Source: Halorubrum xinjiangense (lineage in GTDB: Archaea > Halobacteriota > Halobacteria > Halobacteriales > Haloferacaceae). From it: DNA of 48,733 bases. The notes under the pieces are model-generated. The model was not told the origin of the DNA. It searched no databases and was given only the letters and a program-made list of their open reading frames with translations. Shown here piece by piece: positions 1 through 48,733 of the stretch. The position numbers and the translations under genes were made by a program. Position 1 is the first letter of the stretch. Every line of letters begins with the position of its first letter. Where the stretch lies: assembly GCF_900102375.1 (NCBI RefSeq), contig NZ_FNBO01000019.1:1-48733 (forward strand), read 5' to 3'.

Positions 1-240
1 TTTTTGCCAGCAGGGAGTCGCCGACACTTCGACGGACTTGGAGGTATCTTTGGGCTTGCTCGACCAACAGGCACAGACGAACGCTTCTGGCATTCGCGTT
101 CACCGTGTTGGTGTTTCGGATATTGTCTCATTAGCGGCGGCGAGGCCGCCTCCGAAGGCCGTTCGGAATCGCTCCGTTCCGACCTGACCTTACCCTCAGA
201 TACGAATTGACACCACTTGAAACTGCGGACTTTGGAAACT
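1..240. other. Window edge, no gene recognised
   Basis: Two plus-strand frames stay open from the left edge (one ends at 185-187, one near 210), but neither translation resembles a family I know, and GC-rich DNA often gives chance open frames. Bases 134-148 hold a short GC hairpin. The stretch lies beside the transposon-end remnant at 281-320, so it may be transposon debris. I see no TnpB reading frame on the minus strand, where one would be expected about 60 bases inside the end. Confidence 0.3.
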
Positions 241-280
241 CGGGGATACCACCGGACAGTGGTTCGTGTAGAGTTCTGTC

Positions 281-320
281 GGATTCATCCTGCGGCTAAA
301 GCCGCAGGTATTCTCCTCGA
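281..320 (-). mobile_element. IS200/IS605-type (TnpB) left-end remnant
   Basis: A perfect 8-bp hairpin (CCTGCGGC, loop TAAA, GCCGCAGG, 289-308) is flanked, on the minus strand, by GAATACC before it and GGATGAATCCGAC after it. This matches the layout of the two TnpB left ends at 11034-11080 (GAAT-CCCC, hairpin, GGGGATGAA, then GCC or GCCGAC). The similarity suggests the left end of a minus-strand TnpB element or a solo remnant, ending about 10-15 bases before the halocyanin start codon. No tnpB frame follows inside the window. The assignment is by analogy to the complete elements here. Confidence 0.5.
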
Positions 321-332
321 ATCTGTATAATC

Positions 333-950
333 ATGGAACCATCAGTACCATCCACGTTCGGTCGCCGTAGCGTCCTGAAGTCCGTAGGGGCATTTTCCCT
401 GGTATCCGCCCTCGGCGCTGGTACCGCAGCCGGGGCTAAGCCCGAACGGAAGGGCAACAACTTCGGCAACGGGAACGGCGTCGGGGCCTTCCTGAACGAA
501 CCGGCGCTGTACAAGCCCTCCCCGGTCTGGGCCGACGGCGTTGTCGATATGACCGGGCAGAACACCGTCGACGTGGTCAACGGCGCGATGACGGACGTCG
601 AACTTCCGGGCTTTCCCTCCATGCTCCCGGTCGCCTTCGCTCCCGTAGCCGTCGAGGTCTCGCCCGGGACAGAAGTCATCTGGACCTGGGCGGAGTACCC
701 TGAGGGATTCCCGCCCATCCCGCACAACGTCGTTTCGCTGAAAGAGAACGAGAACGGCCCCCTCTTCGAGAACCCCGAAGGCGTCGTCTATCAGCCGGGG
801 CTGACCTACTCGGTCACGTTCGACGAGCCGGGTACCTACCTCTACTACTGCACGCCCCACGGGGCACCCTTCGAGGTCACCGACTTCCGAGGGGACACGG
901 TCTACAACGAGTTCGGGATGCGCGGCGCGGTCATCGTCACGGACGAGTGA
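333..950 (+). CDS. Halocyanin-like cupredoxin, Tat-exported
   Basis: A 205-residue blue-copper protein, probably an electron carrier on the outer face of the membrane. A twin-arginine signal (GRRSVLK, residues 10-16) is followed by a hydrophobic stretch and an Ala-rich cleavage region; there is no lipobox Cys, unlike many halocyanins. The cupredoxin domain fills residues about 90-205, and the type-1 copper ligands are visible as His131 (PHN), Cys173 and His176 (CTPH) and Met196 (GMRG). The start lies only about 10-15 bases beyond a transposon-end remnant, so its promoter may be altered or supplied by that element. It stands alone, with the next gene convergent. Confidence 0.85.
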   Translation: MEPSVPSTFGRRSVLKSVGAFSLVSALGAGTAAGAKPERKGNNFGNGNGVGAFLNEPALYKPSPVWADGVVDMTGQNTVDVVNGAMTDVELPGFPSMLPVAFAPVAVEVSPGTEVIWTWAEYPEGFPPIPHNVVSLKENENGPLFENPEGVVYQPGLTYSVTFDEPGTYLYYCTPHGAPFEVTDFRGDTVYNEFGMRGAVIVTDE

Positions 951-1003
951 CTGCTCGATTGAGCGGCGCTACCACAGCGCGTCTCGTCTCCGTTCAGCGG
1001 ACC

Positions 1004-1047
1004 ACCCCGACGTACCGGCCGATTCACCCCGACGTACCGGCCGATTC
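1004..1047. repeat. Perfect 22-bp tandem duplication
   Basis: The unit beginning ACCCCGACGTACC occurs twice head to tail (1004-1025 and 1026-1047) with no mismatch, between the convergent halocyanin and PHP genes. Perfect identity suggests a recent slippage duplication. No function is implied. Confidence 0.85.
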
Positions 1048-1111
1048 ACACCGCTGTTTTGAGATCGAATGACGAGACGCGAAAGTTCGTCCAGCACGAT
1101 AGCCGATCGCG

Positions 1112-1897
1112 TCAGGCTCTTTCCACCACTTGGTCGAGCCGAACCGCCTCCATCCCGCGCCGGTCGAGTTCGGCCTCGATCTCTCGCACACGGGGCGCGA
1201 TCGCGTCCGGGTCGTGGCTGTCGGTCCCGACAGTCACCTCGATCCCGGCGTCGACGAGTCGGTCGAGGAACGCGGGCGACGGGTGGAACTCCCCGTAGTC
1301 GTCGAGCAGGCGGCCGGCGTTGATCTCCGGGACAGTCCGGGAGTTCCGGAACGCGTCGGCGACCGCGGCGTAGTGGTCCTCGGTCGCGAACCCGCGGAGG
1401 TGCGGGTTACGCTCGATCAGGTCCGGGTGCGCGGCGATCGCGAACAGCTCCGACTCGACCAAGGCGACCAGCTTCTCGAAGTACCGGTCGACTAACTCTC
1501 TGCGCTCGGACTCCGGCTTGTCGGCGAAATGCGAGCGCGTATGGACGTTCGCCCCGTCGAGTTCGTGGACGCTGCCGACGGCGTAATCGAAGCCTGCGTC
1601 GTCGAGAAACTCGGCGATCGCCGCCTCGTGGGCGGGATCGTAGTCCATCTCGACGGCGTCGAACACGTCGACGTCAACGTCCTCGCGGACCGCCTCGATC
1701 GCCTCGCGGCGCCGCTCGTAGGTGAGATCGAGGTTGAACCCGAACGCGCGCTTGTAGCGGCGCGCGGTCGACTCCGGCGAGACGTTGCAGTGGTCGGCGA
1801 ACCCGATCCCGTCGAGCCCGGCGTCCGCGGCCGCCTCGACCATCCAGCGCAGGAACGCCCCGTCCGAGTAGTTCGTGTGGGCGTGGTAGTCGTACAT
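1112..1897 (-). CDS. PHP-domain phosphoesterase
   Basis: A 261-residue polymerase-and-histidinol-phosphatase (PHP) domain protein, a metal-dependent phosphoesterase with a TIM-like barrel. The N-terminal HAHTNYSDG (from His4) is the classic HxH metal-binding motif. Further metal-ligand motifs follow in order: ADHCN near residue 35, the acidic EMDYD region near 83, GSVHELDG near 107, AAHPDL near 155 and GTDSHD near 225. Length and motifs fit the COG1387 histidinol-phosphatase-like group. No his genes are nearby, so histidinol phosphate is not a safe substrate guess. It is the last gene of the minus-strand run, 90 bases after the MFS gene. The ATG start directly precedes the metal motif, so it is well fixed. 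Confidence 0.85.
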   Translation of the reverse strand: MYDYHAHTNYSDGAFLRWMVEAAADAGLDGIGFADHCNVSPESTARRYKRAFGFNLDLTYERRREAIEAVREDVDVDVFDAVEMDYDPAHEAAIAEFLDDAGFDYAVGSVHELDGANVHTRSHFADKPESERRELVDRYFEKLVALVESELFAIAAHPDLIERNPHLRGFATEDHYAAVADAFRNSRTVPEINAGRLLDDYGEFHPSPAFLDRLVDAGIEVTVGTDSHDPDAIAPRVREIEAELDRRGMEAVRLDQVVERA

Positions 1898-1987
1898 ACC
1901 CTGCCTTCGCTCCGGGCGGACTCGAACGTTCGGGTCGCACGGGAGTGCCTCGCACGCCGCGCTCCGGAACCGGTTGCGGTGCCTCGG

Positions 1988-3205
1988 TCACCGCCTCTCC
2001 CCGACGAGCGCGTTCGCCGAGATGACGAGGAACGCGAGCCCCGACAGGCCGGCGATGACCGTGAACGACGCGGCCCAGCCGAAGAGGTCCGCGACGAGGC
2101 CGACGCCGACGGAGCCGGCCGAGCCGATCACCGTGTAGACGGTCCGGATCAGTCCGAATCCGGCGCCGCGCTCCGCGTCGCCGAGCGCGTCCATAAAGCG
2201 CGGGTCGATGGCCGAGAAGAACGAGGAGCCGAGCCCGGCGAGGAACACGGCGACGCCGAGCCCGGCGATCTGCGGGAGCGCGGGCAGCCCGACCGCGAGC
2301 GGAAGGTCGACGAGGTCGGGGAGCGCGACCAATCCGCCGAGGCCGAGCGCGCCGGCAGAAAGCGCCGCGGCGATGCTCGCGTCGCGGCCCAGCCGGTCGG
2401 AGAGCCGGCCGAGCCCGACCTGTGCTCCCGCGCGGACGACGAAAAACGCCGAGAAGACGCCGCCGGCGAACGCGGGCGAGTACCCCCGGAGCTCGACGAG
2501 AAACGTCGGCAGGAAGGAGATGACGCCCTGCGCGACGTACGTGCCGAGCGTCGCGACCGCGAGCGGGACGAGGATCTCGCGTCGGCCGACCAGTTCGAGT
2601 AGCGGGCCGAGGCGGAGCCGCTCCGCCATCGGCTGGTCCGGGCGCCGCGGCTCGGTCGGCCGGACCCGCCGCGCAAACAGGACGAAGATGGGGACGCCGA
2701 CGAGCGCGGCCAGCGCGACCCCCGGGCGCCAGCCGTAGCGGAAGCCGACCCACGTCGCGGCGACCGGCGCGACGAGTCCCGCCAGCGGGCCGCCGAGCGA
2801 GTGTATCCCGACCGCGGTGCCGAGGTCGTCGAACGTCCGCGAGAGCAGCGTGGTCGCGACCGCGTAGTGGAGCCCCGCTGCGAGCCCGAGGAGCACCGCG
2901 GCCAGCACGAACGCGGGGAAGACCGGCACGACGGCGAGCAGGAGGCTCATCGACGTCGTTCCGCCGACCGCGACCAAGATCACGCGACGCTCGCCGTAGC
3001 GGTCGGCGAGGATGCCGCTCGGGAACTGCGAGAGCCCGTAGGCGAACCACATGCCGGAGAGCGCGACCCCGACCGCCGTGTTCGAGACCCCGAAGTCGTC
3101 GATGATGAGGGGGACGACCGGGCTGATCGCCAGCCGGGCGAAGTACGTCACGAAGAAGGCGAGCATACACAGCGTCAACACCGTGTGGCGGTAGCGCCAG
3201 TTCAC
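1988..3205 (-). CDS. MFS transporter
   Basis: A major facilitator superfamily permease with about 12 hydrophobic helices and a central basic loop (RRVRPTEPRRPDQ). The signature ADRYGERR sits between helices 2 and 3, with a second copy (SDRLGRD) between helices 8 and 9. The frame stays open further upstream to 3544, but that extension is Arg/Ser/Pro-rich and overlaps the MOSC gene, so I place the start at the GTG at 3205 (VNWRYRHTV), giving 405 residues, the usual MFS length. Substrate unknown. It follows the MOSC gene on the same strand after about 226 bases without a recognised gene, so it may have its own promoter. Confidence 0.8.
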   Translation of the reverse strand: MNWRYRHTVLTLCMLAFFVTYFARLAISPVVPLIIDDFGVSNTAVGVALSGMWFAYGLSQFPSGILADRYGERRVILVAVGGTTSMSLLLAVVPVFPAFVLAAVLLGLAAGLHYAVATTLLSRTFDDLGTAVGIHSLGGPLAGLVAPVAATWVGFRYGWRPGVALAALVGVPIFVLFARRVRPTEPRRPDQPMAERLRLGPLLELVGRREILVPLAVATLGTYVAQGVISFLPTFLVELRGYSPAFAGGVFSAFFVVRAGAQVGLGRLSDRLGRDASIAAALSAGALGLGGLVALPDLVDLPLAVGLPALPQIAGLGVAVFLAGLGSSFFSAIDPRFMDALGDAERGAGFGLIRTVYTVIGSAGSVGVGLVADLFGWAASFTVIAGLSGLAFLVISANALVGERR

Positions 3206-3431
3206 GCCGACCGCCGCCTCCGCGCACCCGGGTCCGGTCGGCTCGTCGACAATCGGCCCGTCGACGGTCGGCTCGCGCTCCCCGACGGCAACGGCGTCCG
3301 AGCGGCCACGGCGTCGACTGCGCGGTTCACGTCTCGTTTCCGCCGTCGCGCGCGACCCGTATAAACCGTCCTCTCCCGGCGAGCGGTCGGGGGATTCACT
3401 CTCGGTCCGCGGTACCTCTTCGGTCTGCGAT

Positions 3432-4031
3432 TCACTCCTGATCCGCGAGCCGCTCCGCGATCGCGGCGCCGGCGGTCCGGGGGTCGGCCTCGCGGATCCG
3501 CACCGCGTCGCCGACGGCGACGCGACCGGGTTCGACCACGTCACAGCAGAGCCCGCCGCGGTTCCGCAGCGCCGACGCGAGTCCGTCCTCGCCGGCGAGC
3601 TCCTCGACGTGCGCGCAGGGAGGCCGTCTCCGGGTCGGGCGTAGCAGGGCGTCGCCGACCGCGACGGTCGCGTCGAGGAGCGCGTCCAGCTCGGCGCCGA
3701 AGCCGCCGACGACGACGTTCCGACGGTGGCGGCCGTCGGTCACGTCGATGCCGGTCTCCTCGCGGACCGCGGCGAGCGCCTCCGCGGCGACGAGGGTGAC
3801 CGCGCAGGCGTCGAGTTGGAAGTGGCCGTCGCCGCTCCGGTAGCGGTCGCCTTCGACGCCGTCCGGCCGGATCTCGACCGCGTCGCGGCGGACCGGCGGC
3901 GCGCCGCTCTCGGGCGCCGTGACGAGCGCGTTGACCGCACCGGTCGCCGAGTCGGACGCCGAGTCAGTCGTCGAGCCTGTCGTCGAGCCGGCGTCGTCCG
4001 CGGACTCGCCGGGTGGTTCGCCGGCCGGCAT
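3432..4031 (-). CDS. MOSC-domain protein
   Basis: A 199-residue protein with a MOSC (molybdenum cofactor sulfurase C-terminal) beta-barrel. The features seen are VNALVTAPESGAPP, the RPDGVEGDRYRSGDGHF loop, the ATVAVGDALLRPTRRRPPC stretch, and NRGGLCCDVVEPG with the conserved Cys and the closing VAVGDAVRI. The first 30 residues are a low-complexity Ser/Thr/Asp linker. MOSC proteins bind molybdenum cofactor or handle sulfur on Cys; the actual substrate cannot be told. The ATG overlaps the TGA of the upstream membrane protein by one base (TGATG), indicating translational coupling, and cysteine synthase lies one gene further upstream. Confidence 0.8.
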   Translation of the reverse strand: MPAGEPPGESADDAGSTTGSTTDSASDSATGAVNALVTAPESGAPPVRRDAVEIRPDGVEGDRYRSGDGHFQLDACAVTLVAAEALAAVREETGIDVTDGRHRRNVVVGGFGAELDALLDATVAVGDALLRPTRRRPPCAHVEELAGEDGLASALRNRGGLCCDVVEPGRVAVGDAVRIREADPRTAGAAIAERLADQE

Positions 4032-4441
4032 CAGGGTCCTCCGAGAAGGGCCGCGTCGTCGGGTTTCAGCCACTCGCGGTGCGCGTAGTAGACGGCGGCG
4101 ACCGGCGGCGCGGGGAGCGCGGCGAGCGCGTAGACCCACTTGAAAACGCCGAGGTCGACGACGCGCCGCTCGGCGAGCGAGAGCGCGTCGAGCAGGATGG
4201 TCGCGGTCGCCAGCGGCGCGAGCAGGTAGCCGTGCGCGAAGCCGATGCTCGCACCGAGCGGCGTCTCGGGCGTCAGAAACGCCCAGTCGAGAGCGTACAA
4301 TAGCGTCCACGCTCCGACGGTCGCCGCGAGCGCGGCGAGCCACGGCCCGTCGAAGCGGCGGTCCGGGGGGTCGGATCGGTCTCCCGACTCCTCGTCTTCC
4401 GCCGCCGGTTCTGCGCGCGTGTTCACGGGCGACCTGCGCAC
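4031..4441 (-). CDS. Small integral membrane protein
   Basis: A 136-residue protein with an acidic N-terminus (about 30 residues) and three to four hydrophobic segments: one starting WLAALAATVGAW, one around FAHGYLLAPLATATILL, and one or two near VFKWVYALAALPAPPVAAVYYA. I recognise no catalytic motif. The start is a GTG at 4441, with another in-frame GTG five codons later. It sits between cysK (41-base gap) and the MOSC gene (1-base overlap), so it is probably part of the same transcript. It could be a membrane partner of the MOSC protein; function unknown. Confidence 0.65.
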   Translation of the reverse strand: MRRSPVNTRAEPAAEDEESGDRSDPPDRRFDGPWLAALAATVGAWTLLYALDWAFLTPETPLGASIGFAHGYLLAPLATATILLDALSLAERRVVDLGVFKWVYALAALPAPPVAAVYYAHREWLKPDDAALLGGP

Positions 4442-4482
4442 CGGACGCTAATCAACTCCCGGGTGGCCGCGGAGCCCGGCGT

Positions 4483-5412
<930 letters not shown>

Positions 5413-5487
5413 TACGCGACACGAGGCGGTCGCGACCCAAAGGCCCCGCGGACTCCGGCAATCGATGTCGGCCGCGACGGTCGTATC

Positions 5488-5499
5488 TGTTTATAAACA
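5488..5499. promoter_or_regulatory. Palindromic TATA box upstream of cysK
   Basis: TGTTTATAAACA is a perfect 12-base palindrome containing a haloarchaeal TATA core, about 80 bases before the cysK ATG. It could drive cysK leftward or the repeat copy rightward. A small hairpin (AACGCGG-CTG-CCGCGTT, 5502-5518) follows, then a second TATA-like TTATAAAC at 5522. Confidence 0.45.
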
Positions 5500-5521
5500 A
5501 CAACGCGGCTGCCGCGTTCGC

Positions 5522-5823
5522 TTATAAACGGTGGCCGGACACCTGAACAGACGCGGCGGCGCGTGCCGACGAGCGGCCGTAGGCCGCGAGTCGCACGCGC
5601 GAGGGACGCGGTGAGTGAGGGGCGACCGCCCGGAGCCCCGAGCGAACCGCGAGGCTGGGGAGGTGTGAGGTGCGGTTGCTGTGCGGTAGGGGGCGGGATT
5701 CGAAGGGGCAGGCGCGAGGCGGGCGCAGGCGACGGCAGGACCGCAGCGAGTGAGCGAAGCGAACGAGCGAGGACCGCCCCGAGCGTGCGCCCGCCTCGCG
5801 GCTGGGGCTTCGGTGGTGTTCGT
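5522..5823 (+). repeat. Structured dispersed repeat, copy 1
   Basis: One of three related ~300-base intergenic elements in the same orientation (others 19440-19720 and 47996-48290). It starts with TTATAAAC. A hairpin follows (GCGCGTGC pairing with GCACGCGC around GCGGCC-GTA-GGCCGC), then the shared core GAGGCTGGGGAGG and GGGCGGGA. The closing helix joins 5701-5727 to 5786-5812, with outer pairs CGAAG/CTTCG, an internal loop GGG/GGG, then CAG/CTG and a long GC stem. Two GGACCGC boxes lie in the loop. Against the other copies the outer pairs changed from A-T to G-C on both sides, a compensatory change. The open frames across it are shadows. This copy is the most diverged, with one G-G mismatch in the stem. 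Confidence 0.75.
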
Positions 5824-5859
5824 CTCGATCGGCTATTTATAAGCGCCACCATCGTACGG

Positions 5860-5890
5860 CCGAGCGGCTGGGGCTTCGGGGGCGTTCCTG
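5860..5890 (+). repeat. Isolated second copy of the repeat 3' box
   Basis: CGGCTGGGGCTTCGG followed by GGCGTTC repeats the 3' terminal box of repeat copy 1 (5799-5821), about 60 bases downstream and without a matching 5' partner. Between the two boxes is ATTTATAAG (about 5834-5842), a TATA-like sequence. It looks like a truncated extra copy, or a duplication of the terminus. Confidence 0.6.
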
Positions 5891-5959
5891 TCGCGAACGA
5901 ACGAGACTTCGTCTTGCCACCGACGCGCCGTTTACCTGTCTCGGCAACCAAGAGCGCGT

Positions 5960-6346
5960 ATGACACTCGAAACGCTCGCGCCCGCCGCCGACCTCGACGC
6001 GGACGCGTTCGACGATTCCGTCGTAGAAGCGCTCGCCGACGACGACTACGTCTTCAAGGTGTGGGGCGGCGACTGGTGCGGCGACTGCCAGCGACAACTG
6101 CCCGAGTTCGGCGCCGCGCTCGCGGCCGCCGGCGTCCCGGACGACCGGATTGAGGCGTACCCGGTGACGAAGGGGCCGGACGGCAAGGAGGGCGAACTGG
6201 TCGCGGAGTACGACATCGAACTGATCCCGACGGTCGTCGTCGAGTCCCCCGACGGCGAGGAGCTCGCGCGGTTCGTCGAGGAGGAAGCCGTCTCCATCGC
6301 GGAATACTTGGCCGGTCGGCTCGCCGACGTCGAAGCGACCGCCTGA
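5960..6346 (+). CDS. Thioredoxin-family protein
   Basis: A 128-residue thioredoxin-fold protein with the active-site motif WCGDC (residues 39-43), in place of the WCGPC of classical thioredoxins, and the cis-proline loop ELIPTVVV. Probable role is cytoplasmic disulfide reduction or transfer; no signal peptide is present. The Gly-Asp between the cysteines is common in archaeal members and would shift redox potential relative to Gly-Pro. A TATA-like TTTACCT at about 5931-5937 lies some 27 bases upstream of the ATG, consistent with a leaderless mRNA. It is followed 74 bases later by the ThuA-like gene on the same strand. Confidence 0.85.
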
Positions 6347-6420
6347 ACCGCTGCCCACACGGTCGGCAACTCGAGGGGTCGAGGCCGAGCGCTCAAGTCG
6401 GTCCGGCGTCCACGCGGCGT

Positions 6421-7164
6421 ATGGCACGCGTCACGGTCTGGAACGAGTACCGACACGAGCGCGAGAGCGACGTCGTCGCCGACGTCTACCCCACCGGGAT
6501 CCACGCCGTCATCGCGGACGCGCTCCGCGAGGGCGGCCACGAGGTCCGTACCGCGACCCTCGACGAGGGGCCGGACCACGGGCTCACTGAGACGATCTTG
6601 GACGACACCGACGTGCTCGTCTGGTGGGGCCACGCCGCCCACGACGAGGTGCGCGACGCGGTCGTCGACCGCGTCCACGAACGCGTTCTCGACGGGATGG
6701 GCCTCATCGCGCTCCACTCCGCGCACTACTCGAAGATTTTTAAAAGATTGATGGGGACCAGCTGCTCGCTGAAGTGGCGCGAGGCGGCCGAGCGAGAACG
6801 GCTGTGGACGATCGAACCGAGCCACCCGATCGCGGACGGGATCGGCGAGCGGATCGAGCTGGACGAGGCCGAGATGTACGGCGAGCGGTTCGATATCCCC
6901 GCGCCCGACACGCTCGTCTTCACCTCCTGGTTCGAGGGCGGGGAGGTGTTCCGCTCCGGCTGCTGTTACCGGCGCGGGAGCGGGAAGGTGTTCTACTTTC
7001 GCCCGGGCCACGAAACCTACCCGGTCTACTACGACGAGGACGTCCGGCAGGTGCTTCGGAACGCGGTCGACTGGGCGGAGCCAGGCGACGGTCCGACGCC
7101 CGATTTCGGCAACGCCGACCCGATCGAGGACATCGACACGAGCGACGACCGGACGGTTCACTAG
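6421..7164 (+). CDS. ThuA-domain (trehalose-utilisation-like) protein
   Basis: A 247-residue ThuA-like protein with a class I glutamine amidotransferase-like fold. Seen in order are an N-terminal strand TVWNEYRHE, the [14 protein letters not shown] motif near residue 65, [22 protein letters not shown] near 100, the [13 protein letters not shown] loop and [21 protein letters not shown] near 195. ThuA-family members are linked to trehalose or other sugar utilisation, but no sugar uptake genes are adjacent, so the substrate is unknown. The ATG is supported by the immediately following conserved strand. Confidence 0.82.
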
Positions 7165-7207
7165 GCGCGTCGTCGTCGCCCAGGTACGCCGTCACCCGTC
7201 CGCTCGA

Positions 7208-7876
7208 TCAGGCCACGTCGCGCAGTTCAATGAACGCGTTCATCATCGCCGATTCGGCCTTCCGGAGGTGTTCGGACGCGGTACTCGGCGCGGCGTCGAT
7301 CCGGTCGGCGACCTCCTCGATCGACGCCGCTCGCGGGGACTCGTAGTAGCCGCACTCGACGGCGGCCGCGAGCGCGTCGAACTGCCGGTCCGTCAGCCCC
7401 GGATCGAAGAGGTGCTGCCGCCAGTCGTACTCGCCGATTCGGAGGACCTCGCTCTCGATCCGGTTCGGAAGCTCGACGAGCGCGTCCCGGAGCGGTCCGT
7501 GCTCCCCGAGAACCGTCAGGCGCGCGACCCCGTCGGGACGGAAGTCGATCGGCGGGACCACGACGACGCCGGTCCGCCGGAGCGACTCGAACATCGCTTC
7601 GTCGACGGTGTCGCGTCGCTGGGTGAGGAACACGTAGTACCCGCTCTCGTCGATCCGAGTGATCTCGAACTCCCGGATGCGGTCGACGGACCGCAACGCG
7701 TCGGCGTACACGTCGATGTCCCCCTCGACGTAGAACAGGAACGTGTCGGCCGTCTCGTCGAAGAGGCTGCCGTGAAGGAGCACGTCCCGCTCGATGGCGT
7801 CCGACTCGTCGACGAGCCGATGTATGGGGTGGATAAGGGCCGGCGGGTACCGGAGTTCGAGCCGCACGTACTTCAC
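7208..7876 (-). CDS. Bat-like HTH transcriptional regulator
   Basis: A 222-residue haloarchaeal regulator of the bacterio-opsin-activator-like (HTH_10) type. The N-terminal two-thirds is a sensor-like domain. The C-terminus has the typical LTDRQFDALAAAVECGYYESPR segment, here split by a short name only, followed by a helix-turn-helix reading IEEVADRIDAAPSTASEHLRKAE. The GTG start at 7876 sits about 27 bases from the TATA box at 7899-7907, fitting a leaderless transcript; the frame is open much further upstream, but only as the antisense of nuoCD. It is divergent from nuoCD with an 84-base gap, so it probably controls that gene, itself, or both. Confidence 0.8.
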   Translation of the reverse strand: MKYVRLELRYPPALIHPIHRLVDESDAIERDVLLHGSLFDETADTFLFYVEGDIDVYADALRSVDRIREFEITRIDESGYYVFLTQRRDTVDEAMFESLRRTGVVVVPPIDFRPDGVARLTVLGEHGPLRDALVELPNRIESEVLRIGEYDWRQHLFDPGLTDRQFDALAAAVECGYYESPRAASIEEVADRIDAAPSTASEHLRKAESAMMNAFIELRDVA

Positions 7877-7898
7877 GTCAAGCAGTGACGAGGGCGAT

Positions 7899-7907
7899 CT
7901 TATAAAT
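7899..7907. promoter_or_regulatory. TATA box shared by divergent regulator and nuoCD
   Basis: CTTATAAAT is the only TATA-like element in the divergent intergenic region and is nearly symmetric (CATTTATAAG on the other strand). It lies about 27 bases from the regulator's GTG, which suits a leaderless transcript leftward. It is about 54 bases from the nuoCD ATG (or 42 from an upstream in-frame GTG), giving a short leader rightward. Confidence 0.55.
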
Positions 7908-7960
7908 GCCCGTACTGAGCCGGCAGAAGCCTCGGGTCGCGAGCCCGCGTGTCTCCTGAT

Positions 7961-9613
7961 ATGTCGACGGAGCTGCTGCGCGACCGCGACGACGAGGAGA
8001 CGGCCGGCCCGTTCTCGTCGATCCGCGAGCTTGTCACGGCACGTGAGGAACATCTGAACGCCCCGGCCGCCCGAGTCCGCCCCGACGCGGTTCAGGAGGC
8101 GCTCTCCGCGCTGCGGGACGACGCGGGATACGACCACCTCGCCTGCGTCACGGCACAGGAGTACGAGGGGCGCTACGAGTCGATATACCACCTGCGCTCG
8201 TACGACGACCCGACTCGGGAGGTCAGCGTCGTCGTCCCCGCCGACAAAGGAAATCCTGTCTCGGAGTCGGCCGCACCGGTGTTCCGCACCGCCGACTGGC
8301 ACGAGCGCGAGGCGTACGACCTCGTCGGGATCCGCTACGACGACCACCCCGACCTCCGGCGGATACTCCTCCCAGAGACGTGGCAGGGCCACCCCCTCTC
8401 GGCGGACTACGACGACGATCAGCCGCAGATAGCCGCGCTCTCCGAGAACGAGCCTGTCGAGCCCGGGTCGTCGACGGCGACCGGGAGCGACACGATGCTC
8501 CTCAACATCGGGCCGCACCACCCGGCGACCCACGGCGTCCTCCACCTCCAGGTCACCCTCGACGGGGAGGACGTCGTCGGCGTAGAGCCCGACATCGGCT
8601 ACATCCACCGCTGCGAAGAGCAGATGGCCCAGTCGGGCACGTACCGACATCAGATAATGCCGTACCCCGACCGCTGGGACTGGGGCGGCGGCGGTCTGCT
8701 CAACGAGTGGGCGTACGCCAGGGTCGCCGAAGACCTCGCGGACATCGAGGTGCCCGAGTACGCGCAGGTCGTCCGCACGATGGCCGCGGAGTTCAGTCGG
8801 ATCCTCTCGCACATGCTGGCGATGGGGGCGTACGCGCTCGACGTGATCGGGGACTTCACCGCGACGTTCATGTACGCCATTCAAGAGCGTGAGCGCGTTC
8901 AGGACATCGTAGAGGATCTGACGGGCCAGCGGCTGATGTTCAACTACTTCCGGCTCGGCGGCGTCGCGTGGGACCTCCCCGAGCCACGCGAGGAATTCTT
9001 TTCGACGATCCGCGAGTACCTCGACGGCCTCCCGCGTCGCCTCGAGGAGTACCACGACCTCCTGACGCGAAACGAGATCCTCCAAATGCGAACCGTCGAC
9101 ACGGGAGTCCTCCCGCCGGCGGTCGCAAAGGAGTACGGGACGACCGGCCCGGTCCTCCGGGGGTCGGGCGTCGACTACGACCTGCGTCGCGACGACCCGT
9201 ACGGCTACTACGACGAGCTCGACTGGGACGTGATGACCGAGGACGGCTGCGACAACTACAGCCGGCTGCTCGTCAGGATGCGGGAAGTCGAGGAGTCCGC
9301 GAGGATCGTCGAGCAGTGTGTCGACCTGCTCGACGGGTGGCCCGAGGACGAACGGACCGTCCAAGCGAACGTCCCTCGGACGATTCGCCCGGACGACGAC
9401 GCGGAGATCTACCGCGCGGTCGAGGCCGCGAAAGGCGAACTCGGCATCTACATCCGCGCAGACGGGACGGACGAGCCCGCCCGGTTCAAGATCCGCGGGC
9501 CGTCGTTCTCGAACCTCCAAGCGCTCCCCGAGATGGCCGAGGGCGAGTCGATCCCGGACCTGATCGCGTCGCTGGGGAGCCTGGATACGATCATGGGCGA
9601 AGTCGATAGGTGA
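7961..9613 (+). CDS. nuoCD: Orphan NuoCD-like NADH dehydrogenase subunit
   Basis: A fused NuoC (30 kDa) plus NuoD (49 kDa) subunit, 550 residues, of the respiratory complex I peripheral arm. NuoC is about residues 30-150 (DWHEREAYDLVGIRY, LRRILLPETWQGHP). NuoD starts near 175 with LNIGPHHPATHG (186-191) and runs to the terminal GEVDR. His191 matches the quinone-binding His of the 49-kDa subunit. The residue that is normally Tyr in the RxDY motif is Trp241 (RWDW). No other nuo genes are in the window, so this looks like a second copy or relocated subunit beside a bat-like regulator. An in-frame GTG at 7949 is an alternative start. The long minus-strand open frame across it is a shadow. Confidence 0.85.
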   Translation: MSTELLRDRDDEETAGPFSSIRELVTAREEHLNAPAARVRPDAVQEALSALRDDAGYDHLACVTAQEYEGRYESIYHLRSYDDPTREVSVVVPADKGNPVSESAAPVFRTADWHEREAYDLVGIRYDDHPDLRRILLPETWQGHPLSADYDDDQPQIAALSENEPVEPGSSTATGSDTMLLNIGPHHPATHGVLHLQVTLDGEDVVGVEPDIGYIHRCEEQMAQSGTYRHQIMPYPDRWDWGGGGLLNEWAYARVAEDLADIEVPEYAQVVRTMAAEFSRILSHMLAMGAYALDVIGDFTATFMYAIQERERVQDIVEDLTGQRLMFNYFRLGGVAWDLPEPREEFFSTIREYLDGLPRRLEEYHDLLTRNEILQMRTVDTGVLPPAVAKEYGTTGPVLRGSGVDYDLRRDDPYGYYDELDWDVMTEDGCDNYSRLLVRMREVEESARIVEQCVDLLDGWPEDERTVQANVPRTIRPDDDAEIYRAVEAAKGELGIYIRADGTDEPARFKIRGPSFSNLQALPEMAEGESIPDLIASLGSLDTIMGEVDR

Positions 9614-9808
9614 GTCCGTCCGAGCGGGGACGAGCCGACGGCTCAACGGTGTAGAGTGACCGCCGCTACGGCGCGGACGTTGAAAGGCGACCGCCTCGCG
9701 CGAACGCGAGACGACCGGTTATGTCGCACGCCGGCGGCCGGTCACGTGGGTCTCGGCCGCCGTCACTCATAAACCCTCGTTCACGTCGCCGCGCGGGATT
9801 GACGCTCG

Positions 9809-10669
9809 TCAGTCCGGCCGGTGGACCTCGCCGTCGCGCGAGTCGGCGTCCTTCCGGCGAAGCGCGGCGGCCGCGTTGTTCGCGTCGTAACCGAAGAACA
9901 CGTCCTTCGCGTACGTCTCGGCGACCTCGGTCGCGTGGATCAGGTCGTCGACGTCGACGTCGACCGCGTACAGCTCCAGCGAGAACGGGGCCTCCGGCGG
10001 CGCGCCGTGGAGGTCGTAGTCGCCGCCGAGCCGCGAGCGGAACCCGCGGGCGATCGACTCCAGCCAGTAGGTCGTCGCGTACTCCGTGTCGTACAGCGGG
10101 ACGACGAACTCGTCGACGTGCTCGGCGAGCCGGTCCACGTCGAGGCCGGCGCGCTCGTAGAGGTGGTCGGGGTAGGGGTCGGGGTACAGCGTGAGCAGGA
10201 GCCGTCCCGGGACCAGCTCGGCCGCCTCGGCGACGAACTCGGTGATGACGTCCGCGCGCCAGTCCGCGAAGTCGTCGCGGTCGCTCTCGGCGAAGCGGCG
10301 TTCACAGCGGTCGCAGTGACAGAACCCCTCGCGGGGGAACCCGACGTCGTCGAGGCGGACGTCCCCGTTCTCGGCCGCGCAGTCCGCGATGATCTCCATG
10401 AGCCCCTCGCGGTACTCCGGGTGCGTCGGGCAGATGTACGCCCAGTCGAAGTAGTCACGGTCGCGGGTCGCCGGCTCGCCGCGCTCGTCGACGGGGACGA
10501 GGTCGTCGTTCTCGCTCGCGGCGGCGTTGTCGCCGAAACACGACACCATGTTCACGGCGTTCGGCAGGGGCTCGGCCGCCCGGCCGGTGACGTCTTTGAC
10601 CTCGTAGAAGCCGAGGTCGAACGGCTCCATCTCGACCTCGTCGGCGTTGCGCGTGACGACCCCGTACAT
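9809..10669 (-). CDS. Predicted TIM-barrel protein, glycoside-hydrolase-like
   Basis: A 286-residue soluble protein of uncertain function. The segment EGFCHCDRCERRFAES (Cys117, Cys119, Cys122) resembles the Cys-rich motif after a catalytic-face strand in several glycoside hydrolase-like barrels (CxCxxCxxRF). The preceding VRLDDVGFPRE and the later LLLTLYPDPYPDHLYE and EFVVPLYDTEY look like successive barrel strands ending in acidic residues. I therefore infer a hydrolase-like barrel, perhaps metal-binding through the cysteines. No export signal is seen, which is odd for an exo-acting glycosidase. It stands alone; the 31-residue membrane protein gene lies upstream on the same strand, about 170 bases away. 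Confidence 0.5.
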   Translation of the reverse strand: MYGVVTRNADEVEMEPFDLGFYEVKDVTGRAAEPLPNAVNMVSCFGDNAAASENDDLVPVDERGEPATRDRDYFDWAYICPTHPEYREGLMEIIADCAAENGDVRLDDVGFPREGFCHCDRCERRFAESDRDDFADWRADVITEFVAEAAELVPGRLLLTLYPDPYPDHLYERAGLDVDRLAEHVDEFVVPLYDTEYATTYWLESIARGFRSRLGGDYDLHGAPPEAPFSLELYAVDVDVDDLIHATEVAETYAKDVFFGYDANNAAAALRRKDADSRDGEVHRPD

Positions 10670-10839
10670 GGCCCCGGCTACGGGATAGGTCGGTAAAAAC
10701 GGACGGTATCGCGGTGGTCGACCGCGGACGCGACGGACGTGCGAGGCGGTTCAGCGGTCGACGCGCGAAGCGGTTCGGAGGCCAATGCGGCTCACCGGTC
10801 GACGCGGCTCACGGAGGGCGCGAGCGCGGCGCCGCGCAG

Positions 10840-10935
10840 CTACTCGACTTCGACCGGCTGCTTGTCACCGGCGAAGAGGAAGTACGCGAGCGCGACGAGC
10901 GACAGCACGAGGACGAGCTTGACTTTCTTGCTCAT
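10840..10935 (-). CDS. 31-residue single-span membrane protein
   Basis: A very short frame: basic start MSKKVKL, one hydrophobic helix (about residues 8-22, VLVLSLVALAYFLFA) and an acidic tail ending PVEVE. The design of a positive N-terminus, a single span and an acidic tail is that of a real small membrane protein, and I recall similar short proteins in other haloarchaea; that recollection is not checked here. No function can be assigned. It could be a stabilising subunit of a larger complex. Confidence 0.6.
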   Translation of the reverse strand: MSKKVKLVLVLSLVALAYFLFAGDKQPVEVE

Positions 10936-11040
10936 ACCAACGCGTTCGGGCGGCGGGCGCTAAAACTTACCGGACCGAGAACAGATCAGAAGTCGACGGC
11001 TCACGTCGGTCGGCGTTTTACCAAAATTGAGGCGAGAATG

Positions 11041-11070
11041 CCCCTTCCTCCACGAGCGAGTAGGGAGGGG
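11041..11070 (+). repeat. Left-end hairpin of outer element
   Basis: CCCCTTCC pairs with GGGAGGGG (one U-G wobble) around a 14-base loop. The flanks GAATG and ATGAATCGCC match those of the inner left end. Such subterminal hairpins are the recognition structures for a TnpA transposase supplied in trans. Confidence 0.75.
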
Positions 11071-11131
11071 ATGAATCGCCGCACACCAGTATAAACCATT
11101 AAATCGACACATCTCAAATCAAGAGACAGCG

Positions 11132-11373
11132 ATGGAGTACAGTCACCGCTACCACGCCTACCCAACACAAGAGGTAGCGGAGCAACTGGACTACCACATC
11201 GACGTTCATCGCCAAGCGTACAACTACACCCTGTACGAGTACGAAAACACAGACGCCGACGACATCGGTTCCGCGTACAAACACCACTCCCGACTCCCCG
11301 ACTGGAAAACCGAGTTTCCCGTCTTCTCGGACGTTAATTCGAAGGCTCTCCAACGAACCGTCACTCGGTTTTA
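11132..11373 (+). pseudogene. tnpB: tnpB of outer element, 5' part
   Basis: This is the N-terminal 80 codons of a TnpB nuclease (MEYSHRYHAY to VTRF), closely matching the start of the intact inner TnpB. After codon 80 the frame runs into the inner element's left end and reads a nonsense tail to 11446. The missing part resumes at 12733. Joining the two parts gives 1251 bases, a whole number of codons, and reads VTRFYQNLTG where the intact copy has VARFHRNLSN, with no gap. Confidence 0.85.
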
Positions 11374-11475
11374 TCGGCGGACAAGGCGAATACCCCGAGG
11401 CTTGACCTCGGGGATGAAGCCGACAACTCGTGATACAAACCACTAAATGAACACCTCACTAATCAATAGACAGCG

Positions 11476-12717
11476 ATGGAACACAGTCACCGCTACCACG
11501 CTTACCCGACACAAGAGGTAGCGGCTGGGCTGGAACTCCATCTAGATGTTCATCGCCAGCTCTACAACCACGTCCGCTGGGACTACGAACAAGCCCCGGA
11601 AGATAATAAGCCGAGTGAGTACGACCAGAACAACAAACTTCCCTGCTGGAAGCGAAAGTGGCCCGTCTTCGGTAAACTACACTCGAAGGCCGCCCAAGCC
11701 ACCGTCGCTCGCTTTCACCGTAACCTCTCGAATCTTCGCAAAAAGAAAGAGAAGGGGTACAACGTTGGTCGGCTCAAGCGGCAAGCACCCACCGATTATC
11801 GAAGCGTCACGTACAACCAGTCTGGTTTCGACCTCGATGAAAACAGGGGCCAAGACAGGTTCGCGTACGTCCGCTTCAGCAAAATCGGTTGGGTAAAAAT
11901 TCGTTACCACCGGCCGATTCCTGACCACGCCATCATCAAAGAGGTCACGTTCAAGAAAGAGACGACTGGCGAGTGGTTCGTCTCCTTTGGCCTCGAAACC
12001 GACGACGCCGATCTCCCCGAAAAACCCGACGTGGAATCGCTGGACGCGAGCAACAGCGTCGGCATCGACCTCGGAATACTCAACTACATCCACACTAGCG
12101 ACAGCAAAACCGTGGATTGGCTCGACCTCGAAGACGACTACGAGCGACTCGGACGCGAACAGCGTAAATTATCTCGGAAGGAGAAGGGGTCGAACAACTA
12201 CGAGAAACAACGAGTCGAAGTTGCCAAAGTCAAGCGTCGGATTCGTCGGAAGGTGCTGGACTATCAGCACAAGATAACGACATGGCTCGTCCGCGAGTAC
12301 GACGCCGTATTCGTCGAAGACCTGAACGTGAAGGGGATGCTTGAACAGTCGCACAACACTCGAAACAAGCAGGATGCGGCGTGGCGACAATTCATCACCC
12401 TGCTCGAGTACAAAGCAGAATTGTACGGCAGTCACGTCGTGCAGGTCGAAGCCCGAGGCACGAGCAAAAAATGCGCGTCGTGCGGTATGGAGACAGTGAA
12501 ACCCATCTGGGTCAGGGAACACTCCTGTCCGTCGTGTGGATTTAAGACAGACAGGGACGCGAATGCGGCGATGAACGTCCTGCAGAGAGGCTTTGCTGAA
12601 TTAGGGCTGGGATGGCCCGAAGACACGCCCGTGGAGACTGTGACCGCTACGGACACGACTCACTTCGAGTCCGTGTCTGCAAGTCATGTCGTGGAAACGG
12701 GAAGCCTCGGGGCTTGA
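11476..12717 (+). CDS. tnpB: TnpB RNA-guided endonuclease, intact
   Basis: A 413-residue IS200/IS605 accessory protein. TnpB proteins are RNA-guided DNA nucleases related to Cas12, which help keep the transposon at its donor site. The split RuvC catalytic acids are all present: Asp198 (GIDLG), Glu281 (FVEDLN) and Asp361 (DRDANAA), with a zinc-finger between the last two (Cys333, Cys336, Cys351, Cys354). The N-terminal half has the usual helical/wedge region. The TGA stop lies in the loop of the right-end hairpin, so the gene's 3' end and the predicted guide RNA overlap. Nothing looks broken. Confidence 0.93.
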   Translation: MEHSHRYHAYPTQEVAAGLELHLDVHRQLYNHVRWDYEQAPEDNKPSEYDQNNKLPCWKRKWPVFGKLHSKAAQATVARFHRNLSNLRKKKEKGYNVGRLKRQAPTDYRSVTYNQSGFDLDENRGQDRFAYVRFSKIGWVKIRYHRPIPDHAIIKEVTFKKETTGEWFVSFGLETDDADLPEKPDVESLDASNSVGIDLGILNYIHTSDSKTVDWLDLEDDYERLGREQRKLSRKEKGSNNYEKQRVEVAKVKRRIRRKVLDYQHKITTWLVREYDAVFVEDLNVKGMLEQSHNTRNKQDAAWRQFITLLEYKAELYGSHVVQVEARGTSKKCASCGMETVKPIWVREHSCPSCGFKTDRDANAAMNVLQRGFAELGLGWPEDTPVETVTATDTTHFESVSASHVVETGSLGA

Positions 12718-12725
12718 CCCCGAGG
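12705..12725 (+). ncRNA. Right-end hairpin, predicted 3' part of TnpB guide RNA (inner)
   Basis: The hairpin CCTCGGGG-CTTGA-CCCCGAGG is the element's right end. In TnpB systems the guide RNA comes from the 3' end of tnpB through the right end, with the guide formed by flanking DNA. Here the guide would begin about 12733, inside the outer tnpB. Sense-overlapping transcripts from haloarchaeal tnpB genes have been described. The 5' limit cannot be seen from sequence alone. Confidence 0.5.
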
Positions 12726-12732
12726 CGATTCA

Positions 12733-13741
12733 CCAGAACCTCACCGGACTCTCCGAACAGAAACAGAACGGGAACACGGTCGGGAAACTCACGTGGAAAG
12801 CACCCAGAGACTACCAGAGCATGACGTACTCGCAGTCCGGCTTCGAACTCAAAAACACGAGTGGTCGCAATGCGACGCTCTGGCTCTCTAAGATCGGTGA
12901 TATCAAACTCCGCTACCACCGCGAGATCCCCGACGAAGCAGCCATCAAAGAAGTTACCATCAAAAAAGAGACGACCGGCGAGTGGTTCGTCTCTTTCGGT
13001 CTCGAAACTGACGAGGTAGACCTACCCAAGAAACCGGACGTGGAGAAGCTTGATACCAGTAATAGCGTAGGTATCGACCTCGGCATCCTGAACTACATCC
13101 ACACGTCGGACGGCAAAACCGTGAACTGGCTCGACCTCGAAGACGAGTACGATCGCCTCCGTCGAGAGCAGCGAAAGCTCTCGCAGAAGGAACACGGGTC
13201 GAACAACTACGAGAACCAGCGCGAAACGGTTGCGAAGGTCAACCGCCACATCCGCCAGAAGGTGCTGGACTACCAGCACAAGCTCACGACGTGGCTCGTC
13301 ACAGAGTACGATGCGGTGTTCGTGGAAGATCTGAAGGTTGCTGAGATGCTTCAGGCCGACGGGAACGCGCGGAACAAGCAAGATGCTGCGTGGCGACAGT
13401 TCATTACCTTACTCGAATACAAGGGTGAGCTGTACGGGACACACGTGGTGGAAGTCGAAGCGAGAGGAACGACGAAAGAATGTGCGAAGTGTGGTGTGGA
13501 GACGGCCAAACCCATCTGGGTACGAGAACACTCGTGTCCCAGTTGTGGATTTGAAGCCGACCGTGACGCGAACGCGGCGATGAACGTACTGCAACGCGGT
13601 TTTTCTGAACTAGGGCTGGGATGGCCCGAATCTACGCCTGTGGAGACTGCGCTCCCTACGGACACTATCTCGGTGTCTGCAAAGCGCGTCGTGGAAACAG
13701 GAAGCCCCACCCTCAACGAAGCCACGCCAGTGGCTGAGTAG
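12733..13741 (+). pseudogene. tnpB: tnpB of outer element, 3' part
   Basis: This carries codons 81 onward of the outer TnpB, including all catalytic motifs: GIDLG, FVEDLK, the CAKC and CPSC zinc-binding pairs and DRDANAA. Only the first 80 codons are separated, at 11132-11373. An in-frame ATG at 12686, inside the inner element's right end, could start a shortened 351-residue protein reading MSWKREASG, but it would lack the N-terminal domain. The stop (TAG, 13739-13741) lies in the outer right-end hairpin. Sequence is diverged from the inner copy, so they are separate family members rather than a recent duplication. Confidence 0.85.
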
Positions 13742-13748
13742 GGTGGGG
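13705..13748 (+). ncRNA. Right-end hairpin, predicted 3' part of TnpB guide RNA (outer)
   Basis: CCCCACCCT (13705-13713) pairs with AGGGTGGGG (13740-13748), with inner hairpin AGCCAC-GCCA-GTGGCT (13720-13735). By analogy this is the scaffold end of the guide RNA; the guide itself would start near 13756 and match the 3' end of pyrI. It may also serve as a transcription barrier between the two convergent units. Confidence 0.45.
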
Positions 13749-13752
13749 TAGT

Positions 13753-14211
13753 TCACACGTCGATGTGTTCAGCGATGTCGGCCCGGAGGATCGTCGCACA
13801 GTAGTCGCAGCGTACCCCGTCGGCGACGACGTCGAAGCGGGTCTCGATCGGCTCGTCGGCGTTCGTGATACAGTTGCGGTTCGGACAGGAAAGGACGCCC
13901 GTCACGCCGTCGGGGCGGGTGACGCGGTTCTTCTCGACGACCTCGAAGTCGCGGACGATGTTGATCGTCGCCTCGGGCGCGATGAGCGAGAGGACGTCGA
14001 CCTCGGACTGCGACAGCTCACGGTCTTCGACCTTCACGATGTCCTTGCGGCCGAGGCGGTCGGAGGGGACGTTCATCCCGACGGAGACGCCGAACCCCTC
14101 GGAGCCGTCGATGCCGAGGATGGCGAGGACGTTCAGCGCTTGCCCCGCCTCGACGTGGTCGATGACGGTGCCGTCGCGGATCTTCGAGACGCGGAGCTCG
14201 TGGTCGCTCAT
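13753..14211 (-). CDS. pyrI: Aspartate carbamoyltransferase regulatory subunit
   Basis: A 152-residue regulatory chain of aspartate transcarbamoylase, the first committed step of pyrimidine synthesis. The N-terminal nucleotide-binding domain ([15 protein letters not shown], then [10 protein letters not shown]) precedes the C-terminal zinc domain with CPNRNC and CDYC, the four zinc-binding cysteines. The ATG overlaps the pyrB stop by four bases (ATGA), so the two subunits are translationally coupled. The stop codon TGA (13755-13753) appears to be supplied by the end of the outer TnpB element; without the element it would be TAA at the same codon position. The protein is therefore unchanged by the insertion. 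Confidence 0.93.
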
Positions 14212-15155
14212 CGGTCCACCTCCGTCCCCTCGTCGCCGTCGGGGTTCGCGTTCTTCAGGAGGGTGTCGAGCAGCGCCATCCGCACCGGTATCCCGTTGTG
14301 CGCCTGCTCGAAGTAGCGCGCGTGGTCGGTCTCGTCGACGTCGGGCGCGATCTCGTCGACGCGCGGGAGCGGGTGCATGACTGTGAGGTCGTCCGCGGCC
14401 GCATCGAGCGTTTCGGCGTCGATCCGATACTCGCCCGCGACGCGGTGATACTCGTTCTCGTCGGGGAAGCGCTCCTTCTGGATCCGGGTGACGTACAGCA
14501 CGTCGAGCTCGTCGAGGACGGGCTCGAGCTCCTCGTGTTCGCGGATCTGCGCGCCCGTCTCGTGGAGGTCGAACCGGACCGACCGCGGGAGCCGCAGCGA
14601 CTCGGGGCTGATGAAGTGCTGGTTGGCGTCGAACTCCGTGAGCGCGGCCGCCAGCGAGTGGACCGTCCGCCCGTACTTCAGGTCGCCCATGATCCCGATC
14701 GTGAGGTCGTCGAGCCCGTGGTCCTCGCGGATCGTGTGGAGATCGAGGAGCGTCTGGGAGGGGTGTTGGCCCGCGCCGTCGCCCGCGTTGACCACGGGGA
14801 CGTCGACGCGCTCGCCGGCCAGCGTCGCGGCGCCCTCGCTGGGGTGCCGGAGGACGAGGGCGTCGGCGTACCCCTCGATGACGCGGACGGTGTCCGAGAG
14901 CGACTCCCCCTTCGAGACGGACGAGGAGTCGACGTCGCCCATGTCGATGGTGTTCATCCCGAGGCGCTTGGCCGCGCTGTCGAAGCTCATCCGGGTGCGC
15001 GTGCTGGGCTCGAAAAAGCAGAGCGCCAGCACGCGGCCGGCGTGCCGGTCCGCGTACGCGGCGGGGTCGTCGGCGACCGCTCTGGCCCGGTCGAGCACGG
15101 CCTCGATGTCATCCCGCGAGAGCTGGGTCGCGGTGATGAGGTGGTCCTGTCGCAT
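14208..15155 (-). CDS. pyrB: Aspartate carbamoyltransferase catalytic subunit
   Basis: A 315-residue catalytic chain that makes carbamoyl-aspartate from carbamoyl phosphate and aspartate. The carbamoyl-phosphate loop [12 protein letters not shown] (residues 47-58) is intact. [15 protein letters not shown] near 130 supplies further carbamoyl-phosphate contacts. The aspartate-binding region is seen as TRIQKERF near 226 and [10 protein letters not shown] near 262. Length is standard. It is cotranscribed with pyrI (4-base overlap). The ATG start fits the family N-terminus [14 protein letters not shown]. Confidence 0.95.
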
Positions 15156-15310
15156 CGTCTGAGATGGGACTCGGCAGTATCTTGAATCCCTCGGCTCGGC
15201 CGTCGAAACGGGTGTTCACGTCCGTGTCGATCCCTGCGACCGGCGTTTTCGAGATTCGTAGAACGCGGGGACGGTTGGCACGCGCTCCGGCCGTTGCCCC
15301 GGGGCCGCGC

Positions 15311-15319
15311 TTATAAATC
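15311..15319 (+). promoter_or_regulatory. TATA box for ASCH gene
   Basis: CTTATAAAT lies about 27 bases before the ATG at 15342, the spacing of a leaderless haloarchaeal promoter. Confidence 0.6.
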
Positions 15320-15341
15320 GATCCGGACCCAACGACCCGAC

Positions 15342-15659
15342 ATGTCCGAGAACGACCCAGCCGACCTGCTACCGAACGACCGCGTGAAACAGGCCGCCCT
15401 CGACGGTGACGTGACGCAGCTCCACCGCGGGAACCGATACGGCGAGGCGGGCGACACGTTCGAGATAGAGGGCGTCGCCTTCGAACTGATCGAGGTCACC
15501 GAGCGCACGCTCGGGGACATGACCGACGAGGACGCGAAACGCGAGGGGTCCCCCTCGCTCGAGGCGTACAAAGAGCGGATGGTCCGCGCGCACGGCGGTA
15601 ACTTCGACTGGGACGACGACGCGGACGTGGTGCGGCACCGCTTCGAGCGCGTCGAGTAG
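15342..15659 (+). CDS. ASCH-domain protein
   Basis: A 105-residue protein fitting the ASCH (PUA-related) RNA-binding fold. Visible are LLPNDRVKQAALDGDVTQLHRG (the usual region entering the first strand), GDTFEIEGVAFELIEVTERTLGDM and the helix DEDAKREGSPSLEAYKERMVRAH, followed by the acidic NFDWDDDADVVRHRFE end. ASCH proteins are thought to bind RNA or act on modified nucleosides; the target is unknown. The start at 15342 is preferred over an upstream in-frame codon because the TATA box lies 27 bases before it. Confidence 0.78.
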   Translation: MSENDPADLLPNDRVKQAALDGDVTQLHRGNRYGEAGDTFEIEGVAFELIEVTERTLGDMTDEDAKREGSPSLEAYKERMVRAHGGNFDWDDDADVVRHRFERVE

Positions 15660-15750
15660 CGTACCGCCGGCGGCGGACGGGCGTCGTCGACCGCGGATTG
15701 GCGTCGTCGAGCGCGAACGGAAACGTGTCAGCCGCTACGACCGTATCCCA

Positions 15751-15759
15751 TTATTTATA
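15751..15759 (+). promoter_or_regulatory. TATA box for AtoE-type transporter
   Basis: TTATTTATA lies about 28 bases upstream of the ATG at 15785, supporting that start and a leaderless transcript rather than the longer open frame from 15698. Confidence 0.6.
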
Positions 15760-15784
15760 CTGTAGGATACTGGATACGGCGTGT

Positions 15785-17221
15785 ATGGCAGCGAGTGACG
15801 AGGCAGGCGTTATCGAACGTATCGGGTTTCGAATGTCAGAGGCCGTCGAACGGTGGATGCCGAGTCCGTTCGTTTTTGCCATCCTGTTGACGTATATCGT
15901 CTACGTGGCCGGACTGATAGCCACGGACTCGGGACCGGTGGAACTGTTGGAGTTCTGGTACGGCGGCTTCTGGGCGTTCCTCGGATTCTCGATGCAGATG
16001 GTGCTCATCCTGATGACCGGGTTCGTCATCGCGTACCACCCGCGGGTCAACGCGGTCCTCCAGCGGCTCGCCGAGATTCCGAACTCCGGCGCGCAGGCCG
16101 CCGCGTTCGTCGGGTTCATCTCGATGTCGCTGGCGTGGGTCCACTGGGGGTTCAGCCTCATCATGGGCGCCATCTTCGCCCGCGAGATGGGGAAGGTCGC
16201 CCACCGGAAGGATATCAACGTTCATTACCCCCTGCTGGCGGTCGCCGGGTACATGGGGCTCGGCCTGACCTGGCACTGGGGCATCTCCGGCTCCGCGCCG
16301 CTCCAGCTGACCGACGCGAACAACATCGGTGAGGGGACCGGGTTCGACTTCCTCACGTCGACGGTGCCAGCCGCCGAGACCATCTTCCACCCGTACGCGC
16401 TCACGCTCACCGCGCTCTCCATCGTCTTCGCGAGCGTGGTACTGTACGTCCTCGCGCCCTCGGGCGGCCGCGCGAAGGGGATCACCGAGTACGTCGACGA
16501 GGCGGACCTATTTGACTCCGCGGCGGATGGCGGCACCGACGCCGCCGACGCCGCGGACCCGGTCGACGAGCCGCCCGCCGACGTCGACGACGTCCCCGCC
16601 GAGCGGCTGAACAACAGCCGGATCATCGGCGGGCTGGTCGCGCTGTCGGGCGTCGCCATCGTCGCGCTCCAGTTCACCGGGCAGGGACTCAACGCGTTCA
16701 CACTGAACGCCGTCAACTTCAGCTTCCTCTTCGCCGGCCTGCTCATCTACCAGCGACCGGCGTACTACCGCGACCGGTTCAACGACGCCGCCGGCGCGGC
16801 GGCCGGCATCGTCCTGCTGTTCCCCTTCTTCGCCGGCATTCAGGGGATCATGGCCAGCTCCGGGCTAGCGCTGTTGCTCGCCGAGGGGTTGCTCGAAGTG
16901 TCGACGGCGGCGACGTACCCCGTCGTCGCGTGGGTCGTCGGCTCCGTCGCGAACCTGTTCGTCCCCTCCGGCGGCGGCGAGTGGCTCGTCGTCGGCCCGT
17001 CGGTGCTTCAGGCCGCCCAAGAGCTCGGCGTGCCCTACGGGCAGGCGACCATCGCGTACGCGGTCGGCGACGCGCACACGAACCTGCTGAACCCGTTCTG
17101 GGCGCTGCCGCTGCTCGCCATCACGAACGTGAAGGCGCGCGAGATGTTCGGCTACGCCATCGCGATGCTGATCGCGTTGATCCCGTTCCTCGCGATAGCG
17201 CTGTATGCGGTGCCGTACTGA
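15785..17221 (+). CDS. Short-chain fatty acid transporter (AtoE family)
   Basis: A 478-residue permease of the SCFA_trans/AtoE family with about 11-12 hydrophobic spans. Characteristic stretches are ERWMPSPFVFAILLTYIVY at the start, LAWVHWGFSLIMGAIFARE near 125, GLTWHWGISGSAPL near 165, the FVPSGGGEWLVVGPSVLQAA loop near 400 and AHTNLLNPFWALPLLAI near 435. These match the family of butyrate/short-chain fatty acid carriers. A variable acidic loop (about 240-275) splits the two halves. The likely role is uptake of acetoacetate or butyrate-like acids, although no catabolic genes are adjacent. The ferredoxin gene is convergent. Confidence 0.87.
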   Translation: MAASDEAGVIERIGFRMSEAVERWMPSPFVFAILLTYIVYVAGLIATDSGPVELLEFWYGGFWAFLGFSMQMVLILMTGFVIAYHPRVNAVLQRLAEIPNSGAQAAAFVGFISMSLAWVHWGFSLIMGAIFAREMGKVAHRKDINVHYPLLAVAGYMGLGLTWHWGISGSAPLQLTDANNIGEGTGFDFLTSTVPAAETIFHPYALTLTALSIVFASVVLYVLAPSGGRAKGITEYVDEADLFDSAADGGTDAADAADPVDEPPADVDDVPAERLNNSRIIGGLVALSGVAIVALQFTGQGLNAFTLNAVNFSFLFAGLLIYQRPAYYRDRFNDAAGAAAGIVLLFPFFAGIQGIMASSGLALLLAEGLLEVSTAATYPVVAWVVGSVANLFVPSGGGEWLVVGPSVLQAAQELGVPYGQATIAYAVGDAHTNLLNPFWALPLLAITNVKAREMFGYAIAMLIALIPFLAIALYAVPY

Positions 17222-17247
17222 CCTCCCTGGTCGAAAAAGCGGATTTT

Positions 17248-17607
17248 TCAGTCGTCGTCCGCGGCCGCACCGTCTGCGCCGCCCGCGCCGTCGCCCTCGC
17301 CCGCGGAGACCGCTGCGTCGTCCTCGATGCTCGGCGGGTACTTCCCGCGGTCGAGCTTCAGGTCCGACTGCGGCCGCGCCATACAGGTGAGCGCGTACTC
17401 CTCGGCCTCCTCGTCGGTGAGGCCGCGGGCCGCGGGCTGGGTCACCTCGCCCTCGACGATCTCGGCGGAACAGGCGAGACACATCCCGACGCGGCAGGAG
17501 TACTCCTGTGCGACCCCCTCGTCGAAACAGGAGCTGAGGATCGTCTCCGTGTCGGCCACCTCGATCGTCTCGCCGGTGCCGACGAACTCGACGGTGTACT
17601 CGGTCAT
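17248..17607 (-). CDS. 2Fe-2S ferredoxin
   Basis: A 119-residue plant-type ferredoxin. The cluster cysteines are in SCRVGMCLACS (CxxxxCxxC, near residues 37-45) with the fourth in ALTCMARP near 77. The start YTVEFVGTGETIEV and the spacing match the [2Fe-2S] fold. The C-terminal 25 residues are Gly/Ala/Asp-rich and disordered. It lacks the large acidic N-terminal insertion of the main haloarchaeal ferredoxin, so it is probably a specialised electron donor. The ATG at 17607 is used because upstream codons are Arg-rich and unlike the family. Confidence 0.87.
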   Translation of the reverse strand: MTEYTVEFVGTGETIEVADTETILSSCFDEGVAQEYSCRVGMCLACSAEIVEGEVTQPAARGLTDEEAEEYALTCMARPQSDLKLDRGKYPPSIEDDAAVSAGEGDGAGGADGAAADDD

Positions 17608-17707
17608 GGCGCGGAGTACCCGCCGACCGGTCAAAAAGGGTTCCCCTCGATCGCGTCGCCGTGGTGGGGACGGAAGCGTACGAAACGAGCGGAGATCGTC
17701 GTTGAGA

Positions 17708-17716
17708 TTTATAAAT
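17708..17716 (+). promoter_or_regulatory. TATA box for vapBC
   Basis: TTTATAAAT lies about 28 bases before the vapB ATG (17741), in a short AT-rich stretch, fitting a leaderless promoter. VapBC complexes normally repress such a promoter, though no operator is obvious. Confidence 0.6.
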
Positions 17717-17740
17717 ATACACACGTAACTATGTACTGTA

Positions 17741-17983
17741 ATGTCGACGAAAACGATCTCGCTCGATGAGGAAGCCTACGAGCGGCTCAAATCGCACAAG
17801 CGGGAGGGAGAGTCGTTTTCCGACGTGGTCAAGCGGATCGCCGGCGAGCGGTCGTGGACCGAGGTCGCCGGGATCCTCTCGGAGGACGAGGCCGACGAAC
17901 TCGAATCCCTCGTCGAGGAGGGGCGGTCACGCTCTCGCGATCGGCGCGAGCGCCTCGATTCGGACGTTCGGAGCGACGAATGA
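17741..17983 (+). CDS. vapB: VapB-type antitoxin
   Basis: An 80-residue antitoxin. The N-terminus KTISLDEEAYERLKSHKREGESFSDVVKRI is the ribbon-helix-helix-like DNA-binding motif of this haloarchaeal VapB family; the acidic/basic C-terminal half (SEDEADELESLVEEGRSRSRD) should wrap the toxin. Its TGA overlaps the vapC ATG by three bases (ATGA), the normal arrangement for a toxin-antitoxin pair. It should neutralise VapC and repress the operon. Confidence 0.87.
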   Translation: MSTKTISLDEEAYERLKSHKREGESFSDVVKRIAGERSWTEVAGILSEDEADELESLVEEGRSRSRDRRERLDSDVRSDE

Positions 17984-18372
17984 TCGAGGACACGACCTTC
18001 GTCATCGACGTTCTACACGACGACCGGGACGCAGTCCGATACCTCGATCTCATCGAACGGGAGAATCGCCCCGAGAAGATCTCCTCGTTAACGGTGCTCG
18101 AACTGTACGAGGCGGTTCCACAGTTGAACGCTCCCGAAGAGCGCCGACAAGCGATTCTCAACGTACTCGACACGCGCCACGCGGTCGTCGCCGACGACAC
18201 CGTAATGCGAACGGCCGGGAAGATCTCCGGCTCGCTTCGCGCCCGAGGTGAGGAGATCGACAGAGAGGACTGTATCATCGGGGCGACGGCGCTTTTGAAC
18301 GACGAACCGGTCGTGACCCGCAATCACGAGCACTTCGGGCGCATCGACGGCCTCGACGTCGAGACGTACTGA
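17980..18372 (+). CDS. vapC: VapC-type PIN-domain toxin
   Basis: A 130-residue PIN-domain ribonuclease. The conserved acids are visible: Asp10 in TTFVIDVLHDD, Glu in SSLTVLELYEA near 46, then the DREDCIIGATALL acids near 96-98, followed by PVVTRNHEHFGRI. All parts look intact, so the toxin should be active. VapC toxins usually cut tRNA or rRNA; the target here is unknown. It is coupled to vapB by the overlapping start and stop. Confidence 0.9.
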   Translation: MIEDTTFVIDVLHDDRDAVRYLDLIERENRPEKISSLTVLELYEAVPQLNAPEERRQAILNVLDTRHAVVADDTVMRTAGKISGSLRARGEEIDREDCIIGATALLNDEPVVTRNHEHFGRIDGLDVETY

Positions 18373-18445
18373 GCGCTCGTCGACGGGCGTCCCTTTCCTC
18401 CCGCTCATCGCAACGACTAATCCCCCGCCGGACGCTTCCCGAGGT

Positions 18446-19444
18446 ATGACCGGCAAGGCCACCGCGCGAGCCCACCCGATCCAGGGGCTCGTCAAGTACC
18501 ACGGGATGCGCGACGAGGAACTGCGACTCCCGTACCACGACAGCATCAGCCTCTGTACCGCGCCGACCGCGACGACGACGACCGTCGAGTGGCAGCCCGA
18601 CGCGAGCGAAGACGCCTACGTCATCGGCGGCGAGGAAGTCGACGGTCGCGCCGCCGAGCGCATCGACATGGTCGTCGACCACGTCCGCGAACTGGCCGGG
18701 GTCGACGCGGCCGTGCGGCTGGAAAGCGAGAACTCCTTCCCGTCGAACATCGGCTTCGGCTCCTCCTCGTCGGGGTTCGCGGCCGCCGCGCTCGCCCTCG
18801 TGGAGGCCACGGGACTCGACCGCTCCCTGCCCGAAGTCTCCACGATTGCCCGCCGCGGGTCCTCCTCCGCAGCACGCTCCGTCACGGGCGCGTACTCGCG
18901 GCTCGAAGCCGGACTCAACGACGAGGACTGCCGCTCGTACCGCCTCGACGTGGGCGTGAGCGAGGACGGGTTCGACCCCGAGGAGGACCTCCGGATCGTC
19001 GCCGCGCATGTCCCCGCTTATAAAGAGACGGAGGAGGCCCACCGCGAGGCCGCCGCGAGCCACATGATGCAGGCGCGGACCGCGCACGTTCAAGACCAGC
19101 TGGTCGAGATGACCGACGCGCTCCGCGCGGGCGACTTCGATCGGATCTTCGAAACCGCCGAGCACGACTCGCTCTCCCTGACGGCTACGACGATGACCGG
19201 CCCCGCGGGGTGGGTGTACTGGCAGCCCGAGACGATCGCGGTGTTCAACGCGGTCCGCGAGCTCCGGGAGTCGGGCGTCCCCGTCTACTTCTCGACGGAC
19301 ACCGGCGCGTCGGTGTACGTGAACACCCTGGCCGACCACGTCGACGAGGTCGAGAGCCGGATCGCCGAGATCGGCATCGACACCGACGTCTGGGAGGTCG
19401 GCGGTCCGGCGCGCGTCCTCGACGAGAGCGAGGCGCTGTTTTAA
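18446..19444 (+). CDS. mvaD: Phosphomevalonate decarboxylase
   Basis: A 332-residue GHMP-superfamily enzyme of the haloarchaeal decarboxylase branch in the mevalonate pathway. In Haloferax volcanii the homologous protein was shown to act on phosphomevalonate, giving isopentenyl phosphate, so I infer that reaction. Visible are TARAHPIQGLVKYHGMRDE (substrate loop near residue 8), the ATP-binding FPSNIGFGSSSSGFAA near 100, and SSSAARSVTGAYSRL near 140. It feeds isoprenoid lipid synthesis. It ends just before repeat copy 2. Confidence 0.87.
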   Translation: MTGKATARAHPIQGLVKYHGMRDEELRLPYHDSISLCTAPTATTTTVEWQPDASEDAYVIGGEEVDGRAAERIDMVVDHVRELAGVDAAVRLESENSFPSNIGFGSSSSGFAAAALALVEATGLDRSLPEVSTIARRGSSSAARSVTGAYSRLEAGLNDEDCRSYRLDVGVSEDGFDPEEDLRIVAAHVPAYKETEEAHREAAASHMMQARTAHVQDQLVEMTDALRAGDFDRIFETAEHDSLSLTATTMTGPAGWVYWQPETIAVFNAVRELRESGVPVYFSTDTGASVYVNTLADHVDEVESRIAEIGIDTDVWEVGGPARVLDESEALF

Positions 19445-19720
19445 ATAGAAATCGAGGTGCGGTGGCGCGCGCCGGTGAGCGCCCACCGGGCGCGAACCGC
19501 GCGTGCGAGGGAGTCGGTGGTCCGGAGCGAAGCGGAGGACCACCGACGAGGCTGGGGAGGTTTGAGGCTGCGGTTCCGTGCGGTGTAGGGTGGGACTCAA
19601 AGGGGCAGTCGCGAGGACGAAGACGCGCGACGCAAGGACCGCAGAGAGCGAGCGGCGCGAGCGATCGAGGACCGCAGCGAGCGAATCGAGTCCTCGCGAC
19701 TGGGGCTTTGATGGTATTAG
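19440..19720 (+). repeat. Structured dispersed repeat, copy 2
   Basis: The best-formed of the three copies. An A/T-rich TTTTAAATAG (overlapping the mvaD stop) is followed by GGTGCGGTGGCGCG. A hairpin then joins GTCGGTGGTCC (19513-19523) to GGACCACCGAC (19537-19547), closing a loop that is identical in copy 3 (GGAGCGAAGCGGA). The core GAGGCTGGGGAGG comes next, then the closing helix 19598-19618 with 19690-19710: TCAAAG/CTTTGA outside, GGG facing GGG, then a perfect 13-bp GC-rich stem. Open frames across it have no family resemblance and are shadows. It lies between mvaD and the convergent photolyase gene, so it is not a shared promoter region. Confidence 0.8.
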
Positions 19721-19757
19721 TCGTCACAGCGATACGGCGTCTCTCGACAGAGTCTGC

Positions 19758-21368
19758 TTATTCGTCCGGATCCTCGCCGCGCGCGCGCTTGTACATCGCT
19801 AGCGCCGCCTCCCGGCGCTCAGAGTGGTCGACGATGGGCGACGGGTACTCCGGCGCCGCATTCGCGCGCTGGGTGGGCGACAGCTCGTGCCACCCGTGGA
19901 TCAGGTCGGCGTCGAGGTTGCGGAGTTCTGGAACGTATTTCTTTATATACTCGGCGTCGGGGTCGTAGCGCTCCCCCTGCGTCATCGGGTTGAAGATGCG
20001 GAAGTAGGGCTGCGCGTCGGTCCCAGTCGAGGCCGCCCACTGCCACCCGCCGTTGTCGTTGGCGGTGTCGTGGTCGGCCAGGTGCTCACGGAAGTGGTCG
20101 TAGCCGTGGCGCCAGTCGGCGAGGAGGTCCTTCGTCAGGAACGAGGCGACGATCATCCGGACGCGGTTGTGCATGAACGCCTCCTCGCGGAGCTGGCGCA
20201 TCCCGGCGTCGACGATCGGATACCCCGTCTCGCCGCGCTTCCAGGCGGCTATCTCCTCGGGGTCGTCTCGCCACTCGATCCCCTCCTCGTACGTCTTGTA
20301 GTTCTCCGTCACCACCTCGGGATTGTGGAAGAGCACCTGCGTGTAGAACTCCCGCCACGCCAGCTGGCCCTGGAACTCCTCGACCTGCTCAGGGGCGTCG
20401 TCGGGCCGGGCGTCCGACTCGGCCTCGACCATCGCCTCCTCGGTCGCCGCGTACGCCTCCCGGACGCCGATCTCGCCGTATTTGAGGAACGCCGAGAGCC
20501 GGGAGGTCGCCTCCCGGCCCGGGTAGTCGCGCTCGGCCTCGTAGGCGAACACCGCCTCGTCGAGGAACGTGTCGAGGCGCTCGCGGGCCGCGGCGGTCCC
20601 CGCGGGCCCGACCGCGGCGTCCGGCTCCGAAAAGCCGAGATCGCCGGGGGTCGGCAGGTCGCCAACGGAGGCATCGGTGGTGACAATTCCAGCGTCGGCG
20701 CCGCCTCCTTGATCGGCGCCACCCCCGTCCGCGACCGCGTCGGCCGAGTCGCCCCAGTCGACGGCGTCGACCGCCTCGGCTAGCCGATCGGCGCCGACGA
20801 GCCCCTCGCCGGTCGGCGCGGGGGCCGGGTCCTCTTTCGCGCGGTCGGTCCACTTCTTCCAGTAGTAGCTGTACACCGAGTACGGATCGCCGGCGTTCGT
20901 CCGGATGGCGTCCGGGTCGTGGAGGACCGCGTCGTGGTGGGCCTCGCGCGCGACGTCGACCGCGGCGAGCGCGCGCCGCACCCCCGCGTCGCGCTCGCGG
21001 GCGAGCCCGGAGTAGTCGCGGTTCCAGACGACGCGCTCGGCGTCGAGTGCCTCCGCGAGCCGCGGGAGAACCGCCTCGGGGTCGCCGCGCGCGACGAGCA
21101 GGTCGCTCCCGCGCTCGCGGTAGTCCTCGCGGAGCGCGGCGAGCCCGTCGAGCAGGCGGCGGACTCGCACGTCGCTCGCGTGGTCGAGGACGTCCGGGTC
21201 GAAGACGAAGACGGGCGCGGCGGGCCCCCGGTCGGCGTCGTCTCCGCGAGCTTCGTCGTCCGCGCGATCGTCGTCGCCCGCGCCGTCACCGGCGTCGGTC
21301 CCCGCCGCGGCCGCGAGCCCGACGTTGTCGGCGACTCTGAGGTCCCGTCGGTGCCAGAACAGCTCCAT
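19758..21368 (-). CDS. phr: Deoxyribodipyrimidine photolyase (cryptochrome family)
   Basis: A 536-residue DNA photolyase that uses FAD and light to reverse pyrimidine dimers. The N-terminal antenna-binding alpha/beta domain begins with MELFWHRRDLRVADN. The C-terminal FAD-binding domain has YPIVDAGMRQLREEAFMHNRVRM (residues about 370-392) and DTANDNGGWQWAASTGTDAQPYFRIFNP, the FAD/dimer pocket. An Asp/Gly/Ala-rich insertion near 215-230 and another near 25-45 are halophile linkers. Class I CPD photolyase is the most likely type; a cryptochrome or (6-4) enzyme cannot be excluded. PsiE-like and helicase genes follow upstream on the same strand. Confidence 0.9.
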   Translation of the reverse strand: MELFWHRRDLRVADNVGLAAAAGTDAGDGAGDDDRADDEARGDDADRGPAAPVFVFDPDVLDHASDVRVRRLLDGLAALREDYRERGSDLLVARGDPEAVLPRLAEALDAERVVWNRDYSGLARERDAGVRRALAAVDVAREAHHDAVLHDPDAIRTNAGDPYSVYSYYWKKWTDRAKEDPAPAPTGEGLVGADRLAEAVDAVDWGDSADAVADGGGADQGGGADAGIVTTDASVGDLPTPGDLGFSEPDAAVGPAGTAAARERLDTFLDEAVFAYEAERDYPGREATSRLSAFLKYGEIGVREAYAATEEAMVEAESDARPDDAPEQVEEFQGQLAWREFYTQVLFHNPEVVTENYKTYEEGIEWRDDPEEIAAWKRGETGYPIVDAGMRQLREEAFMHNRVRMIVASFLTKDLLADWRHGYDHFREHLADHDTANDNGGWQWAASTGTDAQPYFRIFNPMTQGERYDPDAEYIKKYVPELRNLDADLIHGWHELSPTQRANAAPEYPSPIVDHSERREAALAMYKRARGEDPDE

Positions 21369-21437
21369 GGGATCGACACGGGCGCGTCCACCGTGAAACC
21401 ACCGGGATCGAAGGTCGGGTCGGGGTCGGCGTTCCGG

Positions 21438-21884
21438 TCAGAGCTCCAGGCGCCCCGGGACGCTCACCCGGTCGAGGAGGAAGTAGCCGAGCGTGAGCGA
21501 GAGGATCAACACGCCGAGCGCCGCGGCCGCGAGCAGCGCCTCGTCGCCCGTGCCGTAGTCCTCCAGCCGGAAGCTGATCACGCGCCGCGAGACGGCGATG
21601 ATGGCGGCGCTCACGACGATCCGGAGGACCGGCTGGCCGCGCGCGTACGCCACCAGCGTCCGGTGGACCTCGACGATGATGAGCAACAGGAGGACGCTGT
21701 CCAGCAGCGCGACGACCTCGACCGGGTCGGTGAAGTCGCCCGTGACGAGGAGGCGGTACAGCGAGACGAACAGGTCGAACACGCCGATGAGAAAGAGGAG
21801 GAGCAGGAAGTACGCCGCGCCGAGGACGAGCCACTCCATCGCCCTGGCCGCCGGATCCGCGGCGTCGTCGAGGTCCAACTCCAT
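21438..21884 (-). CDS. PsiE-like membrane protein
   Basis: A 148-residue protein with four hydrophobic helices: AMEWLVLGAAYFLLLLFL, a second near LLDSVLLLLIIVEVH, a third near LRIVVSAAIIAVSR, and a fourth near LLAAAALGVLILSLTLGYF. The arrangement, with a conserved EVHRTL segment after helix 2, fits the phosphate-starvation-inducible PsiE family. The molecular role of that family is not known. The gene lies 69 bases upstream of the photolyase and 48 bases downstream of the helicase gene, on the same strand, so cotranscription is possible. Confidence 0.75.
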   Translation of the reverse strand: MELDLDDAADPAARAMEWLVLGAAYFLLLLFLIGVFDLFVSLYRLLVTGDFTDPVEVVALLDSVLLLLIIVEVHRTLVAYARGQPVLRIVVSAAIIAVSRRVISFRLEDYGTGDEALLAAAALGVLILSLTLGYFLLDRVSVPGRLEL

Positions 21885-21932
21885 GGAGGGAGGCGTCGGT
21901 GCCCGGCGCCAAGGAGCTTTGGGTGGGCGTGG

Positions 21933-24389
21933 TCAGGAGTCCGCGCCCGAGCCCGTCAGCGATTCGAGCAGGCGGACGGCGGGCGCCTTCGCCAGGGGAT
22001 CGTTCCCGTTGCCGCAGTGGGGCGACTGGACGCAGGCCGGGCAACCCCCCTCGCAGTCGCAGGTGTCGATGAGCCGCGCCGTCCGGGTCATCAGCTCTTC
22101 GATCCGCAAGTGGCCGCGCCGAGTGAGCCCGACGCCGCCCGGGTAGCCGTCGTAGACGAACACCGCCGGCCCCTCGGTGTGGGGGTGGTGCGGGGTCGAG
22201 ATGCCGCCGACGTCGGCGCGGTCACAGAGCAGGTGGAACGGGAACAGCGAGATGATCCCGTGTTCGGCGGCGTGAATGCCGCCGTTGAACGCGTACTCGC
22301 CGCCCGGGATCGGTTCGCCGTCGGCGGCGTCGTCCGCGTCGGGTTCGCTATCGGGCGTCTCGCCGCCGTCCGCGCTGACTTCCGGGTCGCCAGCGTCCGC
22401 ATCCCCGAGCGGGTCGCCGAGGCGCCGCATCTCGCGTTCGATGTCTTCGGGCACGGGGAAGTACAGCGACTTCGTGCGCAGCGTCGTCTCCGGGAGGTCG
22501 AGCGTCGACTCGCCGAGCGACTCGCCCGTCGCGGCGTCTTTCCGCACGAACCCCGTGATCTGCTCCGTGACCGTGACGTCCGCGAAGCGGACGGGCACGT
22601 CCTCGCGCGCCGAGAGCGCGCGCTCGACGAGGTCCTCGTTCACGACGATGTCCTTGTCGGAGCGCACCTGCGTGTAGTAGTCGGCCCACGACTGCTGGAG
22701 CTCGGCGACATCGCGGTCGAGGTCGAGTTCGACCACCTCGTAGGTGCGGCCCTGCTGGTGGTAGATGGCGCCCGGATGGGCGTCGCGAAGCGCGTCGGCG
22801 AAGCCGAGCGTCGCGACCGTCTCGCCGCTCGACCGCTCGATCAGCGAGATTTCGCGCTCCTCGGCGGTGCGGAGGTTCACGGACTGCTGCGGGCTCGACC
22901 CCCCGGCGTGGACCCAGCGTGTGCCCGCCGCGGCCTCGCGCCGGTTCAGCACGCCCTCGTCCGTCAGGTCCGCCACCACGCCCGGGAAGGAGTCGCCGAA
23001 GAAGCGTTCGTCCGCGGGCGCGAGCCAGTTCTCGTCGGCCGCGCAGGCGACGTGGCCGGGCATGAGCTGGCCGTTCTCCGGGTCGCAGATGGCGTCCTCC
23101 GGCGGCGCGTCGAAGAAGTCGCTCGGGTTCCGCATCAGGTACTGGTCGAGCTGGTCCTCGCCGCCGACCATCACGACTAGGGCGGGGTCGTCGCCGCGGC
23201 CCGCTCGACCGGCTCGCTGGTGGGCGGACATGCGCGTGCCGGGATAGCCGTCGAGCACCACCGCGTCGAGCCCGCCCACGTCGACGCCGAGTTCGAGCGC
23301 GCTCGTCGACCAGACGCCGCGCAGGTCGCCGGCGTGGAGGTCGGCCTCGATCTCGCGGCGCCGGTCGTCGGTGAGCGCCGCCTGATACGCGCCTACCTTC
23401 CCCGCGAGGTCGCGCTCGCCCCGCTCCCGGAGGTCGCTCGCGCTGTCGGTCGCGTACTGCTCCGCGGTCTGACGTGCCCGCGTGAACGCCAGCGTCTGCT
23501 GGCCCGCGGTGACGAGGTCGACGAACAGCCGTTTGCTCTCCGTGTGGCTCGACTTCCGGCGGCCGCTGCCGCGCTCGGCCCAGTCGTCGTCGTACTCCGG
23601 CGGGTTCCACAGCACCCAGTCGCGCGGCCCCCGACCCGACGCGTCCTCGTCGACGAGCCGTATCCCGGCGGGGTCGCGGCCGGTGACGGTCGCGACGTGG
23701 TCGACGGGGTTGTTGATCGTCGCCGAACAGCAGACAAACTGCGGAGACGAGTCGAACCGCTCGCAGGTCCGCGCGAGCCGGCGCAGAGTCAACGCGACCT
23801 GCGAGCCGAACACGCCGCGGTAGCTGTGGACCTCGTCGATCACGACGTACTCCAGCGACGAGAAGAACCAGTCCCACAGGCGCCCGGCGTACGGCAACAG
23901 CGCGTAGTGGAGCATGTCCGGGTTCGAGAGGAGGACGGTCGGCCGGCGGTCGCGTACGTCCCGCTTTTCTGACTGCGAGAGCCGGCCGGTGTAGGAGTCG
24001 ACCGAGACGCGGCTGCCGAAGCCGAGGTCCGCGGCGAGCGCCGACAGCGACTCCTCCTGGTCCGCGATCAGCGCGTTCTGCGGGCCGATATACAGGGTGC
24101 GTCCGCCGTGATCCATCGCCGCCTCGAAGGCGGGGACGGTGTACGCGAGCGACTTGCCGCTGGCCGTCTCGGTCGCGAGCACGGCGTCGTCGCCGCCGCG
24201 GACCGCCTCGATCGCGTCGGCCTGGTGGCGGTAGAGCCGGTCGATCCCGCGGTCCGCGAGCGCGCCGGCGAGCCGCGGTTCGAGGTCGACGTCCGCGAAC
24301 TCGGGCTCGCGGGCCGGGATCCGCCGGTGGTCGGCGATCTGTCCCTCGTAGAATGGGCGGTCCCGCAGCCACTCGATGGCGTCGTCCAC
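21933..24389 (-). CDS. DEAD/DEAH helicase with DUF1998 (MrfA-like)
   Basis: An 818-residue superfamily 2 helicase. Motif I is ATETASGKS (about residue 72), motif II IDEVHSY near 158, motif III SATINNP near 205, and motif VI HQRAGRAGRGDD near 390. The C-terminal DUF1998 region has the zinc-binding cysteines CDCEGGCPAC and HCGNG near 785-805. This layout is that of Bacillus YprA/MrfA, a 3'-5' helicase needed for mitomycin C repair. The GTG start is supported by the early family sequence. It is probably a DNA-repair helicase; the photolyase two genes away on the same strand fits that idea. Confidence 0.87.
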   Translation of the reverse strand: MDDAIEWLRDRPFYEGQIADHRRIPAREPEFADVDLEPRLAGALADRGIDRLYRHQADAIEAVRGGDDAVLATETASGKSLAYTVPAFEAAMDHGGRTLYIGPQNALIADQEESLSALAADLGFGSRVSVDSYTGRLSQSEKRDVRDRRPTVLLSNPDMLHYALLPYAGRLWDWFFSSLEYVVIDEVHSYRGVFGSQVALTLRRLARTCERFDSSPQFVCCSATINNPVDHVATVTGRDPAGIRLVDEDASGRGPRDWVLWNPPEYDDDWAERGSGRRKSSHTESKRLFVDLVTAGQQTLAFTRARQTAEQYATDSASDLRERGERDLAGKVGAYQAALTDDRRREIEADLHAGDLRGVWSTSALELGVDVGGLDAVVLDGYPGTRMSAHQRAGRAGRGDDPALVVMVGGEDQLDQYLMRNPSDFFDAPPEDAICDPENGQLMPGHVACAADENWLAPADERFFGDSFPGVVADLTDEGVLNRREAAAGTRWVHAGGSSPQQSVNLRTAEEREISLIERSSGETVATLGFADALRDAHPGAIYHQQGRTYEVVELDLDRDVAELQQSWADYYTQVRSDKDIVVNEDLVERALSAREDVPVRFADVTVTEQITGFVRKDAATGESLGESTLDLPETTLRTKSLYFPVPEDIEREMRRLGDPLGDADAGDPEVSADGGETPDSEPDADDAADGEPIPGGEYAFNGGIHAAEHGIISLFPFHLLCDRADVGGISTPHHPHTEGPAVFVYDGYPGGVGLTRRGHLRIEELMTRTARLIDTCDCEGGCPACVQSPHCGNGNDPLAKAPAVRLLESLTGSGADS

Positions 24390-24514
24390 GGTTACGGAAT
24401 CCTAGGGTTGGCGGGGCCTAACGGTTGCGGTGGCGGTGGGCGCGTGAGCGGGAGATCCACGGCGTCGGTCCGCCTCAGTCGGTTTCCCGCCGCCTCGGTC
24501 GGCTGCCCGCTGCC

Positions 24515-25180
24515 TCAGTCGTCCGCGGGCGACCGCCCCGCCCCGCCTTCGCCCGGCGAGAGGTCGACCGCGGGCTCTGCGGGCCCCTCGCGGACGAACG
24601 GCGGCCAGCGGACCTCGGTCGCGATCGGGTCCTCGAGGTCGAGGCGCATCCGGAGGTCACCGCGGCGCTCGACGACCTCGAAGCCCACCGTCCGGTAGAC
24701 GTTCCGAGCGACGCGGTTCCCGGTCTCAACGTGGAGCTCGATCCCGTCGCGGCCAGCGGCCGCGGCGTTGGCGATGACGTGCCGGCATAGCTCCGTCCCG
24801 ACGCCGCGGTCCTGCGCGTCGGGGTGGACGAACACGGCGAGTTCGGGGGTCGCGGCGTCGGTCGGCGTGTACATCGCGTGGCCGAACAGCTCGCCGTCCC
24901 GCTCCGCGACGACGTTGTTCCCCTCGGTCAGCATCGAGCGGATCCACTCGACGCGCCGTCGCCGGCTCACGGGCGGGAGCCCCTGCGCGCGGTCGGTCCG
25001 GTCGAACCGCTCGTACATCTCGGCGAGGAACGGCTCGTCCGCGTCGGTCGCGGGCCGGATCGTCCAGCGCGTCCCCTCCTTGTCGACGAACCGCGGACAG
25101 CGCGGCGGGCAGTGGGGCGTCCCCTCGCACTCGCTGCCGTCCCAGCCGTCGCAGGCGACGATCGCGGTATCGGGGGTCAT
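24515..25180 (-). CDS. GNAT acetyltransferase with Cys-rich N-terminus
   Basis: A 221-residue GNAT-fold acyltransferase. Residues about 40-190 contain the fold, including FVHPDAQDRGVGTELCRHVI, the acetyl-CoA pyrophosphate loop (DRGVGTEL), and RVARNVYRTVGFEVVERRGDLRM at the end. The first 35 residues carry four cysteines (near 10, 18, 24 and 28, with CPPRC), which could bind zinc or iron; this is not part of the ordinary GNAT domain. The acceptor substrate is unknown. It stands alone between the helicase and the MscS gene, all on the minus strand. Confidence 0.82.
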   Translation of the reverse strand: MTPDTAIVACDGWDGSECEGTPHCPPRCPRFVDKEGTRWTIRPATDADEPFLAEMYERFDRTDRAQGLPPVSRRRRVEWIRSMLTEGNNVVAERDGELFGHAMYTPTDAATPELAVFVHPDAQDRGVGTELCRHVIANAAAAGRDGIELHVETGNRVARNVYRTVGFEVVERRGDLRMRLDLEDPIATEVRWPPFVREGPAEPAVDLSPGEGGAGRSPADD

Positions 25181-25287
25181 GTCTCGACGTTGGCGCCGCG
25201 TCGAGTTATACGGGGACCACGACTTTCATAGCGTGGGAATGGGTGACGGGGTTACAGTTGCGTTTCGAGGCGGCCGAGGCGGCGGCC

Positions 25288-26076
25288 CTACCCGCGGATC
25301 AGCACGATCCCCTCGCGGAACACCGCGTGGTTCGGGACGACGTGCTCCTCGCCGTCCGTCTCGATGTGGGTGACGAAGAGGTCGACCTCCTGGACGATAC
25401 CGCGCTCGCCGGCGACGCGCACCTCGTCGCCGATGCCGTACGGCTGCCGGAGGAGGAGGAAGACGCCGGCCGCGGCCGAGGCGACGAGGTCCTTCGTCGC
25501 GAGCGCGGCGAATAACACGAGCGCGAACGCGTACGCCGCGAGCAGCACGATGAGCGCGAGCGTCTGGACGCCCACCTGTCCGAGGGCGATGAGCGCCGCG
25601 ACGTAGACGACGCTGTACTTCACGAGCGTCGGGAGCACGCCGAGCTCCGGGAGCTTGATCCCCCGGAGGCGCTCGGCGACGAGCAGTTCGGCCTTGTCAC
25701 CGACGACGATCCCGACGATGAACACGACCACGGCGACGAACAGCCGCGGGAGGAACGCCGCGACCCCGGACCAGAACTGCTCGAGGTAGTTCACGTCCGC
25801 GACGGTGAGCGCGACGATGACGGTGACGGCGAGGATGAAGTAGCTCGAGAGCCGGGCCAGTATCCGCACCGTCGAGGTGTCGAACTCGCGGGCCGTCCGC
25901 TCGAAGGCGGTCCCCTCGATCACCTCCGGCACCCCGGCGCGACGGAGCAGGCGGCGGTTGATCACGCCGGTGAGGTACGCTAAGAGGAGCCCGAAAAGGA
26001 GGACGCCCAGCGCCAGCCAGATCCGATAGGGGACGTTCGCGAGGAACTCTGGAACGGTGATCTGGGCCGCGGACAT
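25288..26076 (-). CDS. mscS: MscS-type mechanosensitive channel
   Basis: A 262-residue small-conductance mechanosensitive channel. Several transmembrane helices precede the conserved segment ASAAAGVFLLLRQPYGIGDEVRVAGERGIVQEVDLFVTHI, the end of the pore-lining helix and the MscS beta domain, followed by HVVPNHAVFREGIV. The C-terminal vestibule domain of E. coli MscS is cut short, as in many archaeal forms. Role: solute release on osmotic downshock. Its ATG lies three bases after the dacZ stop, so it is in the same operon as the c-di-AMP synthase. Confidence 0.9.
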   Translation of the reverse strand: MSAAQITVPEFLANVPYRIWLALGVLLFGLLLAYLTGVINRRLLRRAGVPEVIEGTAFERTAREFDTSTVRILARLSSYFILAVTVIVALTVADVNYLEQFWSGVAAFLPRLFVAVVVFIVGIVVGDKAELLVAERLRGIKLPELGVLPTLVKYSVVYVAALIALGQVGVQTLALIVLLAAYAFALVLFAALATKDLVASAAAGVFLLLRQPYGIGDEVRVAGERGIVQEVDLFVTHIETDGEEHVVPNHAVFREGIVLIRG

Positions 26077-26079
26077 GGG

Positions 26080-26889
26080 TCAGTACTCCTCCGGATCGAT
26101 CTCCAAGACGAGTTCGCCGGCCTTGAACGCCCGGACGAGTCCGTCGGACTCAGAGAGGACGATGGCGGTCGAGTTCGTGTCGCGGGTGATCGCCGCGCCG
26201 GACATGTGGCGCGCGCCGAGTCCCTTCGGGATGTCGACTCCCTCGGCGGCGGGTTCGAGGTAGCGGTACGCGGAGACGATCTTCCCGGAGTCGGAGACGA
26301 CGAAGGCGCCGTCGAGCCGCGAAAACTCCTTTAACATTACGTTCACGATCGGGTCGCCGACGTGGACGTGGCTCTTCTCGAAGGGGTTGTACGACAGCGG
26401 CCGCGACTTGTTCATCACCTTCCCCGCGTCGCCGACGACAAACAAGGCGCCGACGGGCTTCCCCTTCTGCCCCTTTTTGCCGAGTTCTATCGCGACCTCA
26501 AACACGTCGCGGATGACGCTCGGCTCCGCCCGGGAGTTGGCGAACAGATCGAAGATACCGGTGTGGATCCCCTCGTCGACGGTGACGCGGACGAGCGCGT
26601 CCGAGCCGCCGTCGAACACCGAGGCGACGCACGCGACCTCGTCACCCTCGGCGAGGAGATCCTCGTCTATCGCGCCCTCAATGCCGAACCGAATCCGGTC
26701 TTTGACGTTGTCGAACGGGAGGGGGAGCTCGACGAACGTCTCCGCGTCGACGTCGTTGTCGGGCGCGACGACGACGACCTCGACCTCATCGTCCGCGAAT
26801 CGCTCGTAGAAGGAGCTCGTCGGAGAGAACAGCAGCGCGGCGTCGACGTCCGCGACGAGGTCCGTCAGGTGGTCGGTGAGCGAGGCCAT
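26080..26889 (-). CDS. dacZ: Diadenylate cyclase DacZ
   Basis: A 269-residue archaeal DisA_N protein that joins two ATP into c-di-AMP. The C-terminal cyclase domain has RLDGAFVVSDSG (DGA at 193-195) and GARHMSGAAIT (225-235). Bacterial enzymes usually have RHR at the second site; here it reads RHM. The N-terminal half is the archaeal domain that differs from bacterial DisA. In Haloferax c-di-AMP is essential and linked to salt response. A TATA-like GTATAG (26914-26919) lies 27 bases before the ATG. The stop is three bases from the mscS start. An earlier in-frame start at 26895 is possible but unnecessary. Confidence 0.92.
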   Translation of the reverse strand: MASLTDHLTDLVADVDAALLFSPTSSFYERFADDEVEVVVVAPDNDVDAETFVELPLPFDNVKDRIRFGIEGAIDEDLLAEGDEVACVASVFDGGSDALVRVTVDEGIHTGIFDLFANSRAEPSVIRDVFEVAIELGKKGQKGKPVGALFVVGDAGKVMNKSRPLSYNPFEKSHVHVGDPIVNVMLKEFSRLDGAFVVSDSGKIVSAYRYLEPAAEGVDIPKGLGARHMSGAAITRDTNSTAIVLSESDGLVRAFKAGELVLEIDPEEY

Positions 26890-26913
26890 TATCACACGTG
26901 ACTCCCGGAGTCC

Positions 26914-26919
26914 GTATAG
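26914..26919 (-). promoter_or_regulatory. TATA-like box for dacZ-mscS
   Basis: CTATAC on the minus strand lies about 27 bases from the dacZ ATG, the leaderless spacing. The match to the consensus is weak. Confidence 0.4.
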
Positions 26920-26993
26920 TCGTTGCGTCGTGCGGGCGTCTGACGGCGGGGCGCGGTCGACGTGTCGCCCGCGTCCGAAGGAGTGCCCCCGGT

Positions 26994-27051
26994 CAGTCGC
27001 CGGCGGCCGAGGCCGGTCCCCAGTCAGTCGCCGGCGGCCGAGACCGGCCCC
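26994..27051. repeat. Imperfect tandem duplication at the end of the GMC gene
   Basis: A 27-base segment (26994-27020) recurs at 27025-27051 with 25 identities (period 31). The second copy covers the last codons and stop of the GMC oxidoreductase; the first lies just downstream. It looks like slippage in a GC-rich tail. Confidence 0.75.
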
Positions 27052-28649
27052 TCGGCGGCCGTCGGCCGCTCGTCGCGGATCAGGTCCGCCGCCCGCTCGG
27101 CGACGGCGATCGTCGGTGCGTTCGTGTTCCCGCCGACGAGCGTCGGCATCACGCTCGCGTCGACGACGCGGAGCCCCTCGACGCCGTGGACCCGGAGCTC
27201 GTCGTCCACGACCGCCGCCTCGTCGTCGCCCATCTTACACGTCCCGACCGGGTGGTAGACGGTGTGACACTCCTCGCGGACGTGTCGGGCGATCTCCTCG
27301 TCGGTCTCGACGTCCTCGCCGGGCCACTCCTCGCGCCCGAGGAACTCCGAGAGGGGGTCCTGCCGGGCGATCTCGCGGGCGCGCTTGACCCCCTCGACGA
27401 GCGTGTCGAGGTCGGCGCGCTCGTCGAGGTAGTTCGGGTCGATGGCGGGCGCCTCGAACGGGTCGGCCGAGTTGAGCCTGATCCGGCCGCGGCTCTCCGG
27501 TCGAAGCTGCGTCGCGCCGATCGACAGGCCCCGGCCATCCTCAGGGTTCGCGAGGCCGTGTTCCATGAAGTAGGAGGGAGCGAAGTGGAACTGCAGGTCC
27601 GGTCGGGGCTCGTCCTCGTCGGTGCGAACGAAGCCGCCAGCTTCGCCGACGTTGGAGGTGAGCTTCCCGCGCTTGCGGACGAACCAGTTGAAGAGGTCCT
27701 TCAGGCTCCCGGCGTCGTCCAGCGTGCTGACGCCGTCGTCGGCCTCGTAGACGGTAAACGCGAACAGGTGGTCCTGAAGGTTCCGACCGACGCCGGGCGA
27801 GGCGGCTTCGACGTCGATGCCGTGGTCGGCGAGGTGATCGGGGTCGCCGATCCCAGAGAGCATGAGGAGCTGCGGGGAGTTGACCGCACCGGCGCTCAAG
27901 ATCACCTCCTCGGTCGCGTCGACGGAGTGGGTCTCGCCGTCTTGCTCGTACTCGACGCCGGTCGCGCGACCACCCTTGACGCGAACCTCGGTCACCTGCG
28001 CGCCGGTCTCGGCGGTGAGATTCGGGCGATCGAGCGCGGGCTTGAGGTACGCGTCGGCCGCGCTGTGGCGCTTCCCGTCCTTCTGCGTGACGTGGTAGAG
28101 CCCGACGCCCTCCTGTTTCGCCCCGTTGAAGTCGTCGTTGCGGTCGTACCCCGCCCGCGCGGCCGCGCTGACGAACGCCTCGGAGGCCGGCCGCGGCGAC
28201 GACTGGTCGGTGACGTTGAGCGGCCCCGCGTCCCCGTGATACGACGACGTCGACGGCTCGAACGTCTCGGCGCGCTTGAAGTACTCCAGCATCGAGTCGT
28301 ACCCCCAGCCGTCGTTCCCCAGCTCGGCCCAGCGGTCGTAGTCCCACCGATGGCCCCGGATGTAGATCATCGCGTTAGTGGACGAGCATCCCCCGAGCGT
28401 CTTGCCGCGCGGCCAGTAGAGCTCCCGGCCGGCGCAGCCGTCCTGCGGCTCGGTGTAGTACTCCCAGTCGGCGTCCCCCTTGAACAGCTCCGGGAACGCC
28501 GCCGGGATCCGGACGTTCCGGTCGTCGTCGGGCGTGCCCGCCTCGAGGAGCAGCACGCTCGCGTCCGGGTCCGCGGTGAGTCGATTCGCGAGGACGCAGC
28601 CCGCGGAGCCGGCGCCGACCACGACGTAGTCGTACTCCTTGCTTGCCAT
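27024..28649 (-). CDS. GMC-family FAD oxidoreductase (choline dehydrogenase-like)
   Basis: A 541-residue glucose-methanol-choline oxidoreductase. The FAD-binding GAGSAGCVLANRL is at the N-terminus, with GKTLGGCSSTNAMIYIRGH near 85-103 and the second GMC signature GAVNSPQLLMLSGIG near 255. The catalytic His motifs HTVYHPVGTCKMG and NTNAPTIAVAERAADLI lie near the end. Likely an alcohol or choline dehydrogenase, possibly feeding glycine betaine synthesis, though no betaine aldehyde dehydrogenase is adjacent. The ATG at 28649 is used; an in-frame GTG is two codons earlier. Confidence 0.9.
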   Translation of the reverse strand: MASKEYDYVVVGAGSAGCVLANRLTADPDASVLLLEAGTPDDDRNVRIPAAFPELFKGDADWEYYTEPQDGCAGRELYWPRGKTLGGCSSTNAMIYIRGHRWDYDRWAELGNDGWGYDSMLEYFKRAETFEPSTSSYHGDAGPLNVTDQSSPRPASEAFVSAAARAGYDRNDDFNGAKQEGVGLYHVTQKDGKRHSAADAYLKPALDRPNLTAETGAQVTEVRVKGGRATGVEYEQDGETHSVDATEEVILSAGAVNSPQLLMLSGIGDPDHLADHGIDVEAASPGVGRNLQDHLFAFTVYEADDGVSTLDDAGSLKDLFNWFVRKRGKLTSNVGEAGGFVRTDEDEPRPDLQFHFAPSYFMEHGLANPEDGRGLSIGATQLRPESRGRIRLNSADPFEAPAIDPNYLDERADLDTLVEGVKRAREIARQDPLSEFLGREEWPGEDVETDEEIARHVREECHTVYHPVGTCKMGDDEAAVVDDELRVHGVEGLRVVDASVMPTLVGGNTNAPTIAVAERAADLIRDERPTAAEGPVSAAGD

Positions 28650-28797
28650 AGACACCCATGTGAGAGACGGACAGGTAAGTGTACTCGTGTCGCCGAAACG
28701 CGACGCGTCACGCGGTTGTCCGGTTCTGCGCGGTTCGGCGCGGTTCGGCAGCGGGGCCGTCCGACGACGTTTTCCCTCTCTGTCCGCGTTGGCGCAC

Positions 28798-29418
28798 GTG
28801 GAACCACATTCCGTCCGAGAGTCGTGGACGAACCGGGCGGGCGAATACTCACCGGCGTACTACGCCCACTACGGGCCGAACGAGACGAGCGCGCTGATCC
28901 GCGAGGCGCTCGACGCGCACCTCGACCGCGACGCGGCCGTCCTCGAACTAGGGTGCGGCTCCGGCCGGCACCTCGAACACCTCGCGGCCAACGGCTTTGA
29001 GGACCTCTCGGGGATCGACATCAACGCCGAGGCGTTCGAGACGATGCGGGAGACGTACCCCGAACTCGCCGCCGATGGGACGTTTCACTGCGGCGCGATA
29101 GAGGACCTCGTCGGGGAGTTCGACGACGGCGCGTTCGACGCGGTGTACTCGGTGGAGACGCTCCAGCACCTCCATCCCGACGTCGAGTCGGCCTTCGCGG
29201 AGATCGCACGGATCACCGACGACGTGCTCGTCACGGCCGAGATCGAGGATCCGGCGCGCGAGTCGGCGTCGGGCGATCCGGACGTGAACTACGTCGACGA
29301 CGAGACGCCGCTGTACTACCGGGACTGGGGCGAGATCTTCACCTCGCTGGGGCTCATCGAGGTCGACGTCGTCCGCGGCGACAGGGACACGACGCGGACC
29401 TTCCGCGTGACCGACTGA
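28798..29418 (+). CDS. Class I SAM-dependent methyltransferase
   Basis: A 206-residue methyltransferase. The SAM-binding motif I is VLELGCGSGRHLEHL (near residue 40), with an acidic end of strand 2 at GIDINAEAFE and motif III-like DAVYSVETLQHLHPD near 115. The target is unknown. The GTG at 28798 is chosen because upstream codons are Arg/Phe-rich and unrelated. It stands between the divergent GMC gene and the aldo/keto reductase. Its small size suggests a small-molecule substrate. Confidence 0.8.
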   Translation: MEPHSVRESWTNRAGEYSPAYYAHYGPNETSALIREALDAHLDRDAAVLELGCGSGRHLEHLAANGFEDLSGIDINAEAFETMRETYPELAADGTFHCGAIEDLVGEFDDGAFDAVYSVETLQHLHPDVESAFAEIARITDDVLVTAEIEDPARESASGDPDVNYVDDETPLYYRDWGEIFTSLGLIEVDVVRGDRDTTRTFRVTD

Positions 29419-29502
29419 CCGCGGCCACAACAGGGTCACCCCCGTCAGCTGCGACCCGGCCTCCCGCGCGACTTTTACCCGCGAGCCAACTACCTCGACC
29501 AC

Positions 29503-30615
29503 ATGGCGACTCGCGAGGCCCTCTGGGGGTACCGGAACCGGTTCGGCGACGCCTTCGGGCGCACCTACTTCCGTCGTTTCGGGCCGGGCGTCGTCTCCAG
29601 CGTCGGGATCGGGACGTACCTCGGTGCGCCGACGCCCGCGGTCGACGAGGCGGCCCGCGAGTCGATCGAACTGGCGCTCCGGTCGGGGATGAACCACGTC
29701 GACACCGCGGCCAACTACCGTTGCGGTCGCGCCGAGCGCGTCGTCGGCGAGGCGCTCCGTGACGCCCCCGTCGACCGCGAGTCCGTGGTCGTCGCGACGA
29801 AGGGCGGCTTCCTCCCGTTCGACGGCGAGCGCCCGGACGACCCGAGCGCGTACGTTCGCGAGCGCTTCGTCGAGCCGGGGATCGTCGACCCCGACGACCT
29901 CGCGAACGGCGCGCACGCCATCACGCCGGCGTACTTGGAGTGGTCGCTGGACCGCTCGCTCGACCGGCTCGACCTCGACTCGATCGACTGCTTCTACGTC
30001 CACAATCCCGAGACGCAGCTCGCCGTCCGGTCGCGAGCGGACGTGTACGATCGGATCGAAGCCGCCTTCGAGGCCCTCGAACGCCGGCGGGCCGCCGGCG
30101 ACGTGGGAGCGTACGGCGTCGCGACGTGGAGCGCGTTCCGCGTCCCGACCGAGGCCGACGACTACCTCTCGCTCGCCGAGGTCCTCTCGCGGGCCGAGGC
30201 CGCCGGCGAGGCGGTCGGGCCCGACGACGACCACGGGTTCGCGGCGATCCAGCTCCCCTTCAACGTCGCGATGGCGGACGCGTTCACGCGGCGGAACCAA
30301 TCCACGCCGCCCGGCGCCGCCGACGACGGCCCCGTCTCGACGCTCGAATTCGCCCACGAGGCCGGCCTCTCGGTGGTGACGAGCGCGAGCGTCGGGCAGG
30401 GGGACCTCGCCGCGGAGGGCGCGATCCCCGCCGACGTCGACGCGACGCTCGCGGGCGAGACGCCCGCCCAGCGCGCGCTCAACTTCGCGCGGAGCGCCCC
30501 CGGCGTCACCTCGTCGCTCGTCGGGACGACCGACCCCGACCACGTGCGCGAGAACGTCGCGGCCGGCACCTTCGACCCGCTCGGCGCGTCGGCGTTCGAC
30601 GCCGTCTTCGAGTGA
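29503..30615 (+). CDS. Aldo/keto reductase
   Basis: A 370-residue NADPH-type oxidoreductase with a TIM barrel. The catalytic residues are visible in HVDTAANYRCGRAE (Asp and Tyr, near residue 66-71), VVATKGGF (Lys, near 101) and DCFYVHNPET (His, near 168). The C-terminal cofactor region SLVGTTDPDHVRENV is near 340. It has an N-terminal extension of about 35 residues compared with the shortest members and a disordered acidic loop near 230. Substrate unknown. Confidence 0.87.
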   Translation: MATREALWGYRNRFGDAFGRTYFRRFGPGVVSSVGIGTYLGAPTPAVDEAARESIELALRSGMNHVDTAANYRCGRAERVVGEALRDAPVDRESVVVATKGGFLPFDGERPDDPSAYVRERFVEPGIVDPDDLANGAHAITPAYLEWSLDRSLDRLDLDSIDCFYVHNPETQLAVRSRADVYDRIEAAFEALERRRAAGDVGAYGVATWSAFRVPTEADDYLSLAEVLSRAEAAGEAVGPDDDHGFAAIQLPFNVAMADAFTRRNQSTPPGAADDGPVSTLEFAHEAGLSVVTSASVGQGDLAAEGAIPADVDATLAGETPAQRALNFARSAPGVTSSLVGTTDPDHVRENVAAGTFDPLGASAFDAVFE

Positions 30616-30720
30616 CCGCGGGCGACGGCCGCCGCGAGGGCCGCGGAATCGACCCCGAGGAGCCGGCTCCGCCGTCCCGACGCCGCAAAGCGTTTGTCGC
30701 AACCGGTCCAAGCCGGTCGC

Positions 30721-31392
30721 ATGTCCCCCACGCGACGAGCCCTCCTCGGTAGCGCGGCCCTCGGCGTGGTCGGCCCGCTCGCCGGCTGTTCCGGCGGGAG
30801 TGACCCGGAGGCGGAGTCCGCCCAGCAGCAGGCGTCCGGCACCGACTCGGACCCGACCGTGGTGAAGCCGCGGAATCCCGACGGCGAGAGCGTCCTCCTC
30901 GACGGGAGCGAAGCGAACGACGAGGACGAACCGGTCCGGATCGGTCGCGAACTCGTCACGAGCGCGGACCGAGCGGCCGAGCTGTTGGTCGCCGAGGGCG
31001 TCTCCGACGCGGACCGCGAGCGGGTCCGATCGTTCCTCGACGAGACGGACTACGACGCGGAGACCGTGTACGTCTCGCCCGCGGGCGTCGAGTCGTGTGA
31101 GCGGCTCGTGATCCACTCGGTGTCGTGGCAGCCCGGTCGCGTCGAGTACGAGTACTGCCGCGAACTCAGGCCGCCCGACGAGGCGTGCGAGACGGACACG
31201 CGGGTCGCGCTCGCGCTGCTGTTCCGGCTCCCGGTCGCGCTCGACGACCGGATCACCGGGTCCGGGTCCAGCGGACGCACTCCGTGTCGGCAAACGGACA
31301 CCGAGTACGCGGTGATCGAGGGGAACGCGACGGTGCCGGGGAACGAGACGGCGCTCGGCGGGACCGACGACGAGAGAGGTGACGGTTCGTGA
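30721..31392 (+). CDS. Tat lipoprotein of unknown function
   Basis: A 223-residue secreted lipoprotein. The N-terminus MSPTRRALLGSAALGVVGPLAGC has the twin arginine and the lipobox LAGC, here broken in mention only; the mature chain then runs through an acidic Ser/Gly/Glu linker. Four cysteines later on (in ESCERL, EYCREL, EACETD and TPCRQT) could form two disulfides. I recognise no domain. The ATG at 30721 starts exactly at the signal peptide. The next lipoprotein gene starts with a GTG overlapping this stop (GTGA), so the pair is coupled. Confidence 0.75.
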   Translation: MSPTRRALLGSAALGVVGPLAGCSGGSDPEAESAQQQASGTDSDPTVVKPRNPDGESVLLDGSEANDEDEPVRIGRELVTSADRAAELLVAEGVSDADRERVRSFLDETDYDAETVYVSPAGVESCERLVIHSVSWQPGRVEYEYCRELRPPDEACETDTRVALALLFRLPVALDDRITGSGSSGRTPCRQTDTEYAVIEGNATVPGNETALGGTDDERGDGS

Positions 31393-32744
31393 CGCGGCGC
31401 CTCACCCGACGCGACGCGCTCGCCGCCGCTGGCGCGGTCGCGCTCGGCTCGCTCGCCGGCTGCTCCGGCGCGGGGCGCGAACCGCGGTTCTGGAACGACC
31501 CCCCGTCGCTCGACGTCGAGCGCGTCTCGCGCGAGTTCGACGAGCCATTCCCCGACCCGCCGCGGCTCGTCCCCGTCGACGTCGCGCCCGCGGTCGAGAG
31601 CGTGTTCGCCGACCGCGTCGACCGATTGCTCTCCCCGATTCCCGAGCCGCTGACCGCGGCGACCCTCCCGAACGGCGAGATACGGGAGCAGATCGAGACG
31701 GAGCGGGCGGCGGCCCGCGACGCGCTCCCGTCCTCGGCGGCGTCGCTCCCGCCGCTCCGGATCGCGGAGCGGTACGCGACCGCGCGCGGCCACGCCGCGA
31801 CCGCCGTCGGCACGTGGGCGGCCGTGACCGTCGAGGGCGAGCCGACGGCGGTGGCCGCAGACATCGGGACGGTTCGGCAGCGCGCGTCCGAGACGTTGGA
31901 GGAGTTACCGGGCCCAGCGGCAGACCCGGCGGCCGGCGCTGCGGTCTACGGCCCGATAGAGCGCTGGTACGACGAGTCGCTGCGGCGGACGCTGGTCGGC
32001 GGGAACGCGAGGCCTGCGGACCAAGCAAACCCGCTTCGGACCGGCGATGCGGTCGGGGACGTCGAGCGCGTCCAGTCGTACGTCGAGGCGGGACGGTACC
32101 TCCGCGACCGGTACCGGGCCTCGATCGACGACCCGGTGTCGGTCGCCGAGCCGCTCCGTCGCGAGGCGAAGCGGGTGGGCGCCGAGATCGGCGATCGGCT
32201 CCGGGCGCTCCACGGAGAGGAGGCCGACCGACTCCGGTCGAATCCGGGGACCGAGGCGTTCCTCGACGACCGGTCCGTCCCACGGGACGCGCCGAGCGTC
32301 TCGCTGCTCTCGACGGCCCTCTACCGGACGTTCGAGGATCTCCGGTTCGACCCCGTTCCGGTCGACGACTACGAGCCGGACCACCCGGCGACCGCGCTCA
32401 CGCAGACCCTCCTCGCCCGCGTCCGATTTCGCGGGCTGGACGCCGTCGCGTCGCGGATCGAGAACGGCGAGGCGATGTTCCCCGACGGTCCCGACGCGGT
32501 CGGCGCCGCGCGCGACGCGGCGATCGGAGCGGCGACGACGCTCGCGGGGAGCGAGAACCCGCTGGACCGGTGGCTGGCGACGCGGTTCCTCCCGTCCTTC
32601 GCAGAGCCGGACGAGGCGCTCGCGGCGGACGAGCGGAGCGCGCGCTCGGCGGTCGACGCGTACACCGGGTACCGGTGGATAGAGACGGTTGCGGCCGAGG
32701 CGCGGACGGTGACAGGGTCGGTCGCGGGCTCATTCGACCCTTGA
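31389..32744 (+). CDS. Tat lipoprotein, mostly helical, unknown function
   Basis: A 451-residue secreted lipoprotein. TRRLTRRDALAAAGA supplies the twin-arginine signal and SLAGCSGAG the lipobox. The mature part is rich in Ala, Arg, Asp and Glu and looks mostly helical, with no enzyme motif I recognise. The GTG start overlaps the stop of the preceding lipoprotein gene, so the two products may act together at the cell surface. The lone lipoprotein at 40259 has a comparable design (helical, charged mature chain). Confidence 0.72.
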   Translation: MTRRLTRRDALAAAGAVALGSLAGCSGAGREPRFWNDPPSLDVERVSREFDEPFPDPPRLVPVDVAPAVESVFADRVDRLLSPIPEPLTAATLPNGEIREQIETERAAARDALPSSAASLPPLRIAERYATARGHAATAVGTWAAVTVEGEPTAVAADIGTVRQRASETLEELPGPAADPAAGAAVYGPIERWYDESLRRTLVGGNARPADQANPLRTGDAVGDVERVQSYVEAGRYLRDRYRASIDDPVSVAEPLRREAKRVGAEIGDRLRALHGEEADRLRSNPGTEAFLDDRSVPRDAPSVSLLSTALYRTFEDLRFDPVPVDDYEPDHPATALTQTLLARVRFRGLDAVASRIENGEAMFPDGPDAVGAARDAAIGAATTLAGSENPLDRWLATRFLPSFAEPDEALAADERSARSAVDAYTGYRWIETVAAEARTVTGSVAGSFDP

Positions 32745-32858
32745 GCTGCGACGCGCGACGAAAGAAAGCGGAGTGCGCGAGGGAGGAAATCCGGGCGACG
32801 AGCGGCGAGCGGAAACGGGTAGCGCGGTGCGGCGACAGACCGAACGGCGACCCGGCGG

Positions 32859-33029
32859 TCAGCGAAGCTCCTTGAACCGCGCGCCGCACTCCGGGCAGAT
32901 ACGGACCGAGAACACCTCGTCGGGGTCGTTCTCCTTTTTTAACACCTGGTCGCAGTTGGCGCAGTTGAGCCGTTCGTAGGTGTCCTTTATCAGGTCGCCG
33001 TCGCGGAGCCCCTTACGCGTGGATTTCAT
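32859..33029 (-). CDS. Small HVO_0758-like zinc-finger protein
   Basis: A 56-residue protein. It begins MKSTRKGLRDGDLIKDTYERL and has two CPxCG-like knuckles, CANC (residues 23-26) and CPEC (45-48), which should bind one zinc. The pattern (RKGLR, KDTYERL, NDPDEV, two cysteine pairs) matches the HVO_0758 family of haloarchaeal micro-zinc-finger proteins as I remember it; such proteins are small, conserved and mostly of unknown regulatory role. A TATA-like GGATAAAAAC (33053-33062) lies about 28 bases upstream, fitting a leaderless mRNA. Confidence 0.82.
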   Translation of the reverse strand: MKSTRKGLRDGDLIKDTYERLNCANCDQVLKKENDPDEVFSVRICPECGARFKELR

Positions 33030-33052
33030 ACCTCGTGGTTCGGGGTCGGGGC

Positions 33053-33062
33053 GGATAAAAAC
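33053..33062 (-). promoter_or_regulatory. TATA box for the small zinc-finger gene
   Basis: GTTTTTATCC on the minus strand, centred about 28 bases from the ATG at 33029, fits a leaderless promoter. Confidence 0.5.
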
Positions 33063-33205
33063 CCCGTACGACGCTGGTCAGACGCGAGAGCCCCAAACAG
33101 GCGGTAGCGACCACGATACGGCCGCAGCCGGCACCTATCGGTCCCGCGAGCGCGGCGTCAGCCCGCTTTCGCAACGCTTGTGTCCGGGCGCGGCGAACCG
33201 CCGCC

Positions 33206-34390
33206 GTGTCACGGACCCGGCTGTTCGGATCGCTCTGCGCGCTGGTCTTCCTCGTCAACTTCGCGCGCGTCGTGTTCGCCCCGCTCGTGGGCGAGTTCAT
33301 CGACGCGTTCGGGATCCGCGAGGGGACCGCCGGGCTCATCGTCACGCTCGCGTGGCTCGGATCGGCCGCCCCGCGGCTCCCCGCAGGGTGGGCGCTCACG
33401 CGCTTCACGCGGCAGCGGGTGATCCTCGTCTCCGGCGCGATGCTGACCGCCGGCGCGCTGGGCGTCGCGCTCGCGCCGGGCGTCCTCGCGCTGATGGTCG
33501 CCGCGTTCGCGGTCGGCTTAGCCTCCGGCGTCTACTTCGTCGCCGCGAACCCTTTCATCGCGGAGCTGTTCCCGCAGCGCGTCGGTCGTGTGATGGGCGT
33601 CCACGGAATGGCGAGCCAGCTCTCCGCCGTCATCGCCGCGCCCGCCGTCACCGTCGCGCTGTGGTACGACTGGCGGTACGCCTTCTACGCGCTGGCGCTC
33701 GCCGCGGCGGCCAGCACGCTCCTGTTCGTCGCGCTCGCGAGGCGGACCGAGCTCCCCGACGCCGGCGCGGGAGACACCGACTTCCTCGGGGCCGCCCGCG
33801 GCGAGTGGAAGCTAATCTTCGCCGGCGTCGTGCTGATGGGGCTCACGAGCTTCGTCTGGCAGGGACTGTTCAACTTCTACGAGCTGTACATGATCGACAA
33901 GGGGCTGGCGCGGGCGACCGCGCGGAACCTCCTGACGGTGATCTTCGCCGCCGGCGTCCCCGCATTCCTCGTCTCGGGCGACCTCGCGGACCGGCTCCCC
34001 CACGTGCCGTACCTGCTCGGCATCGTCACGGCGTTCATCGGCGGGGTCGTCCTCGTCGTCGCCGCCGAGGGGCTGGCGGCGGTGATCGCCGCGAGCGTCG
34101 TCGTCGGCTTCGCCATCCACATGCTGTTCCCGGCCGGCGACACGTACCTGCTCGCGTCGCTGCCCGACGAGTCGCGCGCGTCGGCGTACGCGATGTTCTC
34201 GGCGGGGATGATGTCCACGCAGGCGGCGGGCTCGTGGGTCGTCGGCGAGGCCATCGAGGCGGGCGCGGGGTACGACGCCGTCTTCCTCGCGCTCGCAGGC
34301 GGCCTGTCGGTCCTGGTCGCCGCGTACGCGGCCCTGTACCGCCTCGGGCGCGTCCCCGGCGGCGCGGCTGGCGCGACGCGGGCGGCCTGA
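33206..34390 (+). CDS. MFS transporter
   Basis: A 394-residue permease with about 12 hydrophobic helices. The helix 2-3 loop carries a weak form of the MFS signature (GWALTRFTRQRVI) and helix 4 contains GLASGVYFVAANPFIAELFP, with SGDLADRLPHVPY as the second-half counterpart. The start is the GTG at 33206, directly before SRTRLFGSLCALVFLVNF. Substrate is unknown; the family resembles sugar-phosphate or nitrate-like exchangers only in general terms. It precedes the glycosyltransferase gene by 89 bases on the same strand. Confidence 0.82.
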   Translation: MSRTRLFGSLCALVFLVNFARVVFAPLVGEFIDAFGIREGTAGLIVTLAWLGSAAPRLPAGWALTRFTRQRVILVSGAMLTAGALGVALAPGVLALMVAAFAVGLASGVYFVAANPFIAELFPQRVGRVMGVHGMASQLSAVIAAPAVTVALWYDWRYAFYALALAAAASTLLFVALARRTELPDAGAGDTDFLGAARGEWKLIFAGVVLMGLTSFVWQGLFNFYELYMIDKGLARATARNLLTVIFAAGVPAFLVSGDLADRLPHVPYLLGIVTAFIGGVVLVVAAEGLAAVIAASVVVGFAIHMLFPAGDTYLLASLPDESRASAYAMFSAGMMSTQAAGSWVVGEAIEAGAGYDAVFLALAGGLSVLVAAYAALYRLGRVPGGAAGATRAA

Positions 34391-34479
34391 GGCGGCGCGG
34401 GCGGAGCGCGACCGGCCGGGACCGGCACGGGTCGGCGGTACCGCACCTGTTTTGGTCGTCGCTCCCGTGTGATCGGTAA

Positions 34480-35664
34480 ATGGAGTACGTTCAGGAGCGC
34501 GTGACGACGCTTCACGCGTTGACCGACCACCGGCCCGACGCCCCGACGGACCGCGCGGCGGTCGTCGTGCCGATGACCGAGCGCGAGTACGGGACGCTCG
34601 CGGCCGAGCGCGTGCTCTCGACGCTGGAGACGGTCGACCCGGCCCGAGTGATCGTGCCGCTGCGCGCGTCCGCCGACCGTGCCGGCCCGTTCGCGGAGTG
34701 GCTCGACGGGTTCGACCTCGACGTCGAGACGCTGTGGTGTGACGGGCCCCGACTCGCGTCGCTGCTCAAAGCGCGGGGGCTCGACGGCGACCGAGGCAAG
34801 GGCCGCGACGTGTGGCTCGCCCTCGGACGTGCGCTCGACGAAGAGTTCGTCGTCGTCCACGACGCCGACACGAAGACCTACTCGCCGGCGTTCGTGAACC
34901 GACTGCTGTTCCCGCTGGGGCGGGGGTACGCGTTCTCGAAGGGGTACTACGCCCGCGTCGAGGACGGCTCGCTGTACGGGCGGCTGTTCCGGCTGTTCTT
35001 CCGGCCGCTCGTCCGCGCGCTCGGCGACGCCGCGCCCGGGCGAGAGCCGGACATCCTCCGGTACCTCTCGGCGTTCCGCTACGCGCTCGCCGGCGAGTTC
35101 GCGGCGACGAGCGACCTCGTCTCCCGGCTCCGCGTCCAGCGCGGCTGGGGACTGGAGGTCGGGACGCTCGGCGAGGCGTTCGGCCACGCGGGCTTCGCGG
35201 ACAGCGCGCAGGTCGACTTGGGCCGGTACGAGCACGACCACCGCTCCGTCGAGGGGCCGACCGGCCTCGCCGACATGAGCCGGGCGGTCGGCGCGGCGAC
35301 GCTGCGCGCGGTCGAGGACGCTGACGTCGACGTCAAATACGACGGCCTCGCCGAGCGGTACCGCGAGGCCGCCGAGGAGCTGATAGACGGGTACGCCGCC
35401 GACGCCGCGTTCAACGGGCTCTCGTACGACCCCGACGCCGAGCGCTCGCAGGTGGCGACGTACGCCGAGGCGCTCGGCGAGCCGGGGTCGGACACGCGGC
35501 TCCCGGCGTGGGAGAACGCGCCGGTCGACCCCGACGAGGTCCGGGAGGCCGCGCGGGCGGACCTCGATTCGGTTCGCGACGGCGGCGCAGACAGGGAAAT
35601 CGACGCCGGCGGCGGCTCGCCGGCGGACGACGGACGGGCGGAGCCGGCCCCAGGGGAGGACTGA
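34480..35664 (+). CDS. Glucosyl-3-phosphoglycerate synthase-like glycosyltransferase
   Basis: A 394-residue GT-A glycosyltransferase. The nucleotide-sugar/metal motif VVVHDADTKTYS (DAD near residue 128-130) and the surrounding GKGRDVWLALGRAL and YAFSKGYYARV elements fit the GpgS/MpgS group (GT81-like), which makes glucosyl- or mannosyl-3-phosphoglycerate, precursor of a compatible solute. The C-terminal 50 residues are acidic and disordered. No matching phosphatase is adjacent, so the product may be finished elsewhere or the substrate may differ. It ends one base before the next ATG. Confidence 0.72.
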   Translation: MEYVQERVTTLHALTDHRPDAPTDRAAVVVPMTEREYGTLAAERVLSTLETVDPARVIVPLRASADRAGPFAEWLDGFDLDVETLWCDGPRLASLLKARGLDGDRGKGRDVWLALGRALDEEFVVVHDADTKTYSPAFVNRLLFPLGRGYAFSKGYYARVEDGSLYGRLFRLFFRPLVRALGDAAPGREPDILRYLSAFRYALAGEFAATSDLVSRLRVQRGWGLEVGTLGEAFGHAGFADSAQVDLGRYEHDHRSVEGPTGLADMSRAVGAATLRAVEDADVDVKYDGLAERYREAAEELIDGYAADAAFNGLSYDPDAERSQVATYAEALGEPGSDTRLPAWENAPVDPDEVREAARADLDSVRDGGADREIDAGGGSPADDGRAEPAPGED

Positions 35665-35665
35665 G

Positions 35666-36199
35666 ATGGCGGACGGAAGCGGCCCGAGCGTCGCCGCGCG
35701 CGACGACCTCGCCGGCGTCGTCGACCTGTTCGGGTGGCTCACCCGCGGGGAGATGTCACACGCGCTCTCGGAGCTGGCGTTTAAAAAGCGGACCGAGGTC
35801 GACGAGGGCGCGATCGACGCCGCCATCGACCTCGCGGTTCGAGAGTACGCGCTCGTGCCAGCCCCGGACGACGCGCTCTCGGGCGACGGTGAGACGGACC
35901 GGAGCGAGGAGGAGACGACCGCCCTCGCGGTCGGCCCGGCGGCGTTCCCGACGCTCCCGGAGGGCGCCGAGGACCTGCCGCACATTCTCGACGTGCCCGA
36001 CCGCGACGTCGACCGCGAGGCCCTCGCTGACTCGGTTCTCTCCCAACTACGCGAGGAGGCGGTCGAGGCGATAAACGAGGGCGACGCCGACCGGCTGGAG
36101 GTGCTCGCCGACGTGACCTACGACGTGGAGGCGTGGGCGCCGGTCGACACCGACCCGGTCCGGACGCGGATCCTCGCGGAGCTAGATGGAGGCGCCTGA
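35666..36199 (+). CDS. Conserved acidic protein, unknown function
   Basis: A 177-residue soluble acidic protein. The N-terminal part (DDLAGVVDLFGWLTRGEMSHALSELAFKKRTE) looks like a helical, possibly winged-helix-like segment, followed by an acidic linker and a C-terminal helical part (LREEAVEAINEGDADRLEVLADVTYDVEAWAP). It looks like a haloarchaea-specific conserved family, but I cannot name its function. It begins one base after the glycosyltransferase stop, so it is probably cotranscribed. Confidence 0.7.
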   Translation: MADGSGPSVAARDDLAGVVDLFGWLTRGEMSHALSELAFKKRTEVDEGAIDAAIDLAVREYALVPAPDDALSGDGETDRSEEETTALAVGPAAFPTLPEGAEDLPHILDVPDRDVDREALADSVLSQLREEAVEAINEGDADRLEVLADVTYDVEAWAPVDTDPVRTRILAELDGGA

Positions 36200-36321
36200 A
36201 CGGCGGGGAAGGCCGACTCAGCGCGGCGAAGGGACAAAACTCTCTCGGTCTTTGGCCGGATTCTCACGATGGAGACATCCGAATACGTCTTTAATCAATC
36301 CGGTTCCGAGTCGGGAACGTG

Positions 36322-37527
36322 ATGAAGAAAGCGAACATATTTGGTCGAGACGTGACGTCCAGACGCGGATTCCTCGCCGGGGCGGCGGCGCTCGGGAGCG
36401 TCGGATTGGCGGGGTGCGGTGCCCCGCGGGCAGATGACGGAAGCGGCGCGGAGAACGCTGTAGGGGACGGAGCGGGTGACGGCGGTGCGGCCGAACAGGT
36501 CGACGACTGGTCCGGGAGCGACTCGACGGCGGTCGAGACGGACCACCCGTTCACGTCGCCGCGGACGACGATCGATCTCGACGAGACGGACGGCGCGATC
36601 ACGATGTCGACGCGGGCGTGTCGCCATCGGCTCCTCGGCGACGAGACGCAGGGCGGCCCCTGGGAGCTGCCGGAGGTCTGGGCGTGGGAGACGCCGGACA
36701 CGGACCCCAGCGTTCCGGGGCCGCTGCTCCGGGTGACCGAGGGCACGGACCTGGAGATCACCTACGACAACACGGAGCACAACCGACCGCACACGTTCCA
36801 CGTCCACGGGCTCTCGAAGAGCTGGATGGACGACGGGGTCCCGACGACGACCGGCCAGCAGGTCGCTCCCGGCGAGGAGCACACCTACGAGATCACCGCG
36901 AACCAGCCGGGGACGCACTTCTATCACTGCCACTACCAGACACAGAACCACCTCGATATGGGGATGTACGGAATCCTCCGCGTCGACCCGGAGGGGTACG
37001 AGGCCCCCGACAAGGAGGCGTTCATGACGATCGGAGACTGGGACAGCCGGCTGTCGGCCTCGATGGCCGGCGCCGACGTCGAGTTCGGCCAGCGCGACCG
37101 CAACCCCGACGTGTTCACGGTCAACGGGCGGTGCGCGCCGTACACGTTCCACCCCGAGGAGGGCTCTCCCCTGATCGTTGAGGAAGGCGACGAGGTGCGG
37201 ATCCACTACGTCAACGCCGGCTACGAGTCGCACGCGATGCACACCCACAACCACGGCTTCACCGTCGTCGAGAAGGACGGCGGCGTCATCCCCGAGGCCG
37301 CTCGCCACCGCGAGGACGTGATTCCCATCGCGCCGGCCGAGCGCAAGACGATCGAGTTCACCGCCGACGCCGACCCCGGCGTCTACGCGCTCCACTGTCA
37401 CAAGGTGAACCACGCGATGAACGGCGAGAGCTACCCCGGCGGCATGATCGGCGGGATGGTCTACGAGAGCGTCACGGACACGGAGCAGTTCGCCTCCGTG
37501 ATGGAGATGGCCGGTTACCAGGGCTAA
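36322..37527 (+). CDS. Two-domain multicopper oxidase, Tat lipoprotein
   Basis: A 401-residue secreted copper enzyme. A twin-arginine signal (TSRRGFLAG) leads into a lipobox (GLAGCGAP). The first cupredoxin domain has HTFHVHGLS and the cluster FYHCHYQTQNHLDMGMYG. The second has SHAMHTHNHGF and LHCHKVNHAMNG. The HxHG and HCHxxxH patterns mark type-1 and interdomain copper sites of the small multicopper oxidase/nitrite-reductase-like group. I infer an oxidase of phenols, metals or a nitrite-reductase relative. An ATG at 36322 follows a GTG at 36319. The halocyanin at 333 is a possible electron partner but is far away. Confidence 0.87.
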   Translation: MKKANIFGRDVTSRRGFLAGAAALGSVGLAGCGAPRADDGSGAENAVGDGAGDGGAAEQVDDWSGSDSTAVETDHPFTSPRTTIDLDETDGAITMSTRACRHRLLGDETQGGPWELPEVWAWETPDTDPSVPGPLLRVTEGTDLEITYDNTEHNRPHTFHVHGLSKSWMDDGVPTTTGQQVAPGEEHTYEITANQPGTHFYHCHYQTQNHLDMGMYGILRVDPEGYEAPDKEAFMTIGDWDSRLSASMAGADVEFGQRDRNPDVFTVNGRCAPYTFHPEEGSPLIVEEGDEVRIHYVNAGYESHAMHTHNHGFTVVEKDGGVIPEAARHREDVIPIAPAERKTIEFTADADPGVYALHCHKVNHAMNGESYPGGMIGGMVYESVTDTEQFASVMEMAGYQG

Positions 37528-37580
37528 CCGCTCGAGCCGAGGGCTCCCCTCCTCCGCTCCGCCCGAGCTTTTCTCCCCTC

Positions 37581-38033
37581 TCAGCCCGAGAACTCCGACT
37601 CGCTCACGCGGACGATCACGGTTTCGTCGACGTCGCGGAGGTCGTACTCGGGCGTCTCGCCCTGTCGCCGCCGGACGAACAGCGGTTCGACCGGCCGCCC
37701 GTCGACGAGCCCGAACATCTTCAGCCGCTGGTCGGTCTCCTCCGGGGGCACGTCGCCGTCGCGGACCTCGCGGGCGAGGTCGCGGGAGAGCCACTCGTCG
37801 GTCGCGACCGAGGGCTCCAACACGAGCGCCTCCTCGACGAAGCGGACGAGGTACCAGTCGAGGTCGTTCAGAAGCGAGACGGCGGCGCCGAGGCTCACGG
37901 TGTCGACGGCGACGCTGTTCTCGAACGGCTCTTCGATCCGATAGGTAGCGAGCGCGTCGCGAGCCGTCTCGCGGGAGAGCAGCTCGTAGGAGAGCTCCAC
38001 GTCGGGGTCGCCGAGGAGACACACCCGCGTCAC
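37581..38033 (-). CDS. Conserved haloarchaeal protein, unknown function
   Basis: A 150-residue protein beginning TRVCLLGDPDVELSYELLSRETARDALATYRIEEPFEN, after the GTG at 38033. The frame is open back to 38087, but that part overlaps the SDR gene and is not like the rest. I recognise it as a type of protein conserved in haloarchaea (it resembles DUF5804, from memory), without known function. The mix of short strands and helices and no membrane segment suggests a cytoplasmic protein. It follows the SDR gene on the same strand after 47 bases. Confidence 0.68.
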   Translation of the reverse strand: MTRVCLLGDPDVELSYELLSRETARDALATYRIEEPFENSVAVDTVSLGAAVSLLNDLDWYLVRFVEEALVLEPSVATDEWLSRDLAREVRDGDVPPEETDQRLKMFGLVDGRPVEPLFVRRRQGETPEYDLRDVDETVIVRVSESEFSG

Positions 38034-38080
38034 ACGTCGGCGGTCGCGGGGCGCGGTAAAATCGGTTGCGGTCGGTGACG

Positions 38081-38797
38081 CTACCAAGAGATCCGCTCGC
38101 GGTCCTTCCAGAGGTGCCCCGCGGGGCTCCCCGGCGCGAACCGAGCGAGCCAGACCGGCGTCTCGGCGCCCTTGGAAGGCGTCCGAGGGGCCTCGTCGCC
38201 GCCCATGTCCGTCCGCACCCAGCCGGGGGAAACGGCGTTGGCGATGAGTCCCTGATCGCCGTACTCGCCGTCGAGGTACGCCGTCAGCCCGCCGACGCCG
38301 ACCTTCGAGAGCCGGTAGGCCGGGTAGCCGCCGTCCATCTGTCCGTCGGTGAATTGGCCGAGCCCCGACGAGAGCGTCACGACGCGACCCCCGGTCCCGT
38401 CCAAGAGGGGCGGCAGCGCGTGCTTGGTCAAGGCGACCGGCCCGCGGAGGTTCACGGCCATCGTGCGGTCGAAGTCCGCAGGGTCCATCTCGTGGAGGGG
38501 TCCCGACCGCGGAAACACGCCCGCGTTGTTGACGAGAACGTCGAGCGAGCCCTGTTCGCGCTCGATCCGGTCGACCGCGGACCGTATCTCCTCGTCCTCG
38601 GTCACGTCCAACCGGACCGCGTGCTGGTCGGACGCGGTGACGTCGTCGGGGTCGCGCGCACCGGCGTAGACGGTCGCTCCCAAGTCGGCGAGTTCCGCGG
38701 CGATCTCGGCGCCGATCCCCCGCGTCGCGCCCGTGACGAGGGCCACGTCGTCGGTCAGATCTGCCTTGAGATCGATGGCTGTCGAGGCGTCTGCCAT
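38081..38797 (-). CDS. Short-chain dehydrogenase/reductase
   Basis: A 238-residue NAD(P)-dependent SDR. The cofactor motif ALVTGATRGIG is near residue 15, with NNAGVFPR near 90, Ser in VVTLSSGLGQF near 136, and the catalytic YRLSK (YxxxK) near 155, followed by VSPGWVRTDMGG. All catalytic residues are present. Substrate unknown. The ATG lies at the start of the family alignment. The gene is on the minus strand upstream of the 150-residue protein. Confidence 0.88.
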   Translation of the reverse strand: MADASTAIDLKADLTDDVALVTGATRGIGAEIAAELADLGATVYAGARDPDDVTASDQHAVRLDVTEDEEIRSAVDRIEREQGSLDVLVNNAGVFPRSGPLHEMDPADFDRTMAVNLRGPVALTKHALPPLLDGTGGRVVTLSSGLGQFTDGQMDGGYPAYRLSKVGVGGLTAYLDGEYGDQGLIANAVSPGWVRTDMGGDEAPRTPSKGAETPVWLARFAPGSPAGHLWKDRERISW

Positions 38798-38879
38798 GCT
38801 GTTCGGTACGTCGCGTCGACAGTAGAAACCCTGGGTCGACGCCGCTTGGACCGGGTTTCCGGTCCGACCGTGTCCGCGG

Positions 38880-40082
38880 TCAGAACGTCGAGACGTCGCC
38901 CTCGATGACGCTGCGAGTGACGTCCGTCACGTCCGCCAGCTCGCGGTCGACGATGTCGAGCACGTCCGCCTCGATGTCGTTCAGCGCGACGCCGTCTTCG
39001 GTGACGATCTGCGCGTCGGCGACGTGCGGCTCGTCGATCGGGCGACCGATCTGTGAGAGCAGGCGGACCTGGAGGTCGCGGATGCCGTCGACCTCATCGG
39101 TGACGGACTCGGCGACGCGAGTGGAGAGCAGGTTGTAGATCTTCCCGATGTGGTTAACGGGGTTCTTCCCGGAGGTCGCCTCCATCGACATCGGGCGGTT
39201 GGGCGTGATGAGGCCGTTCGCGCGGTTGCCGCGCCCGACCGAGCCGTCGTCGCCCTGCTCGGCGGAGGTGCCGGTGACGGTGAGGTAGACGGAGCCCTCG
39301 TCGTAGTCGTCGGCGGTGTTGACGTCGACGTTGACCTCACGGTCGGTGTACTCGCGGGCGAGGTCGTCGACGTACTCGCGGACGGACGCGACCGCGTCGT
39401 CGTACTCGTCGAGGCCGTCGACGTACGCGTCGACCATCGCGGCGGCGACGGTGATGTCGATCCGGTCGCCCTCGCGTTTCCCCATGATCTTCACGTCGGG
39501 GCCGAGCTCGGGGTGGTCGTCGTGGTAGGTCGTGTTGAGCGCGTGCTCGGCCTCGCGGACGATCGTCTCCGTCTCGGTGAGCGGCGCGTGGCCGACGCCG
39601 AAGGAGGTGTCGTTGGCCATCGGAACCTCCTGCGTCTCCTCGCCGAAGACGTCTTGGAGGTCTCCCGACCCCTCGCCGAGCCTGGCGTCGACGACGACGT
39701 CGGTGCCGTACTCCAGCTCCGGGATCGCCTCGGAGAGGTACTCGCGGGCGGCCGCCAGCGCGGTCGAGTCGACGGGGAGCTGCTCGCCGTCGTACTCCTT
39801 CGTGGCGCGGCCGACGATGAGGATGTAGATGGGCTCGACGACCTCGCCGCCGCCGAACGCGGGAGCCGCGCGGCCGGCGACCAGCTGCGTCTCGTCCGTG
39901 TTGTAGTGGAGCACCTTGCCAACGCGATCGAGGTAGAGCTGCGAGAGCGCCCGTGAGACGGACTCAGCGACGCCGTCGCAGATCGAGTCGGGGTGGCCGA
40001 TCCCCTTTCGCTCGACGATCTCGACCTCCTGGTCCTCGACCGCCTGTCGGTCGAGGCGGCTGACCTGTATGTTCCGATCCAT
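38880..40082 (-). CDS. mat: Methionine adenosyltransferase (archaeal type)
   Basis: A 400-residue S-adenosylmethionine synthetase of the archaeal family, which differs strongly from bacterial MetK. Seen are [18 protein letters not shown] (near residue 24), [22 protein letters not shown] near 60, and the conserved [17 protein letters not shown] near 160. [34 protein letters not shown] near 285-315 forms the ATP/phosphate-binding region. It supplies SAM for methylation. A TATA-like GTATAAC (40109-40115) lies about 30 bases upstream, and a 17-bp palindrome lies 59-75 bases upstream. Confidence 0.95.
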
Positions 40083-40108
40083 TAGCGGCGGCTACTCCGC
40101 GGGCGACA

Positions 40109-40115
40109 GTATAAC
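40109..40115 (-). promoter_or_regulatory. TATA box for mat
   Basis: GTTATAC on the minus strand, about 30 bases from the ATG at 40082. Confidence 0.45.
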
Positions 40116-40140
40116 TTGCGGAAACTCTCCGCCGACATTG

Positions 40141-40157
40141 AATTACCAACGGTAATT
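40141..40157. promoter_or_regulatory. 17-bp palindrome, possible operator upstream of mat
   Basis: AATTACC-AAC-GGTAATT is a perfect inverted repeat with a 3-base centre in the divergent region between mat (minus) and the lipoprotein gene at 40259 (plus). It lies 59-75 bases upstream of the mat ATG, just beyond the TATA-like box, where regulators of haloarchaeal promoters often bind. It is AT-rich in an otherwise GC-rich region. The binding protein is unknown. Confidence 0.5.
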
Positions 40158-40258
40158 TAAATCGGGTTCGACGGGCCCGTCACGGTCGACGGCGCCGTGG
40201 CACAAGTGGTCGTTTACGTTTCGGCAATACCTTTCAGTCGACTGTCCGAACTGTCGGT

Positions 40259-41269
40259 ATGGACGAACTCGCGCCCTCTCGCCGTCGCCTCCTCGCCGGC
40301 GCGCTCGCGGGCGGTATCGGCGCCGCCGCCGGCTGTCTTGGGACCGACGAGGACGGCGACACGGACGACGGCAGCGGACCGCAGCTCAGGCTCTCGCTCT
40401 CGCGGATCGACGGATCGCTGCGCGATCGGTACGTGCGCGACCGGAACGACCCGCCGACGGAGTGGGACGAGGCGGCGCTCGACGCCGCGCTGGCGGGCGA
40501 ATCACACACGACGCAAGGCCGCAAACCGTTCTTCGCGGCCCCCGACGATCCGGAGTACGTCCTGCGGGACGGCACCTACCACCGGCTCGGCTCCGTCGTC
40601 GTCGACGAGGTCGCCGAGACGTATCCGGTCCTCCGTCTCTTCGAGGTCGACGGAGAGGGCTCCGGAGGCGACGACGATTCCACGGTCGACGGCGGCGAAG
40701 ACGGCGATCTCCCCGACGCCGACCGGCGCGCGGTCCGGATCGCGCACCTCGCCGCGCGGGCCCGCGGCAACGTCGGCGGGTACCCGGTCGGACTGGTCCA
40801 GCGCGGCGGCTACGCCTACCGCGACGAGACCGCTCGCGCGGAGAGCGCGCTGCTCGCCGCCGACGGCCCCGATCGCGTCGCCTACCGGGATAGCACGTAT
40901 CGGGTGGAAATCGAACGGGAGCGCTTTCACGAGGCCGTGTACCGGCCGACCGCGGAGGCGGTCGCCGAGTCCCCCGAGCGGATGGAGGCGATCCTCCGGG
41001 CGACGTTCGTCGGCGCCAGGGTCGGGTCGGACGACCTCTCCGCGGAGGCGACGCGGATCGTCGAGCAGGCGGGCATGGAGGAGTACAGCGAGGCGCACCC
41101 GTACTCGGACGCCTACGTCGAACTGCTCCGTGCGATCGACGCGCGTCACTACGTCGACGGCAACGTTCGCAAAGACGCCGCCGCCCGCGAGACCGAGGAG
41201 GAGATGATCCGGTACGGCGACGAGTACTACGAGCGCTACCTCCGTATTTTGGACGGAGAGGAGGGCTGA
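40259..41269 (+). CDS. Tat lipoprotein, unknown function
   Basis: A 336-residue secreted lipoprotein. SRRRLLAGALAGGIGAAAGC supplies the twin-arginine signal and lipobox ending at Cys22, here shortened by one residue; a Gly/Asp-rich linker follows. The mature part has charged helical stretches (ADRRAVRIAHLAARARGNVGG and later) with no enzyme motif I recognise. It is monocistronic and convergent with the aminotransferase gene. It has the same design as the lipoprotein at 31389, but I cannot say whether they are homologous. Confidence 0.72.
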   Translation: MDELAPSRRRLLAGALAGGIGAAAGCLGTDEDGDTDDGSGPQLRLSLSRIDGSLRDRYVRDRNDPPTEWDEAALDAALAGESHTTQGRKPFFAAPDDPEYVLRDGTYHRLGSVVVDEVAETYPVLRLFEVDGEGSGGDDDSTVDGGEDGDLPDADRRAVRIAHLAARARGNVGGYPVGLVQRGGYAYRDETARAESALLAADGPDRVAYRDSTYRVEIERERFHEAVYRPTAEAVAESPERMEAILRATFVGARVGSDDLSAEATRIVEQAGMEEYSEAHPYSDAYVELLRAIDARHYVDGNVRKDAAARETEEEMIRYGDEYYERYLRILDGEEG

Positions 41270-41294
41270 CCGGGCTGCGCGTCTCCCGGCCGCC

Positions 41295-42416
41295 TCAGCG
41301 GACCGCCTCGTACGCCTCCGCCATCACGTCGAGCGCCTCGCGAAGTTCGTCCTCGTCGGTCGCGTACGAGATGCGCGCGTGGCCCGCCCCGTTCTCGCCG
41401 AACGCCTCGCCGGGGACGACGACCACGCCGCGGTCGATACACTCGTCGACGAAGCCGTCCGGGACGCGCGGCATCGCGTAGAACGCCCCCTGCGGCGTCG
41501 GGCAGTCGATGCCGATGTCGTCGAAGCCGTCGAGGAGGATGTCCCGCCGGCGCTCGAAGGAGGCGGTCATCTCGTCGACCACGTCCCGGTCGCCCCGGAG
41601 CGCGGCCTCGGCGGCGTACTGGGCCGGCGCCGAGGCGCACGCCTGCGCGTATTGGTGGACGCGCAGCATGCGCTCGACGCGCTCTGCGGCGCCGTACACC
41701 CAGCCGAGCCGCCAGCCCGTCATCGAGAACAGCTTCGAGGCGGAGTTGACGACCACGACGTTGTCCGTCTCCGCGAACTCGATCGGGGAGCGGTGTTCGC
41801 CGTCGAAGACGGTGTACTCGTACACCTCGTCGGATACGCAGAGCACGTCGTGCTCGTCGGCGATCCGGGCGAACTCGCGCACGTCTTCCTCGGTGGAGAC
41901 GGCGCCCGTGGGGTTCCCGGGCGAGTTCACGACGAACGCGGCCGTGTCCTCGGTGATCGCCGCTTCGATGGCGGCCGGGTCGATGGTGAGGTCGTCGCGG
42001 AGCGGCACGGGGACCGACTCGCCGCCCGTCAGCTTCGTCAGCGCGTCGTAGGAGACGAACCCCGGATCGGGGATCAACACCTCGTCGCCGGCGTCGACGT
42101 GGGCCTCGAGGGCGACGTGGAGCGCCTCGCTGCCGCCCGCGGTCGCGATGACGTTCCCGGGGTCGAGGTCGATCCCCTGGTCGGCGCGGTGTTTCTCGGC
42201 GATGGCCTCCCGGAGCCCGAGCGTGCCCTTGTTCTCGGTGTACGCGTCCGCCTTCCCGGACTCGATGGCGTTGACCGCCGCCCGCCGGGCGTGGTCCGGC
42301 GTCGGGAAGTCGGGCTGGCCCAGTCCGAGGTTGATCGCGTCGTCGCCGGCCGCCTCGAACACCTCGCGGATCCCGCTTATCGAGATCCGCTCGACCCTGT
42401 CGGAGAACGTCGTCAT
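41295..42416 (-). CDS. PLP-dependent aminotransferase (aspartate aminotransferase-like)
   Basis: A 373-residue class I aminotransferase. Characteristic stretches are INLGLGQPDFPTPDHARRAA near 30, VNSPGNPTGAV near 165, the CVSDEVYEYTVFDG strand with the cofactor-binding Asp near 195, and NSASKLFSMTGWRLGW with the PLP lysine (SASKLF) near 228. The C-terminal HARISYA supplies the carboxylate-binding Arg. Likely aspartate/aromatic or alanine type, substrate not certain. The ATG at 42416 is right for the family. Confidence 0.9.
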   Translation of the reverse strand: MTTFSDRVERISISGIREVFEAAGDDAINLGLGQPDFPTPDHARRAAVNAIESGKADAYTENKGTLGLREAIAEKHRADQGIDLDPGNVIATAGGSEALHVALEAHVDAGDEVLIPDPGFVSYDALTKLTGGESVPVPLRDDLTIDPAAIEAAITEDTAAFVVNSPGNPTGAVSTEEDVREFARIADEHDVLCVSDEVYEYTVFDGEHRSPIEFAETDNVVVVNSASKLFSMTGWRLGWVYGAAERVERMLRVHQYAQACASAPAQYAAEAALRGDRDVVDEMTASFERRRDILLDGFDDIGIDCPTPQGAFYAMPRVPDGFVDECIDRGVVVVPGEAFGENGAGHARISYATDEDELREALDVMAEAYEAVR

Positions 42417-42508
42417 ATCCGTGTGGGGGCGCCGCCGCGAGTTAGTTCTTGTCACGTGGGACTGACGGGCCGATCCGGGGACCCCGGAGGCGAATCGAGT
42501 CCGGGGAG

Positions 42509-43513
42509 TCACCAGCGGCGACGCTCCCACACGGGCCGCCGTCCCCCACGGCTCGCGTCGTCTCGGACCCGCCCGTCCGCGTCGGTCGGCAGCGCGAACC
42601 GGCCTTGGAGCACGCTCGGTACCTCCTCGGCCCGGGCGCGCAACAGCGCGTCGTCGACCGCGCGGAGGCGGAGCATCGGCCGCCCCGGCCCCATCGGCAC
42701 CTTGATCGACTCGATCAGCCCCCGGTCGACGAGCGCCTGTCGGTCGCCGGTGAACTCCTGTGCCGGGGCGATCCCGACGCCGTCGGTCCCGACCCACCTC
42801 CGCAGGTCCCGGAAGAGGAGGTCGTGTCGCGCCCCGAGCGCGACGAGCAGCGTCCGGTCTGTCACCTCGGTCGTGCGTCCGAACTCGCCGGAATCGAGCG
42901 ACGCCAGCACGGTCGCTAAGTCGTCCGCGAACCGGTCGTCGAGGACCTCGCGCGCGGCGGCGAGCAGTCGAGTCCGCGAGGGCATCCCGACGGTCTCCGA
43001 CGACGCCGCGTCGAACCGCGACTCGACCGTCGCGCGGGCGCCGTTGACCGCCTCCGCATCGGTGTCGACCGCCTCCGCGTCTGTACTGGCCGCCGTCGTC
43101 GCGAGCGTCCGGTCCCCCCGGGGTCCGACGACGGCGTCGACGCGGTCGGGGCTCGCGAACACCGTCCCGCCCGTCCCGTGGCCGAGCGGCTCGCCGATCC
43201 GGATCCGTAGCTCGCCGTTCTCGACCGCCTCTGCGACCGCGGTGCCGAGGACGAGCGCGCGGGAGAGCGCGTCGACGACGCCCGGGCGACAGGCGATCTG
43301 CCACGGCGGGCCCGACGAGCGCTCGCGCGCGGCGAGCACGGACGGCAACAGCCGGATCGGCACGCCGACCGCGACGACCGCGGATCGGCCCGTCAGCGCG
43401 GCCTCGACCGCGTCGGCGAGCGGGTCGTCGGGTCGGGGGAGGACGTCGGCGACTTCGGAGCCACCGCTGGCGGCGTCGGAGACGTTCTCGGTGCCGGCAT
43501 CGTCCGCGGTCAC
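42509..43513 (-). CDS. TbsP-like (DUF5821) transcriptional regulator
   Basis: A 334-residue protein with a GTG start. The N-terminal part (VPIRLLPSVLAARE to VDAVVGPRGDR) looks like a Rossmann-type sensor domain. The C-terminal part (TDRTLLVALGARHDLLFRDLRRWVGTDGVGIA, then FTGDRQALVDRGLIESIKVPMGPGRPMLRL) has the form of a winged helix. This layout resembles the haloarchaeal TbsP regulators, as I remember them. A linker with two repeated DTDAEAV-like stretches near 165-180 is disordered. Possible role: metabolic gene control. It lies between the aminotransferase and trmI genes, all minus strand. Confidence 0.6.
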   Translation of the reverse strand: MTADDAGTENVSDAASGGSEVADVLPRPDDPLADAVEAALTGRSAVVAVGVPIRLLPSVLAARERSSGPPWQIACRPGVVDALSRALVLGTAVAEAVENGELRIRIGEPLGHGTGGTVFASPDRVDAVVGPRGDRTLATTAASTDAEAVDTDAEAVNGARATVESRFDAASSETVGMPSRTRLLAAAREVLDDRFADDLATVLASLDSGEFGRTTEVTDRTLLVALGARHDLLFRDLRRWVGTDGVGIAPAQEFTGDRQALVDRGLIESIKVPMGPGRPMLRLRAVDDALLRARAEEVPSVLQGRFALPTDADGRVRDDASRGGRRPVWERRRW

Positions 43514-43600
43514 ACCGATCGCTGACAGCCGCGACCAGAAAGAACGTTGCGCCGGTCCGGGCGGAGGCCGCGAGGAGAGGAAAGCGTCGGGGCGCCGAAC

Positions 43601-44341
43601 TCAGGGCGCTCGCCCGAACACGAGGTACCCAGTGTGGCCCACGCCCGCGGTGGAGGGGCGGGAGCCGCGGTCGGAGAAGTCCATCTCGCGCTGGATCGTT
43701 TCGAGGGTCTCGACCTCGCTGAATCCGGCCTCGCGGGCCGCGAGCGCCGCCTCGCGCGTCCCCTCGACGAACGGGGAGTAGACGGCGAGGCGGCCGCCGG
43801 GCGCGAGCAGGTCGTCCGCGCGCTCGACGACCGCCGGGGCGTCGCCGGTGTCGAGCGTGAGGACGTCGAACGGCTCGCCCTCGGCGAGCGCGTCCAGCTC
43901 GTCGGTGAGGTCGCCGGTGCGGACCTCGACGCGGTCGGCGACGCCCGCGGTCGTCATGTTCTCGCGAGCGACATCGGCGAACTCGGCGTCGACCTCGTAC
44001 GTCGTCACGTCGGCGCCGGCCCGGCCGAGGTACGCGGCGAGGATGCCCGTGCCGGTGCCGGCGTCGAGGACGCGGTCGCCGCCGGACGCGCCGGTGTGAC
44101 CCAGCACGAGCCCCACGTCGCGCGGCATCATCGGGGCGCCGGTGCGTTCGAGGTGGTTGAACAGGTCGGGGCCGCGGAGCGCGCGGACCTCGAAGACGGT
44201 GCCGAGGTGGGTCTCGACCTCGTCGCCGGCCGCGACGTCTTCGGGGACCTCGAGCACGCCGAGGTCGGTCCCGAACTCCTCGCCGGGCTCAAGCAGGTAC
44301 TCGCGGTCCTCGTGGACGAGCAGGTACGCGGCGTCCGTCAC
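43601..44341 (-). CDS. trmI: tRNA (adenine-N1)-methyltransferase, TrmI-type
   Basis: A 246-residue SAM-dependent methyltransferase. The N-terminal strand-rich domain (AAYLLVHEDREYLLEPG) is followed by a Rossmann fold with motif I VLDAGTGTGILAAYLG near 93, DVTTYEVDAEF near 112 and the catalytic-loop region DVLTLDTGDAP near 158. The layout fits archaeal TrmI, which methylates adenines 57/58 in tRNA. The GTG start overlaps the nac stop (GTGA), so it is coupled to nac. Confidence 0.82.
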   Translation of the reverse strand: MTDAAYLLVHEDREYLLEPGEEFGTDLGVLEVPEDVAAGDEVETHLGTVFEVRALRGPDLFNHLERTGAPMMPRDVGLVLGHTGASGGDRVLDAGTGTGILAAYLGRAGADVTTYEVDAEFADVARENMTTAGVADRVEVRTGDLTDELDALAEGEPFDVLTLDTGDAPAVVERADDLLAPGGRLAVYSPFVEGTREAALAAREAGFSEVETLETIQREMDFSDRGSRPSTAGVGHTGYLVFGRAP

Positions 44342-44751
44342 TGCAGGTCCGAGATCGCTCGCGCGGGCTCGCCGTTGGCCGCCTCTAAGGCTTCGCGGGC
44401 GGCCTCCTTCGAGACGCCGGCCTGCTGGGCGACCAGTTTCACGTCCTCCTCGGGGATGCCCTCGTCGCCGTCGTCCGCGTCGTCGAGCGCCGGGTCGTCC
44501 GCGTCGCCGCCCTCGACCGCGGTCGCGCCACCCGCGCCCGCGTCGGCCACCTCGTCGGGGGAGCCGACGATCTGGTAGGTCTCCTGGCCTTGGGCGTCCA
44601 TCTTGGTGACCTGGGCGCCGTCGAAGACGAGGTCGTCGCCGTCGGCCGTCTCGATGACGACCCGCTCGGCGTCGAGCTCCTCGACGTCGATCCCCATCTG
44701 TTTCATCATCTGTTTCATCTTTCGCGGGTTCATGCCGCCGCCTCCGAACAT
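44338..44751 (-). CDS. nac: Nascent polypeptide-associated complex protein (NAC)
   Basis: A 137-residue archaeal NAC, a ribosome-associated chaperone. The start MFGGGGMNPRKMKQMMKQMGIDVEEL is typical; the NAC domain follows (VVIETADGDDLVFDGAQVTKMDAQGQETYQIVG). A Gly/Ala/Asp linker then leads to a C-terminal UBA-like domain (EDVKLVAQQAGVSKEAAREALEAANGEPARAISDL). The ATG at 44751 is supported by the exact family N-terminus. It forms an operon with trmI. Confidence 0.95.
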   Translation of the reverse strand: MFGGGGMNPRKMKQMMKQMGIDVEELDAERVVIETADGDDLVFDGAQVTKMDAQGQETYQIVGSPDEVADAGAGGATAVEGGDADDPALDDADDGDEGIPEEDVKLVAQQAGVSKEAAREALEAANGEPARAISDLQ

Positions 44752-44963
44752 GGTCAGCGCTTCGGCCGGACGACACAAAAAGGGTGTCGACACAGGGCGA
44801 GCGGCCGGGGCTCCGCGGGGGCTCGCGCCTCGACTGCGGCGAGGTCCGCGCGCTCGACGGCGACGCGGATCGGCGCTCGACGGCGGCGAGGTCCGGCGCG
44901 TCCGATGCCGGCGAACCGGACCGCGACGACGGGGTTGATACGTGTCGCGCGCGAGGCGGAGGT

Positions 44964-45755
44964 ATGTACATCGCGGACCACACTTGGCCGGAGCTGGGCG
45001 ACGCGCTGTCCCCCGGATCCGTCGCGCTCGTCCCGCTCGGCTCGACCGAACAGCACGGCCCGCACCTCCCGCTCGCGACCGACCACCTGATCGCGGAGGG
45101 ACTCGCGACGGCGGCCGCCGAGCGCTCCGATGCGTTCCGGACGCCGACGATCACCGTCGGCGTCAGCCCACACCACCGACAGTTCCCGGGGACGATGTGG
45201 GTTGACCCGCCCGAGTTCCGCGACTACGTCGAGTCGTTCGCGCGGAACCTCGCGTACCACGGCATCGACCGCGTGGTGTTCGTCAACGCCCACGGCGGTA
45301 ACGTCCAGCACCTCCGCGAGGTCGGCCGCCGGCTCCACGAGGACGAGGTCGCCTACGCCGTCGAGTGGATGTGGGACGAGTCGATCCCGGAGTTAGTCGA
45401 CGACCTCTTCGAGCGCAACGGCCCCCACGCGGGCCCCAAGGAAACTGCGATGATCACCCACCTCGCGCCCGACCTCGTCCGCGAGGACCGGCTCGAAGAC
45501 GCCCGCGACGGCGGACTCGTCGACCTCGACGACGCCGACACGATGGTCCACGGGGCTCGCACCTTCTACGACGCGGTCGACAACTCCGCGAACGGCGCGT
45601 TCGGCGACCCGACCGACGTGACCCCGGAGAAGAGCGAGCGCTTGTTCGAGGCCGCCGCGGACCAGCTCGTCCAGCTGGCGGAGTGGATCGGCGACCGCGA
45701 CGAGAGCGAGCTGTTCCCGGAGCCTCGGGTCGAGCGAAAAATCGAGAGCCGCTAA
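44964..45755 (+). CDS. Creatininase-family amidohydrolase
   Basis: A 263-residue metal-dependent amidohydrolase. The metal ligands are visible in PLGSTEQHGPHLPLATDH near 25-42 (Glu, His, Asp/His) and VFVNAHGGNVQHL near 107-118, with Glu in the AGPKETAMITHLAPD region near 160. The family includes creatininase, mycofactocin protease MftE and the archaeal formamide hydrolase ArfB, which acts after GTP cyclohydrolase III in flavin/F420 synthesis. The neighbouring MptE gene (a GTP-derived pterin enzyme) makes ArfB plausible, but the assignment is not certain. The convergent mptE gene overlaps it by four bases. Confidence 0.85.
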   Translation: MYIADHTWPELGDALSPGSVALVPLGSTEQHGPHLPLATDHLIAEGLATAAAERSDAFRTPTITVGVSPHHRQFPGTMWVDPPEFRDYVESFARNLAYHGIDRVVFVNAHGGNVQHLREVGRRLHEDEVAYAVEWMWDESIPELVDDLFERNGPHAGPKETAMITHLAPDLVREDRLEDARDGGLVDLDDADTMVHGARTFYDAVDNSANGAFGDPTDVTPEKSERLFEAAADQLVQLAEWIGDRDESELFPEPRVERKIESR

Positions 45756-46477
45756 CCGTCGGCGGAGCCCGATTCAGACGTTTCCCCGAAAATCTCGCTC
45801 AGGGCAGCGTCCGCCGCCTCGCGGCGTCCGTCCAGAATCTCGAACTCCTCGTCGCGCCGGCGTTCGAGCCAGCGCAGCAGCCGCGCGGCCCAGTCGAGCT
45901 TCCGCGCCTTCATCGGGTCGACGTCGGGGTCGTCGAACTCCCAGCCCGGGAAGACGAGGTCGCCGGCCCCGACGTGGTCGGCGAGGAACGCGGCGCGGTC
46001 GCCGTCGGTGAACCCGCCGGTGTTCCGGACCGGGCCGACCGGGGCCGCCTGCGTCGTCGCAAGCGTCCACTCGTCGGCGAAGCGCGGGAGCCACTCGCGG
46101 ACCGCCGGGACGTTGTCGCCGTGGGCGTGGGCGGCGACGGGGACGCCGTCGCGGGTCAGCGCCGCCGCAGTCTCCGGGTTCTTGTCGAGGTCGGTCACCA
46201 TACAGTCGACGGCGACGCCGCGGTCGGCGAGGACGTCGACGGCAGTCGAGGCCGCGACGACGACGTCGGCGTCGCGGGCGAGCGCGACCTCGTCGGCGAG
46301 GCAGGGCGCCGCGCCCGCGACGGCGACGGTCCGGCCCTCCCAGTCGCCGAGGCGGTCGAGCGGGAACGGCGTGGCGAGGTCGGCGGCGACGTCGCGGGCG
46401 CGCTCGTCGGCCGCGCGGTCGAACCCGAAGTCGGTGAGGATCGCCTCGTAGACCGGTTCGAAGGCCGGGAAGTTCAC
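45752..46477 (-). CDS. mptE: 6-hydroxymethyl-7,8-dihydropterin pyrophosphokinase, MptE-type
   Basis: A 241-residue DUF115 enzyme, archaeal MptE, that uses ATP to pyrophosphorylate 6-hydroxymethyl-dihydropterin. Characteristic are TVAVAGAAPCL near 50, DVVVAASTAVDVLADRGVAVDCMVTDLDKNPE near 70-100 with the metal-binding DLDKN, VPVAAHAHGDNVP near 115 and VRNTGGFTDGDRAAFLADH near 150. Archaea use this in place of FolK. It lies 162 bases downstream of the folP-like gene on the same strand, and its product would be that enzyme's substrate. Confidence 0.9.
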   Translation of the reverse strand: MNFPAFEPVYEAILTDFGFDRAADERARDVAADLATPFPLDRLGDWEGRTVAVAGAAPCLADEVALARDADVVVAASTAVDVLADRGVAVDCMVTDLDKNPETAAALTRDGVPVAAHAHGDNVPAVREWLPRFADEWTLATTQAAPVGPVRNTGGFTDGDRAAFLADHVGAGDLVFPGWEFDDPDVDPMKARKLDWAARLLRWLERRRDEEFEILDGRREAADAALSEIFGETSESGSADG

Positions 46478-46639
46478 GGGGAGATCACGCTCGGAACGGA
46501 CGTCACGCGAGTCGCCGAACGGCGCCGCCGCTGTTCGGGCGAATTATGGTATGGACCGGAGTGGCACAGAGTACCCCTACCCGCGTGCCCCTCCGGCGTC
46601 CGGTCGATCGGTTGTCTACACGAGGGCATAAACTTTCTC

Positions 46640-47920
46640 TTAACTCACGTATCGGTCGATTTCCGCGATCGCAGCGTCGAGCGGCTCCGAAACGCCGGAT
46701 ACCGCCTCTCTCACCGAATTGATCGCGGCGGGCGTCCCGATCAGGAGTCCGCGGCGGTCGCTCGCGTCGCCGTCGCCGAGCGGCGCCTCGCCCCCGGTGT
46801 CGCCGGTACCGCCGTCGGTCGCCGAGGGAGCCGTCTGCGCCCCGGCGCGGTCCGGGTCGCCGAGCGCGAAGGTCGCGCCGACCGCGTCGCCGCCGACGGT
46901 CGCGGCGCGTAACGCGCCGACTGCGGGGTCGTCGAGCCCGGAGAGCTCGTAGGTGCGGACGACCGCGTTTCCGGCGGCGGCGCGCCCGCCGTCGGTCCCC
47001 TCGGGCGCCTCGGGCGCGCCGATCCGGTTGAGATGGCGCTCGGCCTCGCGGACCGTCGTCACGTCGAGCTCCTCGGCCGCGACGGCGCCGGAGTCGCCGG
47101 GGCGGTGGCGGTCGCGCGCGAACTCGGCGCCGATCAAGGCGGCGTCCCGGGTCTCGGCCACGTCGTGGGTGCGGATCACGTGGGCGCCGCGCTCGACCGC
47201 CATCGACGTGGCGGCGAGCGAGACGGGGAGCGCCTCCTCGGTGCTCCGACCCGCGATGGTCCTGAGGAAGCTCTTGCGGTTGATCGAGACGAGCAGGGGG
47301 CGGCCGTACCCGCGGAACTCCCGCAGCCGGTGGAACGTCTCGCGGTCGTCTTCGTGGGTCTTCGCCGCCGACCAGCCGCCGAACGCGGGGTCGAGGATGG
47401 TCTTGTCGGTAAACCCGTTCATCGACAGGGCCTCGTAGATGTCGTCGACGTCCTCGATGGCGCCCGGTCGCTCGAGGTCCGGCGGCGAGGCCATCTTCGA
47501 GACCGCCACGTCGTGTTCACGGCAGACGCGGGGCATCTCGGGGTCGGCGAAGCCGCAGATATCGTTGACCATGTCGAAGCCGCGCGAGAGCGCCTCGTCG
47601 GCGACCTCGTGATAGCGCGTCTCGATCGACCAGACGGCGTCGCCAGAAGTCGATTCGAGCGTCTCGACGGCGGTGTCGAGCCGGTCCAGCTCCTGTTCGG
47701 CAGAGAGCACGTCGAGGTCCTTGTTCGCCGATTCGAGGCCCACGTCGACGATGTCGGCGCCCTCGCCGATCAGCTCCTCGTCGACGTACCGAGCCGCCTC
47801 GCCCGGGTCGTCGTACACGCTCGGGTCGTACGGTGACTCCTCGGAGACGTTGAGCACGCCCATGATCCGGGGCGGGTGGTCGTCGCCGATCCCCAGCCCT
47901 GCGGCGTCCACATTTCGCAT
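46640..47920 (-). CDS. folP: Dihydropteroate synthase-like protein
   Basis: A 426-residue protein with an N-terminal dihydropteroate synthase barrel (about 1-255) and a C-terminal extension of about 170 residues not found in bacterial FolP. The barrel keeps IMGVLNVSEES, NDICGFADP, TILDPAFGGWSAAK, LVSINRKSFL and IRTHDV. The canonical TPDSFSDG and GGESTRPG loops are replaced by SEESPYDPS and DVGLESANK, so p-aminobenzoate binding may differ. The extension contains a low-complexity Gly/Asp/Thr stretch (near 335-375). Likely role: folate-like pterin synthesis with the adjacent MptE. A TATA box lies 27 bases upstream of the ATG. Confidence 0.82.
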   Translation of the reverse strand: MRNVDAAGLGIGDDHPPRIMGVLNVSEESPYDPSVYDDPGEAARYVDEELIGEGADIVDVGLESANKDLDVLSAEQELDRLDTAVETLESTSGDAVWSIETRYHEVADEALSRGFDMVNDICGFADPEMPRVCREHDVAVSKMASPPDLERPGAIEDVDDIYEALSMNGFTDKTILDPAFGGWSAAKTHEDDRETFHRLREFRGYGRPLLVSINRKSFLRTIAGRSTEEALPVSLAATSMAVERGAHVIRTHDVAETRDAALIGAEFARDRHRPGDSGAVAAEELDVTTVREAERHLNRIGAPEAPEGTDGGRAAAGNAVVRTYELSGLDDPAVGALRAATVGGDAVGATFALGDPDRAGAQTAPSATDGGTGDTGGEAPLGDGDASDRRGLLIGTPAAINSVREAVSGVSEPLDAAIAEIDRYVS

Positions 47921-47942
47921 ACGATCAACACGGGCGCGAGCG

Positions 47943-47950
47943 ATATAAAC
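47943..47950 (-). promoter_or_regulatory. TATA box for folP-mptE
   Basis: GTTTATAT on the minus strand lies about 27 bases from the folP ATG (47920), fitting a leaderless transcript. Confidence 0.55.
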
Positions 47951-47995
47951 GGGACGAGTACCCGACGCGTTCGCCGGGGAACCGACCGCACGATC

Positions 47996-48290
47996 GTTTA
48001 TAAATGGTCCGCGGTGCGGTGGCGCGGCGGCAGTGCGGCGGCGCGTGCCTGCGAGCGGCCGCCATCGGCGGCCGCGAGGAGCACCGCGCGAGGGAGTCAG
48101 TCGCCGGAGCGAAGCGGAGGCGACTGACGAGGCTGGGGAGGCGTGAGGCGCGGTTGCGGGCGGGACTCAAAGGGGCAGCCGCGAGGGCGAAGCACGACGA
48201 CGCAAGGACCGCAAGGAGGGAGCGCCAGCGACTGACTGAGGACCGCAGCGAGTCGCGCGAGTCCTCGCGGCTGGGGCTTTGGCGGTGTTC
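47996..48290 (+). repeat. Structured dispersed repeat, copy 3
   Basis: Third copy, same orientation. GTTTATAAAT is followed by GGTGCGGTGGCGCG. A hairpin GCGGCCGCC-ATC-GGCGGCCGC sits inside GCGCGTGC/GCACCGCGC. A second hairpin joins GTCAGTCGCC (48096-48105) to GGCGACTGAC (48119-48128) and closes the same loop as copy 2. The closing helix joins 48168-48188 to 48261-48281 with CAAAG/CTTTG, the GGG/GGG loop, and CAGCC/GGCTG where copy 2 has CAGTC/GACTG, a compensatory change. GTTTATAAAC (about 48311-48320) and ATTTATAAAC (about 48369-48378) follow downstream. Confidence 0.8.
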
Positions 48291-48393
48291 GCCATTGATC
48301 CGTCAGCGATTGTTTATAAACGGATGGCTGCGACTTTGGAAGTGCTCGTCGTCGATCCGTCAACAGCCATTTATAAACAGGCGGACGGCCAGA
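48291..48393. other. Spacer with TATA-like boxes before IS6 element
   Basis: No gene is seen. It contains two TATA-like boxes (GTTTATAAAC, ATTTATAAAC), each shortly after a GATCCGTCA-type sequence (48297-48305 and 48354-48362), so a short direct repeat is present. These may be promoters for the repeat or for the downstream transposase. Confidence 0.4.
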
Positions 48394-48733
48394 CGCGGTG
48401 TTAAGTTAAGAATGAGGCGGGACGAGGATTCAGTGCCTATGCCGAAAACCGCCCGCCTCACCGAGTCTACCGAGTGGATCGACTTGGGGTTTGTGGAGCG
48501 AGAACGGACACCCCGCGAGATCATTGAAAAGGGTATTCGCCACCATCTCGCTGGACTATCACTTTCGAATACAGTTATTCTTCTTGAGGAGTTGGGTGTC
48601 GATCGAAGTCGTGTTGCTGTTCACAATTGGGTACAGAAAGCCGATCTACAGCCAGCTGACGGTGAGAGCCCGGATCGCGTTGCGGTCGATCAGAAAGCGA
48701 TCCGGATCAACGACGAGCAGTACTGGCTGTACG
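48394..48733 (+). mobile_element. Left part of an IS6-family element (partial)
   Basis: The transposase gene begins at 48439 and runs off the window. The segment GCGGTGTTAAGTTAAG (48395-48410) just upstream is the kind of sequence expected at the terminal repeat of a haloarchaeal IS6-like element, but the right end is not in view, so the exact boundary is a guess. Confidence 0.55.
48439..48733 (+). CDS. IS6-family transposase, N-terminal part
   Basis: The first 98 codons are visible; the gene continues past the window. The N-terminus MPKTARLTESTEWIDLGFVERERTPREI, shown here in two halves only, is followed by the helix-turn-helix region (GLSLSNTVILLEELGVDRSRVAVHNWVQKADLQPA) and the first catalytic Asp at VAVDQKAIRI. 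These match haloarchaeal IS6-type transposases (ISH14/ISH15 group). Codon use is more AT-rich than neighbouring genes, a sign of recent arrival. Confidence 0.85.
   Translation, partial: MPKTARLTESTEWIDLGFVERERTPREIIEKGIRHHLAGLSLSNTVILLEELGVDRSRVAVHNWVQKADLQPADGESPDRVAVDQKAIRINDEQYWLY

Follow-up and report, generated by a model that had tools for sequence, protein, structure and literature searches.

A second DHPS-like gene beside mptE

The locus raises the question of why a genome that already encodes a canonical FolP carries a second gene of dihydropteroate synthase (DHPS) type, and whether the product of this second gene still joins a pterin to p-aminobenzoate (pABA). The window, which is the whole stretch of DNA analysed, is a complete contig (C19) of 48,733 bases from a haloarchaeal genome of 3.26 Mb and 99.9% completeness. 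Its positions 46640-47920 hold an intact 426-aa ORF on the minus strand, with the ATG at 47920 and the stop ending at 46640. A deposited record annotates this protein as dihydropteroate synthase (folP), and its nearest named matches are from Halorubrum. The features of the locus are listed below; residue changes follow B. anthracis numbering.

46640-47920, minus strand: DHPS-like paralog, 426 aa (ORF and translation; PF00809, E 1.3e-35; TIGR01496, 164.5 bits)
47111-47920, minus strand: predicted TIM barrel of DHPS fold, about residues 1-270 (AlphaFold2 model; match to 3tr9_D)
47813-47845, minus strand: loop 1, residues 26-36 (SEESPYDPSVY); Phe33 to Pro and Gly36 to Pro in 115/115 main rows
47717-47737, minus strand: loop 2, residues 62-68 (LESANKD); Thr67 to Ala, Arg68 to Asn and Pro69 to Lys in 115/115 main rows
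46643-47098, minus strand: C-terminal extension, residues 275-426, matched by hhalign to the DHPS accessory domain, here after the barrel
45752-46477, minus strand: mptE, 6-hydroxymethyl-7,8-dihydropterin diphosphokinase (PF01973), which directly follows the paralog

Pfam assigned the protein a single domain, Pterin_bind (PF00809). The NCBIfam DHPS equivalog TIGR01496 was passed marginally (164.5 bits vs a cut-off of 162.6), and a canonical haloarchaeal FolC-FolP scored 290.5 bits against the same model. The AlphaFold2 model (pLDDT 77, pTM 0.71, 39 sequences) contained a DHPS barrel at about residues 1-272, and the top solved chain for it was 3tr9_D (Z 27.9, rmsd 2.8, 253 aligned residues, model range 2-271). 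At the level of a predicted structure, these results confirm that the paralog adopts the DHPS TIM-barrel fold. An earlier note, made from the sequence alone, had placed a DHPS-like gene here, and the ORF, the Pfam match and the predicted fold bear it out.

The earlier note had also proposed a search of the genome for a canonical folP fused to folC. Such a FolC-FolP fusion was found on contig C17, scoring 263.4 bits vs 125 for the window's gene, and paralogy was thereby established by computation. All of the 145 haloarchaeal genomes surveyed, each at least 90% complete, encode canonical FolP, and the paralog was found in 141 of them; the four without a paralog match (G032, G033, G041 and G078) thus still have FolP. 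One further genome holds three DHPS barrels, since a second canonical-type FolP, an 891-codon open frame, lies beside the first (L052, G022:C3).

The gene downstream of the paralog was called as mptE by PF01973 (49.8 bits vs a cut-off of 34.6). Of the 80 named loci, 77 had MptE downstream of the paralog and in the same orientation, 75 of these with a computed gap of less than 400 nt, and two of the three loci without a downstream MptE end at a contig edge. The two genes are proposed to form an operon. The gap between them in the window (46478-46639) is 162 nt; it is about 100-240 nt in most loci and 2 nt in L096 and L104, and an mptE promoter or leader may lie within it. An MptE match was obtained in all seven genomes checked, including the four without the paralog, and six of the seven exceeded the family cut-off. 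Three of the paralog-less genomes had matches over most of the MptE length and G078 had a fragment only. In that single-contig genome (L160, 5930-6268) the match spans residues 108-220 only and the paralog was not found, which suggests a deletion through the operon.

Other genes lie nearby. Beside mptE, on the opposite strand, is a creatininase-family gene (44829-45755), whose best NCBIfam model was MftE (141.9 bits vs a cut-off of 172) and which scored 30.5 vs 180 for ArfB, both under the cut-off. A transposase-like ORF, recognised by eye from its start (MRRDEDSVPMPKTARLTESTEWIDLGF...), begins within 48412-48733 and runs off the contig end. Of 30 other loci, 27-28 have divergent genes for an RNA methyltransferase (by record annotation) and a 'GLRGWRF' protein upstream, mostly close. 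A search of the host genome gave no FolB. We considered whether the paralog replaces a missing dihydroneopterin aldolase and rejected this, given that MptD (PF04038, 129.2 bits) is encoded in the genome and is also matched in H. volcanii.

The substrate pocket of the paralog

The main comparison comprised 115 paralog rows (99 distinct), many of them from Halorubrum and the window's own gene among them; five divergent rows were counted apart. By selection, 109 main rows (29 from L003-L032 and 80 from L053-L132) carry MG[VIL][LVI]NV and R[TVA]HD[VP] and no GGESTRPG, and the remaining six were chosen by a looser motif. One of 110 loci, L028, failed the first motif filter, but L046 stands in for its gene. 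Because the peptides RIMGVLNV or ESPYDPSV served to find the 80 named loci, these are biased toward loop 1 identity; the 29 rows from a whole-protein search carry ESPYDPS and the A-N-K loop in 29 of 29. For canonical FolP we used 22 rows, the motif-passing subset of 25 loci (L050, L137 and L152 were left out).

Loop 1 of the paralog reads NVSEESPYDPSV and loop 2 reads DVGLESANKD, where the canonical FolP of the same genome has NVTPDSFHDGG and DVGGESTRPG. The reading of SEESPYDPS for TPDSFSDG and DVGLESANK for GGESTRPG, made in the earlier note, held well beyond this one gene: the replaced state is fixed in 115/115 main rows. Phe33 is Pro, Thr67 is Ala, Arg68 is Asn and Pro69 is Lys in every one of these haloarchaeal rows, and F33, T67, R68, P69, F189 and K220 are all kept in the 22 canonical rows. 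Replacements fixed to this degree are not due to chance. Further changes relative to canonical FolP are Ser218 to Asn, Gly64 to Leu and a shortening of the segment that follows the MAS motif.

In the S. aureus enzyme, the pABA pocket consists of Phe17, Pro53, Phe172 and Lys203, and the Thr51 hydroxyl bonds the pABA amine and the pyrophosphate (PMC6057106). Our alignment maps F17, P53, F172, K203 and T51 onto B. anthracis F33, P69, F189, K220 and T67. By this mapping, the paralog has lost three of the five residues published as forming the pABA pocket: the equivalents of F17, T51 and P53 are Pro, Ala and Lys in 115/115 main rows, and the pocket Lys is retained in all of them. Loss of a fourth, the Phe172 equivalent, is doubtful. 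The position is Gly in 112/115 main rows, with Trp next to it in 115/115, and the alignment is gapped there; among 38 archaeal relatives (described below) the Phe172 equivalent is missing in most rows and the Trp is present in 37. The adjacent Trp could serve instead, and Trp183 together with Lys67 may line the rebuilt pocket.

The residues on the pterin and pyrophosphate side were largely kept. N27, D61, N120, M145, D184, K220, R254 and H256 are retained in 115/115 main rows, part of the N27, R254 and H256 counts being guaranteed by the row filter. Within the set that we take to form the pterin site (N27, D101, N120, D184 and K220), four residues are kept in 115/115 and D101 is Glu in 115/115; the same Glu occurs in the five divergent rows, hence in all 120 paralog rows. 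The earlier statement that the pterin-site motifs remain therefore stands for N27, N120, D184, K220 and others, but not for Asp101.

The five divergent rows share Thr67 to Ala and Arg68 to Asn (5/5). Phe33 is Gly in three and Pro in two, Pro69 is kept in two and K220 is Glu in three. As aligned, the K220-to-Glu rows show one paralog subgroup that has drifted further still. A divergent subgroup (L168, L169 and L043) has SGYKPS or SGWKPS as loop 1, LQSAN as loop 2 and TNREDFL for INRKxFL, in which the pterin lysine becomes Glu. The paralogs of 17 of the 141 genomes score below 460 bits, and one of these (L044, in G025) retains the lysine. With K220 replaced by Glu in three and Pro69 kept in two of the five divergent rows, a single common chemistry fits poorly.

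Given these replacements, we considered whether the paralog could still be a folate DHPS, that is, a redundant or sulfonamide-insensitive FolP that binds pABA via different loop residues. It scores just over the TIGR01496 cut-off, and its location beside mptE is as expected of a folate enzyme, since the folate branch needs mptE too; however, canonical FolP is already present in 145/145 genomes, and four FolP-bearing genomes of the 145 were found without the paralog. The Trp beside the lost Phe could take its place in the pocket. The S. aureus Thr51 equivalent is Ala in 115/115 main and 5/5 divergent rows. Diverged DHPS can keep the KM for pABA, as the Sul enzymes illustrate: Sul1-3 use pABA with an E. 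coli-like KM (PMC10328974). Folate synthesis is the probable role of those non-haloarchaeal relatives in which F33, T67 and P69 are kept. Against this background, the replacement of three of five published pocket residues, fixed in 115/115 main rows, makes a folate role for the paralog possible but rather unlikely.

We favour the reading that the paralog is an active pterin transferase with an acceptor other than pABA, to which we assign a probability of about 0.5. From the residues kept and lost, we infer that it would be catalytic and would reject pABA. An acceptor other than pABA had been raised as a possibility in the earlier note, and the three replaced and fixed pocket residues, together with FolP in 145/145 genomes, lend that suggestion indirect support.

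The C-terminal extension and the origin of the paralog

With its low-complexity insert, the extension amounts to about 150 residues (275-426), and in Haloferax to about 105; the extension reported earlier is thus present, at about 150 rather than 170 residues. Its profile matched the linker of FolC-FolP by hhalign over 107 columns, in order (E 1.7e-5, score 38.9), and the controls, comprising two reversed profiles, seven other FolC/FolP segments and 30 column shuffles, reached a maximum of 17.2. A second match, at E 2.4e-5 vs E 0.27 for the reversed control, was to the domain that long archaeal relatives carry at their C-terminus. The latter domain in turn matched both the linker of FolC-FolP (E 4.7e-19) and the domain at the N-terminus of a bacterial long FolP (E 2.5e-16). 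Direct comparison of the haloarchaeal extension with one bacterial N-terminal domain (Sulfurovum) gave no match (E 0.27), and the link to the bacterial domain therefore runs via the archaeal relatives and the FolC-FolP linker.

These profile comparisons identify the extension computationally as the accessory domain that FolC-FolP and the long archaeal DHPS also carry and that lies before the barrel in FolC-FolP and in the Sulfurovum FolP and after the barrel in the archaeal form. A new domain was ruled out by the linker match (38.9 vs at most 17.2 in controls). What had been described as a long extra domain is instead an accessory domain placed as in the archaeal relatives and absent in at least one ortholog, the 291-residue paralog at locus L161, where it is dispensable. 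Structure prediction of the extension, another proposal of that description, was informative in part: a model of the extension only (Haloferax sequence first) was confident, with a pLDDT of 94.3, but had no PDB match at E <= 0.001, and the fold is therefore not named.

Among 119 genomes of the phylum, 56 non-haloarchaeal genomes gave one match each to the paralog profile. Loci were taken from 40 of them; two had canonical loops, and the other 38 (L179-L217 without L209), which are DHPS of other Halobacteriota, had the archaeal form. Many of the 38 share with the paralog the VDxxGLxIGDxxPxRxMG start, the loop-1 Ser-x-Tyr, MAS, DPA-x-G-x-W and RTHD. F33, T67 and D101 are kept in 38/38 and P69 in 36/38, and R68 is Ala or Trp in 37. 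Three strongly diverged DHPS-like proteins (L214, L216 and L217), from one family of the phylum (f21), are placed on long branches or next to them; in L216 and L217 loop 2 contains GGMSTAP, and RTHN or RTHC replaces RTHD.

In a 78-row tree, rooted at the midpoint and with one bacterial row, the 24 paralog rows (one of them, PAR_L025, trimmed to 145 residues) grouped as a single clade (support 100/100) with a stem 1.24 long. A split with 96/93 support set the paralog and 35 of the 38 rows from other Halobacteriota apart from the FolC-FolP, bacterial and canonical rows, three long-branched archaeal rows falling on the other side. The tree computation thus shows the paralog to be kin to the DHPS of other Halobacteriota. 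Since these relatives keep F33, T67 and D101 (38/38) and P69 (36/38), the pocket loss looks haloarchaeal, and most simply the rebuilding would have occurred on the haloarchaeal stem. The length of this stem is what one might expect if the gene were a sequence or annotation artefact or were drifting under relaxed constraint toward a pseudogene, but the ORF is intact, the motifs are fixed over 115 rows (99 distinct) from many genera, and 141/145 genomes have the gene; invariance across genera already refutes this explanation in practice.

TIGR00284 (MJ0301 type), which we take to be the methanopterin-branch DHPS of methanogens, was present in 95 of the 119 phylum genomes, all 95 non-haloarchaeal, and in none of the 22 haloarchaea among the 119. 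We dropped the idea that the paralog is a methanopterin enzyme simply inherited. The complementary distribution of TIGR00284 and archaeal DHPS expected under it was not found among the 119 genomes: most non-haloarchaeal genomes with archaeal DHPS also have TIGR00284, so that archaeal DHPS there need not serve methanopterin and the ancestral form of the paralog probably served folate. Methanosarcina makes folate. The ancestral archaeal DHPS may have been freed from folate duty once haloarchaea gained a bacterial-type FolC-FolP, and the freed paralog may then have switched acceptor, perhaps covering for the TIGR00284 missing from the sampled haloarchaea.

A candidate acceptor and comparison with known systems

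The adjacency of mptE and the kept pterin and pyrophosphate residues suggest the pterin diphosphate (DHPPP) as donor, and the replaced pABA pocket suggests another acceptor. As a transferase of this kind, the paralog would take DHPPP from MptE and join the pterin methylene to an amine other than that of pABA. The likeliest acceptor would be beta-ribofuranosylaminobenzene 5'-phosphate (RFA-P), which would yield a methanopterin-like arylamine, an identification that we offer tentatively and with low confidence.

A homolog of RFA-P synthase (TIGR00144) was found in 141 of the 145 haloarchaea, above the curated cut-off in 139; that of the host genome (G000:C18:38443-39432) scored 161.8 bits vs a cut-off of 113.5. 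With this homolog kept and TIGR00284 missing from the haloarchaea sampled, the paralog is the evident candidate user of RFA-P, if haloarchaea make RFA-P. Sequences were read from 10 of 11 RFA-P synthase loci, and in our own alignment the Arg26 equivalent was invariant in 10/10 and the Asp19 position was Asn in 9/10. In the methanogen RFA-P synthase, the R26K change made the KM for pABA about tenfold higher, and some activity survived D19N (PMC6787355). Annotators hold that haloarchaea use tetrahydrofolate and that HVO_2628, the RFA-P synthase homolog of H. volcanii, is probably not an RFA-P synthase (PMC8305020, PMC4500146).

Co-occurrence of the paralog and the RFA-P synthase homolog was not strict. 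Both were present in 139 genomes, the paralog only in two (drafts of 40-70 contigs), the homolog only in two and neither in two, i.e. 4/145 were discordant. Fisher's test gave p 0.0034 when every genome was a separate count and 0.06 when the two same-genus genomes lacking both were taken as one. Mch, a methanopterin-type C1 enzyme, was present in 145/145, including genomes without the paralog and the RFA-P synthase homolog, and is therefore independent of them; a second C1 carrier that feeds Mch is weakened as an explanation by the same distribution. It is in our view unlikely that haloarchaea produce, besides folate, another pterin in the form of a simplified methanopterin relative built from RFA-P and the MptE product via the paralog. 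If true, it would mean that the methanopterin branch survives, rewired, in organisms held to be folate-only.

The paralog might also not be a transferase at all, acting instead as a binder of pterin or pterin phosphate (a regulator, a carrier or an MptE chaperone) or as the enzyme of another pterin step, e.g. cyclic-phosphate opening. The haloarchaeal pathway is reported to have a gap at this step (EC 3.1.4.56; PMC8305020), and since MptD is present, the aldolase step is not open. However, four FolP-bearing genomes gave no paralog, and in three of these MptE is retained with a match that covers most of it; the paralog thus seems unneeded for making the pterin. D101 is Glu in all 120 rows and K220 is Glu in three of the five divergent rows, in favour of such a role, yet the pyrophosphate- and pterin-side residues are kept in 115/115 main rows, where the rebuilt loops likewise show invariance and no sign of erosion. 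We accordingly regard a non-transferase role as a poor prospect.

Two annotated DHPS in one haloarchaeon were already known: a published genome analysis of Natrialba magadii lists FolP Nmag_0002 and FolC-Prd-FolP Nmag_2554 (PMC3403918). In the literature searched, which left most subscription papers outside its scope, we saw no remark on the pocket and found no paper on its change. A second DHPS whose pocket is rebuilt in one fixed way, beside an ordinary FolP, in nearly all surveyed haloarchaea suggests a pterin product other than folate. If the paralog does not use pABA, nearly every haloarchaeon would have a conserved pterin reaction that awaits assignment, and the puzzling RFA-P synthase homolog would gain a candidate partner; both points can be addressed in the genetically tractable Haloferax volcanii. 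The paralog is also a natural experiment on acceptor change in a DHPS pocket.

Compared with known systems, the paralog shares with canonical FolP (FolC-FolP and bacterial FolP) the TIM barrel, the pterin and pyrophosphate residues and the accessory domain, and it is 38% identical to the FolP of its own genome over residues 18-266. It differs in the replaced pABA-pocket Phe, Thr and Pro and in Asp101 to Glu, Ser218 to Asn and Gly64 to Leu; in FolC-FolP, moreover, the accessory domain precedes the barrel, whereas in the paralog it follows the barrel, without a FolC fusion. The DHPS of other Halobacteriota share its tree branch (35/38 rows) and, where they are of the long form (18 of the 40 extracted loci), the same type of C-terminal domain, but they keep Phe33, Thr67 and Asp101 (38/38) and Pro69 (36/38), all four of which are replaced in the main haloarchaeal rows. 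TIGR00284 would catalyse the same type of reaction if the RFA-P reading is right, although the paralog is not a member of that family (12.7 bits vs a cut-off of 256.65). Sul1-Sul4, the sulfonamide-insensitive DHPS, are likewise diverged enzymes with an altered pABA region, yet the paralog falls under all Sul cut-offs (best, 81.8 vs 600 bits). The mycobacterial FolP2 is similarly an additional DHPS paralog that accompanies a working FolP, and 2vp8, 'dihydropteroate synthase 2', which we take to be this protein (Rv1207), was matched at E 1.8e-16; FolP2 is actinobacterial and has been reported to be inactive as a DHPS.
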